A DNA stretch of 63,944 nucleotides, from positions 1 to 63,944 of the forward strand of contig JABHZQ010000002.1 of assembly GCA_018656555.1 (NCBI GenBank), given 5' to 3'. The translations under genes were made by a program, and so were the position numbers. This document shows positions 1-63,944 of the stretch, piece after piece. This DNA is from an archaeon. Lineage in GTDB: Archaea > Nanobdellota > Nanobdellia > SCGC-AAA011-G17 > GW2011-AR17. A model generated the notes under the pieces. The model had not been told where the DNA came from, did no database searches, and was given only the letters and a program-made list of their open reading frames with translations. Numbering within the stretch: the first letter of the stretch is position 1; every line of letters starts with the position of its first letter.

Positions 1-9
1 AACCCAATT

Positions 10-429
10 ATGCCAATCGTAGCAAGTTTACAAGTTAGAGGATTCCCAGCAAGAGCCTACCTACATGATGGTGGAATTGAAGCTTATGGAGAAGAACCCA
101 TAGCAGCAGCTGAAGAACATCTAATGGAAGCATTACAAAGCTTAGATGGAACTCCTGCATTAACTGGATATCCTTGGTCAGTATGTATTCTATGGGCTGA
201 TGGTGAAGATAGAGTTGTTGATGTTGTAAGATACCAACATGACATGAAAGTTTGGCCAGGCAATCCAGAAGCAGATCCTGGAGTGGTTAGAGCTGGTTGG
301 TGGATTGAAAAAGGACCAAAAACCTGTGGTGATGGAATCATTCTACTAGGTGAAGAAGAAAAAATGAGAAGAAGAACTGGAAGTCTAGATGAATACCTAT
401 CAGCACCCAATGTTTTAGATAAACTTTAA
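10..429 (+). CDS. Hypothetical protein, lysine-poor orphan
   Basis: I do not recognise this 139-residue protein. It has no signal peptide or membrane segment and reads as a soluble alpha/beta protein, with several tryptophans (around residues 56, 62, 82, 97-98), a Gly-rich DGIILLGEEE stretch near residues 107-117 and an Arg-rich MRRRTG stretch after it. It is poor in lysine compared with the ribosomal and enzyme genes of this window, a trait shared with several other orphan genes here. The ATG at position 10 is very close to the window edge, so an upstream start cannot be excluded. It lies 24 bases before the TrmI-like gene on the same strand, possibly co-transcribed. Confidence 0.6.
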   Translation: MPIVASLQVRGFPARAYLHDGGIEAYGEEPIAAAEEHLMEALQSLDGTPALTGYPWSVCILWADGEDRVVDVVRYQHDMKVWPGNPEADPGVVRAGWWIEKGPKTCGDGIILLGEEEKMRRRTGSLDEYLSAPNVLDKL

Positions 430-453
430 TAAGAACTAATATTTCTCAAAACT

Positions 454-1146
454 ATGAAAATACTACTTTACAATTCAATTCGTGGATTAAAAACATTCTT
501 TTGGGAAAGTGGAGATCTCCATACCCAATTTGGAATTGTAAAAGAAGAAGATCTAAAAAAAGATACAAACAGAGTTAAATCTCATGCTGGAAAAGAATTC
601 GTAATCTACCCAGCAAACTTCTCAAACCAAATAAAACAAATTAAAAGAGGACCACAAACACTACTAACAAAAGATCTAGCCTATATCCAATTCTACATTG
701 AAAAAGATTCAATAGTTGCCGAAGCCGGATCTGGAACTGGACTTTTAGCAGCAATCATTGCACAAAAAGCAAAAAAAGTATATTCCTATGATTTAAATGA
801 ATCCCATTCAAGATTAGCACAAAAAAATATTGATTATCTTAATATAAAAAATATTGAACTAATAAACAAAGATATCTATGAAGGCATAGACCAAGAAGTA
901 GACACTTTAATTCTAGATCTACCAGAACCTTGGAAAGTTCCTTTGGATAATATAAAAAATGGAGCAACAATAATTGCTTACCTACCTACAATAACCCAAG
1001 TAATGGAATTTCATAAATGTAACTTACACATTGAAAAAACAATAGAACTTCTGGAAAGAGAATGGTATGTACAGGGTAGAAGAGTAAGACCTAAATCTCA
1101 AATGGAAGGGCACACAGCTTTCTTAATTATAGCTAGAAAAATATAA
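454..1146 (+). CDS. trmI: tRNA (adenine-N1)-methyltransferase, TrmI family
   Basis: Class I SAM-dependent methyltransferase, probably making m1A in the T-loop (A57/A58) of tRNA as archaeal and bacterial TrmI do. Residues about 67-80 (RGPQTLLTKDLAYI) correspond to the family's R-x-x-Q-x-x-x-x-K-D-x-x-x-I segment; motif I is EAGSGTGLLAA (residues ~90-100), followed by an acidic residue at the end of the next strand (YSYDLN), and the family signature DLPEPW is at ~152-157 with a YLPTITQ segment ~177-183. The protein is 230 residues, slightly shorter than typical TrmI (about 250) with a short N-terminal domain. The fold and family are clear; the exact target base is inferred from family. Confidence 0.85.
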   Translation: MKILLYNSIRGLKTFFWESGDLHTQFGIVKEEDLKKDTNRVKSHAGKEFVIYPANFSNQIKQIKRGPQTLLTKDLAYIQFYIEKDSIVAEAGSGTGLLAAIIAQKAKKVYSYDLNESHSRLAQKNIDYLNIKNIELINKDIYEGIDQEVDTLILDLPEPWKVPLDNIKNGATIIAYLPTITQVMEFHKCNLHIEKTIELLEREWYVQGRRVRPKSQMEGHTAFLIIARKI

Positions 1147-1596
1147 TTATAATCTTCTTAGGATTTCTGGATCCCTTCTACCTTCTGGAAGTAATCCCCT
1201 TTCAAAAAGCCAAGGTTGATCACCAGCAAGAGTATAACCTATACAAAAAGAACCAAGTTCTTCCCCACTTTTCAATAGAGTAGCCCTCTCAACATCAACA
1301 TAATTCTCATCAGTAGGACAAGCACTATCCCTCCCTATACCATAATACAAAGCCCAATTACTAGTATTCTCTTCAAGGTCACCAGTAGCAATCAATTCAG
1401 ACCTAACAAGACCCCTAACCCTAGAATCATTAGTAAATCTAGTACACATACCTGAAGCAACTAAAAAACCTAATGCAACAACAGCTAAACCTCCAGCACC
1501 AGCAACAACTGGAGTTGCATAATGTACTACATTACCTAATCCAGAACGATTTCTTCTTCTCATTGAAGGTAAATCTTCATATATTGGATCTCTCAT
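1147..1596 (-). CDS. Hypothetical single-pass membrane protein
   Basis: A 149-residue protein of unknown function. The N-terminal 20 residues are Arg-rich (MRRRNRSG), followed by one hydrophobic segment at about 28-50 (AGAGGLAVVALGFLVASG), so the remaining ~100 residues are predicted outside by the positive-inside rule. The outer part has cysteines (CTRF, SACPTDE, SFCIGYT) that could form disulfides. The ATG at 1596 follows a TATA box (atttataaat, about 1613-1622), which supports a leaderless start. It is convergent with the TrmI-like gene, abutting it with no spacer. It is very lysine-poor, like other orphans here. Confidence 0.55.
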   Translation of the reverse strand: MRDPIYEDLPSMRRRNRSGLGNVVHYATPVVAGAGGLAVVALGFLVASGMCTRFTNDSRVRGLVRSELIATGDLEENTSNWALYYGIGRDSACPTDENYVDVERATLLKSGEELGSFCIGYTLAGDQPWLFERGLLPEGRRDPEILRRL

Positions 1597-1632
1597 AAAA
1601 AAGAGTTTTAATTTATCATTTATAAATTTTTT

Positions 1633-2700
1633 CTAAGAAAAATCAATTTCTGTTTCAGTAATATATAATTCCCCTTCAACAACAATATCATCCAACCAAA
1701 CAGAAGAATCCTCTAAAGTTTCCAAAGTAACAATAGCTTTATCATACTCTTGATTCAATATATCACTCAAAACCATTTCATCATTTACATAAACAGTAAC
1801 AGTATCTCCAACCTCAATTCTCAAATCATACCATTTATCATTTTCAAATTCATAATCAGCAGATTGATAATCATCAAACTCCTCACCTAATTGACTATGC
1901 AAAAGCAAACCATCATTTTCAATACTCAAAAAATACCTACTCTCTTCAGCATCTATAAAATTCAAATGAAAACCTCCATCCCTCATCATAACCTTAGCTT
2001 CAACAGAATCAATTCTAGAAAATTGAATAGTAGAAAACAACCAAATATGTTCCCATCCTTCTATAACTGCATTGCCATCTTCCTCATACTCAATATGCCA
2101 ACAAGGATCACCTCCGACTTCAGCAGTACATTCAGTATCACCATACCAACTTCCGATTCCTCCTTCAAAATCATAAACAGTAGTAGTCACACCACTAAAA
2201 AGACAAACACTCTCCACACAAGTATACCCCTCACCACAAGATTCATCACTTTCACAAGTAAAAGCAATAGGTTCTGCAAGATAACTAACATTTGTTAATA
2301 TTCCTACAACAATCATAACTACACCCAAAATTCCAGCTCCAATCATCACCCAAAAGTAAATCTTATTACTTAACTTTTCTTTATCTTTAGAACTCCACTT
2401 ACCAATAAATCCACCAACCAAAAATACAATAGTAAATATAAAAAGAGCCACACCCAAACCTTCCCAATTTCTAAGATCAACAACAATAGTCATAACAGCA
2501 AACACAACCATAGCCAAAAAAGCACCAGAGGTAAAAGATCCTTCAGCTTTCTTTGAAAAAACTATTATAGATATTAAACTCAAAATAACAACTAAAGCCA
2601 AAACAATTAAATCATCACTAGTAAACAAACCAACAACAAAAAATAATAAGGCAGAAACAAGTGCAGTAATAATTGCCCAATTAAACAACCCCTTTTCCAT
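1633..2700 (-). CDS. Membrane protein with extracellular Cys knot and concanavalin-like domain
   Basis: About 355 residues from the chosen start. Five hydrophobic helices fill the N-terminal ~150 residues, then a short Cys-rich CESDESCGEGYTC...C motif (also found in the large surface proteins of this window), and a C-terminal beta-rich domain with the look of a concanavalin/LamG or DUF1080 sugar-binding fold (YDFEGGIGSW, NDKWYDLRIEVG, VYVNDEMV, VWLDDIVVEG). With five helices the C-terminal domain is outside. I chose the ATG at 2700 (MEKGLFNW) rather than an upstream one at 2754 because a TATA box at 2721-2730 lies about 25 bases upstream of 2700. Role unknown; carbohydrate or surface binding is inference. 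Confidence 0.7.
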   Translation of the reverse strand: MEKGLFNWAIITALVSALLFFVVGLFTSDDLIVLALVVILSLISIIVFSKKAEGSFTSGAFLAMVVFAVMTIVVDLRNWEGLGVALFIFTIVFLVGGFIGKWSSKDKEKLSNKIYFWVMIGAGILGVVMIVVGILTNVSYLAEPIAFTCESDESCGEGYTCVESVCLFSGVTTTVYDFEGGIGSWYGDTECTAEVGGDPCWHIEYEEDGNAVIEGWEHIWLFSTIQFSRIDSVEAKVMMRDGGFHLNFIDAEESRYFLSIENDGLLLHSQLGEEFDDYQSADYEFENDKWYDLRIEVGDTVTVYVNDEMVLSDILNQEYDKAIVTLETLEDSSVWLDDIVVEGELYITETEIDFS

Positions 2701-2718
2701 ATACTTTCTATAGACTCT

Positions 2719-2752
2719 AGATTTATAAAGATTACCAAAAGACTTATATATC
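2719..2752. promoter_or_regulatory. Divergent TATA boxes
   Basis: Two back-to-back TATA-like elements: atttataaag (2721-2730) reading leftwards to the membrane/concanavalin gene starting at 2700, and cttatatatc (2743-2752) reading rightwards to the gene starting at 2774. Both sit about 25 bases from the respective ATG, the spacing expected for leaderless archaeal transcripts. Confidence 0.6.
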
Positions 2753-2773
2753 ACAACATAGAAATCCTAGAAT

Positions 2774-3484
2774 ATGATTGACGCAGATAAACTAGGAGAT
2801 TTTGCACAAGGTGTTAGTACTGCTAAAAACACAGCATCACTAGCTAAAACAATTGTAGCATTTGTAATAGTTACTGTAGTTATGATATTTTTTATGACAA
2901 GAGGTGTCCCAATATACATAGGGCTAATCTTTATCGGGTTTATGGCATTAATGGTAATCCTTACCGCTATAAGCCTGAAAAAGACAGCAACAGTAGAAAT
3001 GACACCTAAAAACCCAGATGCTTCAATTAAAGTAGCAAGTACAGAAAAAATAAAAGATTACATCACAGAGGTAATGCTTGCAAACCAATTCAAATGGAAA
3101 GGTGTTGCTTGGTTTGGAACTGGTAAACTAAAATACCAACAAAATGCAATTCTATTAACAAATAAACAAATCTTATTCATAATCGTCCCTGTTAAAGGTG
3201 CTGATAAAATGATCAACAGTACAAATATAGGAACAATGCAATGGCTTCTATCTAAAGGAGATATTGAAAAGAAACTAAAAACCATGATGAAAAATCAAAC
3301 AGTTAAAAAAATAGCAAACTGTAACAGTGATAATTTTGGTGTTCCATTTAGTGAAATAAAGAAAATAAAAGTAAGCAAAATGTGGGGAATCAAATTCTTT
3401 ACAACTAAGGGAAATTTTAACTATGTCCCAAGAGACAGAAAAGACATAGAAAGAGCAAAAACAATATTTTCTAGATTCCTTTAA
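2774..3484 (+). CDS. Two-helix membrane protein with PH-like cytoplasmic domain
   Basis: A 236-residue protein with two N-terminal transmembrane helices (about residues 25-45 and 50-67) and a ~150-residue cytoplasmic domain. The pattern TNKQILFIIVPVKG and later ISFE-type strand segments (VPFSEIKKIKVSKMWGIKFFTTKG) resemble bacterial-type PH domains, where 'lT..Rl.f' strands are followed by 'i.l..I..i....' strands. No catalytic motif is visible. Function unknown; such proteins are generally thought to be membrane-associated scaffolds. Start supported by the TATA element at 2743-2752. Confidence 0.55.
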   Translation: MIDADKLGDFAQGVSTAKNTASLAKTIVAFVIVTVVMIFFMTRGVPIYIGLIFIGFMALMVILTAISLKKTATVEMTPKNPDASIKVASTEKIKDYITEVMLANQFKWKGVAWFGTGKLKYQQNAILLTNKQILFIIVPVKGADKMINSTNIGTMQWLLSKGDIEKKLKTMMKNQTVKKIANCNSDNFGVPFSEIKKIKVSKMWGIKFFTTKGNFNYVPRDRKDIERAKTIFSRFL

Positions 3485-3520
3485 GAAACCTTTAAATAAT
3501 CTTATAAATTATACTTAACC

Positions 3521-5296
3521 ATGAAATACGTACCAGATACTTCTGTAATAATAGAAAAAGCATTAACCAGATTAATCAAAGAGAAAAAGATAAAAGGAAC
3601 TATTTTAATTCCAAAAGCAGTCATTTCTGAGCTTGAAAACCAAGCAAATACTGGCAGAGAAACTGGATTAATTGGCCTAGAAGAATTACAAGCACTCCAA
3701 AAAATAGGAAATGTTGAATTCATTGGTGATAGACCCAATCTTTCTCAAATCAAATATGCAAAAAGAGGTGGAGAGATAGATGCAATGATCAAAGATCTAG
3801 CTCAAGAACACCAAGCTACTCTAATTACAGCAGACTTAGTACAAGCTGAATCAGCAAAAGCAGTAGGTGTAACTGTAATGTTTTTAGAGCCAATCACAAC
3901 AGAAACAATTGAAATTGAAAAGTTCTTTGATGAGACTTCCATGTCTGTTCACTTAAAGGAAAACACAATCCCCTTTGCAAAAAGAGGTAAACCTGGAGCT
4001 TGGGAATTAAAACAAATTCAAGAAACAAAACTAACTCAAGAAGATGTTCAAAGAATTGCAAAGGAAATCATTGAAAAATCAAGAATTGAAAAAAATGCAT
4101 TCATAGAGATCTCAAGAAGAGGTTCTACAATCGTGCAATACAAAAACTACAGAATTGTAATTGTAAAGCCCCCAGTATCTGATGGCTTAGAAATCACTGC
4201 AGTAAAACCACTAAAGAGCTTCAACCTAGAAGATTACAAACTACCTGAAAAAATTGTTAGTAGATTAAAGGAAAGAGCATCTGGAGTTATAATTGCAGGT
4301 CAAGTTGGTTCTGGTAAATCCACATTTGCACAAGCTCTAGCAGAACACTATGCTGCAAATGGAAGAATAACAAAAACAATAGAATCACCAAGAGATCTAA
4401 TCCTAAAAGATGAAATAACACAATACTCTAAAAACTTTGCTTCAAGTGAAGAAATACATGATATTTTATTCTTAACAAGACCAGATAATGTAATCTTTGA
4501 TGAAATGAGGGACAATCCAGACTTTAAACTCTATGTAGACTTAAGACTTGGAGGTTCTGCAGTAATTGGAGTTCTACACTCAGCAACACCCATAGATGCC
4601 ATCCAAAGATTCATCGGAAGAATTGATGTTGGAATGATCCCATCAGTACTAGATACAATCCTATTCATAAACAAAGGAACAATAGAACAACTTTTCACAG
4701 TAACCATGAAAGTAAAAGTTCCTTCAGGAATGACAGAAGCTGATCTAGCAAGACCAGTAATTGAAGTAAAAGACTTTGAAACAGAAAAACTAATGTTTGA
4801 AATCTATTCATATGGTGAACAAACAGTTGTCATCCCAATAACTAAAACAGAAAAATCACCTGCAAAGAATCTTGCAGAAAAACAACTAAAAAAAGAAATA
4901 AGCAAATATGTAAAAAATCCAGAAGTTGAACTCTTAGGAGATCATAAAGCAAGAGTCTATGTTCAAAAAGGAGACAAAGGAAAACTAATTGGTCCAAAAG
5001 GGGCAACAATAGATAAAATAGAAAAGCTAATTGGAATTGGAATAGATGTTGAAGTAAAAGATGAAGAAATAACAAAACAAAGAAAACTCTCTTATTCATT
5101 AAAAGAAAGAGGAAACTATGTAATAATCAATTTAAAACAATCTGGAAAAATGGTAGATGTCTATATTGACAATAATTTCCTATTCACTTCAACTACTTCT
5201 AAAAAAGGTGAAATAAGAATTAGTAAAAAATCAGATATTGGTGACAAACTAGTAGAAGGTTTAGATATGAACAAGAAATTAATTATTAGAGGTTAA
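3521..5296 (+). CDS. PINc/VapC-type PIN domain - PilT-like ATPase - KH domain protein
   Basis: Archaeal three-domain protein of the COG1855 type (591 residues). The N-terminal PIN domain carries its acidic residues in MKYVPDTSVI (D6), ISELENQA and GEIDAMIKDLA (~75-90) and ADLVQA. A VirB11/PilT-like ATPase follows with Walker A GQVGSGKST (~260-268), Walker B-like VIFDEMRD (~326) and an HSATP segment. A KH domain near residues 480-520 has the GKLIGPKGATI loop, implying RNA binding. The family is conserved in archaea and is suspected to act in ribosome or RNA metabolism; no target is shown here. The start is supported by a TATA box (cttataaat, ~3500-3508). Its last 10 codons recur at 5720-5754 (see repeat). 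Confidence 0.9.
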   Translation: MKYVPDTSVIIEKALTRLIKEKKIKGTILIPKAVISELENQANTGRETGLIGLEELQALQKIGNVEFIGDRPNLSQIKYAKRGGEIDAMIKDLAQEHQATLITADLVQAESAKAVGVTVMFLEPITTETIEIEKFFDETSMSVHLKENTIPFAKRGKPGAWELKQIQETKLTQEDVQRIAKEIIEKSRIEKNAFIEISRRGSTIVQYKNYRIVIVKPPVSDGLEITAVKPLKSFNLEDYKLPEKIVSRLKERASGVIIAGQVGSGKSTFAQALAEHYAANGRITKTIESPRDLILKDEITQYSKNFASSEEIHDILFLTRPDNVIFDEMRDNPDFKLYVDLRLGGSAVIGVLHSATPIDAIQRFIGRIDVGMIPSVLDTILFINKGTIEQLFTVTMKVKVPSGMTEADLARPVIEVKDFETEKLMFEIYSYGEQTVVIPITKTEKSPAKNLAEKQLKKEISKYVKNPEVELLGDHKARVYVQKGDKGKLIGPKGATIDKIEKLIGIGIDVEVKDEEITKQRKLSYSLKERGNYVIINLKQSGKMVDVYIDNNFLFTSTTSKKGEIRISKKSDIGDKLVEGLDMNKKLIIRG

Positions 5297-5754
5297 TATT
5301 CAAAATCCTGTACAGGATAAAAACTCACCCCCGGCATAGTAAGGGCATAAGTATTCCCCCTTATTTTAAATTCTACAGAAACAGAACAATTTGTTCCATC
5401 AGCTTCCATAACTGAAAGTGGAGTAAGACAACAAACATAAGTCCAAATAACATCACTATCTTCCAACAATTCAATAGCCTCTCTAGGAGTTACAACATAA
5501 GAATCACTCACCTGATGATAGTCACCTATGGCTGCATAAAAAGCTTCAGTAAATTCTTCTAAATCTAAATTAAAATCTACTTCCATCAATCCAGTTATTT
5601 CATCCACAGCTCCAGGCCTTACTAATTCCCATAACTTCTCTAAATTATCCATAAGAAACAAATAAATTCATAATATATAAAGTTTACTATTAAACAGTAA
5701 TAACTTATTCAAACAAATCAGATATGAACAAGAAATTAATTGTTAAGGGTTAAT
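5263..5754. repeat. Direct repeat of the PIN-ATPase 3' end flanking an orphan gene
   Basis: The final codons of the PIN-ATPase-KH gene (5263-5297) recur at 5720-5754 with 32 of 35 bases identical, including a 22-base perfect core; offset 457 bases. The second copy still reads MNKKLIVKG-stop on the plus strand. It is preceded by aaatcagatat, which also occurs in the gene at 5228-5238, so the second copy can be explained as a longer duplicate that lost about 27 bases between two agatat repeats. The stretch between the copies holds a single leftward orphan gene. The stop codons of both leftward neighbours lie in the repeat copies. Confidence 0.8.
5293..5652 (-). CDS. Hypothetical acidic protein inserted between repeat copies
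   Basis: A roughly 119-residue soluble, acidic, lysine-poor protein without recognisable motif; helical N-terminal half (LEELWELV-like and LDLEEFTEAFYAAIGDY) and beta-like C-terminal half ending ...FEY. The ATG at 5652 (MDNLEKLW) is preferred to 5661 because a TATA element (ctttatatatt in the leftward sense, ~5671-5681) lies about 24 bases upstream. The gene is convergent with the PIN-ATPase gene and their stops overlap by 4 bases. The gene fills the segment bounded by the duplicated PIN-ATPase gene end, so it appears to be a late insertion. Function unknown. Confidence 0.55.
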   Translation of the reverse strand: MDNLEKLWELVRPGAVDEITGLMEVDFNLDLEEFTEAFYAAIGDYHQVSDSYVVTPREAIELLEDSDVIWTYVCCLTPLSVMEADGTNCSVSVEFKIRGNTYALTMPGVSFYPVQDFEY

Positions 5755-6705
5755 TAAGTGCTGATTTTCACCATGGAAAAAATTCATTAATTTCCCTACA
5801 TCTCTAGCAGCAAATCTAACTCCATCTCCTCCTTGATTCCAAGCCAAAAAATCATTCTCTTGTTTCTTATTAAATAAAACCCAATCTTGTTTTGATTCAG
5901 GATTAAATTTTATTCTCTTAAAGTATCTTAATAATTTATCCTTATTCCCTTCACCAATAACATATAAAATTACCTTTGCTGTTCTTAAGTTTCCATAAAT
6001 ATGCTTCTCCAATGCAACCTTACCAGAAACAAGGTCAACCCCAGAATCATTAATCGCCCTAACAACCTTTTCAAATTCTTCAAAAATATGAATATCATTA
6101 AAATAAAAATATATTTTAAAATATTGTTTTAATTGGGTTTTCATCCTCCAAGGCCTATTTGCTTTTATATCTTTTTTTGTAACAGTTTCACAAGGACAAT
6201 ATTCATCAAATAATTTTTTAGATTTATTATTCCTATCCATAAAAGTCCATTTATTTGTCCCAACCATTAGATAATCACCAAGAATCTTAAAACCAGCCCT
6301 CTCAGCAATTCTATTAAACTTTAAATTAGCAAACACTGGTCTATCACCAATACCATAACAAATAACTTCAACTTGCAAATAAAAGGGTCTTCTTAAAAAT
6401 TCATTAGTATCCTTCCCTAACTGAATAAGATCCCCAATTTTTAATCTAGTTCTATAATTAATTATTCTATGATTTACTATAACTACATTCCTAGCAATTG
6501 GTTCAATACAAAAACCATTAACACCATCTATAGTAATTTTAGCATGTTTTCTAGAAATTCCAACAGAAGCATTATTAGATTCATCATTTCCTTCTCTAAT
6601 TTCAACATCAGCTCCTTTTCCTTCTCTCCCAATTGTTGAATTTTTATAAACTAGAATTAAACTTCCAAAATCTTCCTTCCCTTTAACAAACTCAATATAA
6701 CTCAT
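5743..6705 (-). CDS. FHA-domain protein
   Basis: A 320-residue protein with an N-terminal forkhead-associated domain: STIGREGKGADV (GR of strand 3, residues ~24-35), ISRKHAKITID (SxxH, ~49-59) and a downstream asparagine followed by RLKIGDLIQLG. FHA domains bind phosphothreonine peptides. The ~200-residue C-terminal part is Lys/aromatic-rich (EYCPCETV, KQYFKIYFYFND) and I do not recognise it. No kinase gene is adjacent. The stop codon at 5743-5745 lies in the duplicated end of the PIN-ATPase gene, so the last residues (LINP) are encoded by repeat sequence. The next gene upstream (HAD phosphatase) is 25 bases away and may be co-transcribed. Confidence 0.75.
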   Translation of the reverse strand: MSYIEFVKGKEDFGSLILVYKNSTIGREGKGADVEIREGNDESNNASVGISRKHAKITIDGVNGFCIEPIARNVVIVNHRIINYRTRLKIGDLIQLGKDTNEFLRRPFYLQVEVICYGIGDRPVFANLKFNRIAERAGFKILGDYLMVGTNKWTFMDRNNKSKKLFDEYCPCETVTKKDIKANRPWRMKTQLKQYFKIYFYFNDIHIFEEFEKVVRAINDSGVDLVSGKVALEKHIYGNLRTAKVILYVIGEGNKDKLLRYFKRIKFNPESKQDWVLFNKKQENDFLAWNQGGDGVRFAARDVGKLMNFFHGENQHLINP

Positions 6706-6730
6706 ATCATTAATTTAGATATAAAGATAT

Positions 6731-7342
6731 TTATAAAATTTTCTTAATATCAAACACAGTATCAAACAAGTAATCAGGATTTGATGCTTCTAATTTCTCA
6801 TTACATTGAATTCCCCAAGCAACCCCCATTGTTTTAACTCCTGCCTCTCTACCTGCTTCAATATCACCAGAAGTATCACCCACATAAAGAGTTTCCATAG
6901 GATCTAAATCATAATTCTCAACAACCTCTTTTATTTTAGGCCCTTTAAGATAGACATGTGCAAAAATCTCAACAAAAAGATCTTTTACTCCATATTTTGT
7001 AGCTTCAGGAATTAAAGTACTTTTCAAATCTGAGCTTACCACAAATATTTTTATCCCCTTCTCTTTCAACTCAAATAAAAATTCCTTAACACCAGGATAT
7101 AATTCACATCTTTTCAAATGAACAACCTTCCTAAACATTTCATCTTGATCTTCTTTAGTCAAATCAGGAAAATACTTATTCCAAAAAGTCATATAAGGAA
7201 TAGTAAACTCTCGTTTAATCTCTTCTTTAGTCATAACTTTATCATACTTCATCATTCGAAAAACTTCATTAACAATATCCACATAAGAATCAAAATCATC
7301 ATTCAAAGTTCCAGACCAATCAAATATAATATTCTTAATCAT
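6731..7342 (-). CDS. HAD-superfamily hydrolase (phosphoglycolate phosphatase-like)
   Basis: Haloacid dehalogenase-type phosphatase, about 203 residues from the chosen start. Motif I is FDWSGTLNDD (Asp nucleophile at residue ~8; the usual second Asp is replaced by Ser in DxSGTL, as in some HADs), motif II FVVSSD, and motif IV GDTSGDIEAGREAG. The helical cap between motifs I and II fits subfamily C1. Substrate unknown; small phosphate esters are likely. The ATG at 7342 (MIKNIIFDW) is chosen because the 13 extra residues from 7381 are encoded by a TATA-like ctatttaagg stretch and the 7342 ATG is preceded by a Shine-Dalgarno-like ggtgat. Confidence 0.85.
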   Translation of the reverse strand: MIKNIIFDWSGTLNDDFDSYVDIVNEVFRMMKYDKVMTKEEIKREFTIPYMTFWNKYFPDLTKEDQDEMFRKVVHLKRCELYPGVKEFLFELKEKGIKIFVVSSDLKSTLIPEATKYGVKDLFVEIFAHVYLKGPKIKEVVENYDLDPMETLYVGDTSGDIEAGREAGVKTMGVAWGIQCNEKLEASNPDYLFDTVFDIKKIL

Positions 7343-7388
7343 ATCACCCAAAAACCAAGAACTCCTTAAATAGATTTCCATAGCAAGA

Positions 7389-7397
7389 TTTTTAAAT
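7389..7397 (+). promoter_or_regulatory. TATA box of the original tRNA-Arg locus
   Basis: The element tttttaaat is centred about 28 bases upstream of the tRNA 5' fragment that begins at 7421, the spacing expected for an archaeal tRNA promoter. It now drives only the truncated tRNA stub. Confidence 0.5.
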
Positions 7398-7420
7398 GAC
7401 TCTCAGTTTAAGCAGAATAT

Positions 7421-7444
7421 GGACCTGTAGCTCAGTTTGGATAG
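7421..7444 (+). pseudogene. tRNA-Arg 5' fragment (acceptor strand plus D-arm)
   Basis: Twenty-four bases match the first 24 bases of the complete tRNA-Arg at 8473-8496 with two differences (positions 3 and 6 of the acceptor strand, G to A and C to T). The fragment ends inside the D-arm; no anticodon or T-arm follows. The two changes would mispair with the surviving acceptor 3' strand (cgggccc), so it cannot be the working 5' half of the intact gene. It has a promoter-like TATA box at tRNA spacing. Interpreted as the original 5' end of the tRNA gene stranded by insertion of the homing-endonuclease element. Confidence 0.8.
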
Positions 7445-7450
7445 GGAAAA

Positions 7451-7460
7451 ATTTAAATAA
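7451..7460 (+). promoter_or_regulatory. TATA box of the homing endonuclease gene
   Basis: The element atttaaataa ends 20 bases before the endonuclease ATG at 7481 and begins only 6 bases after the tRNA stub, so the endonuclease has its own promoter right inside the left boundary of the element. Confidence 0.5.
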
Positions 7461-7480
7461 AATAAAAGTATAAAAAAAGT

Positions 7481-8482
7481 ATGCAGATTATTTTTCAAAA
7501 AGAAAAACAAAAAGAATTTTTAACAGAAGCCATCAAACTATCAAAAAGTAAAAATATAAATCAATTCTGCAATTTTTTTAAATTTAATAGAAGAACCTTC
7601 AAAAATTGGCATTATGAAACAAACCATCTCCCTCAACCAATATACAATAAACTCATTACTGCTTTCCCAAAATTAAAAAAATTTAATAAATTTATTTTAG
7701 AAAAAAAAGAAAGTAATTGGGGTCAAAAAAAAGGAGGAAAATCTTCTTACAACAAAATGGTTTTAAAATATGGTGAAGAAGAATTAAAAAATAGACAAAA
7801 AAATGGAGGTAAAAAATCCAAAAGATACAATGAACCACTATCAATCAATATCTACAATAAACAATTCTTAGAGTTTTATGGTGCATTATTAGGAGATGGT
7901 TGGATAAGTATCATAAAAAGTAAAAAAACTAATAAAATTCAATGGATTATAGGTTTTAGTGGACATTCCAAAGATGACAAAAACTACCTATCAAAAAGAA
8001 TAAAAGGAATTTGTAAACCTTTGTTTTCAAGAACAGGATATTTACATTACAAACCAAATACTAATTCAATGGAATTTACATTTGGTCACAAAAAACTATT
8101 GTATTTTCTAAATAATAATTTAAATTTTCCAATAGGACTAAAAAAGAATCTCAAAATAAGCGAAAAATATAACTCTAAATGGGAGAACTATAAATATATT
8201 ATTAGGGGCCTATTTGACACAGACGGAAGCTTATATTTTGATAAAGATCCAAGATACAAAACTCATTATCCAATTCTAGAAATATCAAACAAATCAGATA
8301 TTTTAGTAGAACAAATAAAAAAAATATTAATTTCTCAAAATTTTAGAATTATTAGATATCACAGTGGATTAAGACTAAAAGGTAAAGATCAATTAGAAAG
8401 ATGGTTCAAAAAAATAAAACCAAAAAATAAAAAGCATATATTAAAATATAAGAAGTTCATTTCAAATAACAAGGGCCCGTAG
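7481..8482 (+). CDS. LAGLIDADG homing endonuclease (double motif)
   Basis: A 333-residue single-chain homing endonuclease. The two dodecapeptide motifs are FYGALLGDGWIS (~residues 127-138) and YIIRGLFDTDGSLYF (~243-257), each with the expected catalytic acid (GDG and DTDG). The first ~115 residues are very basic and include a helix-turn-helix-like segment (INQFCNFFKFNRRTFKNW). It is free-standing, not within an intron or intein. The last codons and the TAG stop (8480-8482) are formed by the first ten bases of the intact tRNA-Arg, so gene and tRNA overlap. A TATA-like motif within its last ~15 codons probably drives the tRNA. Its cleavage site is probably the tRNA-Arg D-arm or acceptor region (inference). 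Confidence 0.9.
   Translation: MQIIFQKEKQKEFLTEAIKLSKSKNINQFCNFFKFNRRTFKNWHYETNHLPQPIYNKLITAFPKLKKFNKFILEKKESNWGQKKGGKSSYNKMVLKYGEEELKNRQKNGGKKSKRYNEPLSINIYNKQFLEFYGALLGDGWISIIKSKKTNKIQWIIGFSGHSKDDKNYLSKRIKGICKPLFSRTGYLHYKPNTNSMEFTFGHKKLLYFLNNNLNFPIGLKKNLKISEKYNSKWENYKYIIRGLFDTDGSLYFDKDPRYKTHYPILEISNKSDILVEQIKKILISQNFRIIRYHSGLRLKGKDQLERWFKKIKPKNKKHILKYKKFISNNKGP
8437..8450 (+). promoter_or_regulatory. Putative tRNA-Arg promoter inside endonuclease coding sequence
   Basis: The stretch tatattaaaatata, centred close to 27 bases upstream of the tRNA 5' end at 8473, is a good archaeal TATA candidate and is the only one at the right distance. It lies within the coding sequence of the endonuclease C terminus (residues HILKYK). 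Confidence 0.45.
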
Positions 8483-8504
8483 CTCAGTTTGGATAGAGCA
8501 CTTG

Positions 8505-8521
8505 AAACAAAAGTTGGTGAA
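8505..8521 (+). other. tRNA intron 1 (17 nt, position 30/31, non-canonical)
   Basis: Full bulge-helix-bulge motif: outer helix gag (8496-8498)/ctc (8523-8525), central 4-bp helix cact (8499-8502)/ggtg (8516-8519), 3-base bulges tg^a and aa^c, inner helix aac/gtt with an aaaa loop. Cutting after the second base of each bulge removes exactly 17 bases and joins G30 to C31 of the anticodon stem. Confidence 0.8.
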
Positions 8522-8528
8522 CCTCCTA

Positions 8529-8541
8529 TCCATGTGGAGAG
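8529..8541 (+). other. tRNA intron 2 (13 nt, canonical position 37/38)
   Basis: The central helix ctcc (8523-8526)/ggag (8536-8539) is flanked by bulges ta^t and ag^a, with the anticodon stem cttgc/gcaag as outer helix. The inner part is just a ccatgt loop, so it is a bulge-helix-loop variant. The anticodon stem is complete only after intron 1 has been removed. Confidence 0.8.
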
Positions 8542-8586
8542 AGCAAGGGGTCGTGGGTTCAAATCCCATCGGGCCCGTTTATTACC

Positions 8587-9513
8587 ATGAAAATAGGCAA
8601 AGTAAAACTAAAAAATGAATTAATTCTCGCACCTATGGCAGGTATAACTAACCTTCCATTCAGACTTCTCTGCAAAGATGCAGGATTAAGATGCTCTGAA
8701 ATGATTAACATAAATGCATTAGAAAGAAATAACAAATCAACTGAAAAACTATGTCTAACTCATAAAGATGAAAAACCAGTCTCTTTCCAACTATTTGGAT
8801 TAAGAGAACAACCAATTAAAGCAGCAGTAGAAAAAATAGAGGATAAAGCAGATATTATAGATTTCAATTTTGGCTGTCCTGCACACCAAATTGTAGGAGC
8901 TGGTTCTGGAGCTGCATTACTAAAAAGACCTGAAAAAGTAGGAAAGATTATTTCAACACTAGTAAAACATTCATCAATTCCAATAACAGCAAAGATTCGT
9001 CTAGGTTATGAAAAAAATAATGTAATGAAAATATCAAAAATAATAGAAGATAATGGAGCAGATGCAATAGCAATACATGGAAGAACTTTCAAACAAGGTT
9101 TCACAGGAAAATCAAACTGGAAAGCAATAGCCGAAGTAAAAGAACAAGCTAACATTCCAATTATTGGAAATGGAGATGTAACAAATGGAAAACAAGCAGA
9201 AGCCTTACTACAACATTGTGATGCAGTTATGATTGGAAGAGCTGCAATTGGTGATCCACACCTATTTACAAGAATAGATCATTATCTAAAAACAAAAGAA
9301 CAATTACAAATGCCAAGTACTAAAGAAAAAATAGACATATTCCTGGAATATACAAAACTAGCAAAAAAGTACAACCTACTAAATCTACACACTCTAAGAC
9401 AAAAGGCTCAAGAATTTACAAGAAATCTAAGGGGCTCAAGAATAATAAGAAAAGAACTAAACAAAGTAACCACAACAGAACTTCTAATAAAATATATGGA
9501 AAGCTTAAAATAA
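8587..9513 (+). CDS. dus: tRNA-dihydrouridine synthase
   Basis: FMN-dependent TIM-barrel enzyme that reduces uridines in the tRNA D-loop. Recognisable segments: LAPMAGITNLPFR (residues 13-25), the active-site Cys in NFGCPAHQIVGAGSGAAL (~96-113), KIRLGYE (~137), HGRTFKQGFTGKSNW (~161-175), IIGNGDV (~188) and MIGRAAIGDPHLF (~212-224). Length 308 is normal. The gene starts 9 bases after the tRNA-Arg discriminator base, with no room for a promoter other than within or before the tRNA, so a shared tRNA-dus transcript processed by RNase P and tRNase Z is likely. Confidence 0.92.
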   Translation: MKIGKVKLKNELILAPMAGITNLPFRLLCKDAGLRCSEMININALERNNKSTEKLCLTHKDEKPVSFQLFGLREQPIKAAVEKIEDKADIIDFNFGCPAHQIVGAGSGAALLKRPEKVGKIISTLVKHSSIPITAKIRLGYEKNNVMKISKIIEDNGADAIAIHGRTFKQGFTGKSNWKAIAEVKEQANIPIIGNGDVTNGKQAEALLQHCDAVMIGRAAIGDPHLFTRIDHYLKTKEQLQMPSTKEKIDIFLEYTKLAKKYNLLNLHTLRQKAQEFTRNLRGSRIIRKELNKVTTTELLIKYMESLK

Positions 9514-9563
9514 CTAATCCTGTTGCATAACCCTTTTAAAATAAATAATTATAAATTAAATTA

Positions 9564-11012
9564 ATGATTGCATTCAAAAATAGAGATGTAGTATCAATTA
9601 AAGATTTCTCCCGTGAAGATATTGAATTTATTCTAAAAACAGCCCAAGATATGGAAAAGAATAAAGAACAATACAAAGAATTACTAAAAGGAGAAGTAGT
9701 AACCTTAGTTTTCTATGAATCTAGCACAAGAACAAGACTAAGTACCTATATGGCTGCAAAAAACCTAGGAGCCACAATTCAACCCTTCTTATACAGTGAT
9801 GGAACCTCTGCAATCAAAGGAGAAACACTAAGTGACACAATAACAATGCTAAAAAAATATGGAGCTAGTATTGTTACTATTAGACACCCTTTAGAAGGTT
9901 CTGCACAATGGGCAGCTGATGTTCTAGATGTTCCAGTAATAAACTGTGGAGATGGAGCTCATGAACATCCTACTCAAACACTACTAGATCTTTACACTAT
10001 CCTAAAAAGAAAAGAAAGTCTAGACAATCTAACTATCTCCTTTGTAGGAGACATGAAGTATGGTAGAACTGTACACTCTTTAGCCCTAGCACTAACAAAA
10101 TTCCAAAACATAACTTTCAATTTTATATCTCCAGAAATACTAAAACTACCTCAATACCTAAAAGAATACTTATGGAAAAAAGGAGTTAAATTCATAGAAT
10201 CAACAAACATTAATGATGGAACAAACAGTGATATCTTATACATGACTAGAATACAAGAAGAAAGATTCGGAGATAAAAGAGAATACGAACAAGTTAGAAA
10301 AAGTTTTAGTTTAGAACCTGAACATCTTGTTAATCCCAAAACAGTAGTCATGCATCCTCTACCAAGAAACAAAAAAGCAATTGAAATTAATCCATTAGTA
10401 GATGCACTACCTCAAGCAGGATACATGGAACAAGCTGAAAACGGAGTTTACACTAGAATGGCAATTTTAGCTTTAGTATCAGGAAAAATAGGATCTGTAG
10501 AAACATATATCTCGCCAGAAGAAGAAGAAACTGAATTTGAATTTAAAGAAATAAGCCTAAAAGATAGACCTAAAAAAGAAGGCGGTTACCTTGTTTGGGA
10601 AATGGATTCAGGTACAGCAATAGATCACTTAGAATCAAATACAGCCCCTTTAATCAAAGAGATACTAAAACTACCTAAAGAAACAACCTGTACAATTGGA
10701 GTTAACCTTCCAAGTAAAAAAGGTGATAAAAAAGATATACTAAAAATATGGAACTATCAAGTTAATAATGAACAAATGAGAAAAATAGGTTTATTCGCTC
10801 CAAACGCAACCATTAACTTAATTTCTGAAGACACATTAAGAAAAACAAAAGTCCTTCCTCCAAAAATACTAAAAAATCTTATTTCCTGTGAAAACCCTCA
10901 TTGCATTTCAAATCCTGAAAACTATGAATTTGTTCCCTCTAAATTCTATAGAAATAAAAACAAATTTATCTGTGGATTTTGTGGTAGAGAAAAAACAAAT
11001 AGTTTATTTTAA
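9564..11012 (+). CDS. pyrBI: Aspartate carbamoyltransferase, catalytic-regulatory fusion
   Basis: Second step of de novo pyrimidine synthesis, carbamoyl phosphate plus aspartate to carbamoylaspartate. Residues 1-310 are PyrB: carbamoyl phosphate loop ESSTRTR (~53-59), RHPLEGSAQW (~109-118), GDGAHEHPTQTLLDLY (~131-146) and HPLPR (~265). From ~345 the sequence is PyrI-like: GTAIDHLES (allosteric-domain strand), KKDILKIWNYQ, APNATINLI, then a zinc ribbon of two Cys pairs, CENPHC and CGFC. In most archaea PyrB and PyrI are separate adjacent genes; here one chain carries both. A TATA box (ataaataattataaatt) lies ~30 bases upstream. Confidence 0.93.
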   Translation: MIAFKNRDVVSIKDFSREDIEFILKTAQDMEKNKEQYKELLKGEVVTLVFYESSTRTRLSTYMAAKNLGATIQPFLYSDGTSAIKGETLSDTITMLKKYGASIVTIRHPLEGSAQWAADVLDVPVINCGDGAHEHPTQTLLDLYTILKRKESLDNLTISFVGDMKYGRTVHSLALALTKFQNITFNFISPEILKLPQYLKEYLWKKGVKFIESTNINDGTNSDILYMTRIQEERFGDKREYEQVRKSFSLEPEHLVNPKTVVMHPLPRNKKAIEINPLVDALPQAGYMEQAENGVYTRMAILALVSGKIGSVETYISPEEEETEFEFKEISLKDRPKKEGGYLVWEMDSGTAIDHLESNTAPLIKEILKLPKETTCTIGVNLPSKKGDKKDILKIWNYQVNNEQMRKIGLFAPNATINLISEDTLRKTKVLPPKILKNLISCENPHCISNPENYEFVPSKFYRNKNKFICGFCGREKTNSLF

Positions 11013-11648
11013 AGGTTTTACAATACAAGCAAGATGAACAGGTCCTTGTAAATGCCCTTCATACAAAGTTGTTCTTTTTTTATCATAAATCTCAAATCCC
11101 ATTCTCTCAAATTCACTTAATGACTTTCCAGGATGAGCAATAACCTCTCCATACAAATAATCTAACCCTTGTAAATCTTCTCTAAATAAATCTAAAGCAG
11201 AAGAAATCAACAAAGGACCAAGACCTCTTCCTCTAACTCTCTCCATTAAATTAAAATGGGCATGAGCACTATTCTTTGGATGCTTTGGCATCTCCAAAGG
11301 CATTCTAGTAAATAACCACTTAAGAAACTGCCTATTCTGAGGAGATTCAGCATACTCTCCACTAACTAACTTATCTGTCATATCCCACACAACTGGTGCA
11401 CCACTCTTAATAATTCCCCACTGAGCTCTTGGATTAGTAGAACCAGTTAAATAACCAACAACATCTCCTTCTTCTTCCACAACAAGAGTGTGTTTTGGTT
11501 CATCATTAAGATAATAACCAAGCATCAATTCAGCAAATAATTCTCTATCTGAAAATAAAGGATCAATTGGTTTTCCAACTATAGCAGTATCTGCACAAAT
11601 TTGCATCAATTCCCATTGATCTTGTTTTCTTAACTTTCTAACTGTCAT
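11004..11648 (-). CDS. GNAT-family N-acetyltransferase
   Basis: A 214-residue acetyltransferase. The acetyl-CoA binding motif A is RVRGRGLGPLLISSALDLF (R/Q-x-x-G-x-G/A pattern at ~130-148), preceded by the beta strand pair HTLVVEEEGDVVGYLTGSTN. A C-terminal SLSEFERMGFEIYDKKR segment is typical of the last helix and strand of GNATs. Substrate unknown. Its 3' end overlaps the pyrBI stop by 9 bases (convergent). Confidence 0.8.
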   Translation of the reverse strand: MTVRKLRKQDQWELMQICADTAIVGKPIDPLFSDRELFAELMLGYYLNDEPKHTLVVEEEGDVVGYLTGSTNPRAQWGIIKSGAPVVWDMTDKLVSGEYAESPQNRQFLKWLFTRMPLEMPKHPKNSAHAHFNLMERVRGRGLGPLLISSALDLFREDLQGLDYLYGEVIAHPGKSLSEFERMGFEIYDKKRTTLYEGHLQGPVHLACIVKPLK

Positions 11649-11727
11649 TTTACACTACTATTCAGTAATTACATCATTTATAAGTTTTTTGGTAAGTTTT
11701 ATATGTATATTTTAACATAATAAAATT

Positions 11728-12534
11728 ATGAACTTCATATTTTGGTGTGAATTTCCAGGAAGAACCAACTGGAAAAACCTAGCAAATTGGCTAGAAGAGC
11801 TCAATCTAAACATTACTATCTATATTGCTTGTACATCTAGACAAAACTATGAATGGTGGAAAAGGGAAATTAAAAAAACAAGTAATAGAATAATAGTAAA
11901 TGCTTGGCCCACCCTGTTAAAAAAAGATGGCTACTGGTTCTCAGGATTTGTATCAAAGAAGAACATAGACAAATTACTAGAATACCAAGGGTTAAATGTT
12001 AAAATAGATCTAGAGCCCCCATTCAAAGGCAATTACACAAATCTAAGAATGATAAATTATGTACTAAAATATTTATTCAAAAAAGGAAAAAATAATGACT
12101 ATCTATTAAAAACAATAAAAAAACTAAGTAAGAACTCCCATATTCTAGTAAATATGTTCCCATTCCCAAAATGGTATCTAAAAAGATGTGGCTGTTATGT
12201 TCCAATAACACTAAAGGCAAAAAGACAATACATGGCCTACACTTCAATACCTGGACCAAAGCTAATGGGTTTAATGAGAGTCTATGATAAAATCAACTTT
12301 GGCTTAAGGAAAAGAAAAGAAAAGTTTACAGTTTCAATTGGTTTAATTGGTGAAGGAATTCTAAACACAGAAGGAGTATACAAAAATACAAATGATCTAA
12401 AAAAAGATCTTGAAATGGTAAAATCATTAAAAATAAATGATGTATGTATCTACTCTATTGATGCTATTTCTAAGAAAAATAAATCTTGGTTAAAAGTAAT
12501 TAAAAAATATTCTACTTCTCCAAAGCAACCTTAA
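11728..12534 (+). CDS. Conserved-looking hypothetical protein next to glycan genes
   Basis: A 268-residue soluble protein starting MNFIFWCEFPGRTNW. Alternating strand-helix pattern (ITIYIACTSR, KIDLEPPFKG, HILVNMFPFP, FTVSIGLIGEG, DVCIYSIDAI) suggests a TIM-barrel-like fold, with conserved-looking acidic DLEPP and GEG turns near the C-terminal ends of strands, as in polysaccharide-processing barrels. No family could be assigned. It is convergent with the glycosyltransferase gene (23-base overlap), which suggests, weakly, a role in cell-surface glycan metabolism. TATA box (tatattttaacataa region, ~11704-11718) precedes the ATG. Confidence 0.6.
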   Translation: MNFIFWCEFPGRTNWKNLANWLEELNLNITIYIACTSRQNYEWWKREIKKTSNRIIVNAWPTLLKKDGYWFSGFVSKKNIDKLLEYQGLNVKIDLEPPFKGNYTNLRMINYVLKYLFKKGKNNDYLLKTIKKLSKNSHILVNMFPFPKWYLKRCGCYVPITLKAKRQYMAYTSIPGPKLMGLMRVYDKINFGLRKRKEKFTVSIGLIGEGILNTEGVYKNTNDLKKDLEMVKSLKINDVCIYSIDAISKKNKSWLKVIKKYSTSPKQP

Positions 12535-13606
12535 TCAAATTAACTATTTCCTTAGAACCACCAGCTTTCAAATTATACTTAACTACTTTTTTCTTAAGAA
12601 TTGGCAACTTCTTAATAAATTCTCCAACTTTCCTATCTACAGTCTTGTAATTACTTTCCTTAGAAACCATAACTAGATTCCTAACAGAATGTGCATTTAA
12701 AATTTGTTCAACATGATCTTTTATTGGGAAACACAACACAGGTTTCTTATAGACTAAAGCTTCAGCCAAAGTCAACTGACCACCAAGTGCAATAACACCT
12801 TTAGCTACTTTCAAATATTTCAAAACATCATCTGCATATCTAACATAACTAACATTCTCATTCAACTTAACTCTTTTTATATTTGCACCAAAAATCAAAA
12901 AATCTTCTTTCTTATGCTTAACTGCTATCTTATTAATATCTAAAGCCAACCTTGTACCAAATTCACTTCCACCTAACATAACCAAAATGGGTTTTTTCCT
13001 TAACTTCAATTTATTCATAAGATCTTTCTCACTAGGTAGATCCTTAGGCTCTTTCCTAACAATAGGATTAACATAAACATAATCTACAATCCTTCTTTTC
13101 TTTCCTAATGTAGGTAAAGCAACCATATGTGCTTGTGAATATAAATACTCAAAATATTTAGCTTGAGTTCTAACTTTATAATTAACTTTATTCTTCTTAT
13201 CATATTCTCTAAACAACAAAGGATCATAACCAAAAACAACAAGACATTTTTTACCAAGTAGAGTTGCTAATGATAAACCAACCGGTTCAAAATCAGAAAT
13301 AATCAAATCAGGTTTAAAATTAAATTCTTGTAATTTAACTTTCAAAGTACTTGTAAACCAAAACAAAGGTAAAAATATATTAGCCAAGGCAAAACGTCCA
13401 ATATTAATCTTCAATTTTTTTCCAGGTAACTTATATCCTTCTATTCTTACTGTTTTATATTTATTTTTAAAATATTCATAAGAATTATCATAACCCGCAA
13501 CTAAAATTTTAGCCCTTGGAAAAGCTTTCTTCACAGCACGAATATTAGCATGTTCTCTTGTTGAATCACCATATCCTATTCCAGATACTACAAACAATAA
13601 TTTCAT
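12512..13606 (-). CDS. MurG-like glycosyltransferase (GT-B, family 28-like)
   Basis: A 364-residue GT-B enzyme. N-terminal SGIGYGDSTREHANI (Gly-rich loop of the acceptor domain, residues 8-22), central PDLIISDFEPVG (~104-115), then the donor domain beginning LRKKPILVMLGGSEFG (~203-218), and the nucleotide-sugar region VIALGGQLTLAEALVYKKPVLCFP (~277-300, shown in parts) containing the GGxxTxxEal pattern of UDP-sugar transferases. Archaeal relatives are uncharacterised. Its start overlaps the stop of the PIG-L gene by four bases (ATGA), so both act in one operon, probably glycolipid or surface-glycan synthesis. Confidence 0.85.
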   Translation of the reverse strand: MKLLFVVSGIGYGDSTREHANIRAVKKAFPRAKILVAGYDNSYEYFKNKYKTVRIEGYKLPGKKLKINIGRFALANIFLPLFWFTSTLKVKLQEFNFKPDLIISDFEPVGLSLATLLGKKCLVVFGYDPLLFREYDKKNKVNYKVRTQAKYFEYLYSQAHMVALPTLGKKRRIVDYVYVNPIVRKEPKDLPSEKDLMNKLKLRKKPILVMLGGSEFGTRLALDINKIAVKHKKEDFLIFGANIKRVKLNENVSYVRYADDVLKYLKVAKGVIALGGQLTLAEALVYKKPVLCFPIKDHVEQILNAHSVRNLVMVSKESNYKTVDRKVGEFIKKLPILKKKVVKYNLKAGGSKEIVNLIKVALEK

Positions 13607-14239
13607 CTTAATCTATAAAACCTCTCAGCAAATTTAACTTTTACCTTTCTTCCATAAGACCTTGCCCTAAAATATGCTGGTAAGTACAATGTAAACATAT
13701 ACATCCACTGACTTTTAAACTTTTTTATATAATCCATCTTCTGCCTAATGTAATCCGATATATCCTCATAGTATCTAGGATAGTCCTCATCCATAATATT
13801 CCACACCTCAAACGCATAAACTCTATAAGAAACCAACCTACTATCTAATATTTCTAATACTTTCTTATGCACAGCTTGATGATCTGGATGAATATCTAAA
13901 GCAGAAGGAATAAAAATCTTCTCGGGTTTATACTGCTTAATAATGTCATAAACCTTTTTTTCAATATTCTTTTTCTTCACCTCTCTCTTCAACCTAGTAT
14001 CAGCTAACCCTAAATATATTGTTTCCTTTATACCAATAAAAGCACTAGCATCCTTAGTTTCCCTTCTCCTAGCTCTCTTAACAACCCCTTCATCATGATG
14101 AGGAATAGACTTTTCACCATGTGAAAACACTACTTTAATCACTTTCTTTCTCTGCTTAACATATTTTGCAATAGTTCCACCCATTCCAATCGCTTCATCA
14201 TCTGAGCGAATGGGCGCAAAAAATTAAAATATTACCCAT
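13603..14239 (-). pseudogene. PIG-L family deacetylase, frameshifted at the metal-binding motif
   Basis: The 3' part (from 14184, 193 codons) is a PIG-L/LmbE N-acetylglucosaminyl deacetylase: GGTIAKYVKQ, VVFSHGEKS, GLADTRL and the zinc ligand segment PSALDIHPDHQAVH. The family start is recoverable upstream: a strong Shine-Dalgarno (ggagggggtgatc), ATG at 14237-14239 and MGNILIFCAH in frame, but between the His codon (14210-14212) and the DDEAIGMGG segment there are seven bases (14203-14209) instead of three, a net +4 shift exactly in the HPDDE zinc motif. As read, no single frame encodes a complete enzyme. Sequencing error, recoding or real decay cannot be separated here. Confidence 0.8.
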
Positions 14240-14257
14240 ACCAGATCACCCCCTCCA

Positions 14258-15142
14258 CTACCCCATAAGAATTCTTTTTCTCTCTTCTATAGTTGTTTTG
14301 GGTTTTAAAATTCCAGTTTTCATCCATACTTGATATCTTGTAATTATTCTCTGATTTGAAAAACCTATTAAATTTAACCATCTTCTTAGATTATAAGGAC
14401 CATCCAAATTTATAAAATTTGTTATATAAGAAAACCCCCTCTTATCTTCCCTAAAATATTCATATTTTGTATTTAAAGTAAATCCCATACCTCTTAAAGC
14501 CCATTCTAAATCTTTTACCAAAGGTTTTGAAGCAAATTGGGCACAAATTCTAGGATAATTATTAGGTTTATCTTTTTTTCTTTTTGTACAAATAAATGTA
14601 AAATCTGAATCAGCAATTCCTCTAATACATGCCTGTAAAAAAAATATATTTTTTCTTATTTCAAAAGGAATTCTTACTGTTTTTGTTTTTCTAGGTTCAA
14701 TACCTAAGGAATTTAAAAAAATTCTAAAGGGTTCTGATTGAAATTGTAAGATATAAGCACCATTGGTTGCCAGATAAGGTCTCGGCAAAATTCCTAAACA
14801 CCTAAAAACTAAATGAGGAAGATATTTATCATAATATTCTTTATCTTCATTTTTATTTCCAGATATTTGTATCCTATAATCCTTTCTCCTATAATTTTTA
14901 TTTATACACCCATCCCCAATAATAGCCCCAATTAATTCAGCTAAATCCTCAGTCAATATAAACCCTTTAGCTAATTTATACTTATAATTTCTTCTACAAT
15001 TAAGAGAACAAAATTTTCCTCTTCCCTCTTTGTGCCTACTTTGTGAAATCTCTATTTGTCGTCTACAAAACAAACAATTTTTCTTAACTTGCTTTTTATT
15101 CCAAGGTATATTCCCTTTCTCAAATCTCCCTTTAAAAATCAT
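14258..15142 (-). CDS. LAGLIDADG homing endonuclease with N-terminal Cys-rich and NUMOD3-like motif
   Basis: A 294-residue homing endonuclease. The N terminus has RFEKGNIPWNKK, like the NUMOD3 DNA-binding motif of mobile endonucleases, followed by a four-Cys zinc-finger pattern CLFC...CSLNC (~24-51). The two LAGLIDADG motifs are LAELIGAIIGDGCI (~65-78) and ACIRGIADSDFTF (~171-183). The gene lies directly upstream of the PIG-L gene in the same direction, its stop 18 bases before that gene's start codon, with the PIG-L Shine-Dalgarno in the gap. The other endonuclease in the window is not closely similar. Target unknown; the adjacent PIG-L HPDDE region is a candidate. Confidence 0.88.
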   Translation of the reverse strand: MIFKGRFEKGNIPWNKKQVKKNCLFCRRQIEISQSRHKEGRGKFCSLNCRRNYKYKLAKGFILTEDLAELIGAIIGDGCINKNYRRKDYRIQISGNKNEDKEYYDKYLPHLVFRCLGILPRPYLATNGAYILQFQSEPFRIFLNSLGIEPRKTKTVRIPFEIRKNIFFLQACIRGIADSDFTFICTKRKKDKPNNYPRICAQFASKPLVKDLEWALRGMGFTLNTKYEYFREDKRGFSYITNFINLDGPYNLRRWLNLIGFSNQRIITRYQVWMKTGILKPKTTIEERKRILMG

Positions 15143-15268
15143 AATTAAATATATAATAAAAATTAATTTAAAATTAACCCCTATAATTTATATAATTATT
15201 CAGAATAACCAAACCAAAGAGTCTAAAATATATAAAGCTTTTTAAATAATTAAACTAAAGAAATTCTC

Positions 15269-15859
15269 ATGAAGCTAATTATAACCAGACATGGAGAAAC
15301 AGAGGAAAATGTTAATGGAATAATCCAAGGTCAACTTCCTGGAAAACTTTCAGAAAAAGGAATAGAACAAGCAAAAAAACTAGCTTTAAGATTAAAAGAT
15401 GAAAAAATTGACCATATATACTCGAGTGACTTAACAAGAGCTGCAGATACAGCAAAGCTAATAGCAGATTATCATAAAAATACTCCCTTCACACTAACAA
15501 AAGAACTAAGAGAAAGATCTTTAGGAGAATTCGAAGGAGAAAGTGAAGAAGAATTTGGTTCTGGAGCAAAAGATAGAGATGGAATCTACCCCCAACCTAA
15601 AGAAGGAGAAACTCTTGATGAACTCTACCAAAGAGGAAAAGACTTCTTAAAATACTTAAAAAAAACTTACACAAACGAAACAATACTTCTAGTTGGACAT
15701 GGAGGCATAGACTTAGCAATAATAGGATTCATTGAAAATAAAGGTCCAAAATATGTAGAACTTGGTCCATCTTTAGCAAACACAAGTGTCACAATAATAG
15801 AAGTAAACAAAGAAAACTACAATCTACTAACACTTAATTCTATTCTACATTTAGTCTAA
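15269..15859 (+). CDS. Histidine phosphatase family protein (phosphoglycerate mutase-like)
   Basis: A 196-residue branch-1 histidine phosphatase. The catalytic RHGET motif is at residues 7-11 (TRHGETEEN), Arg in SSDLTRAADTA (~52-62), acid donor Glu in LRERSLGEFEGE (~80-91), and the second His in LLVGHGGIDLAI (~148-159). It could be a phosphatase acting on small phosphate esters, or a cofactor-dependent mutase; the short length and missing mutase inserts favour a phosphatase. The promoter (aaaatatataaagc, ~15224-15237) lies in the AT-rich spacer shared with the second homing endonuclease. Confidence 0.88.
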   Translation: MKLIITRHGETEENVNGIIQGQLPGKLSEKGIEQAKKLALRLKDEKIDHIYSSDLTRAADTAKLIADYHKNTPFTLTKELRERSLGEFEGESEEEFGSGAKDRDGIYPQPKEGETLDELYQRGKDFLKYLKKTYTNETILLVGHGGIDLAIIGFIENKGPKYVELGPSLANTSVTIIEVNKENYNLLTLNSILHLV

Positions 15860-16252
15860 ACCATATCTTCCAACCTGACAACCACCACTAACAGATTCAA
15901 TACCCATACCATTAACTCCATTTCTAGAAACCATCTGTATATATACTTCACCAACGTCATCTAAATAGTCTTCTAAAGGTCCATTATGTTCAGTAGTTCT
16001 AGACCAAAAATGCATAAAAGGACTTGTACTAGTTCTAAGAAAATCATCCCCTCTCAAAAGTTTAACAGCATCTATACTTGGAACCCATCCCAACCTTCCC
16101 TTATTTCTATAATGAACATGACAAACTTGGGCATCTCCATCCCTAAAAAACTCAGTAATCATATTTCTAGCCAATTGACCTAATTCCATCCCTTGTTCTC
16201 TCTCAACAACATGATAACCCATAGGAGTATCAAATACATCTTTAATTCCCAT
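15851..16252 (-). CDS. Hypothetical soluble protein
   Basis: About 133 residues from the ATG at 16252 (MGIKDVFDTP). That start is preferred over 16339 because a TATA box (ccatttataagttt in the plus sense, ~16272-16285) lies about 25 bases upstream. No motif recognised; contains HVHYRNKGRLGW, TSTSPFMHFWSR and YIQMVSRNGVNGMG, and it is lysine-poor with several Gly, Val and Arg. Convergent with the histidine phosphatase gene (9-base overlap). Orphan gene of unknown role. Confidence 0.55.
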   Translation of the reverse strand: MGIKDVFDTPMGYHVVEREQGMELGQLARNMITEFFRDGDAQVCHVHYRNKGRLGWVPSIDAVKLLRGDDFLRTSTSPFMHFWSRTTEHNGPLEDYLDDVGEVYIQMVSRNGVNGMGIESVSGGCQVGRYGLD

Positions 16253-16322
16253 AAAAAGAAGTTTTAAATCACCATTTATAAGTTTTATTAAGAAAAAAGA
16301 AAAAATAGTGGGCTTAATGCCC

Positions 16323-17006
16323 TTAAAGATGCTTGTCAATAATTGCTCTAAAGTTCTCTACAGGTTGTGCTCCTGAAATCAACTCTCCATTAATGAAGAA
16401 CGCTGGAGTCCCTTGAACACCATAACTAGCTCCATCTGCAAAGTCAGCATCAACCTCAGCACTCATTTCACCAGAATCTAAACACTCATTAAAATCATCA
16501 GTATCTAAACCAAGTTCATCTGCATAACCTTTTAGAGAATCACTATCCAATGCATCTTGATTAGCAAAAATCATATCATGCATTTCCCAGAACATATCTT
16601 GTTCATGAGCACACTCAGCAGCTTCAGAAGCAATATGTGCATTAGCGTGGAAACTCAATGGGAAGTCTCTAAATACAACTTTTATATCATTTCCATATTC
16701 ATCTAATAATTGATCTATAGTAGTAGACGCTCTTGAACAGAATGAACATTCAAAATCAGAAAATTCAACAATAACAACATCTGCATTTTTACCTCCAGTC
16801 CAAGGATCATCATCTACTGAAACTTCTACAATTGTAGGTTCATCAGCTATAGCAGCACCAGCATCTACAACAACATCTGCACCACCTACAGCCATACCAG
16901 ATAGATCATCAATCTTGTTATTTACAGCATTAATCTGAAACAACATTACAACTAACACAACTAATTGTGCAAACAATAAAATATAATTCCATTTTTTCGA
17001 ATTCAT
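16323..17006 (-). CDS. DsbA-family thiol-disulfide oxidoreductase, membrane anchored
   Basis: A 227-residue extracytoplasmic thioredoxin-fold protein. An N-terminal hydrophobic anchor (YILLFAQLVVLVVMLFQI, residues ~8-25) is followed by a ~35-residue acidic linker and a DsbA-like domain with the active site ECSFCS (CxxC, ~86-91), VVFRDFPLSFHANA, and the cis-Pro loop VQGTPAFFING (~196-206). This suits oxidation or isomerisation of disulfides in the Cys-rich surface proteins encoded nearby. A Shine-Dalgarno gggagggat precedes the ATG by ~8 bases. Confidence 0.9.
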   Translation of the reverse strand: MNSKKWNYILLFAQLVVLVVMLFQINAVNNKIDDLSGMAVGGADVVVDAGAAIADEPTIVEVSVDDDPWTGGKNADVVIVEFSDFECSFCSRASTTIDQLLDEYGNDIKVVFRDFPLSFHANAHIASEAAECAHEQDMFWEMHDMIFANQDALDSDSLKGYADELGLDTDDFNECLDSGEMSAEVDADFADGASYGVQGTPAFFINGELISGAQPVENFRAIIDKHL

Positions 17007-17074
17007 ATATTAATCCCTCCTAAGATAAACTTCAAAGAAATTACAACTATTTAAAGTTTATTAAAATAAAAGAA

Positions 17075-17242
17075 TTAATTCTTACTAACCCATTTCATTC
17101 CAATAACAACAAAGACTAAACCAATTATCCACAAAGGTGTAAAATCTGTTTGCCATCCTAGCAAATAACCTAATGCATTAATTAAAATCATCAAGAATCC
17201 AACACCAGCCATCACATAACCTTTGATCTTTCTTTTTTCCAT
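17075..17242 (-). CDS. Small two-helix membrane protein
   Basis: About 55 residues from the ATG at 17242 (MEKRKIKGYV). Two hydrophobic segments (VMAGVGFLMILINALGYLLG and LWIIGLVFVVIGM) are joined by a short polar turn, with basic ends facing the cytoplasm. The start codon lies 14 bases downstream of the tRNA-Gly discriminator base, so it may be transcribed with the tRNA. No function assigned. Confidence 0.5.
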   Translation of the reverse strand: MEKRKIKGYVMAGVGFLMILINALGYLLGWQTDFTPLWIIGLVFVVIGMKWVSKN

Positions 17243-17255
17243 CTTAATTATAAAA

Positions 17256-17348
17256 TGCACCGGCTGGGATTCGAACCCAGATCTTTGGCTCTCTTCAAAC
17301 CTTGAAGTTCATGGAAGGCCAAAATTCTAGCCATTGAACTACCGGTGC
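17256..17348 (-). tRNA. tRNA-Gly(TCC) with one intron
   Basis: Acceptor gcaccgg pairs with ccggtgc and the discriminator is A (17256); D arm gttc/gaat, T arm ctggg-ttcgaat-cccag. After removing 17291-17311 (21 bases) the anticodon stem is ttggc/gccaa with loop CTTCCAA, so anticodon TCC. The intron sits at canonical position 37/38 in a full bulge-helix-bulge: central helix cttc/gaag, bulges ca^t and ag^a, inner helix gaac/gttt. Mature length 72, no CCA encoded. A TATA box (cctttataaac in plus sense, 17372-17382) lies ~28 bases upstream. Confidence 0.93.
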
Positions 17349-17388
17349 AATAACTCAAAAGAAAAATTACACCTTTATAAACATTTTG

Positions 17389-17478
17389 CTAGAGGATATA
17401 TTGTTGCATTAGCTCATAAATCATTAAAGGTACTCCTAAAACAAAAAGAAAAGAAACAAAGAAAAAATATTTAACACT
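17389..17478 (-). pseudogene. In-frame hydrophobic tail beyond the lipoprotein stop codon
   Basis: Immediately after the TGA stop of the 149-residue lipoprotein (17479-17481) the same frame stays open for 29 codons to a TAG at 17389-17391. It encodes a hydrophobic stretch containing FLFVLGVPLMIYELM, clearly similar to VLGAPFMIYELVF at the end of the 1881-residue surface protein. It has no start codon upstream of that motif. Most simply a lost C-terminal extension after a nonsense mutation, or the remnant of a fused or neighbouring surface protein. The tRNA-Gly promoter lies just beyond its end. Confidence 0.6.
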
Positions 17479-17928
17479 TCAACTAGAGTAATCAAAATCA
17501 TACTCAGTTCCCGCACTATTCATATTCATGTGAACTGTCTCACCCTCTTCATTCACATAATAATCAGCTTCAATTGTTGATCCACCACTTTCCATATAAG
17601 TTCTCATATGACACAATCCCTCATACTCTCCAGAATCAACAATCCCCATAACTTCCCATTGATAAGTTCCTGCATCATCTCCAGTTGCAACAATATTCAC
17701 TGTAGCATCTTCATTACACCAATCATTACCACCTAAATTCTCACCTTGCATTACAATATCAGTATCACCATCTGAATATTCAATATTAACATCATCACCA
17801 TCAATATCTACTTCAGCATCACCACCCTCCGCTTCTAGTTGCGCCTCTGCTGCCTCTTCAGCAACATACTCACTACAACCAGTAACTAAAACTAACAATA
17901 ATCCTAAAACTAATAACCATTTTTTCAT
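17479..17928 (-). CDS. Lipoprotein, acidic
   Basis: A 149-residue secreted lipoprotein: signal LLVLGLLLVLVTGCS with lipobox VTGC (Cys at residue 18), then a very acidic segment (AEAQLEAEGGDAEVDIDGDDVN) and a beta-rich domain with two further cysteines (NDWCNEDA and GLCHMRTYM) likely forming a disulfide. The start overlaps the stop of the 908-residue surface protein by four bases (ATGA), so the two are translationally coupled. Function unknown. An in-frame hydrophobic tail follows its TGA stop (17389-17478). Confidence 0.75.
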   Translation of the reverse strand: MKKWLLVLGLLLVLVTGCSEYVAEEAAEAQLEAEGGDAEVDIDGDDVNIEYSDGDTDIVMQGENLGGNDWCNEDATVNIVATGDDAGTYQWEVMGIVDSGEYEGLCHMRTYMESGGSTIEADYYVNEEGETVHMNMNSAGTEYDFDYSS

Positions 17929-20651
17929 TTTGCCCGCCTCCTAAGTTCATCCTCAATTTCTTTTTTATTCCAACCCTTTTTTATAAGAACTTGCCTTATT
18001 GCTTCATCACCAATTCCTTTTTTCTTCGCATCAGCAACAAAACTTCCTATTTCTGAAAGTTCTTTCCCTCCACTTTTAAACTTTTTGAATTCTTTCTCAA
18101 TCTCAGCCTTTTTCCAGCCCTTCTTAATCAGCACTTGCTTAATAACACCTTCACCCATTCCTTTCTTCATACCATTTTTAATAAATTTCATAATCTCTGA
18201 ATCAGGTTCTTCTTTCTGTAAAACTTTTTTATTAAGCGGTTTAGACCTTTTCAAATAAAAATAAGCACCAACCCCCCCACCAACCAATAAAACTAAAACA
18301 ACTAAAACAATCCAAATTAAAGCACTAGACTCTTTCTCAATACAATCTCCCACATAACATTCATATCCTGAATTACAGTCCTCATCAGTAACACATTCAG
18401 GTTCTTCTTCCTCATTCTCATAAGTAATAACAATAGTATAATCATCCAAACTCTCTGACTCAGCACCCAAATAATAATACACTTCAGAACTACCTGAACT
18501 AACATCAGATAAAACATACTTACCAATATTAGTTGAAACGGTAGTAGGTGTTAAATCAGTAGCCAAAGAAGAGGTTGATAAAGTTGAAACAATAAACACA
18601 TTCAAACTATCCATATCTTCATTTGCCTGAACTGTTTTTTTAATCAATCTATAAGTTGAAACAGTACCATCATAATTTGTAATAGTAACCTTCTTACTCT
18701 CACCAACAACTTTCACAGCCTCTTGTTGAAAATAAACTTCATCTCCTCCAATATCAGCAGATATATCATTTGGTTCCACTATTTGAGTATCTTTGTAATC
18801 TTCTGTAAACTCAATCTCCCAAGGTAATTCATTCAATGCTGTTTCAATATTCCCCAATAATTCAATATTACTCACAAAACCAACTTGAGGTTCATAACCT
18901 TCAATCTTATCCTTTGCATCCTGAACTTTCCGATCTAATCCCAAAATAGAAACAATAATTCCTTCCTCAGAAGAAGAAGTCAAATAAGTAGCATACTTAC
19001 TCTTAACTTCACTAATCAATTCGCTAGGTGTATAATAATCAGCTTCACTAACAACCTCAATTGGAGTAGTCTCACTCTCACCTAAAAAATCAACCTGAAA
19101 ATCATAAGTTCCAATAGGTAATGAAATATTAAACAAACTCAAATCTACATCTACATTAGTACCATAAATAATCAACCTTGAACTCACTTCAGCAACAAGA
19201 TTAGGTGAAACTTCTAAATCATAAAAAGCAAAAAGACTAGACTGCAAATCTTGATTATAAGGAGTAAAATCAATTTTAATATTTGTTAAATTTACACTTC
19301 CTTTAGTATCAGAAGAAACCAATACTGGGATAATACAAGTATCAGTTTCACAAACACCAGAATAATCTCCACTTCCAACATAAAATTCAAATCCCTCTGA
19401 AACACTTCCATAAAATGTCTCCCAATCTCCAAACACAATAGTTTCCTTCATCTGTTTATCATAAGAACCAGTATTAACCTTAATATCAAAATTATTATTT
19501 CCTACTGGAGTACACAAAGATCCTTCTGCAACTGGACAAGTAAAAGAAGTTGTTGTCTCTCCAGTTGTATCTGTGGGCAACTCAAACAATTGAGTAATAT
19601 CATCTTCAGATATATCTGAATAAACACAAAACAAATACTCACCTTCAATAGGATATTCCATTGAAATAGAACAAGAATCTTCTGTTTTACTCTCACTTAA
19701 ATCACAATTATCATTTCCTCCTGAAAAACCAACTAAAGGGTTTCCTCCTGGAACAGAAAGAATAACAGCCTTAATATCTCCATCACTACCCATCTTAGTA
19801 TAACCTACAGTAATATTTACTTCTTTAGTTTCAGGAATATCAATCAATTCACAATAATAAGTATCATTATTTGTAATATAAGCCACTCCTTCTGAAACTC
19901 CATCAAAATCAGGAGAAACAAACACATCTGAATTATAAGAAACAAAATCACCAAAATAATACCAATCCATATTTCCTTCACCACCAAAATCAATAGTTAC
20001 ATTCTGAGGATAAGTAGCACTATATTGCACACCAGATACTCCTACTTCTACATTATCAATTTGTGAATACCTGTCTAATTCTACAGCAACATACTGTTCT
20101 CCAGCCTCAGTAAAAGTCAACATTTTACTTAATTCTGAATTAGAAGTATTCATAGGCCCAGCTTGTTCTGAAAAAGAATAATTTGAACTAGATAATATAT
20201 CACTAAAAGCTAAAGTATATTCATTCCCTCCCACAGTTACTTTAAAAGTCTCATCCACAGACACTTTCTGATCTAAACCTAGAGTTACAATTCCTTCCAA
20301 AGCAGAATTCTCAACAAACCTATCTCCTTCTAATTCCAAAGTTATCAATTGAACAACAGTTTCAGTTTCAGCAGCACCAGTTCCAGAAACTTCTTCAGTC
20401 TCATTTTGTGTCTCTACCACAACATCTTCAACACAAACAGAAGTCTCACAAACAAATCCAGTACCACACTCCGCATCCTCAACACATTCTACATCCAAAG
20501 CACAAAGGCCTTCAGTACAAACCTCTCCATCCCCACAATCAGATTCATTAATACACACAGTTCCTACTTCAGCACTACCAGAATATACTATTAATAATAT
20601 AAATAATACAATACCTATTATAAATAACGACTTTTTCATCCTCTTTTTCAA
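17925..20651 (-). CDS. Large surface protein with Cys-rich motifs, C-terminal anchor and repeated cytoplasmic helical motif
   Basis: A 908-residue type I membrane protein. Signal segment at residues 8-27, two tandem dickkopf-like Cys motifs (CINESDCGDGEVC, CVEDAECGTGFVC) near 33-75, a long beta-rich ectodomain, another C..C motif (CVTDEDCNSGYEC) near 760, one transmembrane helix (IWIVLVVLVLLVGGGVGAYF) near 785-805, and a basic cytoplasmic tail. The tail holds two copies of a ~38-residue helical motif sharing the core QVLIKKGW, separated by a short linker. The ectodomain resembles DPANN surface proteins of unknown ligand. Upstream of and coupled to the lipoprotein gene. Confidence 0.75.
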   Translation of the reverse strand: MKKRMKKSLFIIGIVLFILLIVYSGSAEVGTVCINESDCGDGEVCTEGLCALDVECVEDAECGTGFVCETSVCVEDVVVETQNETEEVSGTGAAETETVVQLITLELEGDRFVENSALEGIVTLGLDQKVSVDETFKVTVGGNEYTLAFSDILSSSNYSFSEQAGPMNTSNSELSKMLTFTEAGEQYVAVELDRYSQIDNVEVGVSGVQYSATYPQNVTIDFGGEGNMDWYYFGDFVSYNSDVFVSPDFDGVSEGVAYITNNDTYYCELIDIPETKEVNITVGYTKMGSDGDIKAVILSVPGGNPLVGFSGGNDNCDLSESKTEDSCSISMEYPIEGEYLFCVYSDISEDDITQLFELPTDTTGETTTSFTCPVAEGSLCTPVGNNNFDIKVNTGSYDKQMKETIVFGDWETFYGSVSEGFEFYVGSGDYSGVCETDTCIIPVLVSSDTKGSVNLTNIKIDFTPYNQDLQSSLFAFYDLEVSPNLVAEVSSRLIIYGTNVDVDLSLFNISLPIGTYDFQVDFLGESETTPIEVVSEADYYTPSELISEVKSKYATYLTSSSEEGIIVSILGLDRKVQDAKDKIEGYEPQVGFVSNIELLGNIETALNELPWEIEFTEDYKDTQIVEPNDISADIGGDEVYFQQEAVKVVGESKKVTITNYDGTVSTYRLIKKTVQANEDMDSLNVFIVSTLSTSSLATDLTPTTVSTNIGKYVLSDVSSGSSEVYYYLGAESESLDDYTIVITYENEEEEPECVTDEDCNSGYECYVGDCIEKESSALIWIVLVVLVLLVGGGVGAYFYLKRSKPLNKKVLQKEEPDSEIMKFIKNGMKKGMGEGVIKQVLIKKGWKKAEIEKEFKKFKSGGKELSEIGSFVADAKKKGIGDEAIRQVLIKKGWNKKEIEDELRRRAK

Positions 20652-20735
20652 TACTCTATGAGATGTTTTTATTTAAAAGTGTTTTCATAAATAAAAAGAA
20701 TAAAGTATATAAATAAAACAAAATTATATCATTTC

Positions 20736-21623
20736 ATGAAAGAGAAGTTCAGGGAGTTTTACCTTAAAAACTACAAAAAATTATTCATCATCCCAATCAT
20801 AATTCTAATCATAGCTTTAATCACCTTAGGAGTCCAATATGCACAAACTGGAGATATCATAGAAAAGGATGTATCTCTAAAAGGTGGAATTACTGCAACT
20901 ATATATACTTCAGAAGAATTTCCAGACCTTGAATCTCAATTACAAGATACTTTTCCTGGAAAAGATCTAATTGTTAGAGACATAAGTAAATTTGGATCTG
21001 ATGAACTTTTAGGGATTTCTATAGAAATAAGTGATGTTGAACAAGAAGAACTAAGAGAAGCAATAGAAACTCTCACTGGAATAACATTAGATTCTGATAA
21101 TTTCTCAATAGAAATAGTAGGCTCCTCTTTAGGAGAAAACTTTTACAAACAAATGATGATTGCAATACTCCTTGCTTTTTTATTCATGGCAATTGTTGTT
21201 TTCATTACATTCAGAATGTGGATACCTTCTCTAGCAGTTGTATTCGCAGCATTTGCAGATCTAAGTATAACCATGGCAATACTAAACCTAGCAAACATAA
21301 GACTATCAACAGCAGGTATAGCTGCATTATTATTATTAATAGGATATTCAATTGACACAGACATCTTACTTACAACAAGGATTCTAAAGAAAAGAGAAGG
21401 TACAATCTTCGAAGGCATTATGAGTTCAATGAAAACAGGACTAACAATGTCTATAACAACAATTGTAGCACTATCAGTAGGTTACCTTGTTGCAACATCT
21501 TTAGTACTAAAACAAATGTTCCTAATTATCATTATTGGTTTACTTGTTGATATTATAATTACATACTGTATGAATGCAGGATTACTAGTTTGGTATGCAA
21601 AAAGGAAACGAGGCTTAGAATGA
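20736..21623 (+). CDS. secF: Protein translocase subunit SecF
   Basis: A 295-residue SecF: cytoplasmic N terminus, TM1 (LFIIPIIILIIALITLGV), an extracytoplasmic P1-like domain beginning DVSLKGGITATIY (~44-56), and five further helices. The family signature in TM4-5 region, GYSIDTDILLTTRILKKREG (~203-222, shown in part), is present. Together with SecD it supports protein export through SecYEG. The order secF then secD is the archaeal arrangement. The stop overlaps the secD ATG (ATGA). Confidence 0.95.
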   Translation: MKEKFREFYLKNYKKLFIIPIIILIIALITLGVQYAQTGDIIEKDVSLKGGITATIYTSEEFPDLESQLQDTFPGKDLIVRDISKFGSDELLGISIEISDVEQEELREAIETLTGITLDSDNFSIEIVGSSLGENFYKQMMIAILLAFLFMAIVVFITFRMWIPSLAVVFAAFADLSITMAILNLANIRLSTAGIAALLLLIGYSIDTDILLTTRILKKREGTIFEGIMSSMKTGLTMSITTIVALSVGYLVATSLVLKQMFLIIIIGLLVDIIITYCMNAGLLVWYAKRKRGLE

Positions 21624-23350
21624 AAAATATATTCACTTGGAGAGTCTGGATACTACTGCTTTTCATAGTTCTAGCTATAATTGCAATAAACCCCACACCA
21701 AATGCAGAAGGAATTGAAGTTAAAAGTGTTCCTTCAGGTTCAGCAATTTCAGAACAAGGATTATCTCAAGGTGAAATTTTATTAACAATAAATGAAAATG
21801 AAATAAATACTATTGAAGACTACAATGATGCAATAGCTGAACTTCAATATGAATCACAAGAAATTGAAATAAAAACAACAGAAGAAACATTAACTTATAC
21901 AATAACAAATGATATTCAATTCTCAATTGATGAAAACTTAACACTATACAACTCAGATCTTCTAGAAGATGCAACACTCTTAGAAGTAAATGGACAAGAG
22001 ATTGACACTTATGAAGAGTATGATTCTGTATTAGACATACTAATTCCAAAACAAAAACTAATTATCAGAACAGATGAAGGAGAATATGCTTACCTATCAA
22101 GAGAGGTTCCAGAATTAACAATTGGTGAAGCTGCAAAATCAAATTTATTATTAGGATTAGACTTACAAGGAGGAACAAGAGTTCTTCTACAACCCATCTC
22201 TGAAGATGAAATAACTGACGCTGATATCAATGATCTTATTAGTGTACTTGAAAACAGACTTAATGTCTATGGACTTTCTGACATAAAAATAAGAACAGCA
22301 GAAGATTGGGCAGGAAACCAGTTTGTTTTAATTGAACTAGCTGGTACAACTGAAGGAGAAGTTCAAGATTTAATATCCCAACAAGGTTTCTTCGAAGCTA
22401 GAATAGGTGAAGAAACTGTTTTCATCGGTGGAAAAGAAGACATACCTTATGTATGTAGAGATGATGGCTCCTGTTCAGGAATAAGATCTTGTGATCCAGT
22501 TGGAGATCAAACATACTGTCAATTTGAATTTCAAATAACTCTATCTCAAGAAGCAGCTGAAAAACAAGCAGCAGCAACAGAAGCTCTTGAAGTTGTCTTT
22601 GATGAATCAGGTAGTGGATATCTATCAGAAAACCTAGATCTATATCTTGATGGAGAACTAGTAGACTCATTAAGAATTTCAGAAAGTCTTCAAGGTAAGG
22701 CAACAACAGCAATCGCAATCTCAGGTCCAGGTTATGGACTCAACAAAGCAGACGCAGTAGAAGATGCATCTGCAAATATGGATCAATTACAAACAATCTT
22801 AATTACTGGTTCACTTCCATTTGACATTGAAATAGCAAAAATGGATAGTATCTCTCCAATCATGGGAGAAAGTTTTGTTAAAAATACAATTTGGGTTGGA
22901 CTAATTGCAATACTTGCAGTTGCTTTTGTGATCTTCATAAGATACAGAGCATGGAAAGTTGTATTTCCAATGATCTTTACAGGTATATCTGAATTAATTC
23001 TTATTCTAGGATTTGCAGCAGCAGTTGGTTGGAACCTAGACATGGCAGCAATCGCAGGTATAATTGCAGCAATTGGAACTGGAGTTGATGATCAAATTGT
23101 TATTGTAGATGAAGTAATGAAAGGTGTAAAAGAAAGATTCAGTAACTGGAAAAAAAGATTAAAAACAGCATTCTTTATTATCTTTGCAGCCTATGCAACA
23201 ACAGTAGCAGCTATGATCCCATTATGGAACGCAGGAGCTGGTTTGATTAGAGGATTTGCATTAACAACTATTGTAGGAGTAACAATTGGTGTTCTAATTA
23301 CAAGACCTGCATTCGCAAATATAGTAGAAAAACTCTATGAAGAAGAATGA
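21620..23350 (+). CDS. secD: Protein translocase subunit SecD
   Basis: About 576 residues from the ATG at 21620, which overlaps the secF stop. After TM1 comes a PDZ-like segment (GLSQGEILLTINENEINTI, ~36-54), then the conserved LLLGLDLQGGTRVLL (~171-185), the P1 base and head regions (ADINDLISVLENRLNVYGL), and five C-terminal helices with GIIAAIGTGVDDQIVIVDEV (in part), matching the SecD D-x-x-I pattern. A Cys-containing insert (YVCRDDGSCSGIRSCDP) interrupts the head. Its 3' end overlaps the convergent RelA/SpoT-like gene by 16 bases. Confidence 0.94.
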   Translation: MKNIFTWRVWILLLFIVLAIIAINPTPNAEGIEVKSVPSGSAISEQGLSQGEILLTINENEINTIEDYNDAIAELQYESQEIEIKTTEETLTYTITNDIQFSIDENLTLYNSDLLEDATLLEVNGQEIDTYEEYDSVLDILIPKQKLIIRTDEGEYAYLSREVPELTIGEAAKSNLLLGLDLQGGTRVLLQPISEDEITDADINDLISVLENRLNVYGLSDIKIRTAEDWAGNQFVLIELAGTTEGEVQDLISQQGFFEARIGEETVFIGGKEDIPYVCRDDGSCSGIRSCDPVGDQTYCQFEFQITLSQEAAEKQAAATEALEVVFDESGSGYLSENLDLYLDGELVDSLRISESLQGKATTAIAISGPGYGLNKADAVEDASANMDQLQTILITGSLPFDIEIAKMDSISPIMGESFVKNTIWVGLIAILAVAFVIFIRYRAWKVVFPMIFTGISELILILGFAAAVGWNLDMAAIAGIIAAIGTGVDDQIVIVDEVMKGVKERFSNWKKRLKTAFFIIFAAYATTVAAMIPLWNAGAGLIRGFALTTIVGVTIGVLITRPAFANIVEKLYEEE

Positions 23351-24675
23351 TCATTAGCTGCATCAAAAATAGATCTTAAAAAAGCATATTCTATGCCTTT
23401 ATCTGGATGACCCACTGCAAACCTAACAACTTCTCTCTCAGTTGTTCTAGCTTTAAACAAATCATGTCTCTGCCCAGGATCAGTATTAGCCATAAAATCC
23501 TGTTCAAAAGTTCTTCCTTGTAGTTCAACACATTTCCAAGCTAACCATTGTTTTATTTGATCTTGAGTAATTCCACCCAAATATTCAAATAACTCTCTAT
23601 TCAACTTACCCCTAAAATGAACTCCCTGGTAACCTGAACTTTTAGGTTTATCAAAAAAATTCTTTACATCTCTTCTATTTAAATTCCAATGAGATAAATG
23701 CAAAGCAAAGTCATATACAAATCTTCCAACATCTCCATCCCTAGGAAACAAAACTCTAATTCCCAAATGATCCCATAATCTCTTCTTTCTATTAATATAT
23801 TTAGTTAAAAAATATTTATCAGGGACATTTCTTTTTAATCTACTCTCAAAAACAACATCTGGAGCATATCTTCTAACAATTCTACTTTTCAATTTCCCTA
23901 ATCTCTCCTCCCTCTTTAATGGCCTATTAGTAACTTTTCTCCTAAGCAAAACTTCCAAAGGAATATCTTCATTTAAGGCATGCATGTAAGTAGGAAAAAT
24001 GTGAGTATCAGATAAAGCCCAATCTAATTCTGATCTCTTAACTCTAACACCTAAATCACGAGTTAAACCTTCCAAATCAGGTTTAATTCTATAAACTAAA
24101 GTTAAATGTGAAACTTCCCTAACCAAACTAGAACCTGTATGACAATAAGGACATTTTACTTCTCCTTTATTCTCCATAACATCCATTACTGAAAAAAACG
24201 TACCCTCGTTCTGATTTTGAGGCAAATACAAAAGAGATCCATGATTTTCTCCCACAACATAATCACCCTCAGGCACAACAAAAACAGCAATCTCTTTAGG
24301 ATGAATCATCTCTCCTCGACTCCCATGAAGTTTCTCTCTAGACTTACTTCTCCTTTCACCCTTTTTAAGTTCAATTCTTGGCTTATTATGTGCAGGATGA
24401 TTACAAACATAAGTATGCTTTTCCAATTCTACTCGATAATACTGACCAGGTAAAAATCCAAACATTGACAAATAATCCCATATCACAGAATCCATCAAAG
24501 CACCAATAACTTTTTCACCAGTTTCAAAAGTTTCTCTTGTGTCTGCAATCGCTTCAAGAATATCTGCATTTAAAAAAGAACCATTATCCCACATACTAGT
24601 AAAATCAATTGGCCAGATATCTCTATATACTCGACCATATTTTGCAGCAGTATCAAATGCTTTTTTATATAACAT
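23335..24675 (-). CDS. RelA/SpoT-like nucleotidyltransferase-domain protein with Zn-binding N-terminal region
   Basis: A 446-residue soluble protein. The C-terminal half matches the order of RelA/SpoT synthetase motifs: a basic NRKKRLWDHLGIRVLF segment (residues ~293-308, like the D-x-x-G/D-x-R strand), KPKSSGYQGVHF (~344-355, like KPKPNGYQSLH) and CVELQGRTFEQDF (~381-393, like VEIQIRTxxMH). The N-terminal half has CNHPAH (~92) and CPYCH (~176), a potential zinc site, and a ~110-residue unknown region. Archaeal RSH proteins are rare. Whether it makes (p)ppGpp or pyrophosphorylates another acceptor cannot be judged; the replaced Ile in ELQGRT is unusual. Confidence 0.6.
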   Translation of the reverse strand: MLYKKAFDTAAKYGRVYRDIWPIDFTSMWDNGSFLNADILEAIADTRETFETGEKVIGALMDSVIWDYLSMFGFLPGQYYRVELEKHTYVCNHPAHNKPRIELKKGERRSKSREKLHGSRGEMIHPKEIAVFVVPEGDYVVGENHGSLLYLPQNQNEGTFFSVMDVMENKGEVKCPYCHTGSSLVREVSHLTLVYRIKPDLEGLTRDLGVRVKRSELDWALSDTHIFPTYMHALNEDIPLEVLLRRKVTNRPLKREERLGKLKSRIVRRYAPDVVFESRLKRNVPDKYFLTKYINRKKRLWDHLGIRVLFPRDGDVGRFVYDFALHLSHWNLNRRDVKNFFDKPKSSGYQGVHFRGKLNRELFEYLGGITQDQIKQWLAWKCVELQGRTFEQDFMANTDPGQRHDLFKARTTEREVVRFAVGHPDKGIEYAFLRSIFDAANDHSSS

Positions 24676-24767
24676 CTCATTAAAAGGCAGTTAATCAATA
24701 TTTTATAAGAGTTTCCTTTAGAAAACTATTTAAATAAAAATAACCCCTAAAATAACTAGGTGATAAT

Positions 24768-24947
24768 ATGGCTTCAATTGAAATGCAAATACTTTTTATT
24801 TCTTACGTAACACTAGCAGCTGTAGTAGCAATGATCTATAGTATGCGAAGAATCTATAGGCTTGAAGGAAAAATAGTAAAAATGGAAAGAGCTCTTTTAG
24901 GAAGAGTTAAAAAAACAACTAAAAAGAAAGTTAAGAAGAAAAGATAA
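24768..24947 (+). CDS. Small membrane protein with Lys-rich tail
   Basis: A 59-residue protein too short for most gene callers. One transmembrane segment (ILFISYVTLAAVVAMIYSM, residues ~8-26), then RRIYRLEGKIVKMERALLG, an amphipathic helix, and a tail of KKTTKKKVKKK that may contact nucleic acid or acidic lipid. Shine-Dalgarno aggtgat sits 5 bases before the ATG and a TATA box (aactatttaaat, ~24723-24734) further upstream. Its stop abuts the convergent apt gene without overlap. Coding support: RBS, promoter and sensible topology. Confidence 0.65.
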   Translation: MASIEMQILFISYVTLAAVVAMIYSMRRIYRLEGKIVKMERALLGRVKKTTKKKVKKKR

Positions 24948-25478
24948 TTAATCGCCTTCAAAATCAACTAAAGAGAAGATATCATATCCCTTATTCTTTA
25001 GTTTCTCTGTACCTTTTAATTCTGGTAAATCCACCAAAAAAGCACATTCAACAATCTTACCACCAAGATTTTCAATAAGCTGACAAGCAGCCAAACAAGT
25101 ACCTCCAGTAGCTATAAGGTCGTCGATCACCAATACATTCTCCCCAGGACTAATGGCATCAGTATGTACCTCTACTGTATCAGTTCCATATTCTAAATCA
25201 TATGTAACTGAAGTCTTGTCCCCAGGTAATTTCCCTTTCTTTCTTATTGGCACAAAGCCAACTCCTAACAAATATGCTAATGCTCCCCCAAAAATAAACC
25301 CTCTAGACTCAATTCCAACAATCTTATCAATTTTCCTACCTTTATATCTAATCATAAAGTAATCCATTGTTTTCTTAAAAGCTTTAGGAGTATTAAGTAA
25401 AGTAGTAATATCTCTAAACATAATTCCTTCTTTAGGAAAATCGGGTATTGTTCTAATACTCTTCCTTATCTCTTCCAT
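24948..25478 (-). CDS. apt: Adenine phosphoribosyltransferase
   Basis: Salvages adenine with PRPP to AMP. About 176 residues from the ATG at 25478 (MEEIRKSIRTIPDFP), chosen because it matches the family start and a TATA box (tttataaat, ~25500-25508) lies ~26 bases upstream. The family signature FPKEGIMFRDIT (~14-25), GIESRGFIFGGALAYLLGVGFVPIRKKGKLP (in parts, ~55-85) and the PRPP loop VLVIDDLIATGGT (~119-131) are all present. Lies near AMP phosphorylase, which uses its product. Confidence 0.95.
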   Translation of the reverse strand: MEEIRKSIRTIPDFPKEGIMFRDITTLLNTPKAFKKTMDYFMIRYKGRKIDKIVGIESRGFIFGGALAYLLGVGFVPIRKKGKLPGDKTSVTYDLEYGTDTVEVHTDAISPGENVLVIDDLIATGGTCLAACQLIENLGGKIVECAFLVDLPELKGTEKLKNKGYDIFSLVDFEGD

Positions 25479-25581
25479 AAAACTACTATTATTGATTCTT
25501 TTTATAAATACAATTGTAATTAAGAAATTGTTAAGGAACAATGCTATTGAAATTTGGGTTAAGAAAACTATGGTTTAAAAT

Positions 25582-26160
25582 TTAATTCCCCAAAACAGCA
25601 ACCCAAGAAACTGCATAATTTTCAATCCAACGCACTTCTCGATCAAAACTAAAACCTTGAGATACATCTGGATAAAGATAATCTCTCAAACTAACATTTA
25701 AATCCCAAACTCCACAAGTATGCTGCATTAATTCTCCATTTCTTACAGGAATATCAAGATCATAAAGATCTCTAACACCTACTGCCCCATCCCCCGTAGC
25801 ATAATTAGCATTACTTCCATGACCTATAAGTACAATATTTTGGTACTTTGGATCCTCAAAAGAATCCAAAACTTGAGCTCTTGTTGCATTACTATACCAA
25901 TCAACATGTCGCCCCCTTAAATTCTGTCTTAAAACCACTGGAGGATACATAAAAAAATCTACTATACCTCCTGAAAAAAATCCATCATCATTATCTGGAT
26001 TATAATCATTTGAAAGAACAATAGTATTTTCTCCAGAATCAATTTTCCCATTAAAATGAGAAAGTATTGGATGTAAAGCAGTATTTAAAGTCAAAAATGA
26101 AGCTACAGCTATACCTGTCCATTTCATAAGCGTTAATTCCCAATCTTGAAAAACTGCCAT
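25582..26160 (-). CDS. Hypothetical exported or anchored protein with GHGS/HTCG motifs
   Basis: A 192-residue lysine-poor protein. A hydrophobic segment near residues 15-32 (GIAVASFLTLNTALHPIL) may anchor it. A strand ending NIVLIGHGSNAN (~105-116) is followed by an acidic GDGAVGVRDLYDLD region and MQHTCGVWDLN (~143-153). The His-Gly ... Cys arrangement is reminiscent of caspase/CHAT-clan peptidases, but the spacing and lack of other motifs make that tentative. The ATG at 26160 follows a TATA box (atatttataaat in plus sense, ~26179-26190). Orphan located between apt and AMP phosphorylase. Confidence 0.5.
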   Translation of the reverse strand: MAVFQDWELTLMKWTGIAVASFLTLNTALHPILSHFNGKIDSGENTIVLSNDYNPDNDDGFFSGGIVDFFMYPPVVLRQNLRGRHVDWYSNATRAQVLDSFEDPKYQNIVLIGHGSNANYATGDGAVGVRDLYDLDIPVRNGELMQHTCGVWDLNVSLRDYLYPDVSQGFSFDREVRWIENYAVSWVAVLGN

Positions 26161-26215
26161 AAGTTTTTTTCAAAAAAACATATTTATAAATCTTTCTATT
26201 TGTTACTACTAAGAA

Positions 26216-27685
26216 TTAGTAAATTATAGGTTTTATTGTCCTTAAATATTTTATAGCTGTTTCAAGCTTTGTTTTATTCTTTGCATATATAGTAAATAGT
26301 ATATTCCCCTTTTTCACAATATTTCTTTTCTTAAACCTTAAATAAATACCAGATTCCTTATCTTCTGGACTTCCAGAAAATCTAGCAACCTTTGCAAGCT
26401 CCTTATTATGTACCTCTTTAATAATTCCATTTTTAGTAGCTTTATATTCATACAACAGTTTAGCCATTGGAATTAAAGGCCTCTTCCTTCCACCCTGTTC
26501 AACAATAATTGCTCTAAACTTCTCATAAGCCTTCCCTGAATCTAATACTTCAACAACTTTTTTCTTAGCATTAAACACTCCAACCATTTTCAATAATTCA
26601 CTAGCTAAAAATATACTCTTCTCTCTAAAATCAACCGGTCCCTCTCCTTTCAAAACAGAAATAACATCTCTAGCTTCCAAAGCCGGACCAATTCCATTAC
26701 CCACTGGTTGAGTTCCATCAGTCAACACAACTCTAACTTTTACTTTCAACATCTTTGCAATCTTAACAAACATCTTTCTCAACTTCAGAGCATCTCGTTT
26801 ATGCCTAATCTTAGAACCCCTTCCCCAAGGAATATCAATCAAAATATGTGTAGCACCAACAGCCTTTTTCTTTGCCATTATACTTGCCAACAACATTCCA
26901 GTAGGATCAATACTTAATGGATGTCTTATCTTAATCAACTTATCATCTGCAGCAGCCAAATTAACACCTCCACCCCAAACAATACAACCATTTGTCTTCT
27001 TAATCACTTTCTTAACCTTCTTCACAGAAAGATTTACAGGAGCTAAAACCTCCATTGTATCTGCAGTTCCAGAAGGAGAAGTAATACTTCTAGAAGAAGT
27101 CTTAGCAATCTTATAACCTAAAGCAGCTATAATCGGAACAACAACCATTGTAGTTCTATTTCCAGGAACTCCACCAATACAATGCTTATCCAAAATAATC
27201 CTAGATTTTAATTTCAAAGTCTCACCATTCTTAACAATAGCATCAGTCAAAGCAGCAGCTTCCTTCAAATTCAAACCTTGAGTATAACATCCAGAAATAA
27301 AATAAGTTAACTCAACATCAGAAAACTCATCATGAACAATATCCTTAACTAACTCATTCATCTCACACCAAGTCAAATCCCCACCTTCCAACTTCCTCTT
27401 AATATAATCTAAAGATCTAGGTTTATCTGCAATATCCACTTCAACACTAGAACCTTTTTTTAGTTTAATTTTATCAAATGCTTCTTCAAAAAAACCAATC
27501 TCTCCTTTTTTTACACCCTTAGAAGAAATATTAACAACACAAATAACCTCTTTATTCAATTTTAATCTTTTAATAGAAACTCTATCTCCAGGTCTTAAGT
27601 CTAATACTTGTGCATCTAGTTCATTCAGAACAGCAACAAAAACTCCACCAGCAGATAAACCAACCTCTTTTACCTTTAACTTCAT
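26216..27685 (-). CDS. deoA: AMP phosphorylase
   Basis: Archaeal thymidine phosphorylase homologue that converts AMP plus phosphate to adenine and ribose-1,5-bisphosphate. 489 residues, near the ~500 of the family, with the archaeal N-terminal extension (~85 residues, GDRVSIKRLK). Phosphate-binding KHCIGGVPGNRTTM (~167-180), AKTSSRSITSPSGTADTMEVL (in part, ~198-218) and GVNLAAADDKLIKIRHPLS (~248-266). In archaea this enzyme feeds the ribulose-1,5-bisphosphate isomerase and type III RuBisCO nucleotide-salvage route; neither of those is in the window. Adenine released could be recycled by the nearby Apt. Confidence 0.93.
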   Translation of the reverse strand: MKLKVKEVGLSAGGVFVAVLNELDAQVLDLRPGDRVSIKRLKLNKEVICVVNISSKGVKKGEIGFFEEAFDKIKLKKGSSVEVDIADKPRSLDYIKRKLEGGDLTWCEMNELVKDIVHDEFSDVELTYFISGCYTQGLNLKEAAALTDAIVKNGETLKLKSRIILDKHCIGGVPGNRTTMVVVPIIAALGYKIAKTSSRSITSPSGTADTMEVLAPVNLSVKKVKKVIKKTNGCIVWGGGVNLAAADDKLIKIRHPLSIDPTGMLLASIMAKKKAVGATHILIDIPWGRGSKIRHKRDALKLRKMFVKIAKMLKVKVRVVLTDGTQPVGNGIGPALEARDVISVLKGEGPVDFREKSIFLASELLKMVGVFNAKKKVVEVLDSGKAYEKFRAIIVEQGGRKRPLIPMAKLLYEYKATKNGIIKEVHNKELAKVARFSGSPEDKESGIYLRFKKRNIVKKGNILFTIYAKNKTKLETAIKYLRTIKPIIY

Positions 27686-27724
27686 ATTAACTCTAATATG
27701 TTAATTATTAATATATGTTTTGTT

Positions 27725-28726
27725 TCACTTAATTCCTTCTTTGATATAAATATCAACAACCAAAATCAACAATACCAAAATCACAGGTCCTAAAATTAAA
27801 CCTGTCAATCCAAACAAACCTAACCCACCCAATACTCCCAACAAAATAACAATTGGATGTATATGTCCCTTATATCCTAAAACTTTTGGTTTTACAATCA
27901 TATCTAAAAATATAGTAAGTATAATCAATCCAAATAAAGTAATTGCGATACCCATAACTGTATCACCCTGTAAAAATTTAATAGCTGCCATAGGTAACCA
28001 AACTATCAAAGGACCTACTGCAGGTAATAGGGCTACTACAGCAACAATAGAACCCCATAATACTGGTGAAGGTATTCCTAATAACCAAAAACCCAAGATA
28101 GCTACCAAACCTTCAACAAGAGAAATAACAATCTCTCCATAAACCAAAGAATTGATTGTAGATTCTACCTTAGTAAATACTCTATGTTTATGTGAATCTT
28201 CAATAGGTAATGATTTCTTAAAAGTATCAACAATATTCCTTCCTTCCCTAAAAACAAAAAACAAAACAAACAACATAATAACAACACTAACAATCTTCTG
28301 GGGTAAACTCAAAACAAAACTAGAAGCTTCTAAAAATAAGTATTCGGTGCCTTGTTCAAGAATAGAAGCTATTTTTTCTTCCATACCAACTGTTAGTTCA
28401 ATATTTAGACTACTTGCAAAAAAAGAAGACATATCTGTTATCTGAAAACTACTATACCAGCCAATAACTTCAGTTAACAACATATTAAAAAATAATAACA
28501 AAGGAACAAAAATAATTATTAATAATAAAAATACCATAATCAAAGCAGAAAGATTAGGTCTCTTTAACCAAGAATTTAGTTTTCTATATATTGGATAAAA
28601 AATATAACCTAAAACTAAACTAGTAAGTATAGCACCAATAAAAGGTCTAACAATTAAAAAAGATCCAATTAGTAAAAGTATAAATATAGCAAACAAAAAA
28701 TACTTAGAATGCTTCTTTAATTTCAT
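27725..28726 (-). CDS. AI-2E/UPF0118 family permease
   Basis: A 333-residue integral membrane protein with about eight helices. Two N-terminal helices (YFLFAIFILLLIGSFLIV, ILTSLVLGYIFYPIYRKL), a long loop with amphipathic helices, then TLF/ALLPAVGPLIVWLP (~230-245, the family's conserved P-x-x-G region) and a paired C-terminal bundle GVLGGLGLFGLTGLILGPVILVLL (in part). The family exports autoinducer-2 in E. coli, or exchanges Na+/Li+ for H+ in some members; substrate here is unknown. Confidence 0.9.
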   Translation of the reverse strand: MKLKKHSKYFLFAIFILLLIGSFLIVRPFIGAILTSLVLGYIFYPIYRKLNSWLKRPNLSALIMVFLLLIIIFVPLLLFFNMLLTEVIGWYSSFQITDMSSFFASSLNIELTVGMEEKIASILEQGTEYLFLEASSFVLSLPQKIVSVVIMLFVLFFVFREGRNIVDTFKKSLPIEDSHKHRVFTKVESTINSLVYGEIVISLVEGLVAILGFWLLGIPSPVLWGSIVAVVALLPAVGPLIVWLPMAAIKFLQGDTVMGIAITLFGLIILTIFLDMIVKPKVLGYKGHIHPIVILLGVLGGLGLFGLTGLILGPVILVLLILVVDIYIKEGIK

Positions 28727-28764
28727 ATTTAACTAATTATTATGTAGATATATAAAATTATCGC

Positions 28765-31700
28765 TTACAAGAAACTAAAAACTAATTCATAAATCATAAA
28801 AGGTGCACCCAAAACAGTCATTTTCAATACAGGAATGAAAATATATCTAAGGTAATAGTTTCCGCTTAATCTATTAAACATGGGAGTAACATCATCCACC
28901 AACCCTCTAAAAAATGGAACTTCTTCTTCCCACTCTTCTTCTTCCACAACTACCTCTGTCTCTACCTCTTCTTCCTCTTCCTCATCTAGATCCTCTTCCA
29001 CAACTTCTTCTTCCTCTTCAACCTCTTCAACCTCTTCCTCATCATCATTGTTATAACTTACTGATCCACTTGGAAACTGTGCAACTTCCTCTGTAACTGC
29101 AGGTATTGCAACTATTGTTAGAGTTCTATTCTCACTCCAAGCACTCCAAGAAGTGCCATCATAAACTCTAACAGAAACATTCCAAATTGAAGCAGCAGTT
29201 AGATTACCCGAAGTAATTGAAGTAAAATTAGTATGATTCAAAACTCCATTCTTTGTCCATCTTGTCTCATTCATAGTCTGAGAATGACCATCTGCATCAC
29301 TAAAAATCCAACTCACATATAATGTTCCATTTGTATAATTACTTGCAGAACTTGAATTCAAAGTTAGATTACCAACAACAGGTAAACTATTTCCAATAAC
29401 CATTGAAACATTATTACTCCAAGCACTCCACACAGTTCCATCATAAGTTCTTACAGAAATATTCCATACTTCATTATAAGATAGATTACCTGAATCCACA
29501 GAAGTTATATTTGTAAAGTTTAACACTCCATCCTTAAACCACTTTGTTTCATTCATAGATTGTGAATCTGAATCTATGGGGTCACTATAAATCCAAGAAG
29601 AACTCAAGGTTCCATTAGTAAAGTTACTAGATGAACTTGAAGTTATATTTAGTAAAGTTACTAGTGCTGGAAAATTTACCAAAGTAACACTTGCATTATC
29701 ACTCCAAGCACTCCACACAGTTCCATCATGAACTCTTACACTAAAGTTCCAGACTTCACCTTTAGTTAAATTAGCTTCTTCAATTGAAGTGAAATTAGCA
29801 AAAGTAATATTCTCCACCCCATCTGCCCACCATTTAGTTTGATTAGTTAAAGGATCTGCATCAGTATCTGTTTGAGCCCAAGCTCCAACCAAAGTTCCAT
29901 TAGAATAGTTTAAACTTGAACTTGAAGTAACATTAGCACTATCAACTGTAGGTGCAGCATTAGCAACATCATAAGCAAATGTAATATTATTCATCTCAAA
30001 ATCATTATTACTATTAGAATCCAAAACCTCAATTAAAAATTGAATATACCGATTATTTGTAAGACTCAAGTCTCCAGGTTTGAAAACAGTTTGTTCCCAA
30101 GGTTCAACATCACAAGCAGCATCATCACAAGTTTTCAAACTAATATTAAAATCTACAGCCCCTCTTGCATAGTGGGCAGCAACTTCATTAGCAGTCAAAC
30201 TTCTATTATATATAGCCAAATCATCCATATAACCAGTATAATATTTACCTACACTCAGATTATAATAATCCACAGGTATACCATTAACTGCAGCACTCTC
30301 TCTCAACACACCATTAACATACAAACTTTGAGTAGCTCCATCATAAGTCATTGCAATATGATTCCAGTCTTTGTTAGTTAAAGAAGTTGAAAGATAACTA
30401 TCATTCAAAACACTATATGCCTTAGATTGAGTAGCATCAATACCATAAGAACCAGGTTTTACAAAACCCCTATCTACTAAAACCTTAAAAGATGCTACAA
30501 AACCATCATTCCCTGTAGCTTTGTGAGATGCAACAATTACTCCTCTCTCTCCCACAGCAACATCAATCTCATCGTGATTATCAGTAGCCGCAGTTAAATA
30601 ATAATTATTTAAATACCTAATAGAACCAGTTTCAGAAATTTGAAAAGTCTCAGCTTCCTTATGATTAAATCCAGTTGTAGTAGCATAAACAATAACATAA
30701 TAATCATCAACTATTCTTTTTATCTTAGGGTATTCTCCAGTGTTAGTATCAAACTCATAAACATCAGTTCCAGAAACAGAACCATTATCCCAAAAAGATA
30801 AAGTCATTAACTGTCCATCATTTGCCTCATCATGATAAACAATCGCCACATGTTTATCACTAAGTTTAACAGAATCAATATTTTCAGCTTCTTCCATATC
30901 AAACTCATAACTTGCAATAGTAGACTGAGTTATTGTACCATTATCTAAAATCTCTAAAGTTTTTACCCACCCATCCAAATTTGTATCTCTATAAAAAACT
31001 CCATAATAATTATCAATAATATGGGAAATAGTATTTGCATTACTAATAGTTATATCAAACTCATAGGAATTAATAAATGTGCTACCTACACTTCCATTCT
31101 TTTGTATCTCTAAAGTTTTTACAAATCCATCAGTTCCATCTCCGGAATAAGCAATAGCATAAATGTCTCCCTCCACTTGGACATAATCAATTTGAGCATT
31201 AGCCAAACTATCTCCTATATCAAGACTATCTATCTGATTAATAGTTCCATTATCCAAAACTTGATGAGTTTGAAGCCAACCATCAGAACCACTCATCCTA
31301 GTAAACTCTGTAACTACAACCTCATCACTTACCTTAAATACCATCTTACTCTCAGAATTATAAGTTCCTCCAGTTAAAGTATCTTCATCAAGCAAGGATC
31401 CAATTGAAGCATTATCCTGGACTTGAAAAGAACTTAATTTCACTTGTTCATTAGGACTCTCATGCAAAACAACAAACAAATTATTTCTCATATGTTCAAT
31501 CCTTGGATCTTTAACATCATTATTTGCAGTAAACTCCCAATTCTCACCCTTTGCATCAGCAGCATAAGCCCTTTCATTAAAACCAAAAGTTGAAACATAT
31601 CCATCACCCCCCTCACCTTGATAAGCCAAATAATAAATACCATCAAAATAATAAATTTCTTGATCAGAACCAGCAGTAATATCATACTCATAAAGTTCTT

Positions 31701-34410
31701 TAGAAGTATCAGTAATACTTCCATTCCCTTGAATTTCCATAGTCTCAAACAACCCATCACTTCCATCACCACTATAAAAAAATGCAAAAGTTGTCTCAGA
31801 GATATTAGTAACTGCCATATCAATAACTGCAGTAGGGTCAAGTGTTACAGTATTTAATGCAGTATCAATAATAGACCCATTTGGCTGAATCTCAAAAGTC
31901 ATAACATACCCAAGACTATTTCTATAAGATACACCAAAAATACTTCCATTCACATGAAAAATATGGGGATCATCTCCAGTAGATGGTGCAAATTCCCATT
32001 CATCAATTATTGATTGAGTAATTGTACCATTATCAAGAATTTCTACAGTCGTAACTACTCCATCATTTCCAGTAGTTTCATAACCAATTGCATAAACTGT
32101 TCCATTTACTTGAACCATATTTGGAGCTAAAGCCATTGTACCATTAAATTCAAAATTATCAATCTCAGATTTAACAATAGAACCATTAGAAGAAACATTA
32201 AAAGTTCTAATAAACCCATCACTACCAGAATCAGATAATACAGTTGCATAAATACTATTTCCTAAATAATAAGCACTCATATATTCTGAATCCCCTATAC
32301 TTGCTGTCCAAGAATCTACTTCTCCAACAAACATCCCATCAGAACTTATATTTATAGTCTTAAATAACATCTGAGCATTACCACTACAATAAATCAAAAG
32401 AGTTAGATTATTAGACAAATTAAACAAATTATTATGTCTCCCATAATACAAAGTAGGATTATGATTCCACTTATCAATAACTCCTTCAATATAACCATTT
32501 TTAATTCTTAAAGTTTCCATCCAACCAGTGGCACTAACTCCATAATAACTTACAAGATAAACATCATCATAGACTTGAATAATATCTGGTTCCTTTCCAT
32601 CTGTACCATCAAATTGATATTGACTTCTAATAGGAGAATCTAAATGTCCATATCCCCACTCTCCAGAATCAGGTTTAAACCAACCTTCCATTGTGATCTC
32701 TGAATCAAGATTCAAACTACTATCATTTCCTAAATCATAATAACCTTTATCTTCTGTAAACTTAATAGAACCATCAAAAACAGTTTCAGTAGAACTATAT
32801 TCTACCTCACCAATTAAGTTACTAGTATAACTATTTCCTGAAAAGTCAACAATATTACCACTAGACTCGTTCATATGTAACAATAACATATTCCCAGTCA
32901 TATTAGCTCCATTATAATCACTCTCTACAACTTGGGAATCAGGTAAAGAAGAACCATAAATACCACTTCCTGCCCAAGTAAAATTCTGCCAGATCATATC
33001 AGAACTTAAATCCAAAACAGCAGAAGTATAATTTCCAACCCCCAAATAACTCCCTTTCTGAACATTATAAATTCCTAAAACTTCAGCAGCAGTCAAACTT
33101 CTATTCCACAAAGCAAACTCATCTATACTTCCATTAAAAAATCCCCTCATCAAACTCATATCTGGTCTTGCTGCACCTAAACTCAGGCTATTAGCTACAC
33201 TATCATCTAAATAACCACCCCATTGAACATTCTCATAAACTTTATACCCATTAAAATATATCTTTACTTCAGTAGATTTATTTGCATCATAAACAAAAAC
33301 AACATGATTCCAACTATCATTCTGCAAAGCAACATCAACAGAACCAGAACCATCTTTACTCACAGTATCTAAATAAAATTCAATCAAAGACCCATCAGAT
33401 CCCAACTCAAAATTATCATCAGAAACTGGAGAACTTTGTGCAACTAACACATTCCGAATTCCATGATTGGTCCAATTATCTAAATCTGTATCTCTCTTAA
33501 ACCACATCGCAACTGTAAACTTAGTTGGACTATCCATCTCATCCACATCTCCCAAATTCATATGATCCCCCAACCCATTAAAATCAAAAGAACCATTTAT
33601 CTTACCAGTTGCAACCCAAGTAGGCATAGTTCCTGAAGAAACATTAAATGTGGCATTATTATTATTTCCAGAAAAATCATAAACACTAGTAGAATTCTCT
33701 CCAGATGCTGATTCATTATCAAAATGATATAAAATAATATTATCAGTCATGTTCACCCATCCAACAGTTTGTGAACCTAAAAGTTCAGTATTTGCTTCAG
33801 TATCCAAACTAAACTCCACATAATCTCCACTATTCCAAACTAAATTACTCAAAGTACCATTTAAAACATTAAAAGTTAAACCAGTAAAAATTGAAAAAAC
33901 AGATTCAGCAGCAGTTCCAAAAACCCCCAGCTCTTCCTCTTCAACAATAATAATCTCTTCCTCAGTTTCATTTGTCACATTAAGTTCAGTAATATTTTCA
34001 GGAATATTAACAATCTCTTCAGTTTCATTTACTGTTTCATTTAGTTCCTCTGTCACATTTTCAGGCAAAGGAATAACCTCTGGAACTTCAACAATTAAAT
34101 AGTTCACAAAAGTACTATCCACTACATCTTCATTAACAACCAAATCCACATAAACTACTTCATTAGAAAGATTATAATCCTCTAAGTTAACCAAAACAAT
34201 ATTTTCAATCAATAACTCACTAGATACTGCATCATAAACATTAAGCCCTTGGCTAACTCTTACAAAACTTCCATTCAAATCCCAACTTTCATTCCAATCA
34301 AAAGAAACAAGATTGTTCTCAACAATAACATTTCCACTAATCCCCTCACAACTATTAAGAGCCAAGACTAATAAAACCAAAATAATCAATAATATTCCTC
34401 TTTTTTTCAT
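28765..34410 (-). CDS. Giant surface protein: LamG, split LamG with beta-propeller insert, Fn3-like repeats, acidic stalk
   Basis: An 1881-residue secreted protein. Signal region residues 1-22 (ending LNSCEG, a possible lipobox), a Glu/Asn/Thr-rich stalk (~115-160), LamG domain 1 (~225-455, ending ALWNRSLTAAEV), and a second LamG whose start (ITMEGWFKPDSGEW, ~575-588) and end (NKDWNHIAMTYDG, LAIYNRSLTANEV) are separated by ~720 residues of ~14 short repeats of the type DGFVKTLEIxxNGSI. Three Fn3-like repeats follow (~1483-1767, SSSSNFTNGTL, VRTYDGTVWSAWSNN), then an acidic tract (~1787-1828) and a hydrophobic C terminus VLGAPFMIYELVF. Very rich in NxT/S sites. Probably a glycan-binding cell-contact protein. 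Confidence 0.8.
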   Translation of the reverse strand: MKKRGILLIILVLLVLALNSCEGISGNVIVENNLVSFDWNESWDLNGSFVRVSQGLNVYDAVSSELLIENIVLVNLEDYNLSNEVVYVDLVVNEDVVDSTFVNYLIVEVPEVIPLPENVTEELNETVNETEEIVNIPENITELNVTNETEEEIIIVEEEELGVFGTAAESVFSIFTGLTFNVLNGTLSNLVWNSGDYVEFSLDTEANTELLGSQTVGWVNMTDNIILYHFDNESASGENSTSVYDFSGNNNNATFNVSSGTMPTWVATGKINGSFDFNGLGDHMNLGDVDEMDSPTKFTVAMWFKRDTDLDNWTNHGIRNVLVAQSSPVSDDNFELGSDGSLIEFYLDTVSKDGSGSVDVALQNDSWNHVVFVYDANKSTEVKIYFNGYKVYENVQWGGYLDDSVANSLSLGAARPDMSLMRGFFNGSIDEFALWNRSLTAAEVLGIYNVQKGSYLGVGNYTSAVLDLSSDMIWQNFTWAGSGIYGSSLPDSQVVESDYNGANMTGNMLLLHMNESSGNIVDFSGNSYTSNLIGEVEYSSTETVFDGSIKFTEDKGYYDLGNDSSLNLDSEITMEGWFKPDSGEWGYGHLDSPIRSQYQFDGTDGKEPDIIQVYDDVYLVSYYGVSATGWMETLRIKNGYIEGVIDKWNHNPTLYYGRHNNLFNLSNNLTLLIYCSGNAQMLFKTINISSDGMFVGEVDSWTASIGDSEYMSAYYLGNSIYATVLSDSGSDGFIRTFNVSSNGSIVKSEIDNFEFNGTMALAPNMVQVNGTVYAIGYETTGNDGVVTTVEILDNGTITQSIIDEWEFAPSTGDDPHIFHVNGSIFGVSYRNSLGYVMTFEIQPNGSIIDTALNTVTLDPTAVIDMAVTNISETTFAFFYSGDGSDGLFETMEIQGNGSITDTSKELYEYDITAGSDQEIYYFDGIYYLAYQGEGGDGYVSTFGFNERAYAADAKGENWEFTANNDVKDPRIEHMRNNLFVVLHESPNEQVKLSSFQVQDNASIGSLLDEDTLTGGTYNSESKMVFKVSDEVVVTEFTRMSGSDGWLQTHQVLDNGTINQIDSLDIGDSLANAQIDYVQVEGDIYAIAYSGDGTDGFVKTLEIQKNGSVGSTFINSYEFDITISNANTISHIIDNYYGVFYRDTNLDGWVKTLEILDNGTITQSTIASYEFDMEEAENIDSVKLSDKHVAIVYHDEANDGQLMTLSFWDNGSVSGTDVYEFDTNTGEYPKIKRIVDDYYVIVYATTTGFNHKEAETFQISETGSIRYLNNYYLTAATDNHDEIDVAVGERGVIVASHKATGNDGFVASFKVLVDRGFVKPGSYGIDATQSKAYSVLNDSYLSTSLTNKDWNHIAMTYDGATQSLYVNGVLRESAAVNGIPVDYYNLSVGKYYTGYMDDLAIYNRSLTANEVAAHYARGAVDFNISLKTCDDAACDVEPWEQTVFKPGDLSLTNNRYIQFLIEVLDSNSNNDFEMNNITFAYDVANAAPTVDSANVTSSSSLNYSNGTLVGAWAQTDTDADPLTNQTKWWADGVENITFANFTSIEEANLTKGEVWNFSVRVHDGTVWSAWSDNASVTLVNFPALVTLLNITSSSSSNFTNGTLSSSWIYSDPIDSDSQSMNETKWFKDGVLNFTNITSVDSGNLSYNEVWNISVRTYDGTVWSAWSNNVSMVIGNSLPVVGNLTLNSSSASNYTNGTLYVSWIFSDADGHSQTMNETRWTKNGVLNHTNFTSITSGNLTAASIWNVSVRVYDGTSWSAWSENRTLTIVAIPAVTEEVAQFPSGSVSYNNDDEEEVEEVEEEEEVVEEDLDEEEEEEVETEVVVEEEEWEEEVPFFRGLVDDVTPMFNRLSGNYYLRYIFIPVLKMTVLGAPFMIYELVFSFL
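29110..29960 (-). repeat. Three tandem Fn3-like repeats (coding)
   Basis: About 285 bases each, encoding units that start SSSSxNxxNGTL, include NET/NQTKWxxDGVxNxTN and end with VRxxDGTxWSAWS. The copies are recognisable at DNA level but diverged, implying old duplication with continued selection. Confidence 0.75.
30475..32640 (-). repeat. About fourteen beta-propeller-type repeats (coding)
   Basis: Around 150 bases per unit. Typical unit: a strand with xDGFVxTLEI, then DNGTITQS or KNGSVGST, then an SYEFD-type strand. Fourteen or so units would make two seven-bladed propellers. Some units are almost identical in the DNGTITQS segment (near 30930-30960, 32020-32050), suggesting recent unit exchange. 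Confidence 0.65.
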
Positions 34411-36785
34411 TTTCTAATAAAATAATACCCAGTAAGAACAAATACTACCATAAACCAATTCAACCAAGTAAATATTGGAACCTCTGCAGTATCTCTAACT
34501 TCATCAATAGCATCTGTTTCTGGAACTGAAATACAACTCTCTGTTTCAGCAGGCCAAGAAGAATAATCCTCTAAACACTCTAAATCAGTAGGCATTATAC
34601 AAAGAGTAATATCTCTAACCTTAGTACCAGTTAATAAATCACACTCATCCCATTCTACCCCAGTACAATCCCATTGGGCAGCACAACCAGTTTCCTCTTC
34701 CTCTTCATCAGCAGTAGTATCTGTAGTGGTATCAGTTGCAGTGGAGGTATAAGAAGCAATTATATCTGCACTATCTGAAACAGTAATTGCACCTTCACTA
34801 CAAGGGTCACTCGCAGAAACATACAAACTATCACTATAAGTTCCACTAGTACCAGATATAACAATATAATAATAATATCCTTCAGTTAATACAGTCCAAT
34901 AATCCATAGCACCATACAAACCCTCATCCTCTACTATTTCAGGATAAAAAGTTTCAACCAAAGACCCAGTGCTATAAGTTCCATCACCATTATCAGTAAC
35001 ACCATAAAGATAAAATATCACATCAGCACAGCTTCCATCATTCAAACCAAACAAATAAGTTCCTGACCCATAAGCCAAACAATTTACAGGTTCTCCCAGA
35101 TCATCTAAGAAAAAATTATAATCAATTCCTTCATACAAACAACTAACTGCATCAGGTAAATCTAATTCATCATCATACTCACTCAAATTAATATCACTAT
35201 CAAAAGTACAATTGGTAGTATCTGCACAAACTTTCAGATTTGTACTCTCTAAAGAACCATCACCATCTGTTAACACAAAATTATAATAAGAATCATCAAG
35301 ACCATAATCATCTAATTCAATATAACCATAAAACTCATCATCCGCCAAATCAGTTGCATCAATAGTAACAACCATATCTCCTTGATAATAAGTTCCTGTT
35401 GTTTCATCATAAACTTGTTCATAAGCAGTAAAATTCAAAATCTTTGTACCACAAGTTCCATCTCCTTCCCCATACATGTAAACAGCTTCATCACTATTCA
35501 TCTCAGTAATAGAAACCATAGTATCATCTAACCAATCTAAGCTACCTGCAACACAAGTACTCTCCATTGCATCTAAAACACACTCTCCTGCAACACAAGT
35601 TCCACCAACACAATCAGCATCATCAACACAAGTTGCATCACAATCTTCATCTACAACTCCATCACAATTATTATCAACACCATCACAAACCTCAGTAGCT
35701 AAAGGATTAATACTTGCATTAGTATCATCACAATCAATATTACTACACATTTCTCCATCAGCTAAAACCTCACTCAAAGCAATTCCACTAATATCTGAAT
35801 CATCAGTCAACCAAACAATATAATCAGAACCTATAATTGGATTAAGATTATTATTTGCTCCAGAAGTTACAGCATACTCAGTACTTGTTGAATAATCATA
35901 CAAATAAACATTGTAATACCCATCCCTATTATCACTCCACACAATATAATTTCCATAAACATCAGGATATCTCTCATCAACTCCAGATTCTACTGCAATA
36001 GATATAATTGAACTTGTTGCAATATCATAACCTCTCACATTACTATCGGCCTGAGAATCATCTTGCCACACTACTAAATCCCCATAGATTTTAGGAAATA
36101 GTTGATCACCTAACCCACTAGCAATAGTTTGTTTAGAATTTACATCTGCTAAATCTGCAACATAAATAATATTATAATCGCCATTTCCATCATCTTGGTA
36201 AACTAAACTATTTTCATAAACACTTGGAAAAGATTGACTACCTGCAGTTTTAGATGCTTGAGCAACCATAGTTGATCTAGGCATAACCACAATATCAGTT
36301 CCAGTTCCTTCTTGAAAGTTCAAAGCTTGATAAACAATATATGTTGAAGAGATCTTAGGATGAAACTTAAAAATCATATTTGAGGCATAATCTACATCAT
36401 TCCAAAGAGTAATTGATTTTACCATTCCCTCTTTACTAATCCACACTGCATCAGTACCAGAATAAATTGAAGGTGTTGCAGCTAATGTAGCTGTTGAAAC
36501 TTGAGTATTCACATCATCACCAATATCATAAACATAAATCTTATCATTCATAGTGTAAATTATTTTATCTCTTGCAATATCCAATCCAGATTTAGTTCCA
36601 GAAGGCAAACTAGGAAACTCTGTAACATCATCACAACCAGTACACTCATAATAACTATCAGAATCAAGATCATTACAAGAAACAACCATCCCAGTAAAAT
36701 CTACATTACTTAAAGAACCAATAGCTACTGCTAAAATCAATACTAAGGGCAATACATCCCAAAAAACACTTCCCCTCTTTTGCAT
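34407..36785 (-). CDS. Surface protein: TolB-like beta-propeller, MopE-type metal motif, C-terminal anchor
   Basis: A 792-residue protein. N-terminal hydrophobic segment (VFWDVLPLVLILAVAIGSL, ~8-26) shared with the next gene. Residues ~50-340 hold TolB/surface-layer-type propeller repeats (IVWQDDSQADSNVRGYDIAT, IVWSDNRDGYYNVYLYD). Then a MopE-like Ca/Cu motif (IDCDDTNASINPLATEVCDG, VDNNCDGVVDEDC), a Cys cluster (CVDDADCVGGTC), two acidic beta domains, and a C-terminal module with CAAQWDCTGVEWDECD, ending in a membrane helix and Arg-Lys (TWLNWFMVVFVLTGYYFIRK). Stop overlaps the next gene's start by four bases, so it is in one operon with the 1881-residue protein. Confidence 0.78.
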   Translation of the reverse strand: MQKRGSVFWDVLPLVLILAVAIGSLSNVDFTGMVVSCNDLDSDSYYECTGCDDVTEFPSLPSGTKSGLDIARDKIIYTMNDKIYVYDIGDDVNTQVSTATLAATPSIYSGTDAVWISKEGMVKSITLWNDVDYASNMIFKFHPKISSTYIVYQALNFQEGTGTDIVVMPRSTMVAQASKTAGSQSFPSVYENSLVYQDDGNGDYNIIYVADLADVNSKQTIASGLGDQLFPKIYGDLVVWQDDSQADSNVRGYDIATSSIISIAVESGVDERYPDVYGNYIVWSDNRDGYYNVYLYDYSTSTEYAVTSGANNNLNPIIGSDYIVWLTDDSDISGIALSEVLADGEMCSNIDCDDTNASINPLATEVCDGVDNNCDGVVDEDCDATCVDDADCVGGTCVAGECVLDAMESTCVAGSLDWLDDTMVSITEMNSDEAVYMYGEGDGTCGTKILNFTAYEQVYDETTGTYYQGDMVVTIDATDLADDEFYGYIELDDYGLDDSYYNFVLTDGDGSLESTNLKVCADTTNCTFDSDINLSEYDDELDLPDAVSCLYEGIDYNFFLDDLGEPVNCLAYGSGTYLFGLNDGSCADVIFYLYGVTDNGDGTYSTGSLVETFYPEIVEDEGLYGAMDYWTVLTEGYYYYIVISGTSGTYSDSLYVSASDPCSEGAITVSDSADIIASYTSTATDTTTDTTADEEEEETGCAAQWDCTGVEWDECDLLTGTKVRDITLCIMPTDLECLEDYSSWPAETESCISVPETDAIDEVRDTAEVPIFTWLNWFMVVFVLTGYYFIRK

Positions 36786-36830
36786 TAAGTAATTATTATA
36801 GTCTTTTTATTTATAAAATTAACTATATAG

Positions 36831-38930
36831 TTATCTTCTATACCAATAATAACCAATAAGAACAAATACTACCATAAATAAATTAAACCAAGTAAAGACT
36901 GGAACATCTTCTGTATCTCTTTCTTCATCATCAATTGAAGCAATACAACTTGCTGAAGATTCAGGGTAGGTTGTAAGATCATTCAAACAATCAATATCAG
37001 TTGGTTGAATACATAAATCTAAATCCCTAGTTTTAATTGCAGTTAAAGGATCACACTCACTCCAATCTACTGCAGAACAATCCCATTCAGAAGCACAATC
37101 AACTTCTTCTGTTTGATTAAAAAGAGAAGTGTTCATTACAGGTGGAGTAGTATCCACATTTCCATCAACTTCAAAAGTACAATTATTAACATCAGCACAA
37201 ACAGTTAAAGAATAACTTGTTACATTTCCCAAACCATCATTAGCAACAAAAACATAATAATCATCCTCAGTAATATAATCACTCAAATTAAAAATTGTAT
37301 ACTGCAAATAACTTGTTCCAGCATCATCAGTTCCATTAACAGCTGTAAAAGTTCCTAAAGAAGAATTTAATTGATCATAATGATACAAATCAAAAGTAAC
37401 AGCAGTATCACCCAAACAAGTTCCATCCTCAACAACAACCATGTAAGCTGAATCAGTATAAGTAGCATTAGTTAATGTTGCATTTCCATCTCCATTCAAC
37501 CAGTAAGTTTCATCAACCAAACAAGTAGTTGTAGATGAAGCAGTTGTTACAATCTGACAATAACCATCAACACAAGTTTCTGAAGCAGTACAATTAGCAG
37601 TATCAGTACAAGGTGTTCCGATTGCACAAGTACTATTATAACAAATCTCACCACTCAAACAATTATCTGTACTTCCTCCAACAGTCCCATTAAAACAACA
37701 AGTAATATTTTCTAAATTCAAACTTCCAAAACAAAAATCATCAGCACAATCAATCAAACCATCACAATCATTATCCACACCATCATTACAAACTTCAGTA
37801 GCAGCAGGATGAATATTAGGATCATAATCATGACAATCATCTCCACCACAATCATCAGAAATATAACCATCTATATCTGAGTCCATACAAGTACAATCAC
37901 TATCATCATAATCTATAAGAGTATCACAATCATTATCCACAAGATCACTACAAACTTCACTAGCCCCAGGATTTATACTTGAGTTAGATTCATCACAATC
38001 ATCTCCACCACAAAGATCATTTTCATAACCATCCCCATCAGAATCAGAACATCCAGTAGAACAATAACTCAAACCTTCTGTTCCTAAATCATATAAATCT
38101 TCAACCTCACTAGCTGTTAAAGCATCATTAAAAAGAGCAACCTCATCCAAATATCCATGATAATATAATGAACCAGAAGGAGATCTACCAAAGTTTAAAT
38201 CTACCTCATTAACAGACACACTTGAACTATAACTAACTGAACTATCTAAAACTCCATCCACATAAATCAATTTTTTCTGATTTCTAAAACTATCAGTTTT
38301 TACAACAGCAACATGATGCCATTGATTATCTACTACATCAATAGAACCTTCTAATTGATTAGGCCCAGTTGTAAAAGTTATTGTATCTCCCTCATTAACT
38401 GAAACACCATAAGCTGTAAAACTAAAACCAATTAATTGAGATTTACTTACTAAAGCCTCATAACCAGTCCCAGAAGTACTTTTCTTCATCCAAAACATTA
38501 TAGTAAACTCATCAGTAAAATCTAAAGTAACATCATCAGTTACATATCCATAACCATCATCATCATACCCAGAATTGAACAAAACCCCATCTCCAACCTT
38601 CCCAGCACTTGAACTTCTCAATGTATCTCCACCAAGATAAGCAAAGTTCTGATAAGCACTAGCATAAGAATCATAAGTATTGCCCCATGTAAAATCATAA
38701 CCTTCCTCAAAAGCAAAATAACTCACCAAATTATCTGGAGCATTATCATCATTACAAGCATCATAGTCATTCTGCAAACCATCATCATCAAAATCATCAT
38801 CCTCAACAGGAATAAAAACATACCCATCCACACCCCCATCAAAATCAACAAATACTAGAGAACCCAATGCCACGACTAGAACTAACACTAAAGGTAGTGC
38901 ATCCCAGAATACATTGACCTCTTTTTTCAT
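36831..38930 (-). CDS. Surface protein: TSP3-like, LamG, MopE-type repeats, C-terminal anchor
   Basis: A 699-residue paralogue-like partner of the previous protein: the same N-terminal anchor (VFWDALPLVLVLVVALGSL) and C-terminal module (CASEWDCSAVDWSECDPLTA ... TWFNLFMVVFVLIGYYWYRR), with different ectodomains between. Those are a thrombospondin type 3-like Ca motif (DDDFDDDGLQNDYDACNDD, ~42-60), a LamG domain (~75-275, ending EVALFNDALTASEVEDLYDL), and two or three MopE-like units (GDDCDESNSSINPGASEVCS, VDNDCDGLIDC), followed by Cys-rich and beta domains. Probably displayed on the cell surface and calcium-stabilised. Confidence 0.78.
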   Translation of the reverse strand: MKKEVNVFWDALPLVLVLVVALGSLVFVDFDGGVDGYVFIPVEDDDFDDDGLQNDYDACNDDNAPDNLVSYFAFEEGYDFTWGNTYDSYASAYQNFAYLGGDTLRSSSAGKVGDGVLFNSGYDDDGYGYVTDDVTLDFTDEFTIMFWMKKSTSGTGYEALVSKSQLIGFSFTAYGVSVNEGDTITFTTGPNQLEGSIDVVDNQWHHVAVVKTDSFRNQKKLIYVDGVLDSSVSYSSSVSVNEVDLNFGRSPSGSLYYHGYLDEVALFNDALTASEVEDLYDLGTEGLSYCSTGCSDSDGDGYENDLCGGDDCDESNSSINPGASEVCSDLVDNDCDTLIDYDDSDCTCMDSDIDGYISDDCGGDDCHDYDPNIHPAATEVCNDGVDNDCDGLIDCADDFCFGSLNLENITCCFNGTVGGSTDNCLSGEICYNSTCAIGTPCTDTANCTASETCVDGYCQIVTTASSTTTCLVDETYWLNGDGNATLTNATYTDSAYMVVVEDGTCLGDTAVTFDLYHYDQLNSSLGTFTAVNGTDDAGTSYLQYTIFNLSDYITEDDYYVFVANDGLGNVTSYSLTVCADVNNCTFEVDGNVDTTPPVMNTSLFNQTEEVDCASEWDCSAVDWSECDPLTAIKTRDLDLCIQPTDIDCLNDLTTYPESSASCIASIDDEERDTEDVPVFTWFNLFMVVFVLIGYYWYRR

Positions 38931-39010
38931 TTTATAACTTATGAACTCAAGGATTTATAAACTTAACGAAAACAGAAAGCTATTTAATATAAGGTATATT
39001 ATTATTATAT

Positions 39011-39280
39011 ATGGAATTAGGCGGAAATATAGTGTTAGAGGGGTTTGATGGTGTTGGATCAGAAAAATTAATTGTTATAAAAAAAATAGCTGGTTCTTTT
39101 GCAAAAAAGGTAAGTGATGAAAAGGGTGAATATGAAAAAGTCATTTTCACACTAGAAGACACCTACAAAATAACTATAAAAGTAATACAAAAGGATAAAG
39201 AATCAGTATCTGAAAATCAGGATAAAAATCTATTTTTTGCATTAACCAATGCAATAAAGGCTCTAGAAGCTAAATTATAA
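39011..39280 (+). CDS. Conserved small protein upstream of ribosomal operon
   Basis: An 89-residue protein beginning MELGGNIVLEGF, with an alternating strand/helix layout (KLIVIKKIAGSFAKKV, EKVIFTLED, YKITIKVIQ, LFFALTNAIKALEAKL). The pattern beta-alpha-beta-beta-alpha with a C-terminal 'nLffalt.ai..le.kl' resembles the fold of ribosome-hibernation (HPF/RaiA) proteins, a suggestion only. Its place directly in front of eL21 fits a translation-linked role. TATA-like gctatttaat (~38979-38988) precedes it. Confidence 0.6.
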   Translation: MELGGNIVLEGFDGVGSEKLIVIKKIAGSFAKKVSDEKGEYEKVIFTLEDTYKITIKVIQKDKESVSENQDKNLFFALTNAIKALEAKL

Positions 39281-39290
39281 AATAAAAACA

Positions 39291-39298
39291 TTTATAAA
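39291..39298 (+). promoter_or_regulatory. TATA box of the eL21-RpoF-DUF655 operon
   Basis: The element tttataaa ends 29 bases before the eL21 ATG at 39328, allowing a very short leader. Confidence 0.55.
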
Positions 39299-39327
39299 GG
39301 GCCAAATATTCTTCCTTCTCACTAAAA

Positions 39328-39618
39328 ATGACTCAAAAAACAGGTTCAAGAAGAAGGAAAACTAGAAGTAAGCTAAGAAAAAATGTAGCCGATAGAGGCA
39401 AAATTAGCATTAGAAGTTACTTACAAAAGTTCAATGAAAATGACATAGTTATCCTTGTGGCTGAACCCGCAGTCCAAAGAGGAATGCACCACCCTAGATT
39501 TCAAGGTAAAACTGGAATAGTCCTAGGGAAACAAGGTACTAATTATAAAGTACAAATTAAGGATGGAAATACAAAAAAAATTATGATAACTCATCCAATA
39601 CACTTAAAGAAGGTCTAA
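39328..39618 (+). CDS. rpl21e: Large ribosomal subunit protein eL21
   Basis: A 96-residue archaeal/eukaryotic ribosomal protein: basic N terminus (GSRRRKTRSKLRK), then the SH3-like core with VAEPAVQRGMHHPRFQGKTG (residues ~45-64) and VLGKQGTNYKVQIKDG, ending THPIHLKKV. First gene of the conserved archaeal cluster eL21-RpoF-DUF655. Confidence 0.96.
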   Translation: MTQKTGSRRRKTRSKLRKNVADRGKISIRSYLQKFNENDIVILVAEPAVQRGMHHPRFQGKTGIVLGKQGTNYKVQIKDGNTKKIMITHPIHLKKV

Positions 39619-39619
39619 A

Positions 39620-39955
39620 ATGGGAGAATTAACAATTATTGAGGAAAAACCTGTAACAAACACACAGGTAAAAGAAAAGTTAGTCCTATTAGAAAAGGAA
39701 AAACCACTCTCATTTAGAGGAGAAAAAACAAAAGAATACTTATCCACATTTGTTAAACTATCTCCAAAAGAAACAGAAGAATTTGTTAAAAAAATTCAAG
39801 ACCTTAATATTCCACGACTAAAAGATAGACATATTACAAAAATAATTGATGTCCTTCCCCAAGACTTAGATAGTATAAGAATATTACTAAGTGGAGAGAC
39901 TATTACCATAAAAGAGGAAGACATGAAGAGAATACTAGATGTTATCCCAAAATAA
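39620..39955 (+). CDS. rpoF: DNA-directed RNA polymerase subunit F (Rpb4)
   Basis: A 111-residue subunit forming the stalk with RpoE (Rpb7). Recognisable helical HRDC-like C terminus: EEFVKKIQDLNIPRLKDRHITKI (in part, ~53-75) and the terminal IDVLPQDLDSIRILLSGETITI. It follows eL21 by one base, the usual archaeal arrangement, and is followed by DUF655. Confidence 0.95.
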   Translation: MGELTIIEEKPVTNTQVKEKLVLLEKEKPLSFRGEKTKEYLSTFVKLSPKETEEFVKKIQDLNIPRLKDRHITKIIDVLPQDLDSIRILLSGETITIKEEDMKRILDVIPK

Positions 39956-39966
39956 TATCCAAAAAA

Positions 39967-40518
39967 ATGGCAAGCAAAGAAGAAACTGCAGTAGTACTAG
40001 ATTTCCTACCGCATGGATATCCGTTCGACACGAGACCCATGCACAGGAAGACACCAGTAGCGCAAGCCATGGGGAAAACAAAATTTACACTCCTTGAAGT
40101 TATACCTAAAAAAGGTATATCCTTACAACCCAATGAAGAAATTTACATTGGCGAGGGCAAGCGAGAGAAGATTCACCACGTTGTCGGTAGAATCCCTCTA
40201 ACCAAGTTAACACAAACAGCAAAAGGAGAACTTGAGTTCATTATTAAAAAGCTTGTCAATGCCAACGAAAAAAAGTTTTTAGATTTCTTCAATAAAGCAG
40301 GGCCGATAAGCACAAGGAGACATCAAATAGAACTGCTTCCAGGAATAGGAAAGAAACATATGTGGGAGATCCTCGAAAAAAGAGACGAAAAAGAATTTGA
40401 AAGTTTCGAGGACCTAAAAGCAAGAGTAAAACTCATTCCAGACCCTGAAAAGTCAGTAATAAAGAGGATATTAATGGAAATAAGCGAAGAAGATAAGTAC
40501 AAAATCTTCACTGGTTAA
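39967..40518 (+). CDS. DUF655 protein (HhH-containing, RNA-binding likely)
   Basis: A 183-residue archaeal protein of COG1491. N-terminal DFLPHGYPFDTRPMH segment (residues ~11-25), an OB-like beta domain (FTLLEVIPKKGISLQPNEEI), and a C-terminal helix-hairpin-helix unit IELLPGIGKKHMWEILEKR (~119-137). Conserved beside RpoF in most archaea and thought to act in translation or RNA metabolism, though no biochemical role is established. Confidence 0.93.
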   Translation: MASKEETAVVLDFLPHGYPFDTRPMHRKTPVAQAMGKTKFTLLEVIPKKGISLQPNEEIYIGEGKREKIHHVVGRIPLTKLTQTAKGELEFIIKKLVNANEKKFLDFFNKAGPISTRRHQIELLPGIGKKHMWEILEKRDEKEFESFEDLKARVKLIPDPEKSVIKRILMEISEEDKYKIFTG

Positions 40519-40525
40519 CAAAACC

Positions 40526-40535
40526 TTTTTAAATG
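40526..40535 (+). promoter_or_regulatory. TATA box of the uS13 operon
   Basis: The element tttttaaatg lies ~27-36 bases before the uS13 ATG at 40562 and starts a new transcript separate from DUF655. Confidence 0.5.
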
Positions 40536-40561
40536 AGGAATTTTTCCATTACCACAACAAG

Positions 40562-41005
40562 ATGTCAAACAAAATATTAATAAGAATAATGAACACCGAT
40601 TTATTAGGTGATAAAGCTATTTATAGTGCTCTTTGTAAAGTCAAAGGAGTTAGTCAAAATTTCTCAAATGCACTCTGTATAAAACTAAACTTAAACAGAA
40701 GCATAAAAACAAATGAACTTACTCCTGAACAAATAAAAGCAATTGAAACCTTCATAAAAAATCCAGAAGGTCTTAGTACATACTTACTAAACAGAAGAAA
40801 AGATTATGATACTGGAGAAGATGTCCACCTATCAACTACAGATCTAAAGTTTAGAAAAGATTTCGATATTAAAAGATTACAAAAAACTAAATCCTATAGG
40901 GGATTAAGACATTCAGTAGGCCTACCTGTAAGAGGTCAAAGAACAAAGGGACACTTCAGAAAAGGTAAAGCTGTTGGTGTATCCAAGAAGAAAGGTAAGA
41001 AATAA
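40562..41005 (+). CDS. rps13: Small ribosomal subunit protein uS13
   Basis: A 147-residue archaeal uS13 with LIRIMNTDLLGDKAIYSALCKVKGVS (in part), YLLNRRKDYDTGEDVHLSTTDL and the basic C-terminal HSVGLPVRGQRTKGHFRKGK. Opens the archaeal alpha-like operon uS13-uS4-uS11-RpoD-eL18-uL13-uS9. The stop and the uS4 ATG overlap by one base (TAATG). Confidence 0.96.
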   Translation: MSNKILIRIMNTDLLGDKAIYSALCKVKGVSQNFSNALCIKLNLNRSIKTNELTPEQIKAIETFIKNPEGLSTYLLNRRKDYDTGEDVHLSTTDLKFRKDFDIKRLQKTKSYRGLRHSVGLPVRGQRTKGHFRKGKAVGVSKKKGKK

Positions 41006-41577
41006 TGGGAGATCCTAAGAAAAACAGGAAAAAGTATACTACACCAAGACACCCTTGGCAAAGAGTAAGAATTGAAGTAGAAAAAGAACTCCTACAAGAA
41101 TATGGTCTTAAAAATAAAAAAGATCTATGGAAAACCTCTTCTAAACTTGCAATATTCAAAAAACAAGCAAAATCTTTAATTGGTGAAAAAGAATTACAAG
41201 CTGAAACAGAAAAAAAGCTATTCTTAGAAAAACTAGAAAAATTAAAATTACTACCTGATGCTTCAACAGTAGATAGCGTTCTTGACCTATCATTAAAAGA
41301 CATCCTTGAAAGAAGATTACAAACAATAGTTATAAGAAAAGGATTTGCAAAAACAATGAGTCAATCAAGACAATTCATAACTCACGGACATATTCTTGTT
41401 AATGATAAAAAAATTGATGCACCTTCATATCTTGTATCAGCTCTAGAAGAAAACACAATTACATTCAATGAAAAATCTGCACTAGCAGATCCAGAACATC
41501 CTGAAAGAAAAATAAAAGAACTAGAAGTTAAAGAAGAAGAGAAAAAAGAAGAAGGAGAAGAGGTGGCTAAAGAATGA
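41005..41577 (+). CDS. rps4: Small ribosomal subunit protein uS4
   Basis: A 190-residue archaeal uS4: N-terminal [21 protein letters not shown] and the S4 RNA-binding domain [20 protein letters not shown] with [24 protein letters not shown] (in parts, ~95-145). The C terminus is an acidic/lysine tail typical of archaeal forms ([16 protein letters not shown]). Overlaps uS11 by four bases. Confidence 0.96.
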
Positions 41578-42005
41578 AACCCGGACAAAAACCACCCTCA
41601 AAATTTAGAAAAGATCTAAAGCTTAGATGGGGAGTTGCCCACATATATGCTTCTTATAATAATACTATCATTCATATTACTGATCTTAGTGGAGCTGAAA
41701 CAATCGCAAAAGCCTCTGGAGGTATGGTTGTAAAAGCTCACAGGATGGAATCTTCACCAACCGCAGCAATGTCAGCAGCTAAACTTGCAGCAGAAGGTGC
41801 AAAAGATAAAGGAATTAATGCTTTACATATCAAAGTTAGAGCTCCAGGTGGCCATAATGGTCCTAATAATACTGGTCCAGGTTCACAAGCAGCAATCAGA
41901 GCTCTTTCAAGAATGGGGATAAGAATAGGAATAATTGAAGATGTTACTACAATCCCCCACGATAGATGTAGAAAAAAAGGCGGTAGAAGAGGTAGAAGAG
42001 TCTAA
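41574..42005 (+). CDS. rps11: Small ribosomal subunit protein uS11
   Basis: A 143-residue uS11 with [20 protein letters not shown] (~18-37), [20 protein letters not shown] (~54-73) and the C-terminal [13 protein letters not shown]. Sequence is typical of the archaeal family. Confidence 0.97.
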
Positions 42006-42007
42006 AA

Positions 42008-42790
42008 ATGGAAATGAAACAATTATCAAAGGACAAAGAACAAATTACATTTTTAGTAAAGGGTTATTCTCCTGCTGAAACAAACACACTAAGAAGAATT
42101 ATGGTAAACAAAGTTCCTACAATGGCAATTGATACAATTGAAGTTATTGAAAACTCTTCAGCATTATACAATGAAATGCTTGCCCATAGAATGGGATTAT
42201 TACCATTAAAAACAGATCTTAAATCATACTTTATCTCAGAAAAATGTAAATGCCAAGGAGAAGGTTGTGCAAGATGTACTCTTCAATTAACCTTAGAAGC
42301 AGAAGGTCCATGTATTGTATATGCAGATCAAATAAAATCAATGGATCCAAAAGTTATTCCTGCACACTCAAAAACTCCAATTGTAAAATTACTTGAAAAT
42401 CAAAAAGTTAAATTAATTGCAACTGCAAAACTAGGTTCTGGAAAAAATCATATGAAATTCAGTCCAGGTCTGGTATTCTACAAGGGTTTACCTCAAATAA
42501 AAATTGGGAAAGTTTCTAATCCTAAAAGCGTTGTAGCTATCTGTCCAAAAAAACTTTACAAACTAGATGGAAGTAAGTTAAAGATGACAGAAAGCACAGA
42601 CTGTACATTATGTAAAGCTTGTGTTGATGCATCTGATAAAGGAATAGAAGTTACAGCAAGCGATAAAGACTTTATAATCACAATAGAACCATGGGGCCAA
42701 TTAAGTCCTAAGGAAATGATCGAAAGTGCAGCTGATACTATCTCTGCACAAGCAAAAGATGTTATTGATGCAATCAAAAAAATAAAATGA
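42008..42790 (+). CDS. rpoD: DNA-directed RNA polymerase subunit D
   Basis: A 260-residue alpha-like subunit (Rpb3 homologue). N-terminal dimerisation motif SPAETNTLRRIMVNKVPTMA (~26-45), MLAHRMGLLPLKTD, and a zinc-like CKCQGEGCARC cluster (~81-91). A ferredoxin-like insert carries CPKKLY (~179) and CTLCKAC (~199-205), four cysteines that could hold a [4Fe-4S] cluster as in several archaeal RpoD proteins. Overlaps eL18 by four bases. Confidence 0.96.
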   Translation: MEMKQLSKDKEQITFLVKGYSPAETNTLRRIMVNKVPTMAIDTIEVIENSSALYNEMLAHRMGLLPLKTDLKSYFISEKCKCQGEGCARCTLQLTLEAEGPCIVYADQIKSMDPKVIPAHSKTPIVKLLENQKVKLIATAKLGSGKNHMKFSPGLVFYKGLPQIKIGKVSNPKSVVAICPKKLYKLDGSKLKMTESTDCTLCKACVDASDKGIEVTASDKDFIITIEPWGQLSPKEMIESAADTISAQAKDVIDAIKKIK

Positions 42791-43122
42791 AATCAAATAT
42801 TAACACAAGAAAACTTGTATCTGAATTAAGAAAAACTAAAACCAAGGCATGGAAAAGAATAGCTGATGAGCTAGAAAAATCAACAAAAAGAATGCCAAAA
42901 GTTAATATTCATAAAATAAACAAATACACAAGAGTTAATGAAATTGCAGTAATCCCTGGAAAAGTTCTTGGAGTAGGCAATTTAGATAAAAAATTAACAG
43001 TTGCAGCATTCCAATTTTCAGAATCTGCAAAAGATAAAATTAACAAATCAGGAAAAGCACTAAGCTTAGCTGAAGCAGTAAAACAAAATCCAAAAGCTGA
43101 GAAGGTTAGAATACTAAAATGA
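42787..43122 (+). CDS. rpl18e: Large ribosomal subunit protein eL18
   Basis: A 111-residue archaeal eL18: NTRKLVSELRKTKTKAWKRI (residues 5-24), VNIHKINKYT and IPGKVLGVGNLDKKLTVAA (in part). Start overlaps the rpoD stop by four bases and the stop overlaps uL13 by four bases, consistent with translational coupling across the operon. Confidence 0.95.
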   Translation: MKSNINTRKLVSELRKTKTKAWKRIADELEKSTKRMPKVNIHKINKYTRVNEIAVIPGKVLGVGNLDKKLTVAAFQFSESAKDKINKSGKALSLAEAVKQNPKAEKVRILK

Positions 43123-43535
43123 AAACAGTTATTGATGCAACAGATTTAATTGTAGGTAGATTAGCTAGTCATGTTGCTAAAAAAGCACTTCTCGGCGAAG
43201 AATTCGTGATTATAAATTCAGAAAAAGCAATACTCACAGGGAATAAACCCCAAATATTAGCAAAATTTAGAAGATTTAGAGAGATGGGTACACCATTTCA
43301 AGGTCCATTCACCCCTAAAAGATCTAAAGATATACTAAAAAGAACAATTAAGGGTATGGTACCTGCTAAACAAACTAGAGGCAGGGAAGCACTAAAAAGA
43401 ATTAAGTGTTTCAACAAAGTTCCTTCAGGACTTAAGGAAAAACCTACTACAATTGAAAAGGCAAATGTAAAGAAATTGCCAAACACAAAGTTTATAACTC
43501 TAAGAAGAGTTTCAGACTTTTTAGGAGCAAAATGA
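43119..43535 (+). CDS. rpl13: Large ribosomal subunit protein uL13
   Basis: A 138-residue archaeal uL13 with IDATDLIVGRLASHVAKKAL (~4-23), VIINSEKAILTGNK and RTIKGMVPAKQTRGREALKR (~74-93). Shorter than bacterial L13, as usual in archaea. Coupled by 4-base overlaps on both sides. Confidence 0.95.
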   Translation: MKTVIDATDLIVGRLASHVAKKALLGEEFVIINSEKAILTGNKPQILAKFRRFREMGTPFQGPFTPKRSKDILKRTIKGMVPAKQTRGREALKRIKCFNKVPSGLKEKPTTIEKANVKKLPNTKFITLRRVSDFLGAK

Positions 43536-43930
43536 AAGCAGTTCACGCATCAGGAAAGAGAAAAAGGGCAGTTGCTAGGGCAACAATAACACCTGGAAAA
43601 GGAATAGTTAGAATTAACTCTCTTTCACTTGAACACTATCAACCAGAACTCACAAGAATTAAAATTCAAGAACCATTAATACTCGCAAATGATCTTGCTA
43701 AAAAAATAAATATTAACATAGCTGTAAGAGGCGGAGGATCTCAAGCACAAGCAGAAGCTTCAAGATTAGCTATTGCAAGAGGCTTAGTAGAATACTCTAA
43801 AAGCAAGGAACTAAAACAAACTTTCTTAGACTATGATAGGAACTTACTAGTTGCTGATACTAGAAACAAAGAAGCTTGTAAACCTAATGACTCTAAAGCA
43901 AGAGCTAAGAGACAAAAATCATATAGATAG
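43532..43930 (+). CDS. rps9: Small ribosomal subunit protein uS9
   Basis: A 132-residue uS9: VHASGKRKRAVARATITPGKG (in part, 3-22), VRGGGSQAQAEASRLAIARG (~69-88) and the C-terminal DSKARAKRQKSYR. Last gene of the operon here; the rpoN/rpoK and eno-rps2 genes that often follow in other archaea are absent and a leftward gene begins its stop 3 bases later. Confidence 0.96.
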   Translation: MKAVHASGKRKRAVARATITPGKGIVRINSLSLEHYQPELTRIKIQEPLILANDLAKKININIAVRGGGSQAQAEASRLAIARGLVEYSKSKELKQTFLDYDRNLLVADTRNKEACKPNDSKARAKRQKSYR

Positions 43931-43932
43931 AA

Positions 43933-46900
43933 TTATTTTTCTTTTATTTCTGAAATATCAACTTGAGGTAAGTTAGCTTTTTGTAAATTAATATTAATCC
44001 TATTCAAAGCAGCTAGATATCTAGCAATTCCATTTCTTGCCCTAACTACCATAGCAATCAATTTCTTCTTGTCTTTTCTTTTCTTAATATTCTGATCACC
44101 ATAAATATATCCATCTAAGTTTTGTACAAAACTAGTTCCATCCACTCCCGCTCTTTTCAAATCAGATCTTAATAATTCATAATTATCTAATCTTTTCTCT
44201 ACCTCTTGTGGATTCATCTTCCTCTGTCCACCGTAAGAATTAATTAATTTAAAAACTTCATACAATCCATCAAAATACTGCCTCATATCTTCTTGTTCAG
44301 AAGTTAATTCTCTATAAACTGCTTCAGCAACCTGCCTATCTTTTTGTACAGTTGCACCAACATCTGGTTTCAAAGAAACCTCTTCCATAACACTCTCCAT
44401 CTGATTAAACCTAGTAGTTAATTGTCCTCTAACATTAGAATATTGAAAAACAAATGTTACAGATGAAAGATCTTTTTTACGTTTATAATTACCAAACATT
44501 CCCCAAATAGAAGTCAAACCCCCACTCTGTTGTTGAGATTGTCTATTCTCATTATTATTAATATTTTCAATATTACTATTCAAACTCTGAGTAATATTTC
44601 CAAGCAGATCATGTATGTTAATTTCATTAATAATTTGAGGATTTGCTGCATTATTGGTATTTAATTGTTGTAATAAATTTTGTATTAATTGTAATTGATT
44701 ATTAACTTGTGTTAATTGAGTATTAGTATTATCGATCTGACCTTTTAATTCAGCCACTTGAACTCTTAAGTCAATAATATTCTGAATAATGGTTGGATCT
44801 CCTGTTCCTCCTCCAGCATTACCTAACTCACCTAAAAATGCTTCAAGCACTTGACTAAAATCATTAGTCACAGTATTAGTAACATCTCCAATACTTGCCC
44901 CTTCAACATTAATCACAGGATTAACTGTAACATTTACAGCACCACCAGTTCCAGGTCCCGGACCTGGCCCAGCACCACTACCTTTCAAAGTAATTGGTCC
45001 AACCATAGCCTCGACATGAGATAAACTTAAAGAAGGTTGCTCAGCACTAACTTTAATATAAACATCAGTTATATCTGCAGCTTGGAAAGGAATACCATCC
45101 CAAGAAGTATTACTAATCAAACCAGAATTAACATTTGATATAAGTACAGGGCTTCCACCAGTCAAAGTTGCTGAAAGATATTCTACTTTAACTGGAATAG
45201 CAACAGCAGGAGTAAACCCACTTGAAAACCCTTCTATCTCCCAACCAATAGTTTGAGGAGCAGTAGTAATTAAATCATTAGCAGCAATTCCAGTTATCTT
45301 AATAGAATGACTTCCTCCCCCTCCACCAGCTGGAACAATCTTAAACCTATCTGAAGTTTCTTGTATGTCTCCAGAAGGAGCTCTAACAACTAAAGCAAAC
45401 TTCAAATCCTCATTAATTCCCAACCTTGAATCAGCAACCCAACTAGCATTATTAGGAGAATCTCTTGGATTCATTAAACGAATTCCTTCAGTTTTAGAAG
45501 TATCACTAACATTATATACCCACAACTCCACATCCGCCTCAGGAGTACAAGTCCAACCCACATTAACAGATTTCCCTTCCTCAACTGGATTTGGAGTAGG
45601 TTGTTGAGTAAACTGTAAATTATAAGTAACTGGTTTATCATCAACCCTAAAATCTCCAGAGTAAACCTTTTGTGATGTAACAGGTGTAGTTCCATCCAAA
45701 GGAACCAAAGCAAACCTTAAATCTCTAGCTCTAGCAAAAACATCAGCATCTAATCTAACAACTGGATTTCTACCTCTCCTACAACCATATTCTCCTTGAA
45801 GACTCTCAGTAGCTCCACTAACAGTTAATAACCTAACTCCTCCAGGAGGTGCTTTAGCACAATTCCATTGAACCTCAATCTTTTCATCCTCAATCTTTCT
45901 CAATAGTGGATCACCAAGTCTTGGACTTTCAAAAACTAAACCATAATTTGTTTCACTTTTAATCTTAAATGGTGGAGATATAGCATGACTTCCAACTACT
46001 GGGTTCCCTCCATGAATAGCATAAACTACAAAATAAAGTAAATCTCCTGCTTTAAACTTTCCACTAAAATCATCAACAACCCAATTATGATTACTAATAT
46101 AGGCCACAGAAGGAATTAACTCTTCATAAGTTGGACTCCCTCCATTCACTAAATCTATTGGATGATCAGTAATAGCTAATCCAATCTGAGTAGGAATATC
46201 TCTTGTACTTGTAGACCATTCCACAGAAACAGGCGTTCCAATTGTAAGTTCATCTCCATTATTATAAGAAGTTCTTCCAAATCTCAACTTATAGGACTTA
46301 GCTTTCCTAACTTGAAAAATTGGAGATAAGGCAATTGTTCCTTCAATAATATTATTTGAAGAATTCAAAGCAGCTATTCCTAATTCTAAATCAACATCTT
46401 GAGGAAAAGTATAATTACCCAAATCTAAAATATCACTAGTTGGTAAACTTCCACCAGCAGGTGTAGTATAATCTTTTATTCCATTATATCTAGCCTCTCC
46501 AGTTCTCCTCCAAAAAACCCTAACCTTATTTGGAAATCTACTAGTACTTGAACTCCATTCAATATCAATTGTATCTTTTGCATCAACAAAATGGTCTGGA
46601 TATTTTTCAAACTGTAAACCATAGTTGATAACTTCAAAATGAATAGATAAATCATTAATAGTATCAATCTCAGAATTATCCTCTGCAATAGCATAAATAC
46701 TAAACCTTAAATTAGTATTCTTATCTAATCTTAAACCCAAATCCTTTCCATCCCAACTCTTCTGAGTATTTGGAAAATCAGCAACATGAATCTTTTTAGC
46801 ATCTGAATCATCATCAGAAACAAAGACTCTATAACTTCTTGGTTCAGCCCCAGTAAAATCCCAACTCAAGGGGATGTCATTACCTAAAACCTCTCTATTT

Positions 46901-47124
46901 GGTTGCTGTCTAAAAAATATTTTAGTATCACCAGTAGGAACTCTAACATCCACATCCATTGGAAATGCTTTAGTATGGTCATTCCCATCCGCATCTTTAT
47001 AATTAAAAGTAAAATCATAAGTAGAATTTTCAACAGCAAAAGTTTTATCTGGAACTGGATGATCAGTAGTATCTCCTCTCTTCCTTACATTTACACCCAC
47101 ATCTGTAACTGATTTTTTTGCCAT
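43933..47124 (-). CDS. Large cytoplasmic protein: tandem Ig-like domains, Gly-Pro hinge, coiled coil, helical C terminus
   Basis: A 1063-residue protein with neither signal peptide nor membrane helix. Residues ~1-700 are five or six tandem beta-sandwich units of ~110 residues, each opening with a strand such as NYGLQFEKY, SYKLRFGRT, NYGLVFESP, TYNLQFTQQ and containing an IEW/VEW/VQW/VGW core Trp. A GPGPGPGTGG hinge (~745) is followed by an Asn-rich beta stretch, a Gln/Asn/Leu-rich coiled coil (QIDNTNTQLTQVNNQLQLIQ, ~800-835) and a ~200-residue helical basic C terminus. Start shares a base with the stop of the upstream 768-residue membrane gene, so they are coupled. Probably a structural or scaffold partner; function unknown. 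Confidence 0.65.
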   Translation of the reverse strand: MAKKSVTDVGVNVRKRGDTTDHPVPDKTFAVENSTYDFTFNYKDADGNDHTKAFPMDVDVRVPTGDTKIFFRQQPNREVLGNDIPLSWDFTGAEPRSYRVFVSDDDSDAKKIHVADFPNTQKSWDGKDLGLRLDKNTNLRFSIYAIAEDNSEIDTINDLSIHFEVINYGLQFEKYPDHFVDAKDTIDIEWSSSTSRFPNKVRVFWRRTGEARYNGIKDYTTPAGGSLPTSDILDLGNYTFPQDVDLELGIAALNSSNNIIEGTIALSPIFQVRKAKSYKLRFGRTSYNNGDELTIGTPVSVEWSTSTRDIPTQIGLAITDHPIDLVNGGSPTYEELIPSVAYISNHNWVVDDFSGKFKAGDLLYFVVYAIHGGNPVVGSHAISPPFKIKSETNYGLVFESPRLGDPLLRKIEDEKIEVQWNCAKAPPGGVRLLTVSGATESLQGEYGCRRGRNPVVRLDADVFARARDLRFALVPLDGTTPVTSQKVYSGDFRVDDKPVTYNLQFTQQPTPNPVEEGKSVNVGWTCTPEADVELWVYNVSDTSKTEGIRLMNPRDSPNNASWVADSRLGINEDLKFALVVRAPSGDIQETSDRFKIVPAGGGGGSHSIKITGIAANDLITTAPQTIGWEIEGFSSGFTPAVAIPVKVEYLSATLTGGSPVLISNVNSGLISNTSWDGIPFQAADITDVYIKVSAEQPSLSLSHVEAMVGPITLKGSGAGPGPGPGTGGAVNVTVNPVINVEGASIGDVTNTVTNDFSQVLEAFLGELGNAGGGTGDPTIIQNIIDLRVQVAELKGQIDNTNTQLTQVNNQLQLIQNLLQQLNTNNAANPQIINEINIHDLLGNITQSLNSNIENINNNENRQSQQQSGGLTSIWGMFGNYKRKKDLSSVTFVFQYSNVRGQLTTRFNQMESVMEEVSLKPDVGATVQKDRQVAEAVYRELTSEQEDMRQYFDGLYEVFKLINSYGGQRKMNPQEVEKRLDNYELLRSDLKRAGVDGTSFVQNLDGYIYGDQNIKKRKDKKKLIAMVVRARNGIARYLAALNRININLQKANLPQVDISEIKEK

Positions 47125-49430
47125 TATGCTATCACCCTAAACGCAACACCAGCTGGAGCTGTTCCAGTAGGGGCTACTTCAATTTGTATTGTTCCTGCAC
47201 TAACATCTCTATAACTTCCATCAGCAATAGCTGCTGATATTTGAATATTAATCTGTGTTCCTGAAGCTGTTCCAGCTGGAACTGTAAATCGCATTTCCCC
47301 TAACAAACCACCTGCAGCAGTAACATTTGAAACATCTGGTTGTCCAGCTTGTTGAAAATTAACCCTAACTCCATCCACTCCAGCCCCTGTGGCAGCATCA
47401 ACAACAGCAACTGCAAAAGTACTTGAAGTTGCAGGCAAAGTTATTGTAGGCATATAAGCCACTAAGATATTCATATCTCCCACATTTCTTGGTTGTGCAG
47501 TAATCCTTTGAATTGAACTAGCAGTTCCCACAAATGATTCATGAGTAACATTAGCAGTAAAAGTATAAGGTATATTTGCATCTGCATCAGTTGGAGTAAA
47601 AATAAACTGGGCAGTATTAGCTCTTGTAACATCTACAGGTGGATTAGGATTCATTCTATCATCAGGTAATCCAGTTAATTCAACATTAATTCCATTTCCA
47701 TCTCTAGGTAAAAATCTTCTAGTATAAGGTGGATCAACAGCTCGCACTCTAATAGTACATCTTTGACCAACTCTTGGGCTTGCAGGTGTTCTTGAAATCC
47801 TAACATCAGGTAAAGCTCTAGCTCCACCTCTTCCAACACTAAACCTATAAGTATTCGCAAAGTCCAATGAATCCTCTGCAGAAACCATCACAGTTAAATC
47901 TAAAGCAGTTGGAGTATTCGGAGCTTGATAAACAAAACTCATCATTCCTCTTACAGTTGTTCCAGTAGTCTCAGTTCCAAAATCTCCTCCCTCACTACTT
48001 GCAACCTCCCCCATATCAGTACCAAGTCTAATTGTAACCCCTGCATCATTCAAAAGAGGTTTTGTAAATACAGATTTTCTTCTAACAATAACTTGGAAAG
48101 CATAAGCACTTCCAGGTTCAAAAGAAAACCTTGGGAAATTAGTAGTAACTCTATTCAACAATCTTCCTACTGGACTTGTAGTTGGTAAGTTTGCTCTCAA
48201 TGCAGAATTAAGTGCAGCACCAGCACCAAGAGGAACAAATCTCCTTCTCCCTTTTCTATTAATTATTGAACCAGGAATTAATTTAACATACAACATCTTC
48301 TGTTTATTTGGTCCACCACCTAATCCACCAAACCAATTTCTAATAGCACCAAAAATTCTCCAACCTCTCAACCTAAAAAATAAATACAATAACAAAGCAA
48401 TACCTATACCTCCAAGAATATAGTAGCCAGTAGTTCCACCTAAACCAGCAAATAAACCACTTAAACTTGGTATTCCTAACATAGCAGGTCCACCAGCCAA
48501 AAAGAAAATAGCAATCAAAATACCCAACAAAATAAGTCCAATTATCCAAGGACCAGCCCTAGTTCCCCACAATCTACTAATTCCAGATCCAACTTGACTC
48601 CTATACCTAAACAGCAAAAATAATAATAAAGCAATAGCTAATCCAGCTAACACCCAGAAGAGCAAATTACCTCCTGGAACTGGAATAGATAATCCAGGCC
48701 CTATACCTCTAGCCAACCACATCAATAAAAGCATAACACCAATTATTAAGAATAATAAAACAACATATCTTGGAAAACTAAAACTTCCTCCTCCCTCTCC
48801 TCCTGCCCCACCAGTTTTTTTGAAAACATATCTACCTAAGAAAAACAAACCAAATATAACTGCACCAATTAAAATCAAAGTAGTCAAAGGTCCCAACCTA
48901 TAGAACAATGCATAATTAACTTCCTGCATCGCCTCATCCATAGCAAACCCAACATAAGGAGTTCCAGTAATACCAGTAGAAAATCCTGGACTTGCAGATA
49001 GAGTCAAGAACAATAACCCAGTAATTGCTAATGAAATCAATATCCTAGTCCAATCAAAAGTTCCCTCTTTACTTTCTGGAACCTTAACAACAACCCCATA
49101 CATGTAGTGTATTATGAAAAAAGGTGCAAACAGAATTAACATCCACTTAAAATTACTCAACACATTATCTGGTGTAAACCACATTGAAATCAAAGAAATA
49201 ACAAGAGAAAAAATCATAGCAATTCTTCTTTCTTTATCTTCTTTGAAAACCTGTTGCTTAGTAACTTTATACAAAATAACAAAAATCAAAGCAAAATACA
49301 TGAAACGAAGCAAATAATCTTCTTCTATTGGGGTTCCAAACAAAACATCTGCAAAAGAATCCCTAGCAGCCACAGCAAAATGAATATTCAATATAAACAT
49401 AGCAATCGCTAACCATATACCTCTTTTCAT
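47124..49430 (-). CDS. Ten-helix membrane protein with C-terminal Ig-like domains predicted cytoplasmic
   Basis: A 768-residue protein. About ten hydrophobic helices occupy residues 1-385 (the first may be a cleaved signal, ending FAVAA). Loops after helices 2, 4, 6, 8 and 10 are strongly basic (KQQVFKEDKERR, RYVFKK, RYRSQVGSGISR, RLRGWR), placing the ~380-residue C-terminal part inside the cell. That part includes three beta-sandwich units with invasin/Big-like features (PRVGQRCTIRVRAVDPPY, AVVDAATGAGVDGVRVNF, AGGLLGEMRFTVPAGTASG). Upstream of and coupled to the 1063-residue protein. Not recognised as a known family. Confidence 0.65.
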   Translation of the reverse strand: MKRGIWLAIAMFILNIHFAVAARDSFADVLFGTPIEEDYLLRFMYFALIFVILYKVTKQQVFKEDKERRIAMIFSLVISLISMWFTPDNVLSNFKWMLILFAPFFIIHYMYGVVVKVPESKEGTFDWTRILISLAITGLLFLTLSASPGFSTGITGTPYVGFAMDEAMQEVNYALFYRLGPLTTLILIGAVIFGLFFLGRYVFKKTGGAGGEGGGSFSFPRYVVLLFLIIGVMLLLMWLARGIGPGLSIPVPGGNLLFWVLAGLAIALLLFLLFRYRSQVGSGISRLWGTRAGPWIIGLILLGILIAIFFLAGGPAMLGIPSLSGLFAGLGGTTGYYILGGIGIALLLYLFFRLRGWRIFGAIRNWFGGLGGGPNKQKMLYVKLIPGSIINRKGRRRFVPLGAGAALNSALRANLPTTSPVGRLLNRVTTNFPRFSFEPGSAYAFQVIVRRKSVFTKPLLNDAGVTIRLGTDMGEVASSEGGDFGTETTGTTVRGMMSFVYQAPNTPTALDLTVMVSAEDSLDFANTYRFSVGRGGARALPDVRISRTPASPRVGQRCTIRVRAVDPPYTRRFLPRDGNGINVELTGLPDDRMNPNPPVDVTRANTAQFIFTPTDADANIPYTFTANVTHESFVGTASSIQRITAQPRNVGDMNILVAYMPTITLPATSSTFAVAVVDAATGAGVDGVRVNFQQAGQPDVSNVTAAGGLLGEMRFTVPAGTASGTQINIQISAAIADGSYRDVSAGTIQIEVAPTGTAPAGVAFRVIA

Positions 49431-49505
49431 ATTAGATTTTTAATATTATTATATATATAAATGTTTTGGGAAGATTTTTAAATAAAACCTATATCTTTGA
49501 AAGTG

Positions 49506-49763
49506 ATGTTTAACATAAAATTATGCAAATCAAAAGGAAGCTATGAAGTTAACCCTAAAAAAAGGATTAAGCTAAATCTTAAAGCATTAAAACAAAACTT
49601 TGAAACTATTGAAGATGCTAAAATTTTTCTAATAGTAAAAATAGAAAATTGTGAGATAATAATCCATAACTATGGCGATCTAACATTCAAAGACTGTAAG
49701 GATAAAGAAAAAATAGAAAAAATTGCAAAGGAGATATATAATGAAAGGTTTATTATTGCTTAG
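49506..49763 (+). CDS. Small hypothetical protein upstream of ThiI-like gene
   Basis: An 85-residue protein, MFNIKLCKSKGSYE, with a predominantly alpha/beta pattern and several Lys; no motif recognised. The ATG at 49506 is chosen over upstream non-ATG codons because a TATA box (gatttttaaat, 49473-49483) lies ~27 bases upstream. It overlaps the ThiI-like gene by 23 bases, suggesting coupling. It might supply the N-terminal function that the shortened ThiI-like protein lacks, which is only a guess. Confidence 0.55.
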   Translation: MFNIKLCKSKGSYEVNPKKRIKLNLKALKQNFETIEDAKIFLIVKIENCEIIIHNYGDLTFKDCKDKEKIEKIAKEIYNERFIIA

Positions 49764-50334
49764 TGCTGGAATTGATAGTCCTGTTGCAGGCTATTTAATG
49801 AAACAAAAAATGGATATCATCGCAATACATTTTGACAATCAACCATTAATAAATAAATTAACTATTGACAAAGTTAAAAAATTAGTTAAAAAATTAGGAA
49901 TAAAAAAACTACATATTGTCCCACATGGAAAAAACCAAATTGAAATTATAAAAAACTGTGACAGAAAATATCAATGTGTTCTTTGTAGAAGAATTATGTT
50001 TAAAATTGCTGAACAAGTTGCAAAAAAAGAAAAATGTGATTTCTTAATAACTGGTGAAAATCTAGGGCAAGTAGCTTCACAAACTCTAGAAAACATGTCT
50101 GTAACAGAACATGGGATCAAAATAAAAATATTACAACCTCTTCTCTGTAATGATAAACAAGAAACCATTGACATTGCAAAAAAAATAGGTACCTATGATA
50201 TTTCAATCGAAGCTGGAATGTGCTGCACAGCAGTTCCTCCAAACCCAGCAACTAAATCAAAAATAGAAAAAATAGAAAAAGAAGAAGAAAAATTAAATAT
50301 TGATCTTTCATTGAATCAAATTATATCTTGCTAA
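49741..50334 (+). CDS. thiI: ThiI-type PP-loop adenylyltransferase, C-terminal domain only
   Basis: A 197-residue protein corresponding to the PP-loop domain of tRNA 4-thiouridine synthase ThiI. ATP loop LLSAGIDSPVAGYLM (SGGxDS-like, residues 4-18), QCVLCRRIMFKIAEQVA (~78-94), TGENLGQVASQTLENM (~104-119) and CCTAVPPNPATKS (~162-174, matching the ThiI C-terminal segment). The ferredoxin-like and THUMP domains found at the N terminus of full ThiI are missing. Sulfur likely comes from the NifS encoded just downstream on the other strand. Start at 49741 rather than 49723 fits the family beginning. Confidence 0.85.
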   Translation: MKGLLLLSAGIDSPVAGYLMKQKMDIIAIHFDNQPLINKLTIDKVKKLVKKLGIKKLHIVPHGKNQIEIIKNCDRKYQCVLCRRIMFKIAEQVAKKEKCDFLITGENLGQVASQTLENMSVTEHGIKIKILQPLLCNDKQETIDIAKKIGTYDISIEAGMCCTAVPPNPATKSKIEKIEKEEEKLNIDLSLNQIISC

Positions 50335-50613
50335 AACTCCAGTTGCATCTGAAAATATTTCTTTAGGTTCAAAAAACCAAAGAGTATCATCATATAGACT
50401 ATTCCACGACTCAAAATCTTGTCTAAATGCAACATTATTTCTATACTGTTCACTCCTTCTTACATAATTTACATAACAACTAAACACTGGTCGAACATTC
50501 TGTTCAACCCATTTAGTCCTATCTTCTAAATCTTCTGGAACATCCAAAGACATTCCTTTCTTTCCAAGATAAAAAACATTATCAATAAAAGCCATTTCTG
50601 TTACAGCTACCAT
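50308..50613 (-). CDS. Hypothetical soluble protein
   Basis: A 101-residue orphan with several aromatic residues (FSCYVNYVRRSEQYR, FESWNSLYDDTLWFF). No motif recognised. Convergent with the ThiI-like gene (27-base overlap). Lysine-poor like other orphans. Coding assignment rests on length and the plausible ATG at 50613. Confidence 0.5.
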   Translation of the reverse strand: MVAVTEMAFIDNVFYLGKKGMSLDVPEDLEDRTKWVEQNVRPVFSCYVNYVRRSEQYRNNVAFRQDFESWNSLYDDTLWFFEPKEIFSDATGVLARYNLIQ

Positions 50614-50686
50614 AAAGATAAATCTAAGAACACAATTAAAAAAACTTAATAAGAAAAAATTGAAAATCTTTCAATATTTCCCATAA

Positions 50687-51031
50687 CTACTCATTCCAAT
50701 CAATTCTTGTACCTTTTCTTTGTGCATCATCAAAAGAAAATCCTTTAGGATATCGCTTAGATAACTTCTCCACATTCTCCTTCAAAATCTCAGCCAGATC
50801 CCAACCATAATAATTACAGATCATAGCAGCATACCAGATAGTATCACCAAGATTCTCTCTGATTCCTTCAGTCTGATCATTCTTATGAGAAACAGTCTTT
50901 TTAATACAACCAGCAACATCACCTGCTTCACCAGCAATACCTAATCCCCAAGTAAATATCTCATGTTCGGGATGTTCAAACTCTTGTGCTATAGTCTTAC
51001 AAAATTCCTGATAAGCTTTTAAATTTTCCAT
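50687..51031 (-). CDS. MazG-like nucleotide pyrophosphohydrolase
   Basis: A 114-residue all-alpha NTP-PPase domain: ETxGE-type metal motif WGLGIAGEAGDVAGCIKK (~28-45, the ExxxD is E34-D37) and RENLGDTIWYAAMI (~58-71, the second ExxxD). Such enzymes hydrolyse non-canonical or deoxy NTPs to NMP and PPi. Lies 35 bases downstream of the iron-sulfur operon genes and may belong to it; dCTP deaminase in that operon gives a functional link through nucleotide pools. Confidence 0.85.
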   Translation of the reverse strand: MENLKAYQEFCKTIAQEFEHPEHEIFTWGLGIAGEAGDVAGCIKKTVSHKNDQTEGIRENLGDTIWYAAMICNYYGWDLAEILKENVEKLSKRYPKGFSFDDAQRKGTRIDWNE

Positions 51032-51065
51032 AATAAAAATATAAAATAAGAATTAATAAGTATTT

Positions 51066-51437
51066 CTACCTTTTTTTCTCATAATCCTTAATAGCTTCCT
51101 TCAAAGCATCTGCTCCTAATATTGAACAATGATGTTTTATTGGAGGTAAATCACCAAGTTTCTCAACAATATGTTTATCTTTGATCTTCTTAGCTTCCTT
51201 TAAGGTCTTACCTTTTGCCAATTCACATAAAGCATCACTACTTGCAATAGCTGCAACACAACCAAAGGTCTGAAATTTTACATCTTTAATAACCTCATCT
51301 TCTACTCTAATAAAAATATGCATTAGGTCACCACAAGTAGGATTCCCCACTTTACCAATACCATCAGGATTTCTCATTTCACCCATAAATTTAGGCTTCT
51401 TGAATCTTTTAATAACTTCATTTGTATACATGTTCAT
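51066..51437 (-). CDS. iscU: Iron-sulfur scaffold protein IscU/NifU N-terminal type
   Basis: A 123-residue scaffold for Fe-S cluster assembly. Three cluster cysteines: NPTCGD (C35), TFGCVAAIASSD (C60) and HHCSILGADAL (C104). The usual LPPVK motif before the third Cys is LPPIK. Partners NifS in the same operon; 4-base overlap with the dcd stop. No IscA-like carrier is in the window. Confidence 0.94.
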   Translation of the reverse strand: MNMYTNEVIKRFKKPKFMGEMRNPDGIGKVGNPTCGDLMHIFIRVEDEVIKDVKFQTFGCVAAIASSDALCELAKGKTLKEAKKIKDKHIVEKLGDLPPIKHHCSILGADALKEAIKDYEKKR

Positions 51438-51925
51438 TGTTTCTTATACCTCCCATTATATTTTGCTCTCCCTTCATTTCTAACAAAAATTATCTGGGCA
51501 ATCTTCAAACCAGGATAGATCACCAAGGGATTATTTGAATTATTCTTAATCTCAAAAACCTGCCTATTATTCACACCAGGATTAATAAAAAAAGCAGTAA
51601 CATGGACTCCTAAGCCCAACCTAGCAAACCTACTCCTACCAGATAAAAATCCAGATATATCTTCAGGTAAATTAATCTTTTCCTTAGTTCTAGCCAAAAC
51701 AAACTCACCAGGCAAAAGAGTTATCTTTTTCATATTCTTCTCAACACAGTATTTCTTAAAATCAATTCCTTCCTTTACTTTAATCTCACCTGGTTTGAAA
51801 AGCCAAAACTTTGAATCTAAAGTTAAATCATAAGAAGCAACACTTAAATTACCTCTAGAAAAAGGAGTTATCTTTACTCTCTTCTCCTTAATTTCAGTCA
51901 ATATCTCTTTTCTTGTTAAAATCAT
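51434..51925 (-). CDS. dcd: dCTP deaminase
   Basis: A 163-residue trimeric deaminase or bifunctional dCTP deaminase/dUTPase fold. N-terminal strand, RGNLSVASYDLTLDSKFWLF, active site GRSRFARLGLGVHVTAFFIN (~92-111; the SR and Arg/Lys residues of the family), and IYPGLKIAQIIF (~138-149). Makes dUTP (or dUMP) for thymidylate synthesis. Sits between NifS and NifU with 4-base overlaps on both sides, an unusual partner for an Fe-S operon. Confidence 0.92.
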   Translation of the reverse strand: MILTRKEILTEIKEKRVKITPFSRGNLSVASYDLTLDSKFWLFKPGEIKVKEGIDFKKYCVEKNMKKITLLPGEFVLARTKEKINLPEDISGFLSGRSRFARLGLGVHVTAFFINPGVNNRQVFEIKNNSNNPLVIYPGLKIAQIIFVRNEGRAKYNGRYKKQ

Positions 51926-53037
51926 TTTCCTAATGGACTTATCTCCCTTAATTTTTTTACAATAGATTTAACTTGTTTTATTGTATAAATAATTTCCTCT
52001 TCTGTTGTATACTTACTCAAAGTAAATCTAATTGAACCATGTGCATCCTCATGCTTTAAACCTAAAGCCAACAATACATGTGAAGGCTCCAAAGATCTTG
52101 AACTACAAGCAGAACCCGTTGATACTGAAATTCCTTTCATATCCAAATGCATTAACAAACCCTCACCCTCAATAAACTTAAAGGTAATATTTGCATTATT
52201 ACAAATCCTCTCCTTATCTCCATTCAAAAAAGTATCTGGAATCTCTTTTAATATTCCATCAATTAACATATCTCTTAACTTCTTTATCTCTTCAACCGGT
52301 TGTTCTTTTTTAACAGCCAAACTAAAACCATGAATTCCTGGAACATTCTCAGTACCTGCTCTCAAATCTCTTTCCTGATGTCCACCAAATAGCATCCTTT
52401 TTACTTTCTTACCTTTCTTAAAATATAAAGCTCCTACTCCCTTCGGACCATGAATCTTATGAGAGGAAAAAGACATTGAAGTCACATTACTAATATCAAT
52501 AGGAACTTTTGTAAAAGACTGCACAGCATCAACATGAAAGTTTATTTTTCTCTCTTTACAGATCTTTCCAATCTCTTCAATTGGTTGAATAGTACCTATT
52601 TCATTATTTACATGCATTATTGTAACCAAAGAAGTATCATCATTAATCTCTTTCTCAATCTTTTTAGGATCAATAACACCATTCTTCTCAGGTTGAACAA
52701 AACTAATTTTATAGCCTTCTGAAGCCAATTGCTTACACATCTCCTTAACAGAAGGATGTTCAATTGAACTAGTAATTATATGTTTTTTACCAATCAAACT
52801 TGTAATTGCCAAATTATTGGATTCAGTTCCACCAGAAGTAAATATAACTTCCTCAGCTAAAGCACCAATAGAATCAGCAACAACCTTTCTAGCATCATCA
52901 ACAATATCTCTAGATTCCTCACCCATTGAATTAACAGAAGAAGGATTACCATACTTCTTAGTCATAACTACCTTCATCTCTTTAGCAATATCATCATCTA
53001 CTCTTGTAGTTCCACCATTATCTAGATATACTTTCAT
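51922..53037 (-). CDS. iscS: Cysteine desulfurase NifS/IscS
   Basis: A 371-residue PLP enzyme. SGGTESNNLAI (~69-79), HVNNEIGTIQP (~141-151), the PLP lysine in SFSSHKIHGPKGVGALYF (~191-208, K of SHK), and catalytic Cys in VSTGSACSSRSLEPSH (~313-328). Releases sulfur from cysteine for the NifU scaffold next door and probably for the ThiI-like protein. Overlaps the regulator and dcd genes by four bases each. Confidence 0.95.
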   Translation of the reverse strand: MKVYLDNGGTTRVDDDIAKEMKVVMTKKYGNPSSVNSMGEESRDIVDDARKVVADSIGALAEEVIFTSGGTESNNLAITSLIGKKHIITSSIEHPSVKEMCKQLASEGYKISFVQPEKNGVIDPKKIEKEINDDTSLVTIMHVNNEIGTIQPIEEIGKICKERKINFHVDAVQSFTKVPIDISNVTSMSFSSHKIHGPKGVGALYFKKGKKVKRMLFGGHQERDLRAGTENVPGIHGFSLAVKKEQPVEEIKKLRDMLIDGILKEIPDTFLNGDKERICNNANITFKFIEGEGLLMHLDMKGISVSTGSACSSRSLEPSHVLLALGLKHEDAHGSIRFTLSKYTTEEEIIYTIKQVKSIVKKLREISPLGK

Positions 53038-53390
53038 TTTTTACACACACAACAATTCTTTCTACCTTTATCCAGACCCTTATGAATATTACACAAACAA
53101 GTCTTTCTAATATAATTTGTAATCCTAACTATCTCACCACTTACTGTATTCTTAGCCGTAGAAGATTTAATTTTCTTAGCAGAAATTTTAATTTGACTCA
53201 AAACAGGAGTAGAAAAATCAATATCTTTCCCCCTTTTACCAGACAGATACTGTGAAACAGCAGGCTCAGTAAGATTCAACTTCTTTGCAACCTCTTTCTG
53301 ATTTAATCCCATCTCCATAAGATTCTTAGCCAGTTCTCTTCTCAGTGCTGGTATCACATACCAAACCTCAACTTCATGTGGTAGTTCCAT
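53034..53390 (-). CDS. HTH regulator with C-terminal cysteine cluster (probable Fe-S sensor)
   Basis: A 118-residue protein, ATG at 53390. Residues ~15-55 form a XRE-type helix-turn-helix (NLMEMGLNQKEVAKKLNLTE, PAVSQYLSGKRG). The C-terminal end carries five cysteines in KTCLCNIHKGLDKGRKNCCVCKK, suitable for a cluster or metal. It is the first gene of the operon with NifS, Dcd and NifU (ATGA overlap with NifS), so it probably senses Fe-S status and controls the operon. It resembles archaeal COG2522-type regulators; cluster binding is inferred. Confidence 0.8.
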   Translation of the reverse strand: MELPHEVEVWYVIPALRRELAKNLMEMGLNQKEVAKKLNLTEPAVSQYLSGKRGKDIDFSTPVLSQIKISAKKIKSSTAKNTVSGEIVRITNYIRKTCLCNIHKGLDKGRKNCCVCKK

Positions 53391-53424
53391 AGTTAACAAT
53401 AGTTAACTCATTTTATTTATAAAC
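53391..53424 (-). promoter_or_regulatory. Promoter and GTTAAC tandem operator of the iron-sulfur operon
   Basis: Leftward TATA box tttataaata (53414-53423) lies about 27 bases before the regulator ATG. Between it and the ATG are two GTTAAC palindromes (53392-53397 and 53402-53407), ten bases apart on centre, one helical turn. Their position over the expected transcription start is right for repression by the HTH product of the first gene. Confidence 0.6.
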
Positions 53425-53621
53425 TTTATGGTTCTAAAAGAAAGAATTGAAAATCCTCCAATAAACAGCCCCAAACCCATATAAAACCCCAAAATATAGC
53501 CATTATATGCTAACCAAAACCATTATAAATGTCCCAAATTTCCTTTATCAAGAAACAAATCTTAATATAGGCTTTTATATTCTATTTTTAAGTCTTATAT
53601 TCATGATAATAGGTGTTATAT

Positions 53622-54035
53622 ATGAAAACCGAAAGAATAACAGCAAGAATAACAGAGGAAGTGTTAGGATCACCACAAGAACACGTGGACGAAACACTAA
53701 AAGATGTAATCAAAAAACTTAAGGAAGAAAAAGACCTAACAGTCCTTACAGTCCAAGAACATCCAGCTGAAGAAATGGAAAACAAAATGTTCAGTGCTTT
53801 TGCAGATATTGAATTTGAAACAAACTCTATGAAAAGAGTTATGGAAATCTGCTTTGATTTCATGCCTTCTGCAATTGAAATACTAGATCCAGCAGGCGTA
53901 ACAATGGATTCAAATGATTTTACTGAAATGCTGAATGATTTATTAGCAAAACAGCATAAATACTCGTTTGTTCTTAACAAACTAAAAACAGAGAACATCT
54001 ATATGATGAAAAAATTAAATGGAGAAATAAAATGA
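53622..54035 (+). CDS. Hypothetical protein upstream of FKBP
   Basis: A 137-residue protein starting MKTERITARITEEVLGSP. Alpha/beta layout with SAFADIEFETNSMKRVMEICFDFMPSAIEI (in part) and a helical C-terminal end (LNDLLAKQHKYSFVLNKL). Not recognised. The last codons overlap the FKBP start by four bases, so expression is coupled to the chaperone gene. ATG at 53622 preferred over 53613, since the upstream context aggtgttatat gives a Shine-Dalgarno. Confidence 0.65.
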   Translation: MKTERITARITEEVLGSPQEHVDETLKDVIKKLKEEKDLTVLTVQEHPAEEMENKMFSAFADIEFETNSMKRVMEICFDFMPSAIEILDPAGVTMDSNDFTEMLNDLLAKQHKYSFVLNKLKTENIYMMKKLNGEIK

Positions 54036-54454
54036 AAGTTGAAAAAGGAAAGAAAATTAAAATAGACTATACAGGTACATTAGAAGATGGTACTGTTTTT
54101 GATGCTTCTGAAAAACATGGTGCTCCTCTAGAATTTGAAGTTGGTTCAGGCCAAATAATCAAAGGACTAGATGAAGCAGTTATTGGTATGGAAAAAGGCG
54201 AAGAAAAGGAAATTAAAATTCCATGTGACCAAGCCTATGGAAAACCAAATCCAGAATTAGTTCAAAAACTACCAAAAGAAAAATTACCAGCAGATATTAA
54301 AGAAGGTGCATTACTAATCAGTAAGCTACCAAATGGTCAACAAATTCCTGCAAAGATTATGAAAATCGAGGAAAAAGAAGTAACTGTAGACCTAAACCAC
54401 CCATTAGCTGGTAAAGATCTAACTTTTAAAATTAAAATTGTAGAAATTAACTAA
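54032..54454 (+). CDS. FKBP-type peptidyl-prolyl isomerase (SlyD-like)
   Basis: A 140-residue chaperone/isomerase. FKBP core KIDYTGTLEDGTVFDASE (residues ~9-26), VGSGQIIKGLDEAVIGMEKGE (in part, ~37-56), an insert-in-flap chaperone region (YGKPNPELVQKLPKEKLPAD) and the return DLNHPLAGKDLTFKIKI (~117-133). Archaeal short FKBPs of this type assist folding in the cytoplasm. Lacks the His-rich metal tail of bacterial SlyD. Confidence 0.94.
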   Translation: MKVEKGKKIKIDYTGTLEDGTVFDASEKHGAPLEFEVGSGQIIKGLDEAVIGMEKGEEKEIKIPCDQAYGKPNPELVQKLPKEKLPADIKEGALLISKLPNGQQIPAKIMKIEEKEVTVDLNHPLAGKDLTFKIKIVEIN

Positions 54455-54475
54455 TTTTTTTATTTTATTAAATTT
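54455..54475 (+). terminator. Oligo-T terminator after FKBP
   Basis: A T-rich run (attttttta ttttatt) begins right at the FKBP stop and overlaps the end of the convergent gene; T tracts without a hairpin act as archaeal terminators. Confidence 0.5.
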
Positions 54476-55605
54476 TGATACATTGGTCTCATACTTTCTA
54501 GATTCCACATAGTTCTCAAAAAAGCATAAGGTGTATTATCAAATCTAGGATCAGGAGAATTAGCAACAGCTGCAAAAAACTCCTCTTCACTTCTAAACCC
54601 TAATGTTGGTCTAAAACCAAAAACCTTTCCACCCTCTTGATAATTGGGATGAATCATAATAACTCTCTTTCCAAATTCCTTCATATGTCCCATTTCCTGC
54701 ATAACTCCTGTAGATCCAAATCTCTCATCTGGAAAATAAGCAATCATAAAATCACTTCGAGCTGCAAACAAATGAATATCTCTATGTATTGTATGTTCCA
54801 TCTCTATAGGATCAGCAGCTCTTGAATCAGAAAGAGTCATTGGAACAATAACTGCAGAATAATACTGCAATCTATCTCTAAAAGTTGCTATCCTTGCCTC
54901 AACAATAGGTTTTGCATCCTCTCTAGCTTTCCATCCAGCCCTACTCCCATAATGAGGACTAGTTGGATTGTAATTCTCTTCAGGTTTAAGATCAGTTATA
55001 GGAAAACCCAAGTAACCAACAACTGGATTTGGATTAACTAAAAGTTTAGCAAGTGTAGTATCGGAATGTCCCCTAGGAATTACCAATCTTCTAATCGGGG
55101 TATGATCATTATCCTCAAAAGCAGGAGGAATCTTCATTGCAGCATCAATCTCAAAAGCAATCCAATTTAAAATCTGAGTTGGATCTGTAGGATAAGGCTC
55201 ATCTGCATAAATCCCAGCAAGGGTATCCGCATCATCAATCAAAGTAACAACATAATCAAATCCATCTCCATCATCAAAAAGCATTCTCATCTGATCACTA
55301 GTCATTACAACATTAGGAACTCCTGAACCAGAATAAAGAGTCATGGGTGTATCTAAAACAACATTCATATAATTTACATCTCGTAATTGTCTACCTGCAT
55401 TATAAACAGCAGCAGCCCTTAATAGTTCTTGATTATCAAAAGAAACAAAAGGTAATCTTGCAGTTGCATGCCCTAATCTTTTCATCTCATATGAGATTAA
55501 GTCACCTAAGGAAATATTCTCAACACCATCAACCAACCCATGAGTGTGTTCAACCAAACTAGTTTTTCCAACCCTAGGCAAGCCAGTCAATAAAATCTTA
55601 GGCAT
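54460..55605 (-). CDS. P-loop kinase-like and nucleoside deoxyribosyltransferase-like fusion protein
   Basis: A 381-residue soluble protein. N-terminal P-loop KILLTGLPRVGKTSLVEH (Walker A GLPRVGKTS, residues 8-16) in an adenylate-kinase-like context (ISLGDLISYEMKRLGH, VVLDTP). The C-terminal half looks like a nucleoside 2-deoxyribosyltransferase: HLFAARSDFMIAYFPDE, RFGSTGVMQEMGHMKEFGK and RVIMIHP (~275-320), the S-x-G-v-x-x-E-M pattern containing the family's catalytic Glu. Could be a nucleotide-handling enzyme; substrates unknown. The sequence is lysine-poor. Confidence 0.55.
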   Translation of the reverse strand: MPKILLTGLPRVGKTSLVEHTHGLVDGVENISLGDLISYEMKRLGHATARLPFVSFDNQELLRAAAVYNAGRQLRDVNYMNVVLDTPMTLYSGSGVPNVVMTSDQMRMLFDDGDGFDYVVTLIDDADTLAGIYADEPYPTDPTQILNWIAFEIDAAMKIPPAFEDNDHTPIRRLVIPRGHSDTTLAKLLVNPNPVVGYLGFPITDLKPEENYNPTSPHYGSRAGWKAREDAKPIVEARIATFRDRLQYYSAVIVPMTLSDSRAADPIEMEHTIHRDIHLFAARSDFMIAYFPDERFGSTGVMQEMGHMKEFGKRVIMIHPNYQEGGKVFGFRPTLGFRSEEEFFAAVANSPDPRFDNTPYAFLRTMWNLESMRPMYQNLIK

Positions 55606-55645
55606 TAATAAGAAAAATAGAGATTAATTTAAATATATTATGTAA

Positions 55646-57886
55646 TTAGAGTTTCCCTTCTAACTTAGCAATCAACTTCCTAATAGTATTCACAGCATCT
55701 GGATTAGCCGCTATAGAATTAATTCCTTCATTAAATAAAAATTCAGCCATCTCTGGTTTAGAACCTGCTTGTCCACAAATAGAAGTAACAACCTTATATC
55801 TCTTACACACTTTAATAACATAATGAATCTGTCTCAACACAGCAGGATGTAACTCATTAAACAACTTCTGAACCTTTGCACTATTCCTATCAACAGCTAA
55901 AGTAAACTGAGTTAAATCATTTGTTCCAAAAGAAACAAAACTAACTCCTTCCTTACAAATTTCTTCAATGATTTGAACACTTGCAGGAGTCTCAATCATA
56001 ACTCCAAAATCAATATCTTTTATAGGCTCCATACCTGTAGCCTCTTTAAATATTTTCTTAGCCTTATAAATCTGTTCTACACTTGTAACCAAAGGAATCA
56101 TAATCCCAATATTTGTAAACCCTGCATCATGAACTCTTTTTACAGCCTCATACTCCGCCTTCAACAATTCAGGTTGATCTAAACTTCTCCTAATACTTCT
56201 CCATCCCATCATAGGATTGTCCTCTTCAGGTTCATCCTCACCTCCAGGTAAATTCCTAAACTCATCTGTGGGTGCGTCTAAAGTTCTATACCAAACAGGT
56301 TTTCCTTTAAACGCCTTAACAACTTTTTTCATATTCTCAACCAAATGAGAAATAAACTCCTCCCCTCTTCCAGAATTAATCATATAAACAGGATGCTCCT
56401 TATTACCTAAATTAATAAATTCACCTCTCAACAAGCCTACACCATCAGCACCAGTCAAAGCAGCCTTCTCTGCATAATCGGGTAAATCCATAATCACTTT
56501 TACTTTAATATTTGTTTTAATATCCACTCTCTCTTCAGTCTCAACTTCAATGTAAACATCTCCTTCATACACTCTACCTTTGCTAGCATCAACAGTAACA
56601 AACATACCTGGTTTCAATTTATTAGTTGCTACTTCAGTACCAACAACTACTGGCAATCCCATTTCCCTACCCACAATAGCTGCATGACAAGTACTTCCTC
56701 CAGAATCAGTCACAATAGCACTAGCTCTTTCCATAGCAGGAACATAATCTGGAGTAGTCATACGAGCAACCAAAACATCTCCTTTCTTTACTTTACCAAG
56801 ATCATCTAAACCTCTAACAATTTGTACTTTACCTCTTCCAACACCAGGAGAAGCTTGCAAACCAGAAACAAGTAATTTAGCTTCACCTATTTCCATTTGA
56901 TCTTCTTTCTTATCTTCAACTACAACCTCTTTCTTTTTATTCAAAGTTGTAATTGGTCTAGATTGAACAATAAAAACATCCTTCCCTTCAATAGCAAACT
57001 CCATATCTTGAGGTTTATCATAATGTTTCTCAGACTTAACAGCTAACACTGCCAACTGTTTAATCTCATCATCACTCAAAGAAGAAACATTTTGGTATTT
57101 CTCAGGAACATCTTTCTTAATATTCTTACCCTTAAGATCCTTAGTTAAAAACCATTCCTTCCTAACTATCTTCCTACCAAGAATTTCCATAGTATTCTTA
57201 TCAACTGTATAATCATCAGGAGTTATAGACCCACTAACCACAGACTCTCCTAACCCATAAGTACTTTCAATTAAAATTTCATTATTTTTTTCATTAAGAG
57301 GGTTAACTGAAAACATCACTCCAGCTTTTTCAGAATTTACCATTCTCTGAACAACAACAGCAATGTAAACCTGCTCATGAGGAAAATTATTTTTTGTTCT
57401 ATAATAAATCGCTCTTGCAGTATACAAAGAAGCCCAACAAGCCTTAACAGCAGCAAGTATCTGCTTCTCTCCTTTAACATTCAAATAAGTAGCCTGCTGT
57501 CCTGCAAAACTAGCCTCTGGAAGATCCTCTGCAGTAGCACTACTTCTTGCAGCAACAAACTCTCCTTCCTCAGCCAAGATCTCATAATTCTCAACAATAT
57601 CCTCTTCCATCTCCTTACTCATAGGAGTTTCTAAAACAATCTTACCTACATCTTTAGAAGCTTTTTGTAATTCTGCATTATCCTTAACATTGGTCTCTTT
57701 TAAAATCTTAAAAATCTTAGGTGCAATCCCCGTACTTTCAATAAAATTCTTAAAAGCTTCCGAAGTAACAACAAACCCATTAGGTATTGGAAACTCATTA
57801 GAATACATTTCACCTAATGATGCCCCTTTCCCACCTACTAAAGGTACATCTTTATTAGAAATATCCTTAAACCATGCTATATTCAT
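55646..57886 (-). CDS. ppsA: Phosphoenolpyruvate synthase
   Basis: Converts pyruvate, ATP and water to PEP, AMP and Pi for gluconeogenesis. 746 residues in the standard order: N-terminal ATP-grasp domain (LVGGKGASLGEMYS, FVAARSSATAEDLPEASFAGQ), phospho-His domain DSGGSTCHAAIVGREMGLP (~395-413, catalytic His in TCHA), and the C-terminal PEP/pyruvate barrel (GADGVGLLRGEFI, MIPLVTSVEQI, SFGTNDLTQFTLAVDRNS, SICGQAGSKPEM with the active Cys). Slightly short of the ~790 typical for bacteria; the linker at ~325-345 is Lys/Glu-rich. Confidence 0.95.
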   Translation of the reverse strand: MNIAWFKDISNKDVPLVGGKGASLGEMYSNEFPIPNGFVVTSEAFKNFIESTGIAPKIFKILKETNVKDNAELQKASKDVGKIVLETPMSKEMEEDIVENYEILAEEGEFVAARSSATAEDLPEASFAGQQATYLNVKGEKQILAAVKACWASLYTARAIYYRTKNNFPHEQVYIAVVVQRMVNSEKAGVMFSVNPLNEKNNEILIESTYGLGESVVSGSITPDDYTVDKNTMEILGRKIVRKEWFLTKDLKGKNIKKDVPEKYQNVSSLSDDEIKQLAVLAVKSEKHYDKPQDMEFAIEGKDVFIVQSRPITTLNKKKEVVVEDKKEDQMEIGEAKLLVSGLQASPGVGRGKVQIVRGLDDLGKVKKGDVLVARMTTPDYVPAMERASAIVTDSGGSTCHAAIVGREMGLPVVVGTEVATNKLKPGMFVTVDASKGRVYEGDVYIEVETEERVDIKTNIKVKVIMDLPDYAEKAALTGADGVGLLRGEFINLGNKEHPVYMINSGRGEEFISHLVENMKKVVKAFKGKPVWYRTLDAPTDEFRNLPGGEDEPEEDNPMMGWRSIRRSLDQPELLKAEYEAVKRVHDAGFTNIGIMIPLVTSVEQIYKAKKIFKEATGMEPIKDIDFGVMIETPASVQIIEEICKEGVSFVSFGTNDLTQFTLAVDRNSAKVQKLFNELHPAVLRQIHYVIKVCKRYKVVTSICGQAGSKPEMAEFLFNEGINSIAANPDAVNTIRKLIAKLEGKL

Positions 57887-57938
57887 TACACACCTCTCTA
57901 ATCAAATAATCAGATTAGAAAATATATAAACGTTTGGG

Positions 57939-58178
57939 TTAAAGTGATGCAGCATAAGTCATGAAAGCCATTACAACCAACAAACCTAAAATATTAACAA
58001 CCAAAGCTAAAACAGTCAACCAATTTGTTTTCTTCTTCCATTGTACAAAGAAGAACAAAAATCCCAAAAGCCATAATACTAAAGAAATCCATCCACTTAA
58101 CATATAAATCAAAGGAAAGGCCACTATTCCACAAACAATACTCAATAATCCAAAAATATTATTCTTAAGCCATTCCAT
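57939..58178 (-). CDS. Small three-helix membrane protein
   Basis: A 79-residue integral membrane protein with helices FGLLSIVCGIVAFPLIYML, SLVLWLLGFLFFFVQW and WLTVLALVVNILGLLVVMAFM. No function assigned; similar small proteins (DUF4190-type) are common. Lies upstream of ppsA on the same strand, 52 bases away. Confidence 0.6.
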   Translation of the reverse strand: MEWLKNNIFGLLSIVCGIVAFPLIYMLSGWISLVLWLLGFLFFFVQWKKKTNWLTVLALVVNILGLLVVMAFMTYAASL

Positions 58179-58253
58179 ATCTTTATCCTAGATAAAATAG
58201 TATATAAAACTTTTGAAAAAAGATTTTTAAAAGATTAAGCATTATCTACTCTA

Positions 58254-58649
58254 ATGAAAACCAAAATAATAACTGGATTGTTATTGGTAACTCTTTTACT
58301 TCTAACTGGATGTGGTGAAACTACTCTTACTGAAGAAGCAAATAGTGATTATGTTGGAACTTGGATGAGACAAGGAACTTACACAAATGGTGCATTTGTA
58401 AGCTCTGAGTCAGCAACCTTAACTTTTACAGAAGGTAGCTTTGATTCATATAATTCCTACTGTTCCAACTCTGGAAGTATAGAAGTAACTGTAAACACAA
58501 TGGTTTGGGTAGTAGAACAAAGTGACTGCCCTTCAATTATCAGTGTGGGTTCAACAGTAACATCTACATACTCAGTAGAAGGCTCAACACTTACTACAAT
58601 TAACACAGAGTATGGTGCAGAAGTAAAAGAAATATACAACAAAGCTTAA
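58254..58649 (+). CDS. Small lipoprotein with disulfide-prone beta domain
   Basis: A 131-residue lipoprotein. Signal LLLVTLLLLTGCGETT with lipobox LTGC (Cys 20). The mature part resembles a lipocalin-like or META-type beta barrel (YVGTWMRQGTYTNGAF, SSESATLTFTEGSFDSY, SIEVTVNTMVW) with two Cys (YCSN and DCPS). Function unknown. It does not share a strand with its neighbours. Confidence 0.65.
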   Translation: MKTKIITGLLLVTLLLLTGCGETTLTEEANSDYVGTWMRQGTYTNGAFVSSESATLTFTEGSFDSYNSYCSNSGSIEVTVNTMVWVVEQSDCPSIISVGSTVTSTYSVEGSTLTTINTEYGAEVKEIYNKA

Positions 58650-58673
58650 TTTTTTTTATTTTTTTAAAAATAA
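58650..58673. terminator. Bidirectional T/A-rich terminator
   Basis: The stretch attttttttatttttttaaaaa between the convergent lipoprotein and GNAT genes carries T tracts mainly for the rightward transcript. Confidence 0.45.
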
Positions 58674-58675
58674 AT

Positions 58676-59281
58676 CTAGCTGTTTTCTAACATCTTTATC
58701 TTTTTATCCAAATCCTTCTTCAATTTAGGTAATAGTTTCTTCCAATCTTTTTTAAACAAATCATAATAATGAGTATCATGAAATTTTCCAGTAGCCTTAG
58801 ATCTCTCGTCCTTTTTAAAAACACCCATTAACTCATATCCTAATTTTTGTTGAACACCCTTAGAAGCTTTATTATTTGAGTAAGTATAAGTTTTCAACTT
58901 ATTTAATTTTAATTTATTAAATGCAAATTCCATTAAAACAATTTTAGCCTCAGTCATATAGGCATTTCTCCAATAATTTTCATTTAACCAGGATCCAGTT
59001 TCTCCAATTTTACTAAAAGAATTAATTCTAAGAAGATCTAACGCCCCAATAACTTTCTTTTCAGATTTTAACTCAATAAAGAAAGCATATTTTGTCTTTG
59101 TTTTTTTCTTCCACTCTTTTATACAATCATTAATGTACCATTTTCCATCTTTTTTTGTATAAGGAAAAGGAACAGATGCTAGCCATTTTGAAACATTAAT
59201 ATTATTCATACCATTAACCAAATCATCAACATCAGATAATTTAGGTTTTCTTAAAATCAATCTTTTAGTTTCTAATTTCAT
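58676..59281 (-). CDS. GNAT acetyltransferase, RimJ/RimL-like
   Basis: A 201-residue acetyltransferase: LETKRLILRKPKLSDVDDLV (residues 2-21), VIGALDLLRIN, GSWLNENYWRNAYMTEAKIVL (in part, motif A of the RimJ/RimL group), and YSNNKASKGVQQKLGYELMGV (in part, ~134-154). Usually acetylates N-termini of ribosomal proteins or small amines; target unknown. The very basic C-terminal 25 residues are Lys-rich. Confidence 0.88.
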   Translation of the reverse strand: MKLETKRLILRKPKLSDVDDLVNGMNNINVSKWLASVPFPYTKKDGKWYINDCIKEWKKKTKTKYAFFIELKSEKKVIGALDLLRINSFSKIGETGSWLNENYWRNAYMTEAKIVLMEFAFNKLKLNKLKTYTYSNNKASKGVQQKLGYELMGVFKKDERSKATGKFHDTHYYDLFKKDWKKLLPKLKKDLDKKIKMLENS

Positions 59282-59317
59282 ACCTTATTAACAATCATTA
59301 GAATTAATAAAAGTTTC

Positions 59318-59641
59318 TCATAAATAAGCTTCAGCATGTTTTTTTAAAATAGTATTATTCTCAATATCTTCAAGAGTTAATTCTCTCTTCACAACCCTAT
59401 ACTCACTCTTATAAGAATCCTTACTAAAATAACCATAGTTTACTAACTCTCTTCTAACAGTTGCAAAATCAGAAAAATATACTTTAATCTTCTCATTAAC
59501 CTCTTCTTCAGAATATACTCTATCCTCAAAACCTTCCAATATTCTTAACAGAACAGCCTGCTTCTTAAAATCATTCTTAGGCATTCTATCATTCTTAACA
59601 CAATTGTCAAACAATTCTTTAGTATCAAAAGGAAATTTCAT
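59318..59641 (-). CDS. DUF2087 domain protein
   Basis: A 107-residue protein matching the DUF2087 pattern: MPKNDFKKQAVLLRILEGFEDRVYSEEEVNE (in parts, ~20-50) followed by DFATVRRELVNYGYFSKDS (~55-73). In bacteria the domain often sits C-terminal to a transcription regulator; here it stands alone. Function unknown; possible DNA or small-molecule binding. Three bases from the YkgJ gene upstream, hence co-transcribed. Confidence 0.75.
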   Translation of the reverse strand: MKFPFDTKELFDNCVKNDRMPKNDFKKQAVLLRILEGFEDRVYSEEEVNEKIKVYFSDFATVRRELVNYGYFSKDSYKSEYRVVKRELTLEDIENNTILKKHAEAYL

Positions 59642-59644
59642 ATT

Positions 59645-60049
59645 TTACTCCATAAACAACTCTTTAATCTTACCTCTAGGATTAGCAACAATTCTTCTTT
59701 TCAACTCCAAGGAAACCTTATTCAACTTCTTGAACAACCTCTCATTCCTAACAATCTTTTGACCCTTACCAAACCCACTACATCCAGAATCTATTTTCAA
59801 ACTACCCAGCTTAAAATCCACTTTCCCCAACTTAAACTTCTCCCAATCTGGATAAAAAGGATACATCTTACAACCTAGGGGTCTTTCAGTATAAATCCCA
59901 CACCTATTCTTTTCATTCAACTTAACACAAGTATCACTATTTCCATTAAATAATCTAAAATTAAAAGCATTACCTAACTTATGACAGCACTTACCACAAG
60001 AAATACATTCCCATCTGGTATCAGGAGTAACCTTTGTTTCCTTAATCAT
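59645..60049 (-). CDS. YkgJ family cysteine cluster protein
   Basis: A 134-residue protein with the CxxCGxCC-type motif WECISCGKCCHKLGNAF (residues ~12-28) followed by CGIYTERPLGCKMYPFYP (~51-68) and a further Cys near 91, an eight-Cys arrangement likely to bind zinc or Fe-S. In operon with DUF2087. Function of the family is unknown. Confidence 0.9.
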   Translation of the reverse strand: MIKETKVTPDTRWECISCGKCCHKLGNAFNFRLFNGNSDTCVKLNEKNRCGIYTERPLGCKMYPFYPDWEKFKLGKVDFKLGSLKIDSGCSGFGKGQKIVRNERLFKKLNKVSLELKRRIVANPRGKIKELFME

Positions 60050-60082
60050 AAAATAAAATAAAAAATAGAAGTATAAAAACTT

Positions 60083-60319
60083 TTACATATTTTCTATTGC
60101 TTTTTGCATTAATGGTAAGACTTTTTCCACTTCATCTTTAGTCAATCTTCCCAATTTACTAAAAGAATACTCACCATTATTAGGGTTCAAGTTTTCTCTT
60201 GAAAGTTGCAGTTTTTTCATCCCTTCATTATAACACATAACAGTAACTTTTACTTTTGTGGTTTCAAACTCTGCTGTTTCACCGAATAATTCCTTATCTA
60301 AATTTTTATCATATGGCAT
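60083..60319 (-). CDS. Small hypothetical protein
   Basis: A 78-residue protein, MPYDKNLDKELFGETAEF, with a beta strand KVKVTVMCYN, and a C-terminal helix LTKDEVEKVLPLMQKAIENM. Not recognised. A good Shine-Dalgarno (ggaggttt) lies 6 bases before the ATG. Possibly one transcript with the YkgJ gene, 33 bases downstream. Confidence 0.6.
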   Translation of the reverse strand: MPYDKNLDKELFGETAEFETTKVKVTVMCYNEGMKKLQLSRENLNPNNGEYSFSKLGRLTKDEVEKVLPLMQKAIENM

Positions 60320-60373
60320 TTTTAAACCTCCTTAATCTATGCAAAATTGAAATGTTTATAAAACTTGTGTAAA

Positions 60374-60772
60374 TTAAAGAAAAAATAAAATAAGTGCCAT
60401 AATACACAAGTTCAACAAGTCATATATCACACTAATGAAATAGGTTGTAGTTGACTTCTCTCCCCACAAAACCATTCCTAGTTTAGTAGTAGCAAAGAAT
60501 CCAAACCAAATCACTGCTGCCATCAATAAGGCACCCTCAAAAGTAGATATTCCAACATTAAACATTAAATTAGATAAAACCCAAGCTGTTAGTAACAAAG
60601 TAATAAAATACCCTAAAAATGGAGCTAACATATTGCCCTTATCTTTTTTTGTCTTATTATCCTTTTTACACATATCTCCAAACATTACTGAAGAATGCCA
60701 TAACCATCCAAAAAGAAAACATACCACACTCGCAATAAGTACTGCGAAATAATCAAATACTATCATAGCCAT
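60374..60772 (-). CDS. Four-helix membrane protein
   Basis: About 132 residues from ATG at 60772 (MAMIVFDYF), preferred over 60802 because a strong Shine-Dalgarno (ggaggtt) lies 8 bases upstream. Four hydrophobic segments, with a basic cytoplasmic loop CKKDNKTKKDKG between helices 1 and 2. No function assigned. Confidence 0.65.
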   Translation of the reverse strand: MAMIVFDYFAVLIASVVCFLFGWLWHSSVMFGDMCKKDNKTKKDKGNMLAPFLGYFITLLLTAWVLSNLMFNVGISTFEGALLMAAVIWFGFFATTKLGMVLWGEKSTTTYFISVIYDLLNLCIMALILFFL

Positions 60773-60840
60773 CTTAATAACCTCCAAAGAAGAAAATAAC
60801 ATTTTTATTTAAAAGCATTATTAGACTAGAAAATAAAGTA

Positions 60841-60914
60841 TGGCGCCAGGGGGATTTGAACCCCCGATCCCCAGCTCATGAGACTGGTGCTCTACCGAAC
60901 TAAGCTACGGCGCC
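60841..60914 (-). tRNA. tRNA with CAT anticodon (Met elongator likely; Ile2 possible)
   Basis: A 74-base tRNA without intron. Acceptor ggcgccg/tggcgcc (last pair G-T), D stem gctt/gagc (one wobble), anticodon stem ccagt/gctgg, loop CTCATGA (anticodon CAT), T arm ggggg-ttcaaat-ccccc, discriminator A. It lacks the three G-C pairs in the anticodon stem and the A1 of initiator tRNA. TATA element (ctatttataaaag in plus sense, ~60936-60948) is ~28 bases upstream. Confidence 0.9.
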
Positions 60915-60996
60915 ATATATTTCAAAATCCTCTTTCTATTTATAAAAGTTTTCCAAAATAATACAATTTATATAATCCCCTAATCTAACTAAATAT

Positions 60997-61431
60997 ATGA
61001 ACTATAATCACACCCAAATAGGATACTTAATGATAATTGTTTTAACAGCTGTAGTTCTTTTCTATGGTGGATTTTTAATACAATCAAATTTTGATCCAAT
61101 CTTTCTTATTGTAACCCTTTCAATCTTATTTCTTCTAGGTTCTTTTGCAACGCTTAATATAAAAATTGATAAAGAATATCTAAGACTTAAATTTGGTTAT
61201 GGTATATTCAGGAAAAAATTCAATCTCAAAGAAATAGATTCAGTAAAAAGTGTAAAACACAAATGGTATCATGGTTGGGGTATAAGATATTGGCTAGGTT
61301 CTAACATCTGGATCTATAATGTTTCTGGTTTTGGTGCCATTGAAATAAAAATGAAAAATGGTAAAACTTCTAGAATTGGAACTGACGAACCTAAAGATTT
61401 AGAATATGCAATAAAAGAAGTGATAAAATAA
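60997..61431 (+). CDS. Small membrane protein with PH-like domain
   Basis: A 144-residue protein: two transmembrane helices (IGYLMIIVLTAVVLFYGGFL, PIFLIVTLSILFLLGSF) then a bPH-like strand-rich domain (IDKEYLRLKFGYGIFRKKF, NLKEIDSVKSVKHKWYHGWG, FGAIEIKMKNGK). The pattern matches small bacterial-type PH proteins with unknown role. Promoter (acaatttatataat, 60962-60975) precedes the ATG, ~25 bases. Confidence 0.65.
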   Translation: MNYNHTQIGYLMIIVLTAVVLFYGGFLIQSNFDPIFLIVTLSILFLLGSFATLNIKIDKEYLRLKFGYGIFRKKFNLKEIDSVKSVKHKWYHGWGIRYWLGSNIWIYNVSGFGAIEIKMKNGKTSRIGTDEPKDLEYAIKEVIK

Positions 61432-61493
61432 GCCTTATTTCTCCAAAAACTAGGCCAATAGCCTTATATACTACTGCCATTTTTAAGCTATTT

Positions 61494-61946
61494 ATGGGAA
61501 GATTTGAGCGTCCAAGAGAAAGAAGAGATTCCGGAAATAGGGGTCCAAGAAGAGATTCTAGAGATCAAGGTTCTAGAAGAAACTATGGAGATAGTGGACC
61601 AAGAAGAAGTTATAGTGATAATGGTCCTAGAAGAAGCTATGGAGATAGTGGACCAAGAAGAGAAAGGATGCCAAGTTTTGAAGATAGACCCAATATAAGA
61701 GGTAAAAGATACCTAGGTAGAGAATCTAGCCGTAATAACCGAAATAGAAGAGATGTGGAAATGACTAAAGTTACCTGTTCTTCTTGTGGTGTTAAGTGCG
61801 AGGTTCCTTTCAAACCAACTTCAGCAAAGCCAGTCTACTGTGATGATTGTTTTGCTAAAAAAGACAGTTCTAAGCCTTCTAAACAAGATTTTGATAAAAT
61901 TAACGAAAAACTTGACAAAATAATGAAAGCTTTAAAGATAGAATAA
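61494..61946 (+). CDS. Arg-rich repeat protein with zinc ribbon and helical tail
   Basis: A 150-residue protein. Residues 1-60 are RGG-like and repetitive: GPRRDS, RNYGDSGPRR, SYSDNGPRR, SYGDSGPRR. Then a zinc ribbon VTCSSCGVKCEVPFKPTSAK (~93-112, two Cys pairs, the second being CDDC) and a C-terminal coiled segment (DKINEKLDKIMKALKI). Similar proteins with CxxC ribbons plus Arg/Gly repeats are found in DPANN genomes; RNA binding or phase separation is a plausible but unproven role. The zinc ribbon resembles bacterial CxxCxxx small zinc proteins. Confidence 0.7.
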   Translation: MGRFERPRERRDSGNRGPRRDSRDQGSRRNYGDSGPRRSYSDNGPRRSYGDSGPRRERMPSFEDRPNIRGKRYLGRESSRNNRNRRDVEMTKVTCSSCGVKCEVPFKPTSAKPVYCDDCFAKKDSSKPSKQDFDKINEKLDKIMKALKIE

Positions 61947-62055
61947 ATCAGAATTGTATAAGTTCTAGTAAATATTTTTTCCTATAATTGAACAAAAATA
62001 CTCCTTACAAGGTTCAGATTATCAGCATATACAAGTCTAATAACTAGTTCTTTTC

Positions 62056-62121
62056 AAAAATTAAAAAAAAATTAAAAAAAAATTAAGAATAATCAATTAA
62101 TAAAAATTAAGAATTATCAAT
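62056..62121 (-). terminator. T-tract terminator and ~23-base tandem repeat after the cold-shock gene
   Basis: On the leftward strand the cold-shock stop is followed by ttcttaatttttatt, then three long T tracts (T8-T9) near 62058-62083. The stretch around 62076-62122 contains two imperfect copies of aattaagaat(a/t)atcaatt, each ~23 bases. This is an AT-rich end-of-gene region; nothing else is seen between 61947 and 62121. Confidence 0.55.
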
Positions 62122-62328
62122 TTATTCTGATTCGCCTTCAACGATTTTTACGTTTACAGCTTTTGGACCTCTATCTCCTTGCTCTACATCGAATGTAACT
62201 GCATCGTTTTCATTCAATATAACACCTTCATCTAAGGATGATCGATGTACAAAGATTTCTTTACCATCTTCAGCGGTAATAAATCCAAAGCCTTGTTTTT
62301 CATTAAAAAACTTTACTGTACCTTTCAT
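62122..62328 (-). CDS. cspA: Cold-shock domain protein CspA-like
   Basis: A 68-residue OB-fold RNA chaperone. RNP1 KQGFGFITAED (residues 11-21) and RNP2 IFVHRSSL (25-32). Destabilises RNA secondary structure in the cold. Acidic C terminus (IVEGESE). The mRNA has a leader of ~60 bases (see next), unlike the leaderless neighbours. Confidence 0.96.
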   Translation of the reverse strand: MKGTVKFFNEKQGFGFITAEDGKEIFVHRSSLDEGVILNENDAVTFDVEQGDRGPKAVNVKIVEGESE

Positions 62329-62422
62329 TTTTTTACTCCATTGTTTTCCAGAAACCTTCTGACAAATAGTCTAAAAAGTCTCTAGCATTGGTATATTAGA
62401 AAAATAAGGTCCTTTTTAAATG
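62329..62422 (-). promoter_or_regulatory. cspA promoter and 5' leader
   Basis: The TATA box atttaaaaagg (62412-62422) lies ~85-94 bases upstream of the ATG, so transcription should start near 62390 and give a ~60-base leader. The leader includes a small hairpin candidate (agaa-ggt-ttct) and a Shine-Dalgarno ggag 8 bases before the ATG. Leaders of bacterial cspA mRNAs act as thermosensors; whether this does is unknown. Confidence 0.5.
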
Positions 62423-62443
62423 CTTCTATTTAAAATATAATAA

Positions 62444-62821
62444 TTATCTATCATATCTATCAATAGACTGATGTGCAAACAAAGCATATTCATCCTTTCT
62501 ACTCATTTGAACAAGAATACCATTAACATCTTCCTCTTTGATTATCTCCTCTACAGCCCATACTAACCCTGATTGAGGTGTTAAACCCTCAAAAGTCAAA
62601 TCCTCATTAAGTAAGATCTTTCTTCTATCTGATAAATCTAATCCTTTCATAGACCATTGGGGACCATTCTGAGAAGAAGCATACACAGCTCTCACTCTCA
62701 TAAGAACAGAATAAAATGCTTCATTAACTGCCCGAGGTATTTCTGACACATCAACTCTATTCCCTGGAATATCTAAAAACCCTCTATATTCTACAAATTC
62801 ATGTTTTTCTCTAGTTTTCAT
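62444..62821 (-). CDS. Hypothetical soluble protein
   Basis: A 125-residue orphan with a mixed alpha/beta pattern (FYSVLMRVRAVYASSQNG, GLVWAVEEIIKEEDVNGILVQM in part). No motif recognised. Not closely spaced to either neighbour and preceded by a TATA box (actcatataaaag in plus sense). Confidence 0.5.
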   Translation of the reverse strand: MKTREKHEFVEYRGFLDIPGNRVDVSEIPRAVNEAFYSVLMRVRAVYASSQNGPQWSMKGLDLSDRRKILLNEDLTFEGLTPQSGLVWAVEEIIKEEDVNGILVQMSRKDEYALFAHQSIDRYDR

Positions 62822-62869
62822 AAAAAACCAGCAAAAATACTCATATAAAAGAATAAGTAGTAATCTATA

Positions 62870-63286
62870 TTACTCCATGAGCTCCTTAATCTGCTCAGCA
62901 ACCCTTTCCATCTTTTTCTTAGATAATTTAGGCTGATGCCAATAATTAAACTCTACCTTATCATCAGAAAACCTAGGAATTAAATGAAAATGAACATGTG
63001 GGACTGTCTGTCCAGCTATTTTCTTATTATTTTGAACTATATTCATACCCTCAGAAAACTTCATAACTGCTTTAGAAAACTTACGAACAGTTCTCATCAA
63101 ACTATTATACTCTACTGCAGGCATATCACTAATCAACTCATAATGTTTCTTAGGAATAACCAAAGTATGTCCTCCCTCTGGAACAGCCGGGCTAACACTC
63201 AAAAATACAAAAGTATGATCATCTTCCCAAATCTTAGTACAATCATGCTTACCTTTAATAATTTTACAAAACAAACACTCTTTCAT
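62870..63286 (-). CDS. HIT-family hydrolase
   Basis: A 138-residue histidine-triad protein; ATG at 63286 (MKECLFCKIIKG) chosen over a non-ATG codon 12 bases upstream. CxxC near the N terminus (CLFC), GHTLVIPKKHYELI (~41-54) and the catalytic triad HVHFHLIPRF (~98-107). Probably hydrolyses dinucleoside polyphosphates or AMP-lysine type conjugates. Follows a second HIT gene upstream on the same strand (31 bases). Confidence 0.92.
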   Translation of the reverse strand: MKECLFCKIIKGKHDCTKIWEDDHTFVFLSVSPAVPEGGHTLVIPKKHYELISDMPAVEYNSLMRTVRKFSKAVMKFSEGMNIVQNNKKIAGQTVPHVHFHLIPRFSDDKVEFNYWHQPKLSKKKMERVAEQIKELME

Positions 63287-63317
63287 ACAAACTCTCAAAG
63301 AACTAAAATATAAAAAG

Positions 63318-63761
63318 TTATTGATTATTTTTTATTTCCTCAGAAACCTCTTCCAAGTTATCAGCTTTTGGACCCATTATTGTAGTAGTATACCCTGGAT
63401 ATTTATCAAAATACTTTCCCTCTATTCCAAAAGATTCAAATTTCTCATTCAACCCATGAACTGGATATAACTTAACATGGGCATGATTAATCAACAAACC
63501 TTCAAAAACTAAAGCCACCCTCTTAACTTTCAAACCCTTTTCCAAAATTTTAACAACTTTCTTAACAGCCAACAAATATTTTTGGTAAGTATCCTCATCC
63601 ATCTCAAAAATATCTGAATCATAATGGTTCTTAGGTATCACTAAAGTCATTCCTTTAGTATTTGGATACAAATCAAGGATTGCAAAAAATTCATCATCTT
63701 CCCAAATCTTGACAGTAGGAATCTCTCCCTTAGCCATCTTACAAAAAATACAATCACTCAT
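63318..63761 (-). CDS. HIT-like protein with altered triad
   Basis: A 147-residue paralogue of the next HIT protein (CIFCKMAKGEIP, MTLVIPKNHYDS). The triad region reads NHAHVKLYPVHG (~110-121): the first two His are present, the third is replaced by Lys. Catalysis may be lost or altered. Starts only 8 bases inside the end of the upstream gene (overlap 63754-63761). Confidence 0.85.
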   Translation of the reverse strand: MSDCIFCKMAKGEIPTVKIWEDDEFFAILDLYPNTKGMTLVIPKNHYDSDIFEMDEDTYQKYLLAVKKVVKILEKGLKVKRVALVFEGLLINHAHVKLYPVHGLNEKFESFGIEGKYFDKYPGYTTTIMGPKADNLEEVSEEIKNNQ

Positions 63762-63944
63762 CCCTTTTAACTCCTTTAAAAATATCCCGTTTAGTTTTTC
63801 TTAATTCATCTAAAATCTGCTGCTTAGCAATTTCCAACAACCCAACTTTCTCTTGAGCTTGCATATTATTAGAAGTCATCTTAGTAGCAATTTTACCATT
63901 TCTTATCCTAAAATGTATCATAAAATCTTTATCTTTTTCCATAA
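63754..63944 (-). CDS. Hypothetical protein, 5' end possibly beyond window
   Basis: At least 62 residues from the ATG at 63942. It has a strand-turn (MIHFRIRNGKIATKM) and a helical C terminus (LEIAKQQILDELRKTKRDIF), Lys-rich. It runs up to the window edge, so the true start may lie outside. Overlaps the HIT-like gene by eight bases. Confidence 0.5.
   Translation of the reverse strand, partial: MEKDKDFMIHFRIRNGKIATKMTSNNMQAQEKVGLLEIAKQQILDELRKTKRDIFKGVKRDE

Follow-up and report, generated by a model that had tools for sequence, protein, structure and literature searches.

Archaeal LAGLIDADG homing endonucleases such as I-Tsp061I and I-DmoI are encoded inside introns, and their host introns lie in rRNA genes. 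In yeast, the WHO elements of Torulaspora and Lachancea target FBA1 for homing and bring along an FBA1 end that is resistant (PMC7282813). Their LAGLIDADG gene is a neighbor of an essential host gene and does not lie within it, a displaced fragment of the host gene is left behind, and the elements can form tandem clusters. Freestanding endonucleases such as phage T4 SegB carry out "intronless homing" (PMC2988022) from a position beside tRNA genes, although SegB belongs to the GIY-YIG family, targets a tRNA intergenic region and has no link to tRNA introns. In the Thermoproteales, tRNAs have been described that carry several bulge-helix-bulge (BHB) introns each, at non-canonical sites and with recent gains (Sugahara 2007 and Fujishima 2010, cited in PMC4090602). 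The mechanism by which archaeal tRNA introns are gained and move is described as unknown in PMC4090602.

We analyzed a 63,944-nt stretch of DNA from a DPANN archaeon (hereafter, the window) in which a LAGLIDADG gene overlaps a tRNA-Arg(CCU) gene with two short introns. The layout is that of the WHO elements: the enzyme gene is a separate open reading frame (ORF) beside the host gene, which is of full length but altered, and a displaced fragment of the host gene lies on the enzyme gene's far side. Tandem copies were found in one related genome, and a resistant host allele is predicted to travel with the enzyme gene, as in yeast. Unlike the WHO elements, this locus lies on an archaeal chromosome, relatives of its enzyme are found at many tRNA isoacceptors and on either flank of the tRNA, resistance apparently stems in part from spliced introns, and we saw no intein-like region or zinc finger. 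The protein has the same fold as I-Tsp061I and I-DmoI, but its gene lies outside the introns, which are short and hold no ORF. As in the Thermoproteales tRNAs, there is more than one BHB intron per tRNA at non-canonical sites, with recent gains; this tRNA gene also has an endonuclease gene next to it. By analogy, the tRNA element would work like a WHO element, a likeness of layout and logic. A literature search of open-access papers found no report of an association between LAGLIDADG genes and tRNA genes.

The tRNA-Arg(CCU) gene and its surroundings

The tRNA-Arg(CCU) gene (8473-8577, plus strand) encodes a 105-nt precursor and matches Rfam RF00005 with 49.8 bits. The gene is genuine, and, as the original prediction stated, excising 8505-8521 and 8529-8541 yields a 75-nt tRNA-Arg(CCU) in which every stem is paired; an independent exhaustive enumeration of one- and two-intron solutions also ranked the sites 30/31 and 37/38 at the top. 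ARAGORN missed this gene when run on the window and miscalled it once introns were allowed. Exon 1 (8473-8504, plus strand, as are all parts of the gene) holds positions 1-30, exon 2 (8522-8528) holds positions 31-37 with the anticodon CCU, and exon 3 (8542-8577) holds positions 38-73. Intron 1 (8505-8521; 17 nt, at 30/31) forms the complete BHB motif that had been proposed for it, of hBHBh' form, with the outer helix 22-24/32-34, the central helix CACU/GGUG and the inner helix AAC/GUU. Intron 2 (8529-8541; 13 nt, at 37/38) has outer and central helices and no inner helix, giving a relaxed HBh' motif, and its first bases, UCCA, pair with UGGA of the D-loop. The introns show the archaeal BHB arrangement: a central helix of 4 bp and, at each splice site, a bulge of 3 nt.

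Two further statements of the original prediction did not survive comparison with relatives. A length of 13 nt is not near the lower size limit, introns of 11-14 nt being common in tRNAs among relatives, and double and non-canonical introns, described there as few in DPANN archaea, are common throughout the window's DPANN order. By itself, the two-intron tRNA-Arg(CCU) is ordinary for this order and has precedent. What had been overlooked is the adjoining LAGLIDADG gene and a tRNA remnant, both of which alter what the locus is.

The LAGLIDADG gene (7481-8482, plus strand) encodes a freestanding protein of 333 amino acids with the repeats GALLGDGW and GLFDTDGS and an N-terminal HTH-like domain. 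Its stop codon, TAG, consists of U8-A9-G10 of the tRNA, an overlap of 10 nt. The AlphaFold model of the protein (pLDDT 88.7) had I-Tsp061I as its top solved match in Foldseek, followed by I-DmoI and others, and combines the LAGLIDADG fold with the two motifs. Against Pfam LAGLIDADG_3, the window protein scored slightly under the cut-off, and 16 of the 17 aligned proteins reached E<=0.01. Across 79 enzymes, the catalytic aspartate is conserved in all 79 in repeat 1 and in 77 in repeat 2, the remaining two having glutamate. The gene is not intron-encoded: the ORF ends at tRNA position 10, and the introns measure 17 and 13 nt. Among the matches listed, 24 of 150 copies contain in-frame stops, as might be expected of a cycle of gain, decay and loss.

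On the other side of the enzyme gene, 36 nt ahead of it, the 5' end of tRNA-Arg recurs as a displaced copy (7421-7444, plus strand) that covers positions 1-22 and is identical at 22 of 24 nt; elsewhere in the window, the next best match to this 24-mer was just 17/24. The fragment is preceded by a box-A-like tRNA promoter, TTTTTAAATG (7389-7398, plus strand), and by ATAT, which is the pattern of the tRNA promoters in the window's genome. Similar boxes occur at about -30 before most other tRNAs of this genome, and the intact copy at 8473 is without one. The fragment stops after position 22, not at the 30/31 intron site. In genome G047, by comparison, a tRNA-Ser(GCU) fragment comprises positions 1-29, with 29/30 nt identical, and its end coincides precisely with the site, 29/30, at which the intact tRNA has an intron. 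Clear displaced fragments were present only at these 2 of 88 loci, with weaker anchored ones at a few more. Fragments anchored at a tRNA end occurred at 7/88 loci compared with 9/684 cross-controls (p 0.001), in a test that was a second try after raw local-alignment scores had been only marginal overall (p 0.045). The G047 fragment is flanked by tandem LAGLIDADG genes (locus L224, 1340-2310, minus strand).

The window's genome has four LAGLIDADG copies, three of which precede a tRNA: Arg-CCU, Leu-UAG and Phe-GAA. The latter two tRNAs, both intron-bearing, each have a LAGLIDADG gene directly before them (tRNA-Phe(GAA) in L373 on contig C7 and tRNA-Leu(UAG) in L374 on contig C3). The fourth copy is a second gene of the same family within the window (14258-15142, minus strand; 172 bits to the family profile); no tRNA was detectable alongside it, and it is perhaps a stray or a relic. 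Elsewhere in the window, we observed a tRNA-Gly(UCC) with a 21-nt intron at 37/38 (17256-17348, minus strand), which ARAGORN reads as tRNA-Met, and an aspartate carbamoyltransferase whose regulatory chain (PyrI) and catalytic chain are fused in a single ORF (9564-11012, plus strand).

Enzymes, tRNA genes and introns across the order

Searching the family's 18 genomes at the protein level identified 17 copies in 11 genomes, and all 17 homologues were located at a tRNA gene. Fourteen of the linked tRNAs had modelled BHB introns, one was intronless, and two, read as Met, were too complex for the solver. A profile built from the 17 proteins detected copies in 94 of the 103 genomes of the order. 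We scanned 99 copies from other families, which were the better-scoring profile matches and not a random draw, with a tRNA covariance model. A tRNA lay directly at the 3' end of the ORF in 74 of these 99 copies, many of them overlapping; 56 of the 74 were on the same strand, placing the enzyme on the tRNA's 5' side, and 18 were on the opposite strand, placing it on the 3' side. Whenever a tRNA lay at the 3' end of the ORF, the ORF was oriented toward it. Overlaps of 9, 14, 18 or 23 nt recur because the tRNA supplies the stop codon. By contrast, none of 30 EndA loci used as a control had a tRNA within 1.5 kb (Fisher p 1.5e-14 versus 74/99, with mostly draft assemblies compared and related enzymes as non-independent data points).

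We also considered synteny with Dus as an explanation. Only two of 16 Dus loci have a tRNA within 1.5 kb, namely the window's Arg-CCU and its counterpart in G003, which carries its intron in the D-arm and is separated from Dus by about 0.7 kb. The explanation was rejected on Nanoarchaeota archaeon BS150m-G60 (L034), where Dus has no accompanying tRNA.

In a phylogeny of 79 enzymes, the anticodon of the neighboring tRNA (28 states) requires 33 changes, compared with a mean of 63 and a minimum of 59 in shuffles, whereas host family requires 52, inside the shuffled range (mean 55.6, minimum 50). Since the anticodon is structured on the tree and host family is not, enzyme lineages keep their tRNA while switching hosts. 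The Arg-CCU clade, for example, unites enzymes from the window's genome (G000), G009, G093 and G052, which represent three host families. Sister enzymes were found on opposite flanks of one isoacceptor, both for Ile-UAU (L185 and L219) and for Arg-UCU (L193 and L233), which argues that the target is the tRNA gene itself and not a flank. A candidate recent transfer, the Ala-GGC pair of G032 and G063, was discarded because the DNA similarity extends about 800 nt upstream and there is hence no clean insertion.

Among the 74 linked tRNAs read confidently, by a solver that sometimes misreads multi-intron tRNAs, 54 have an intron, 47 have a non-canonical one, 25 have two introns and 20 have none. 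The position of the introns is related to the side of the enzyme. Introns after position 38 accompany 8 of 15 enzymes on the 3' side versus 2 of 59 on the 5' side (p 1.6e-5); 3'-side enzymes go with 3'-half introns, mostly at 53/54, and 5'-side enzymes with introns in the D-arm and anticodon stem. Within the window's genome, non-canonical introns are present in all three enzyme-linked tRNAs versus 1 of 23 others (p 0.0015), and two nearly complete genomes (G018 and G022) gave 6 of 7 linked tRNAs versus about 15-18 of 58 others (p 0.004-0.008).

The intron content of Arg-CCU is volatile. Across 61 genomes of the order covered by an Arg model and the family's 18 genomes, this tRNA is intronless or has a 37/38 intron only, a D-arm intron or the dual pair, depending on the species. 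The genome with the nearest full-length enzyme (G009) has introns at the same two sites, 30/31 and 37/38, four congeners (G006 and G010-G012) have an intronless Arg-CCU, and so do two of the four members of the Arg-CCU enzyme clade (L229 and L284). Because 20 of the 74 linked tRNAs are intronless, introns are not obligatory and cannot be the sole source of resistance; judging from these sequences, spliced introns would be one route to it, not the only one. Non-canonical introns are also found without an adjoining enzyme gene. One such case is tRNA-Ser(GCU) of the window's genome, whose intron site is enzyme-linked in G002 and G047, and this intron is possibly a relic of enzyme linkage.

EndA is present in exactly one copy in 95 of the 103 genomes, and in two copies in one, and none was found in seven. 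The sole EndA of the window's genome (L001, contig C10, 1474-2007, minus strand) is a single-domain protein of 177 amino acids, nearest in sequence to the Nanoarchaeum catalytic subunit. We discarded a broad-specificity EndA as an explanation for the introns, as this single 177-amino-acid enzyme has no insertion when aligned with M. jannaschii EndA. Despite its small EndA, this genome has non-canonical and relaxed introns, a kind usually tied to broad-specificity EndA.

Order of intron removal

According to the original prediction, the two BHB motifs exclude each other and intron 1 must be removed before intron 2. Folding upheld the order as a matter of naked-RNA thermodynamics, although "forced" is too strong a word for it, and the mutual exclusion follows geometrically for any pair of introns at 30/31 and 37/38. 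In the full precursor, ViennaRNA put the probability of the intron-1 motif at 0.72 (37 °C), with 0.87 at 20 °C and 0.43 at 60 °C; for the intron-2 motif plus its anticodon stem, the value was 7e-8. With intron 2 taken out first, the intron-1 motif fell to a probability of only 0.006. The cause, which the original prediction did not contain, is that UCCA at the beginning of intron 2 (8529-8532) base-pairs, along with U36 and A37, with the D-loop, which gives motif 1 a longer outer helix. With 300 random intron-2 loops, the median probability of the intron-1 motif was 0.003, and 1.7% of the loops attained the real value. Such assistance from intron 2 was seen in most, but not all, other 30/31 and 37/38 pairs. 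After excision of intron 1, the model favored another register over motif 2 (motif-2 probability 0.02).

The intron-1-first order is thus well supported in silico, and intron 1 would most likely be spliced first and intron 2 second. Such an order is not new: in Cyanidioschyzon merolae, introns have been described to leave in a set sequence, the one at 37/38 coming last (Soma et al. 2013, as summarized in PMC3978253). That the order is not fixed, with EndA cutting either intron first in vivo with the aid of proteins or co-transcriptional folding, seems to us unlikely, if with an appreciable chance of being right: the 27-30/40-43 stem can form around intron 1, as can central helix 2, at a constrained minimum of -28.3 versus -37.7 kcal/mol, but the probabilities in the equilibrium ensemble differ by about seven orders of magnitude, and the C. 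merolae order, as given in that summary, also has 37/38 last.

A candidate homing element and its implications

We consider it likely that the locus is a WHO-like freestanding LAGLIDADG homing element that is aimed at a tRNA gene, for which we predict DNA cleavage, and that carries a resistant tRNA allele along. The enzyme encoded at 7481-8482 would recognize the tRNA-Arg(CCU) gene and cut within its 5' half. Repair from the donor copy, by gene conversion, would import the enzyme gene and, along with it, an entire tRNA no longer recognized by the enzyme, and would leave the recipient's own tRNA 5' end with its promoter (7389-7444) stranded upstream. In the resistant allele, BHB introns would interrupt the DNA target; EndA would splice them out in vivo, intron 1 and then intron 2, and the mature tRNA would be unchanged.

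A partial tRNA duplication flanking an insert is a hallmark of integration at tRNA sites, and 7421-7444 is such a duplication. It could be the att remnant of a mobile element that integrates with the tRNA gene as its attachment site, the introns being unrelated. We regard this as improbable: the insert, about 1 kb long, consists of one LAGLIDADG ORF and includes no integrase, introns persist in the intact tRNA at positions that track the side of the enzyme, and sister enzymes use either flank of the same tRNA. The protein might instead be a maturase-like helper that binds the odd precursor, aids EndA on non-canonical introns and stays beside the tRNA it serves. LAGLIDADG maturases exist elsewhere, the fold matches include the bI3 maturase and a bifunctional enzyme that is both endonuclease and maturase, and the genome's only EndA is a short one-domain enzyme. 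Nevertheless, a helper role is quite improbable given that 20 of 74 linked tRNAs have no intron to splice, that many non-canonical introns lack an adjoining gene and that the catalytic aspartates are kept, and it leaves the displaced target fragments unexplained. Finally, tRNAs with two introns have been described from Archaea and are frequent in the order, and the tRNA could be an ordinary one whose adjoining gene is a coincidence; the adjacency in 74/99 copies versus 0/30 in the control and the isoacceptor-specific clades contradict this, making it very hard to credit.

If the locus is a homing element, it supplies, as proposed here, a concrete agent with its target and its means of resistance, along with a preserved trace of the event, across many isoacceptors and most genomes of the order, and it points to selfish DNA cutters as the source of the odd introns in archaeal tRNA genes. 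We lean, by a modest degree, toward a broader reading in which the non-canonical tRNA introns of the order, and perhaps of Archaea at large, are immunity tags against isoacceptor-specific LAGLIDADG homing endonucleases: BHB splicing would hide an essential gene that cannot otherwise change, and homing would spread intron and enzyme together. The enzyme family would form a natural LAGLIDADG panel with predictable tRNA-gene targets.
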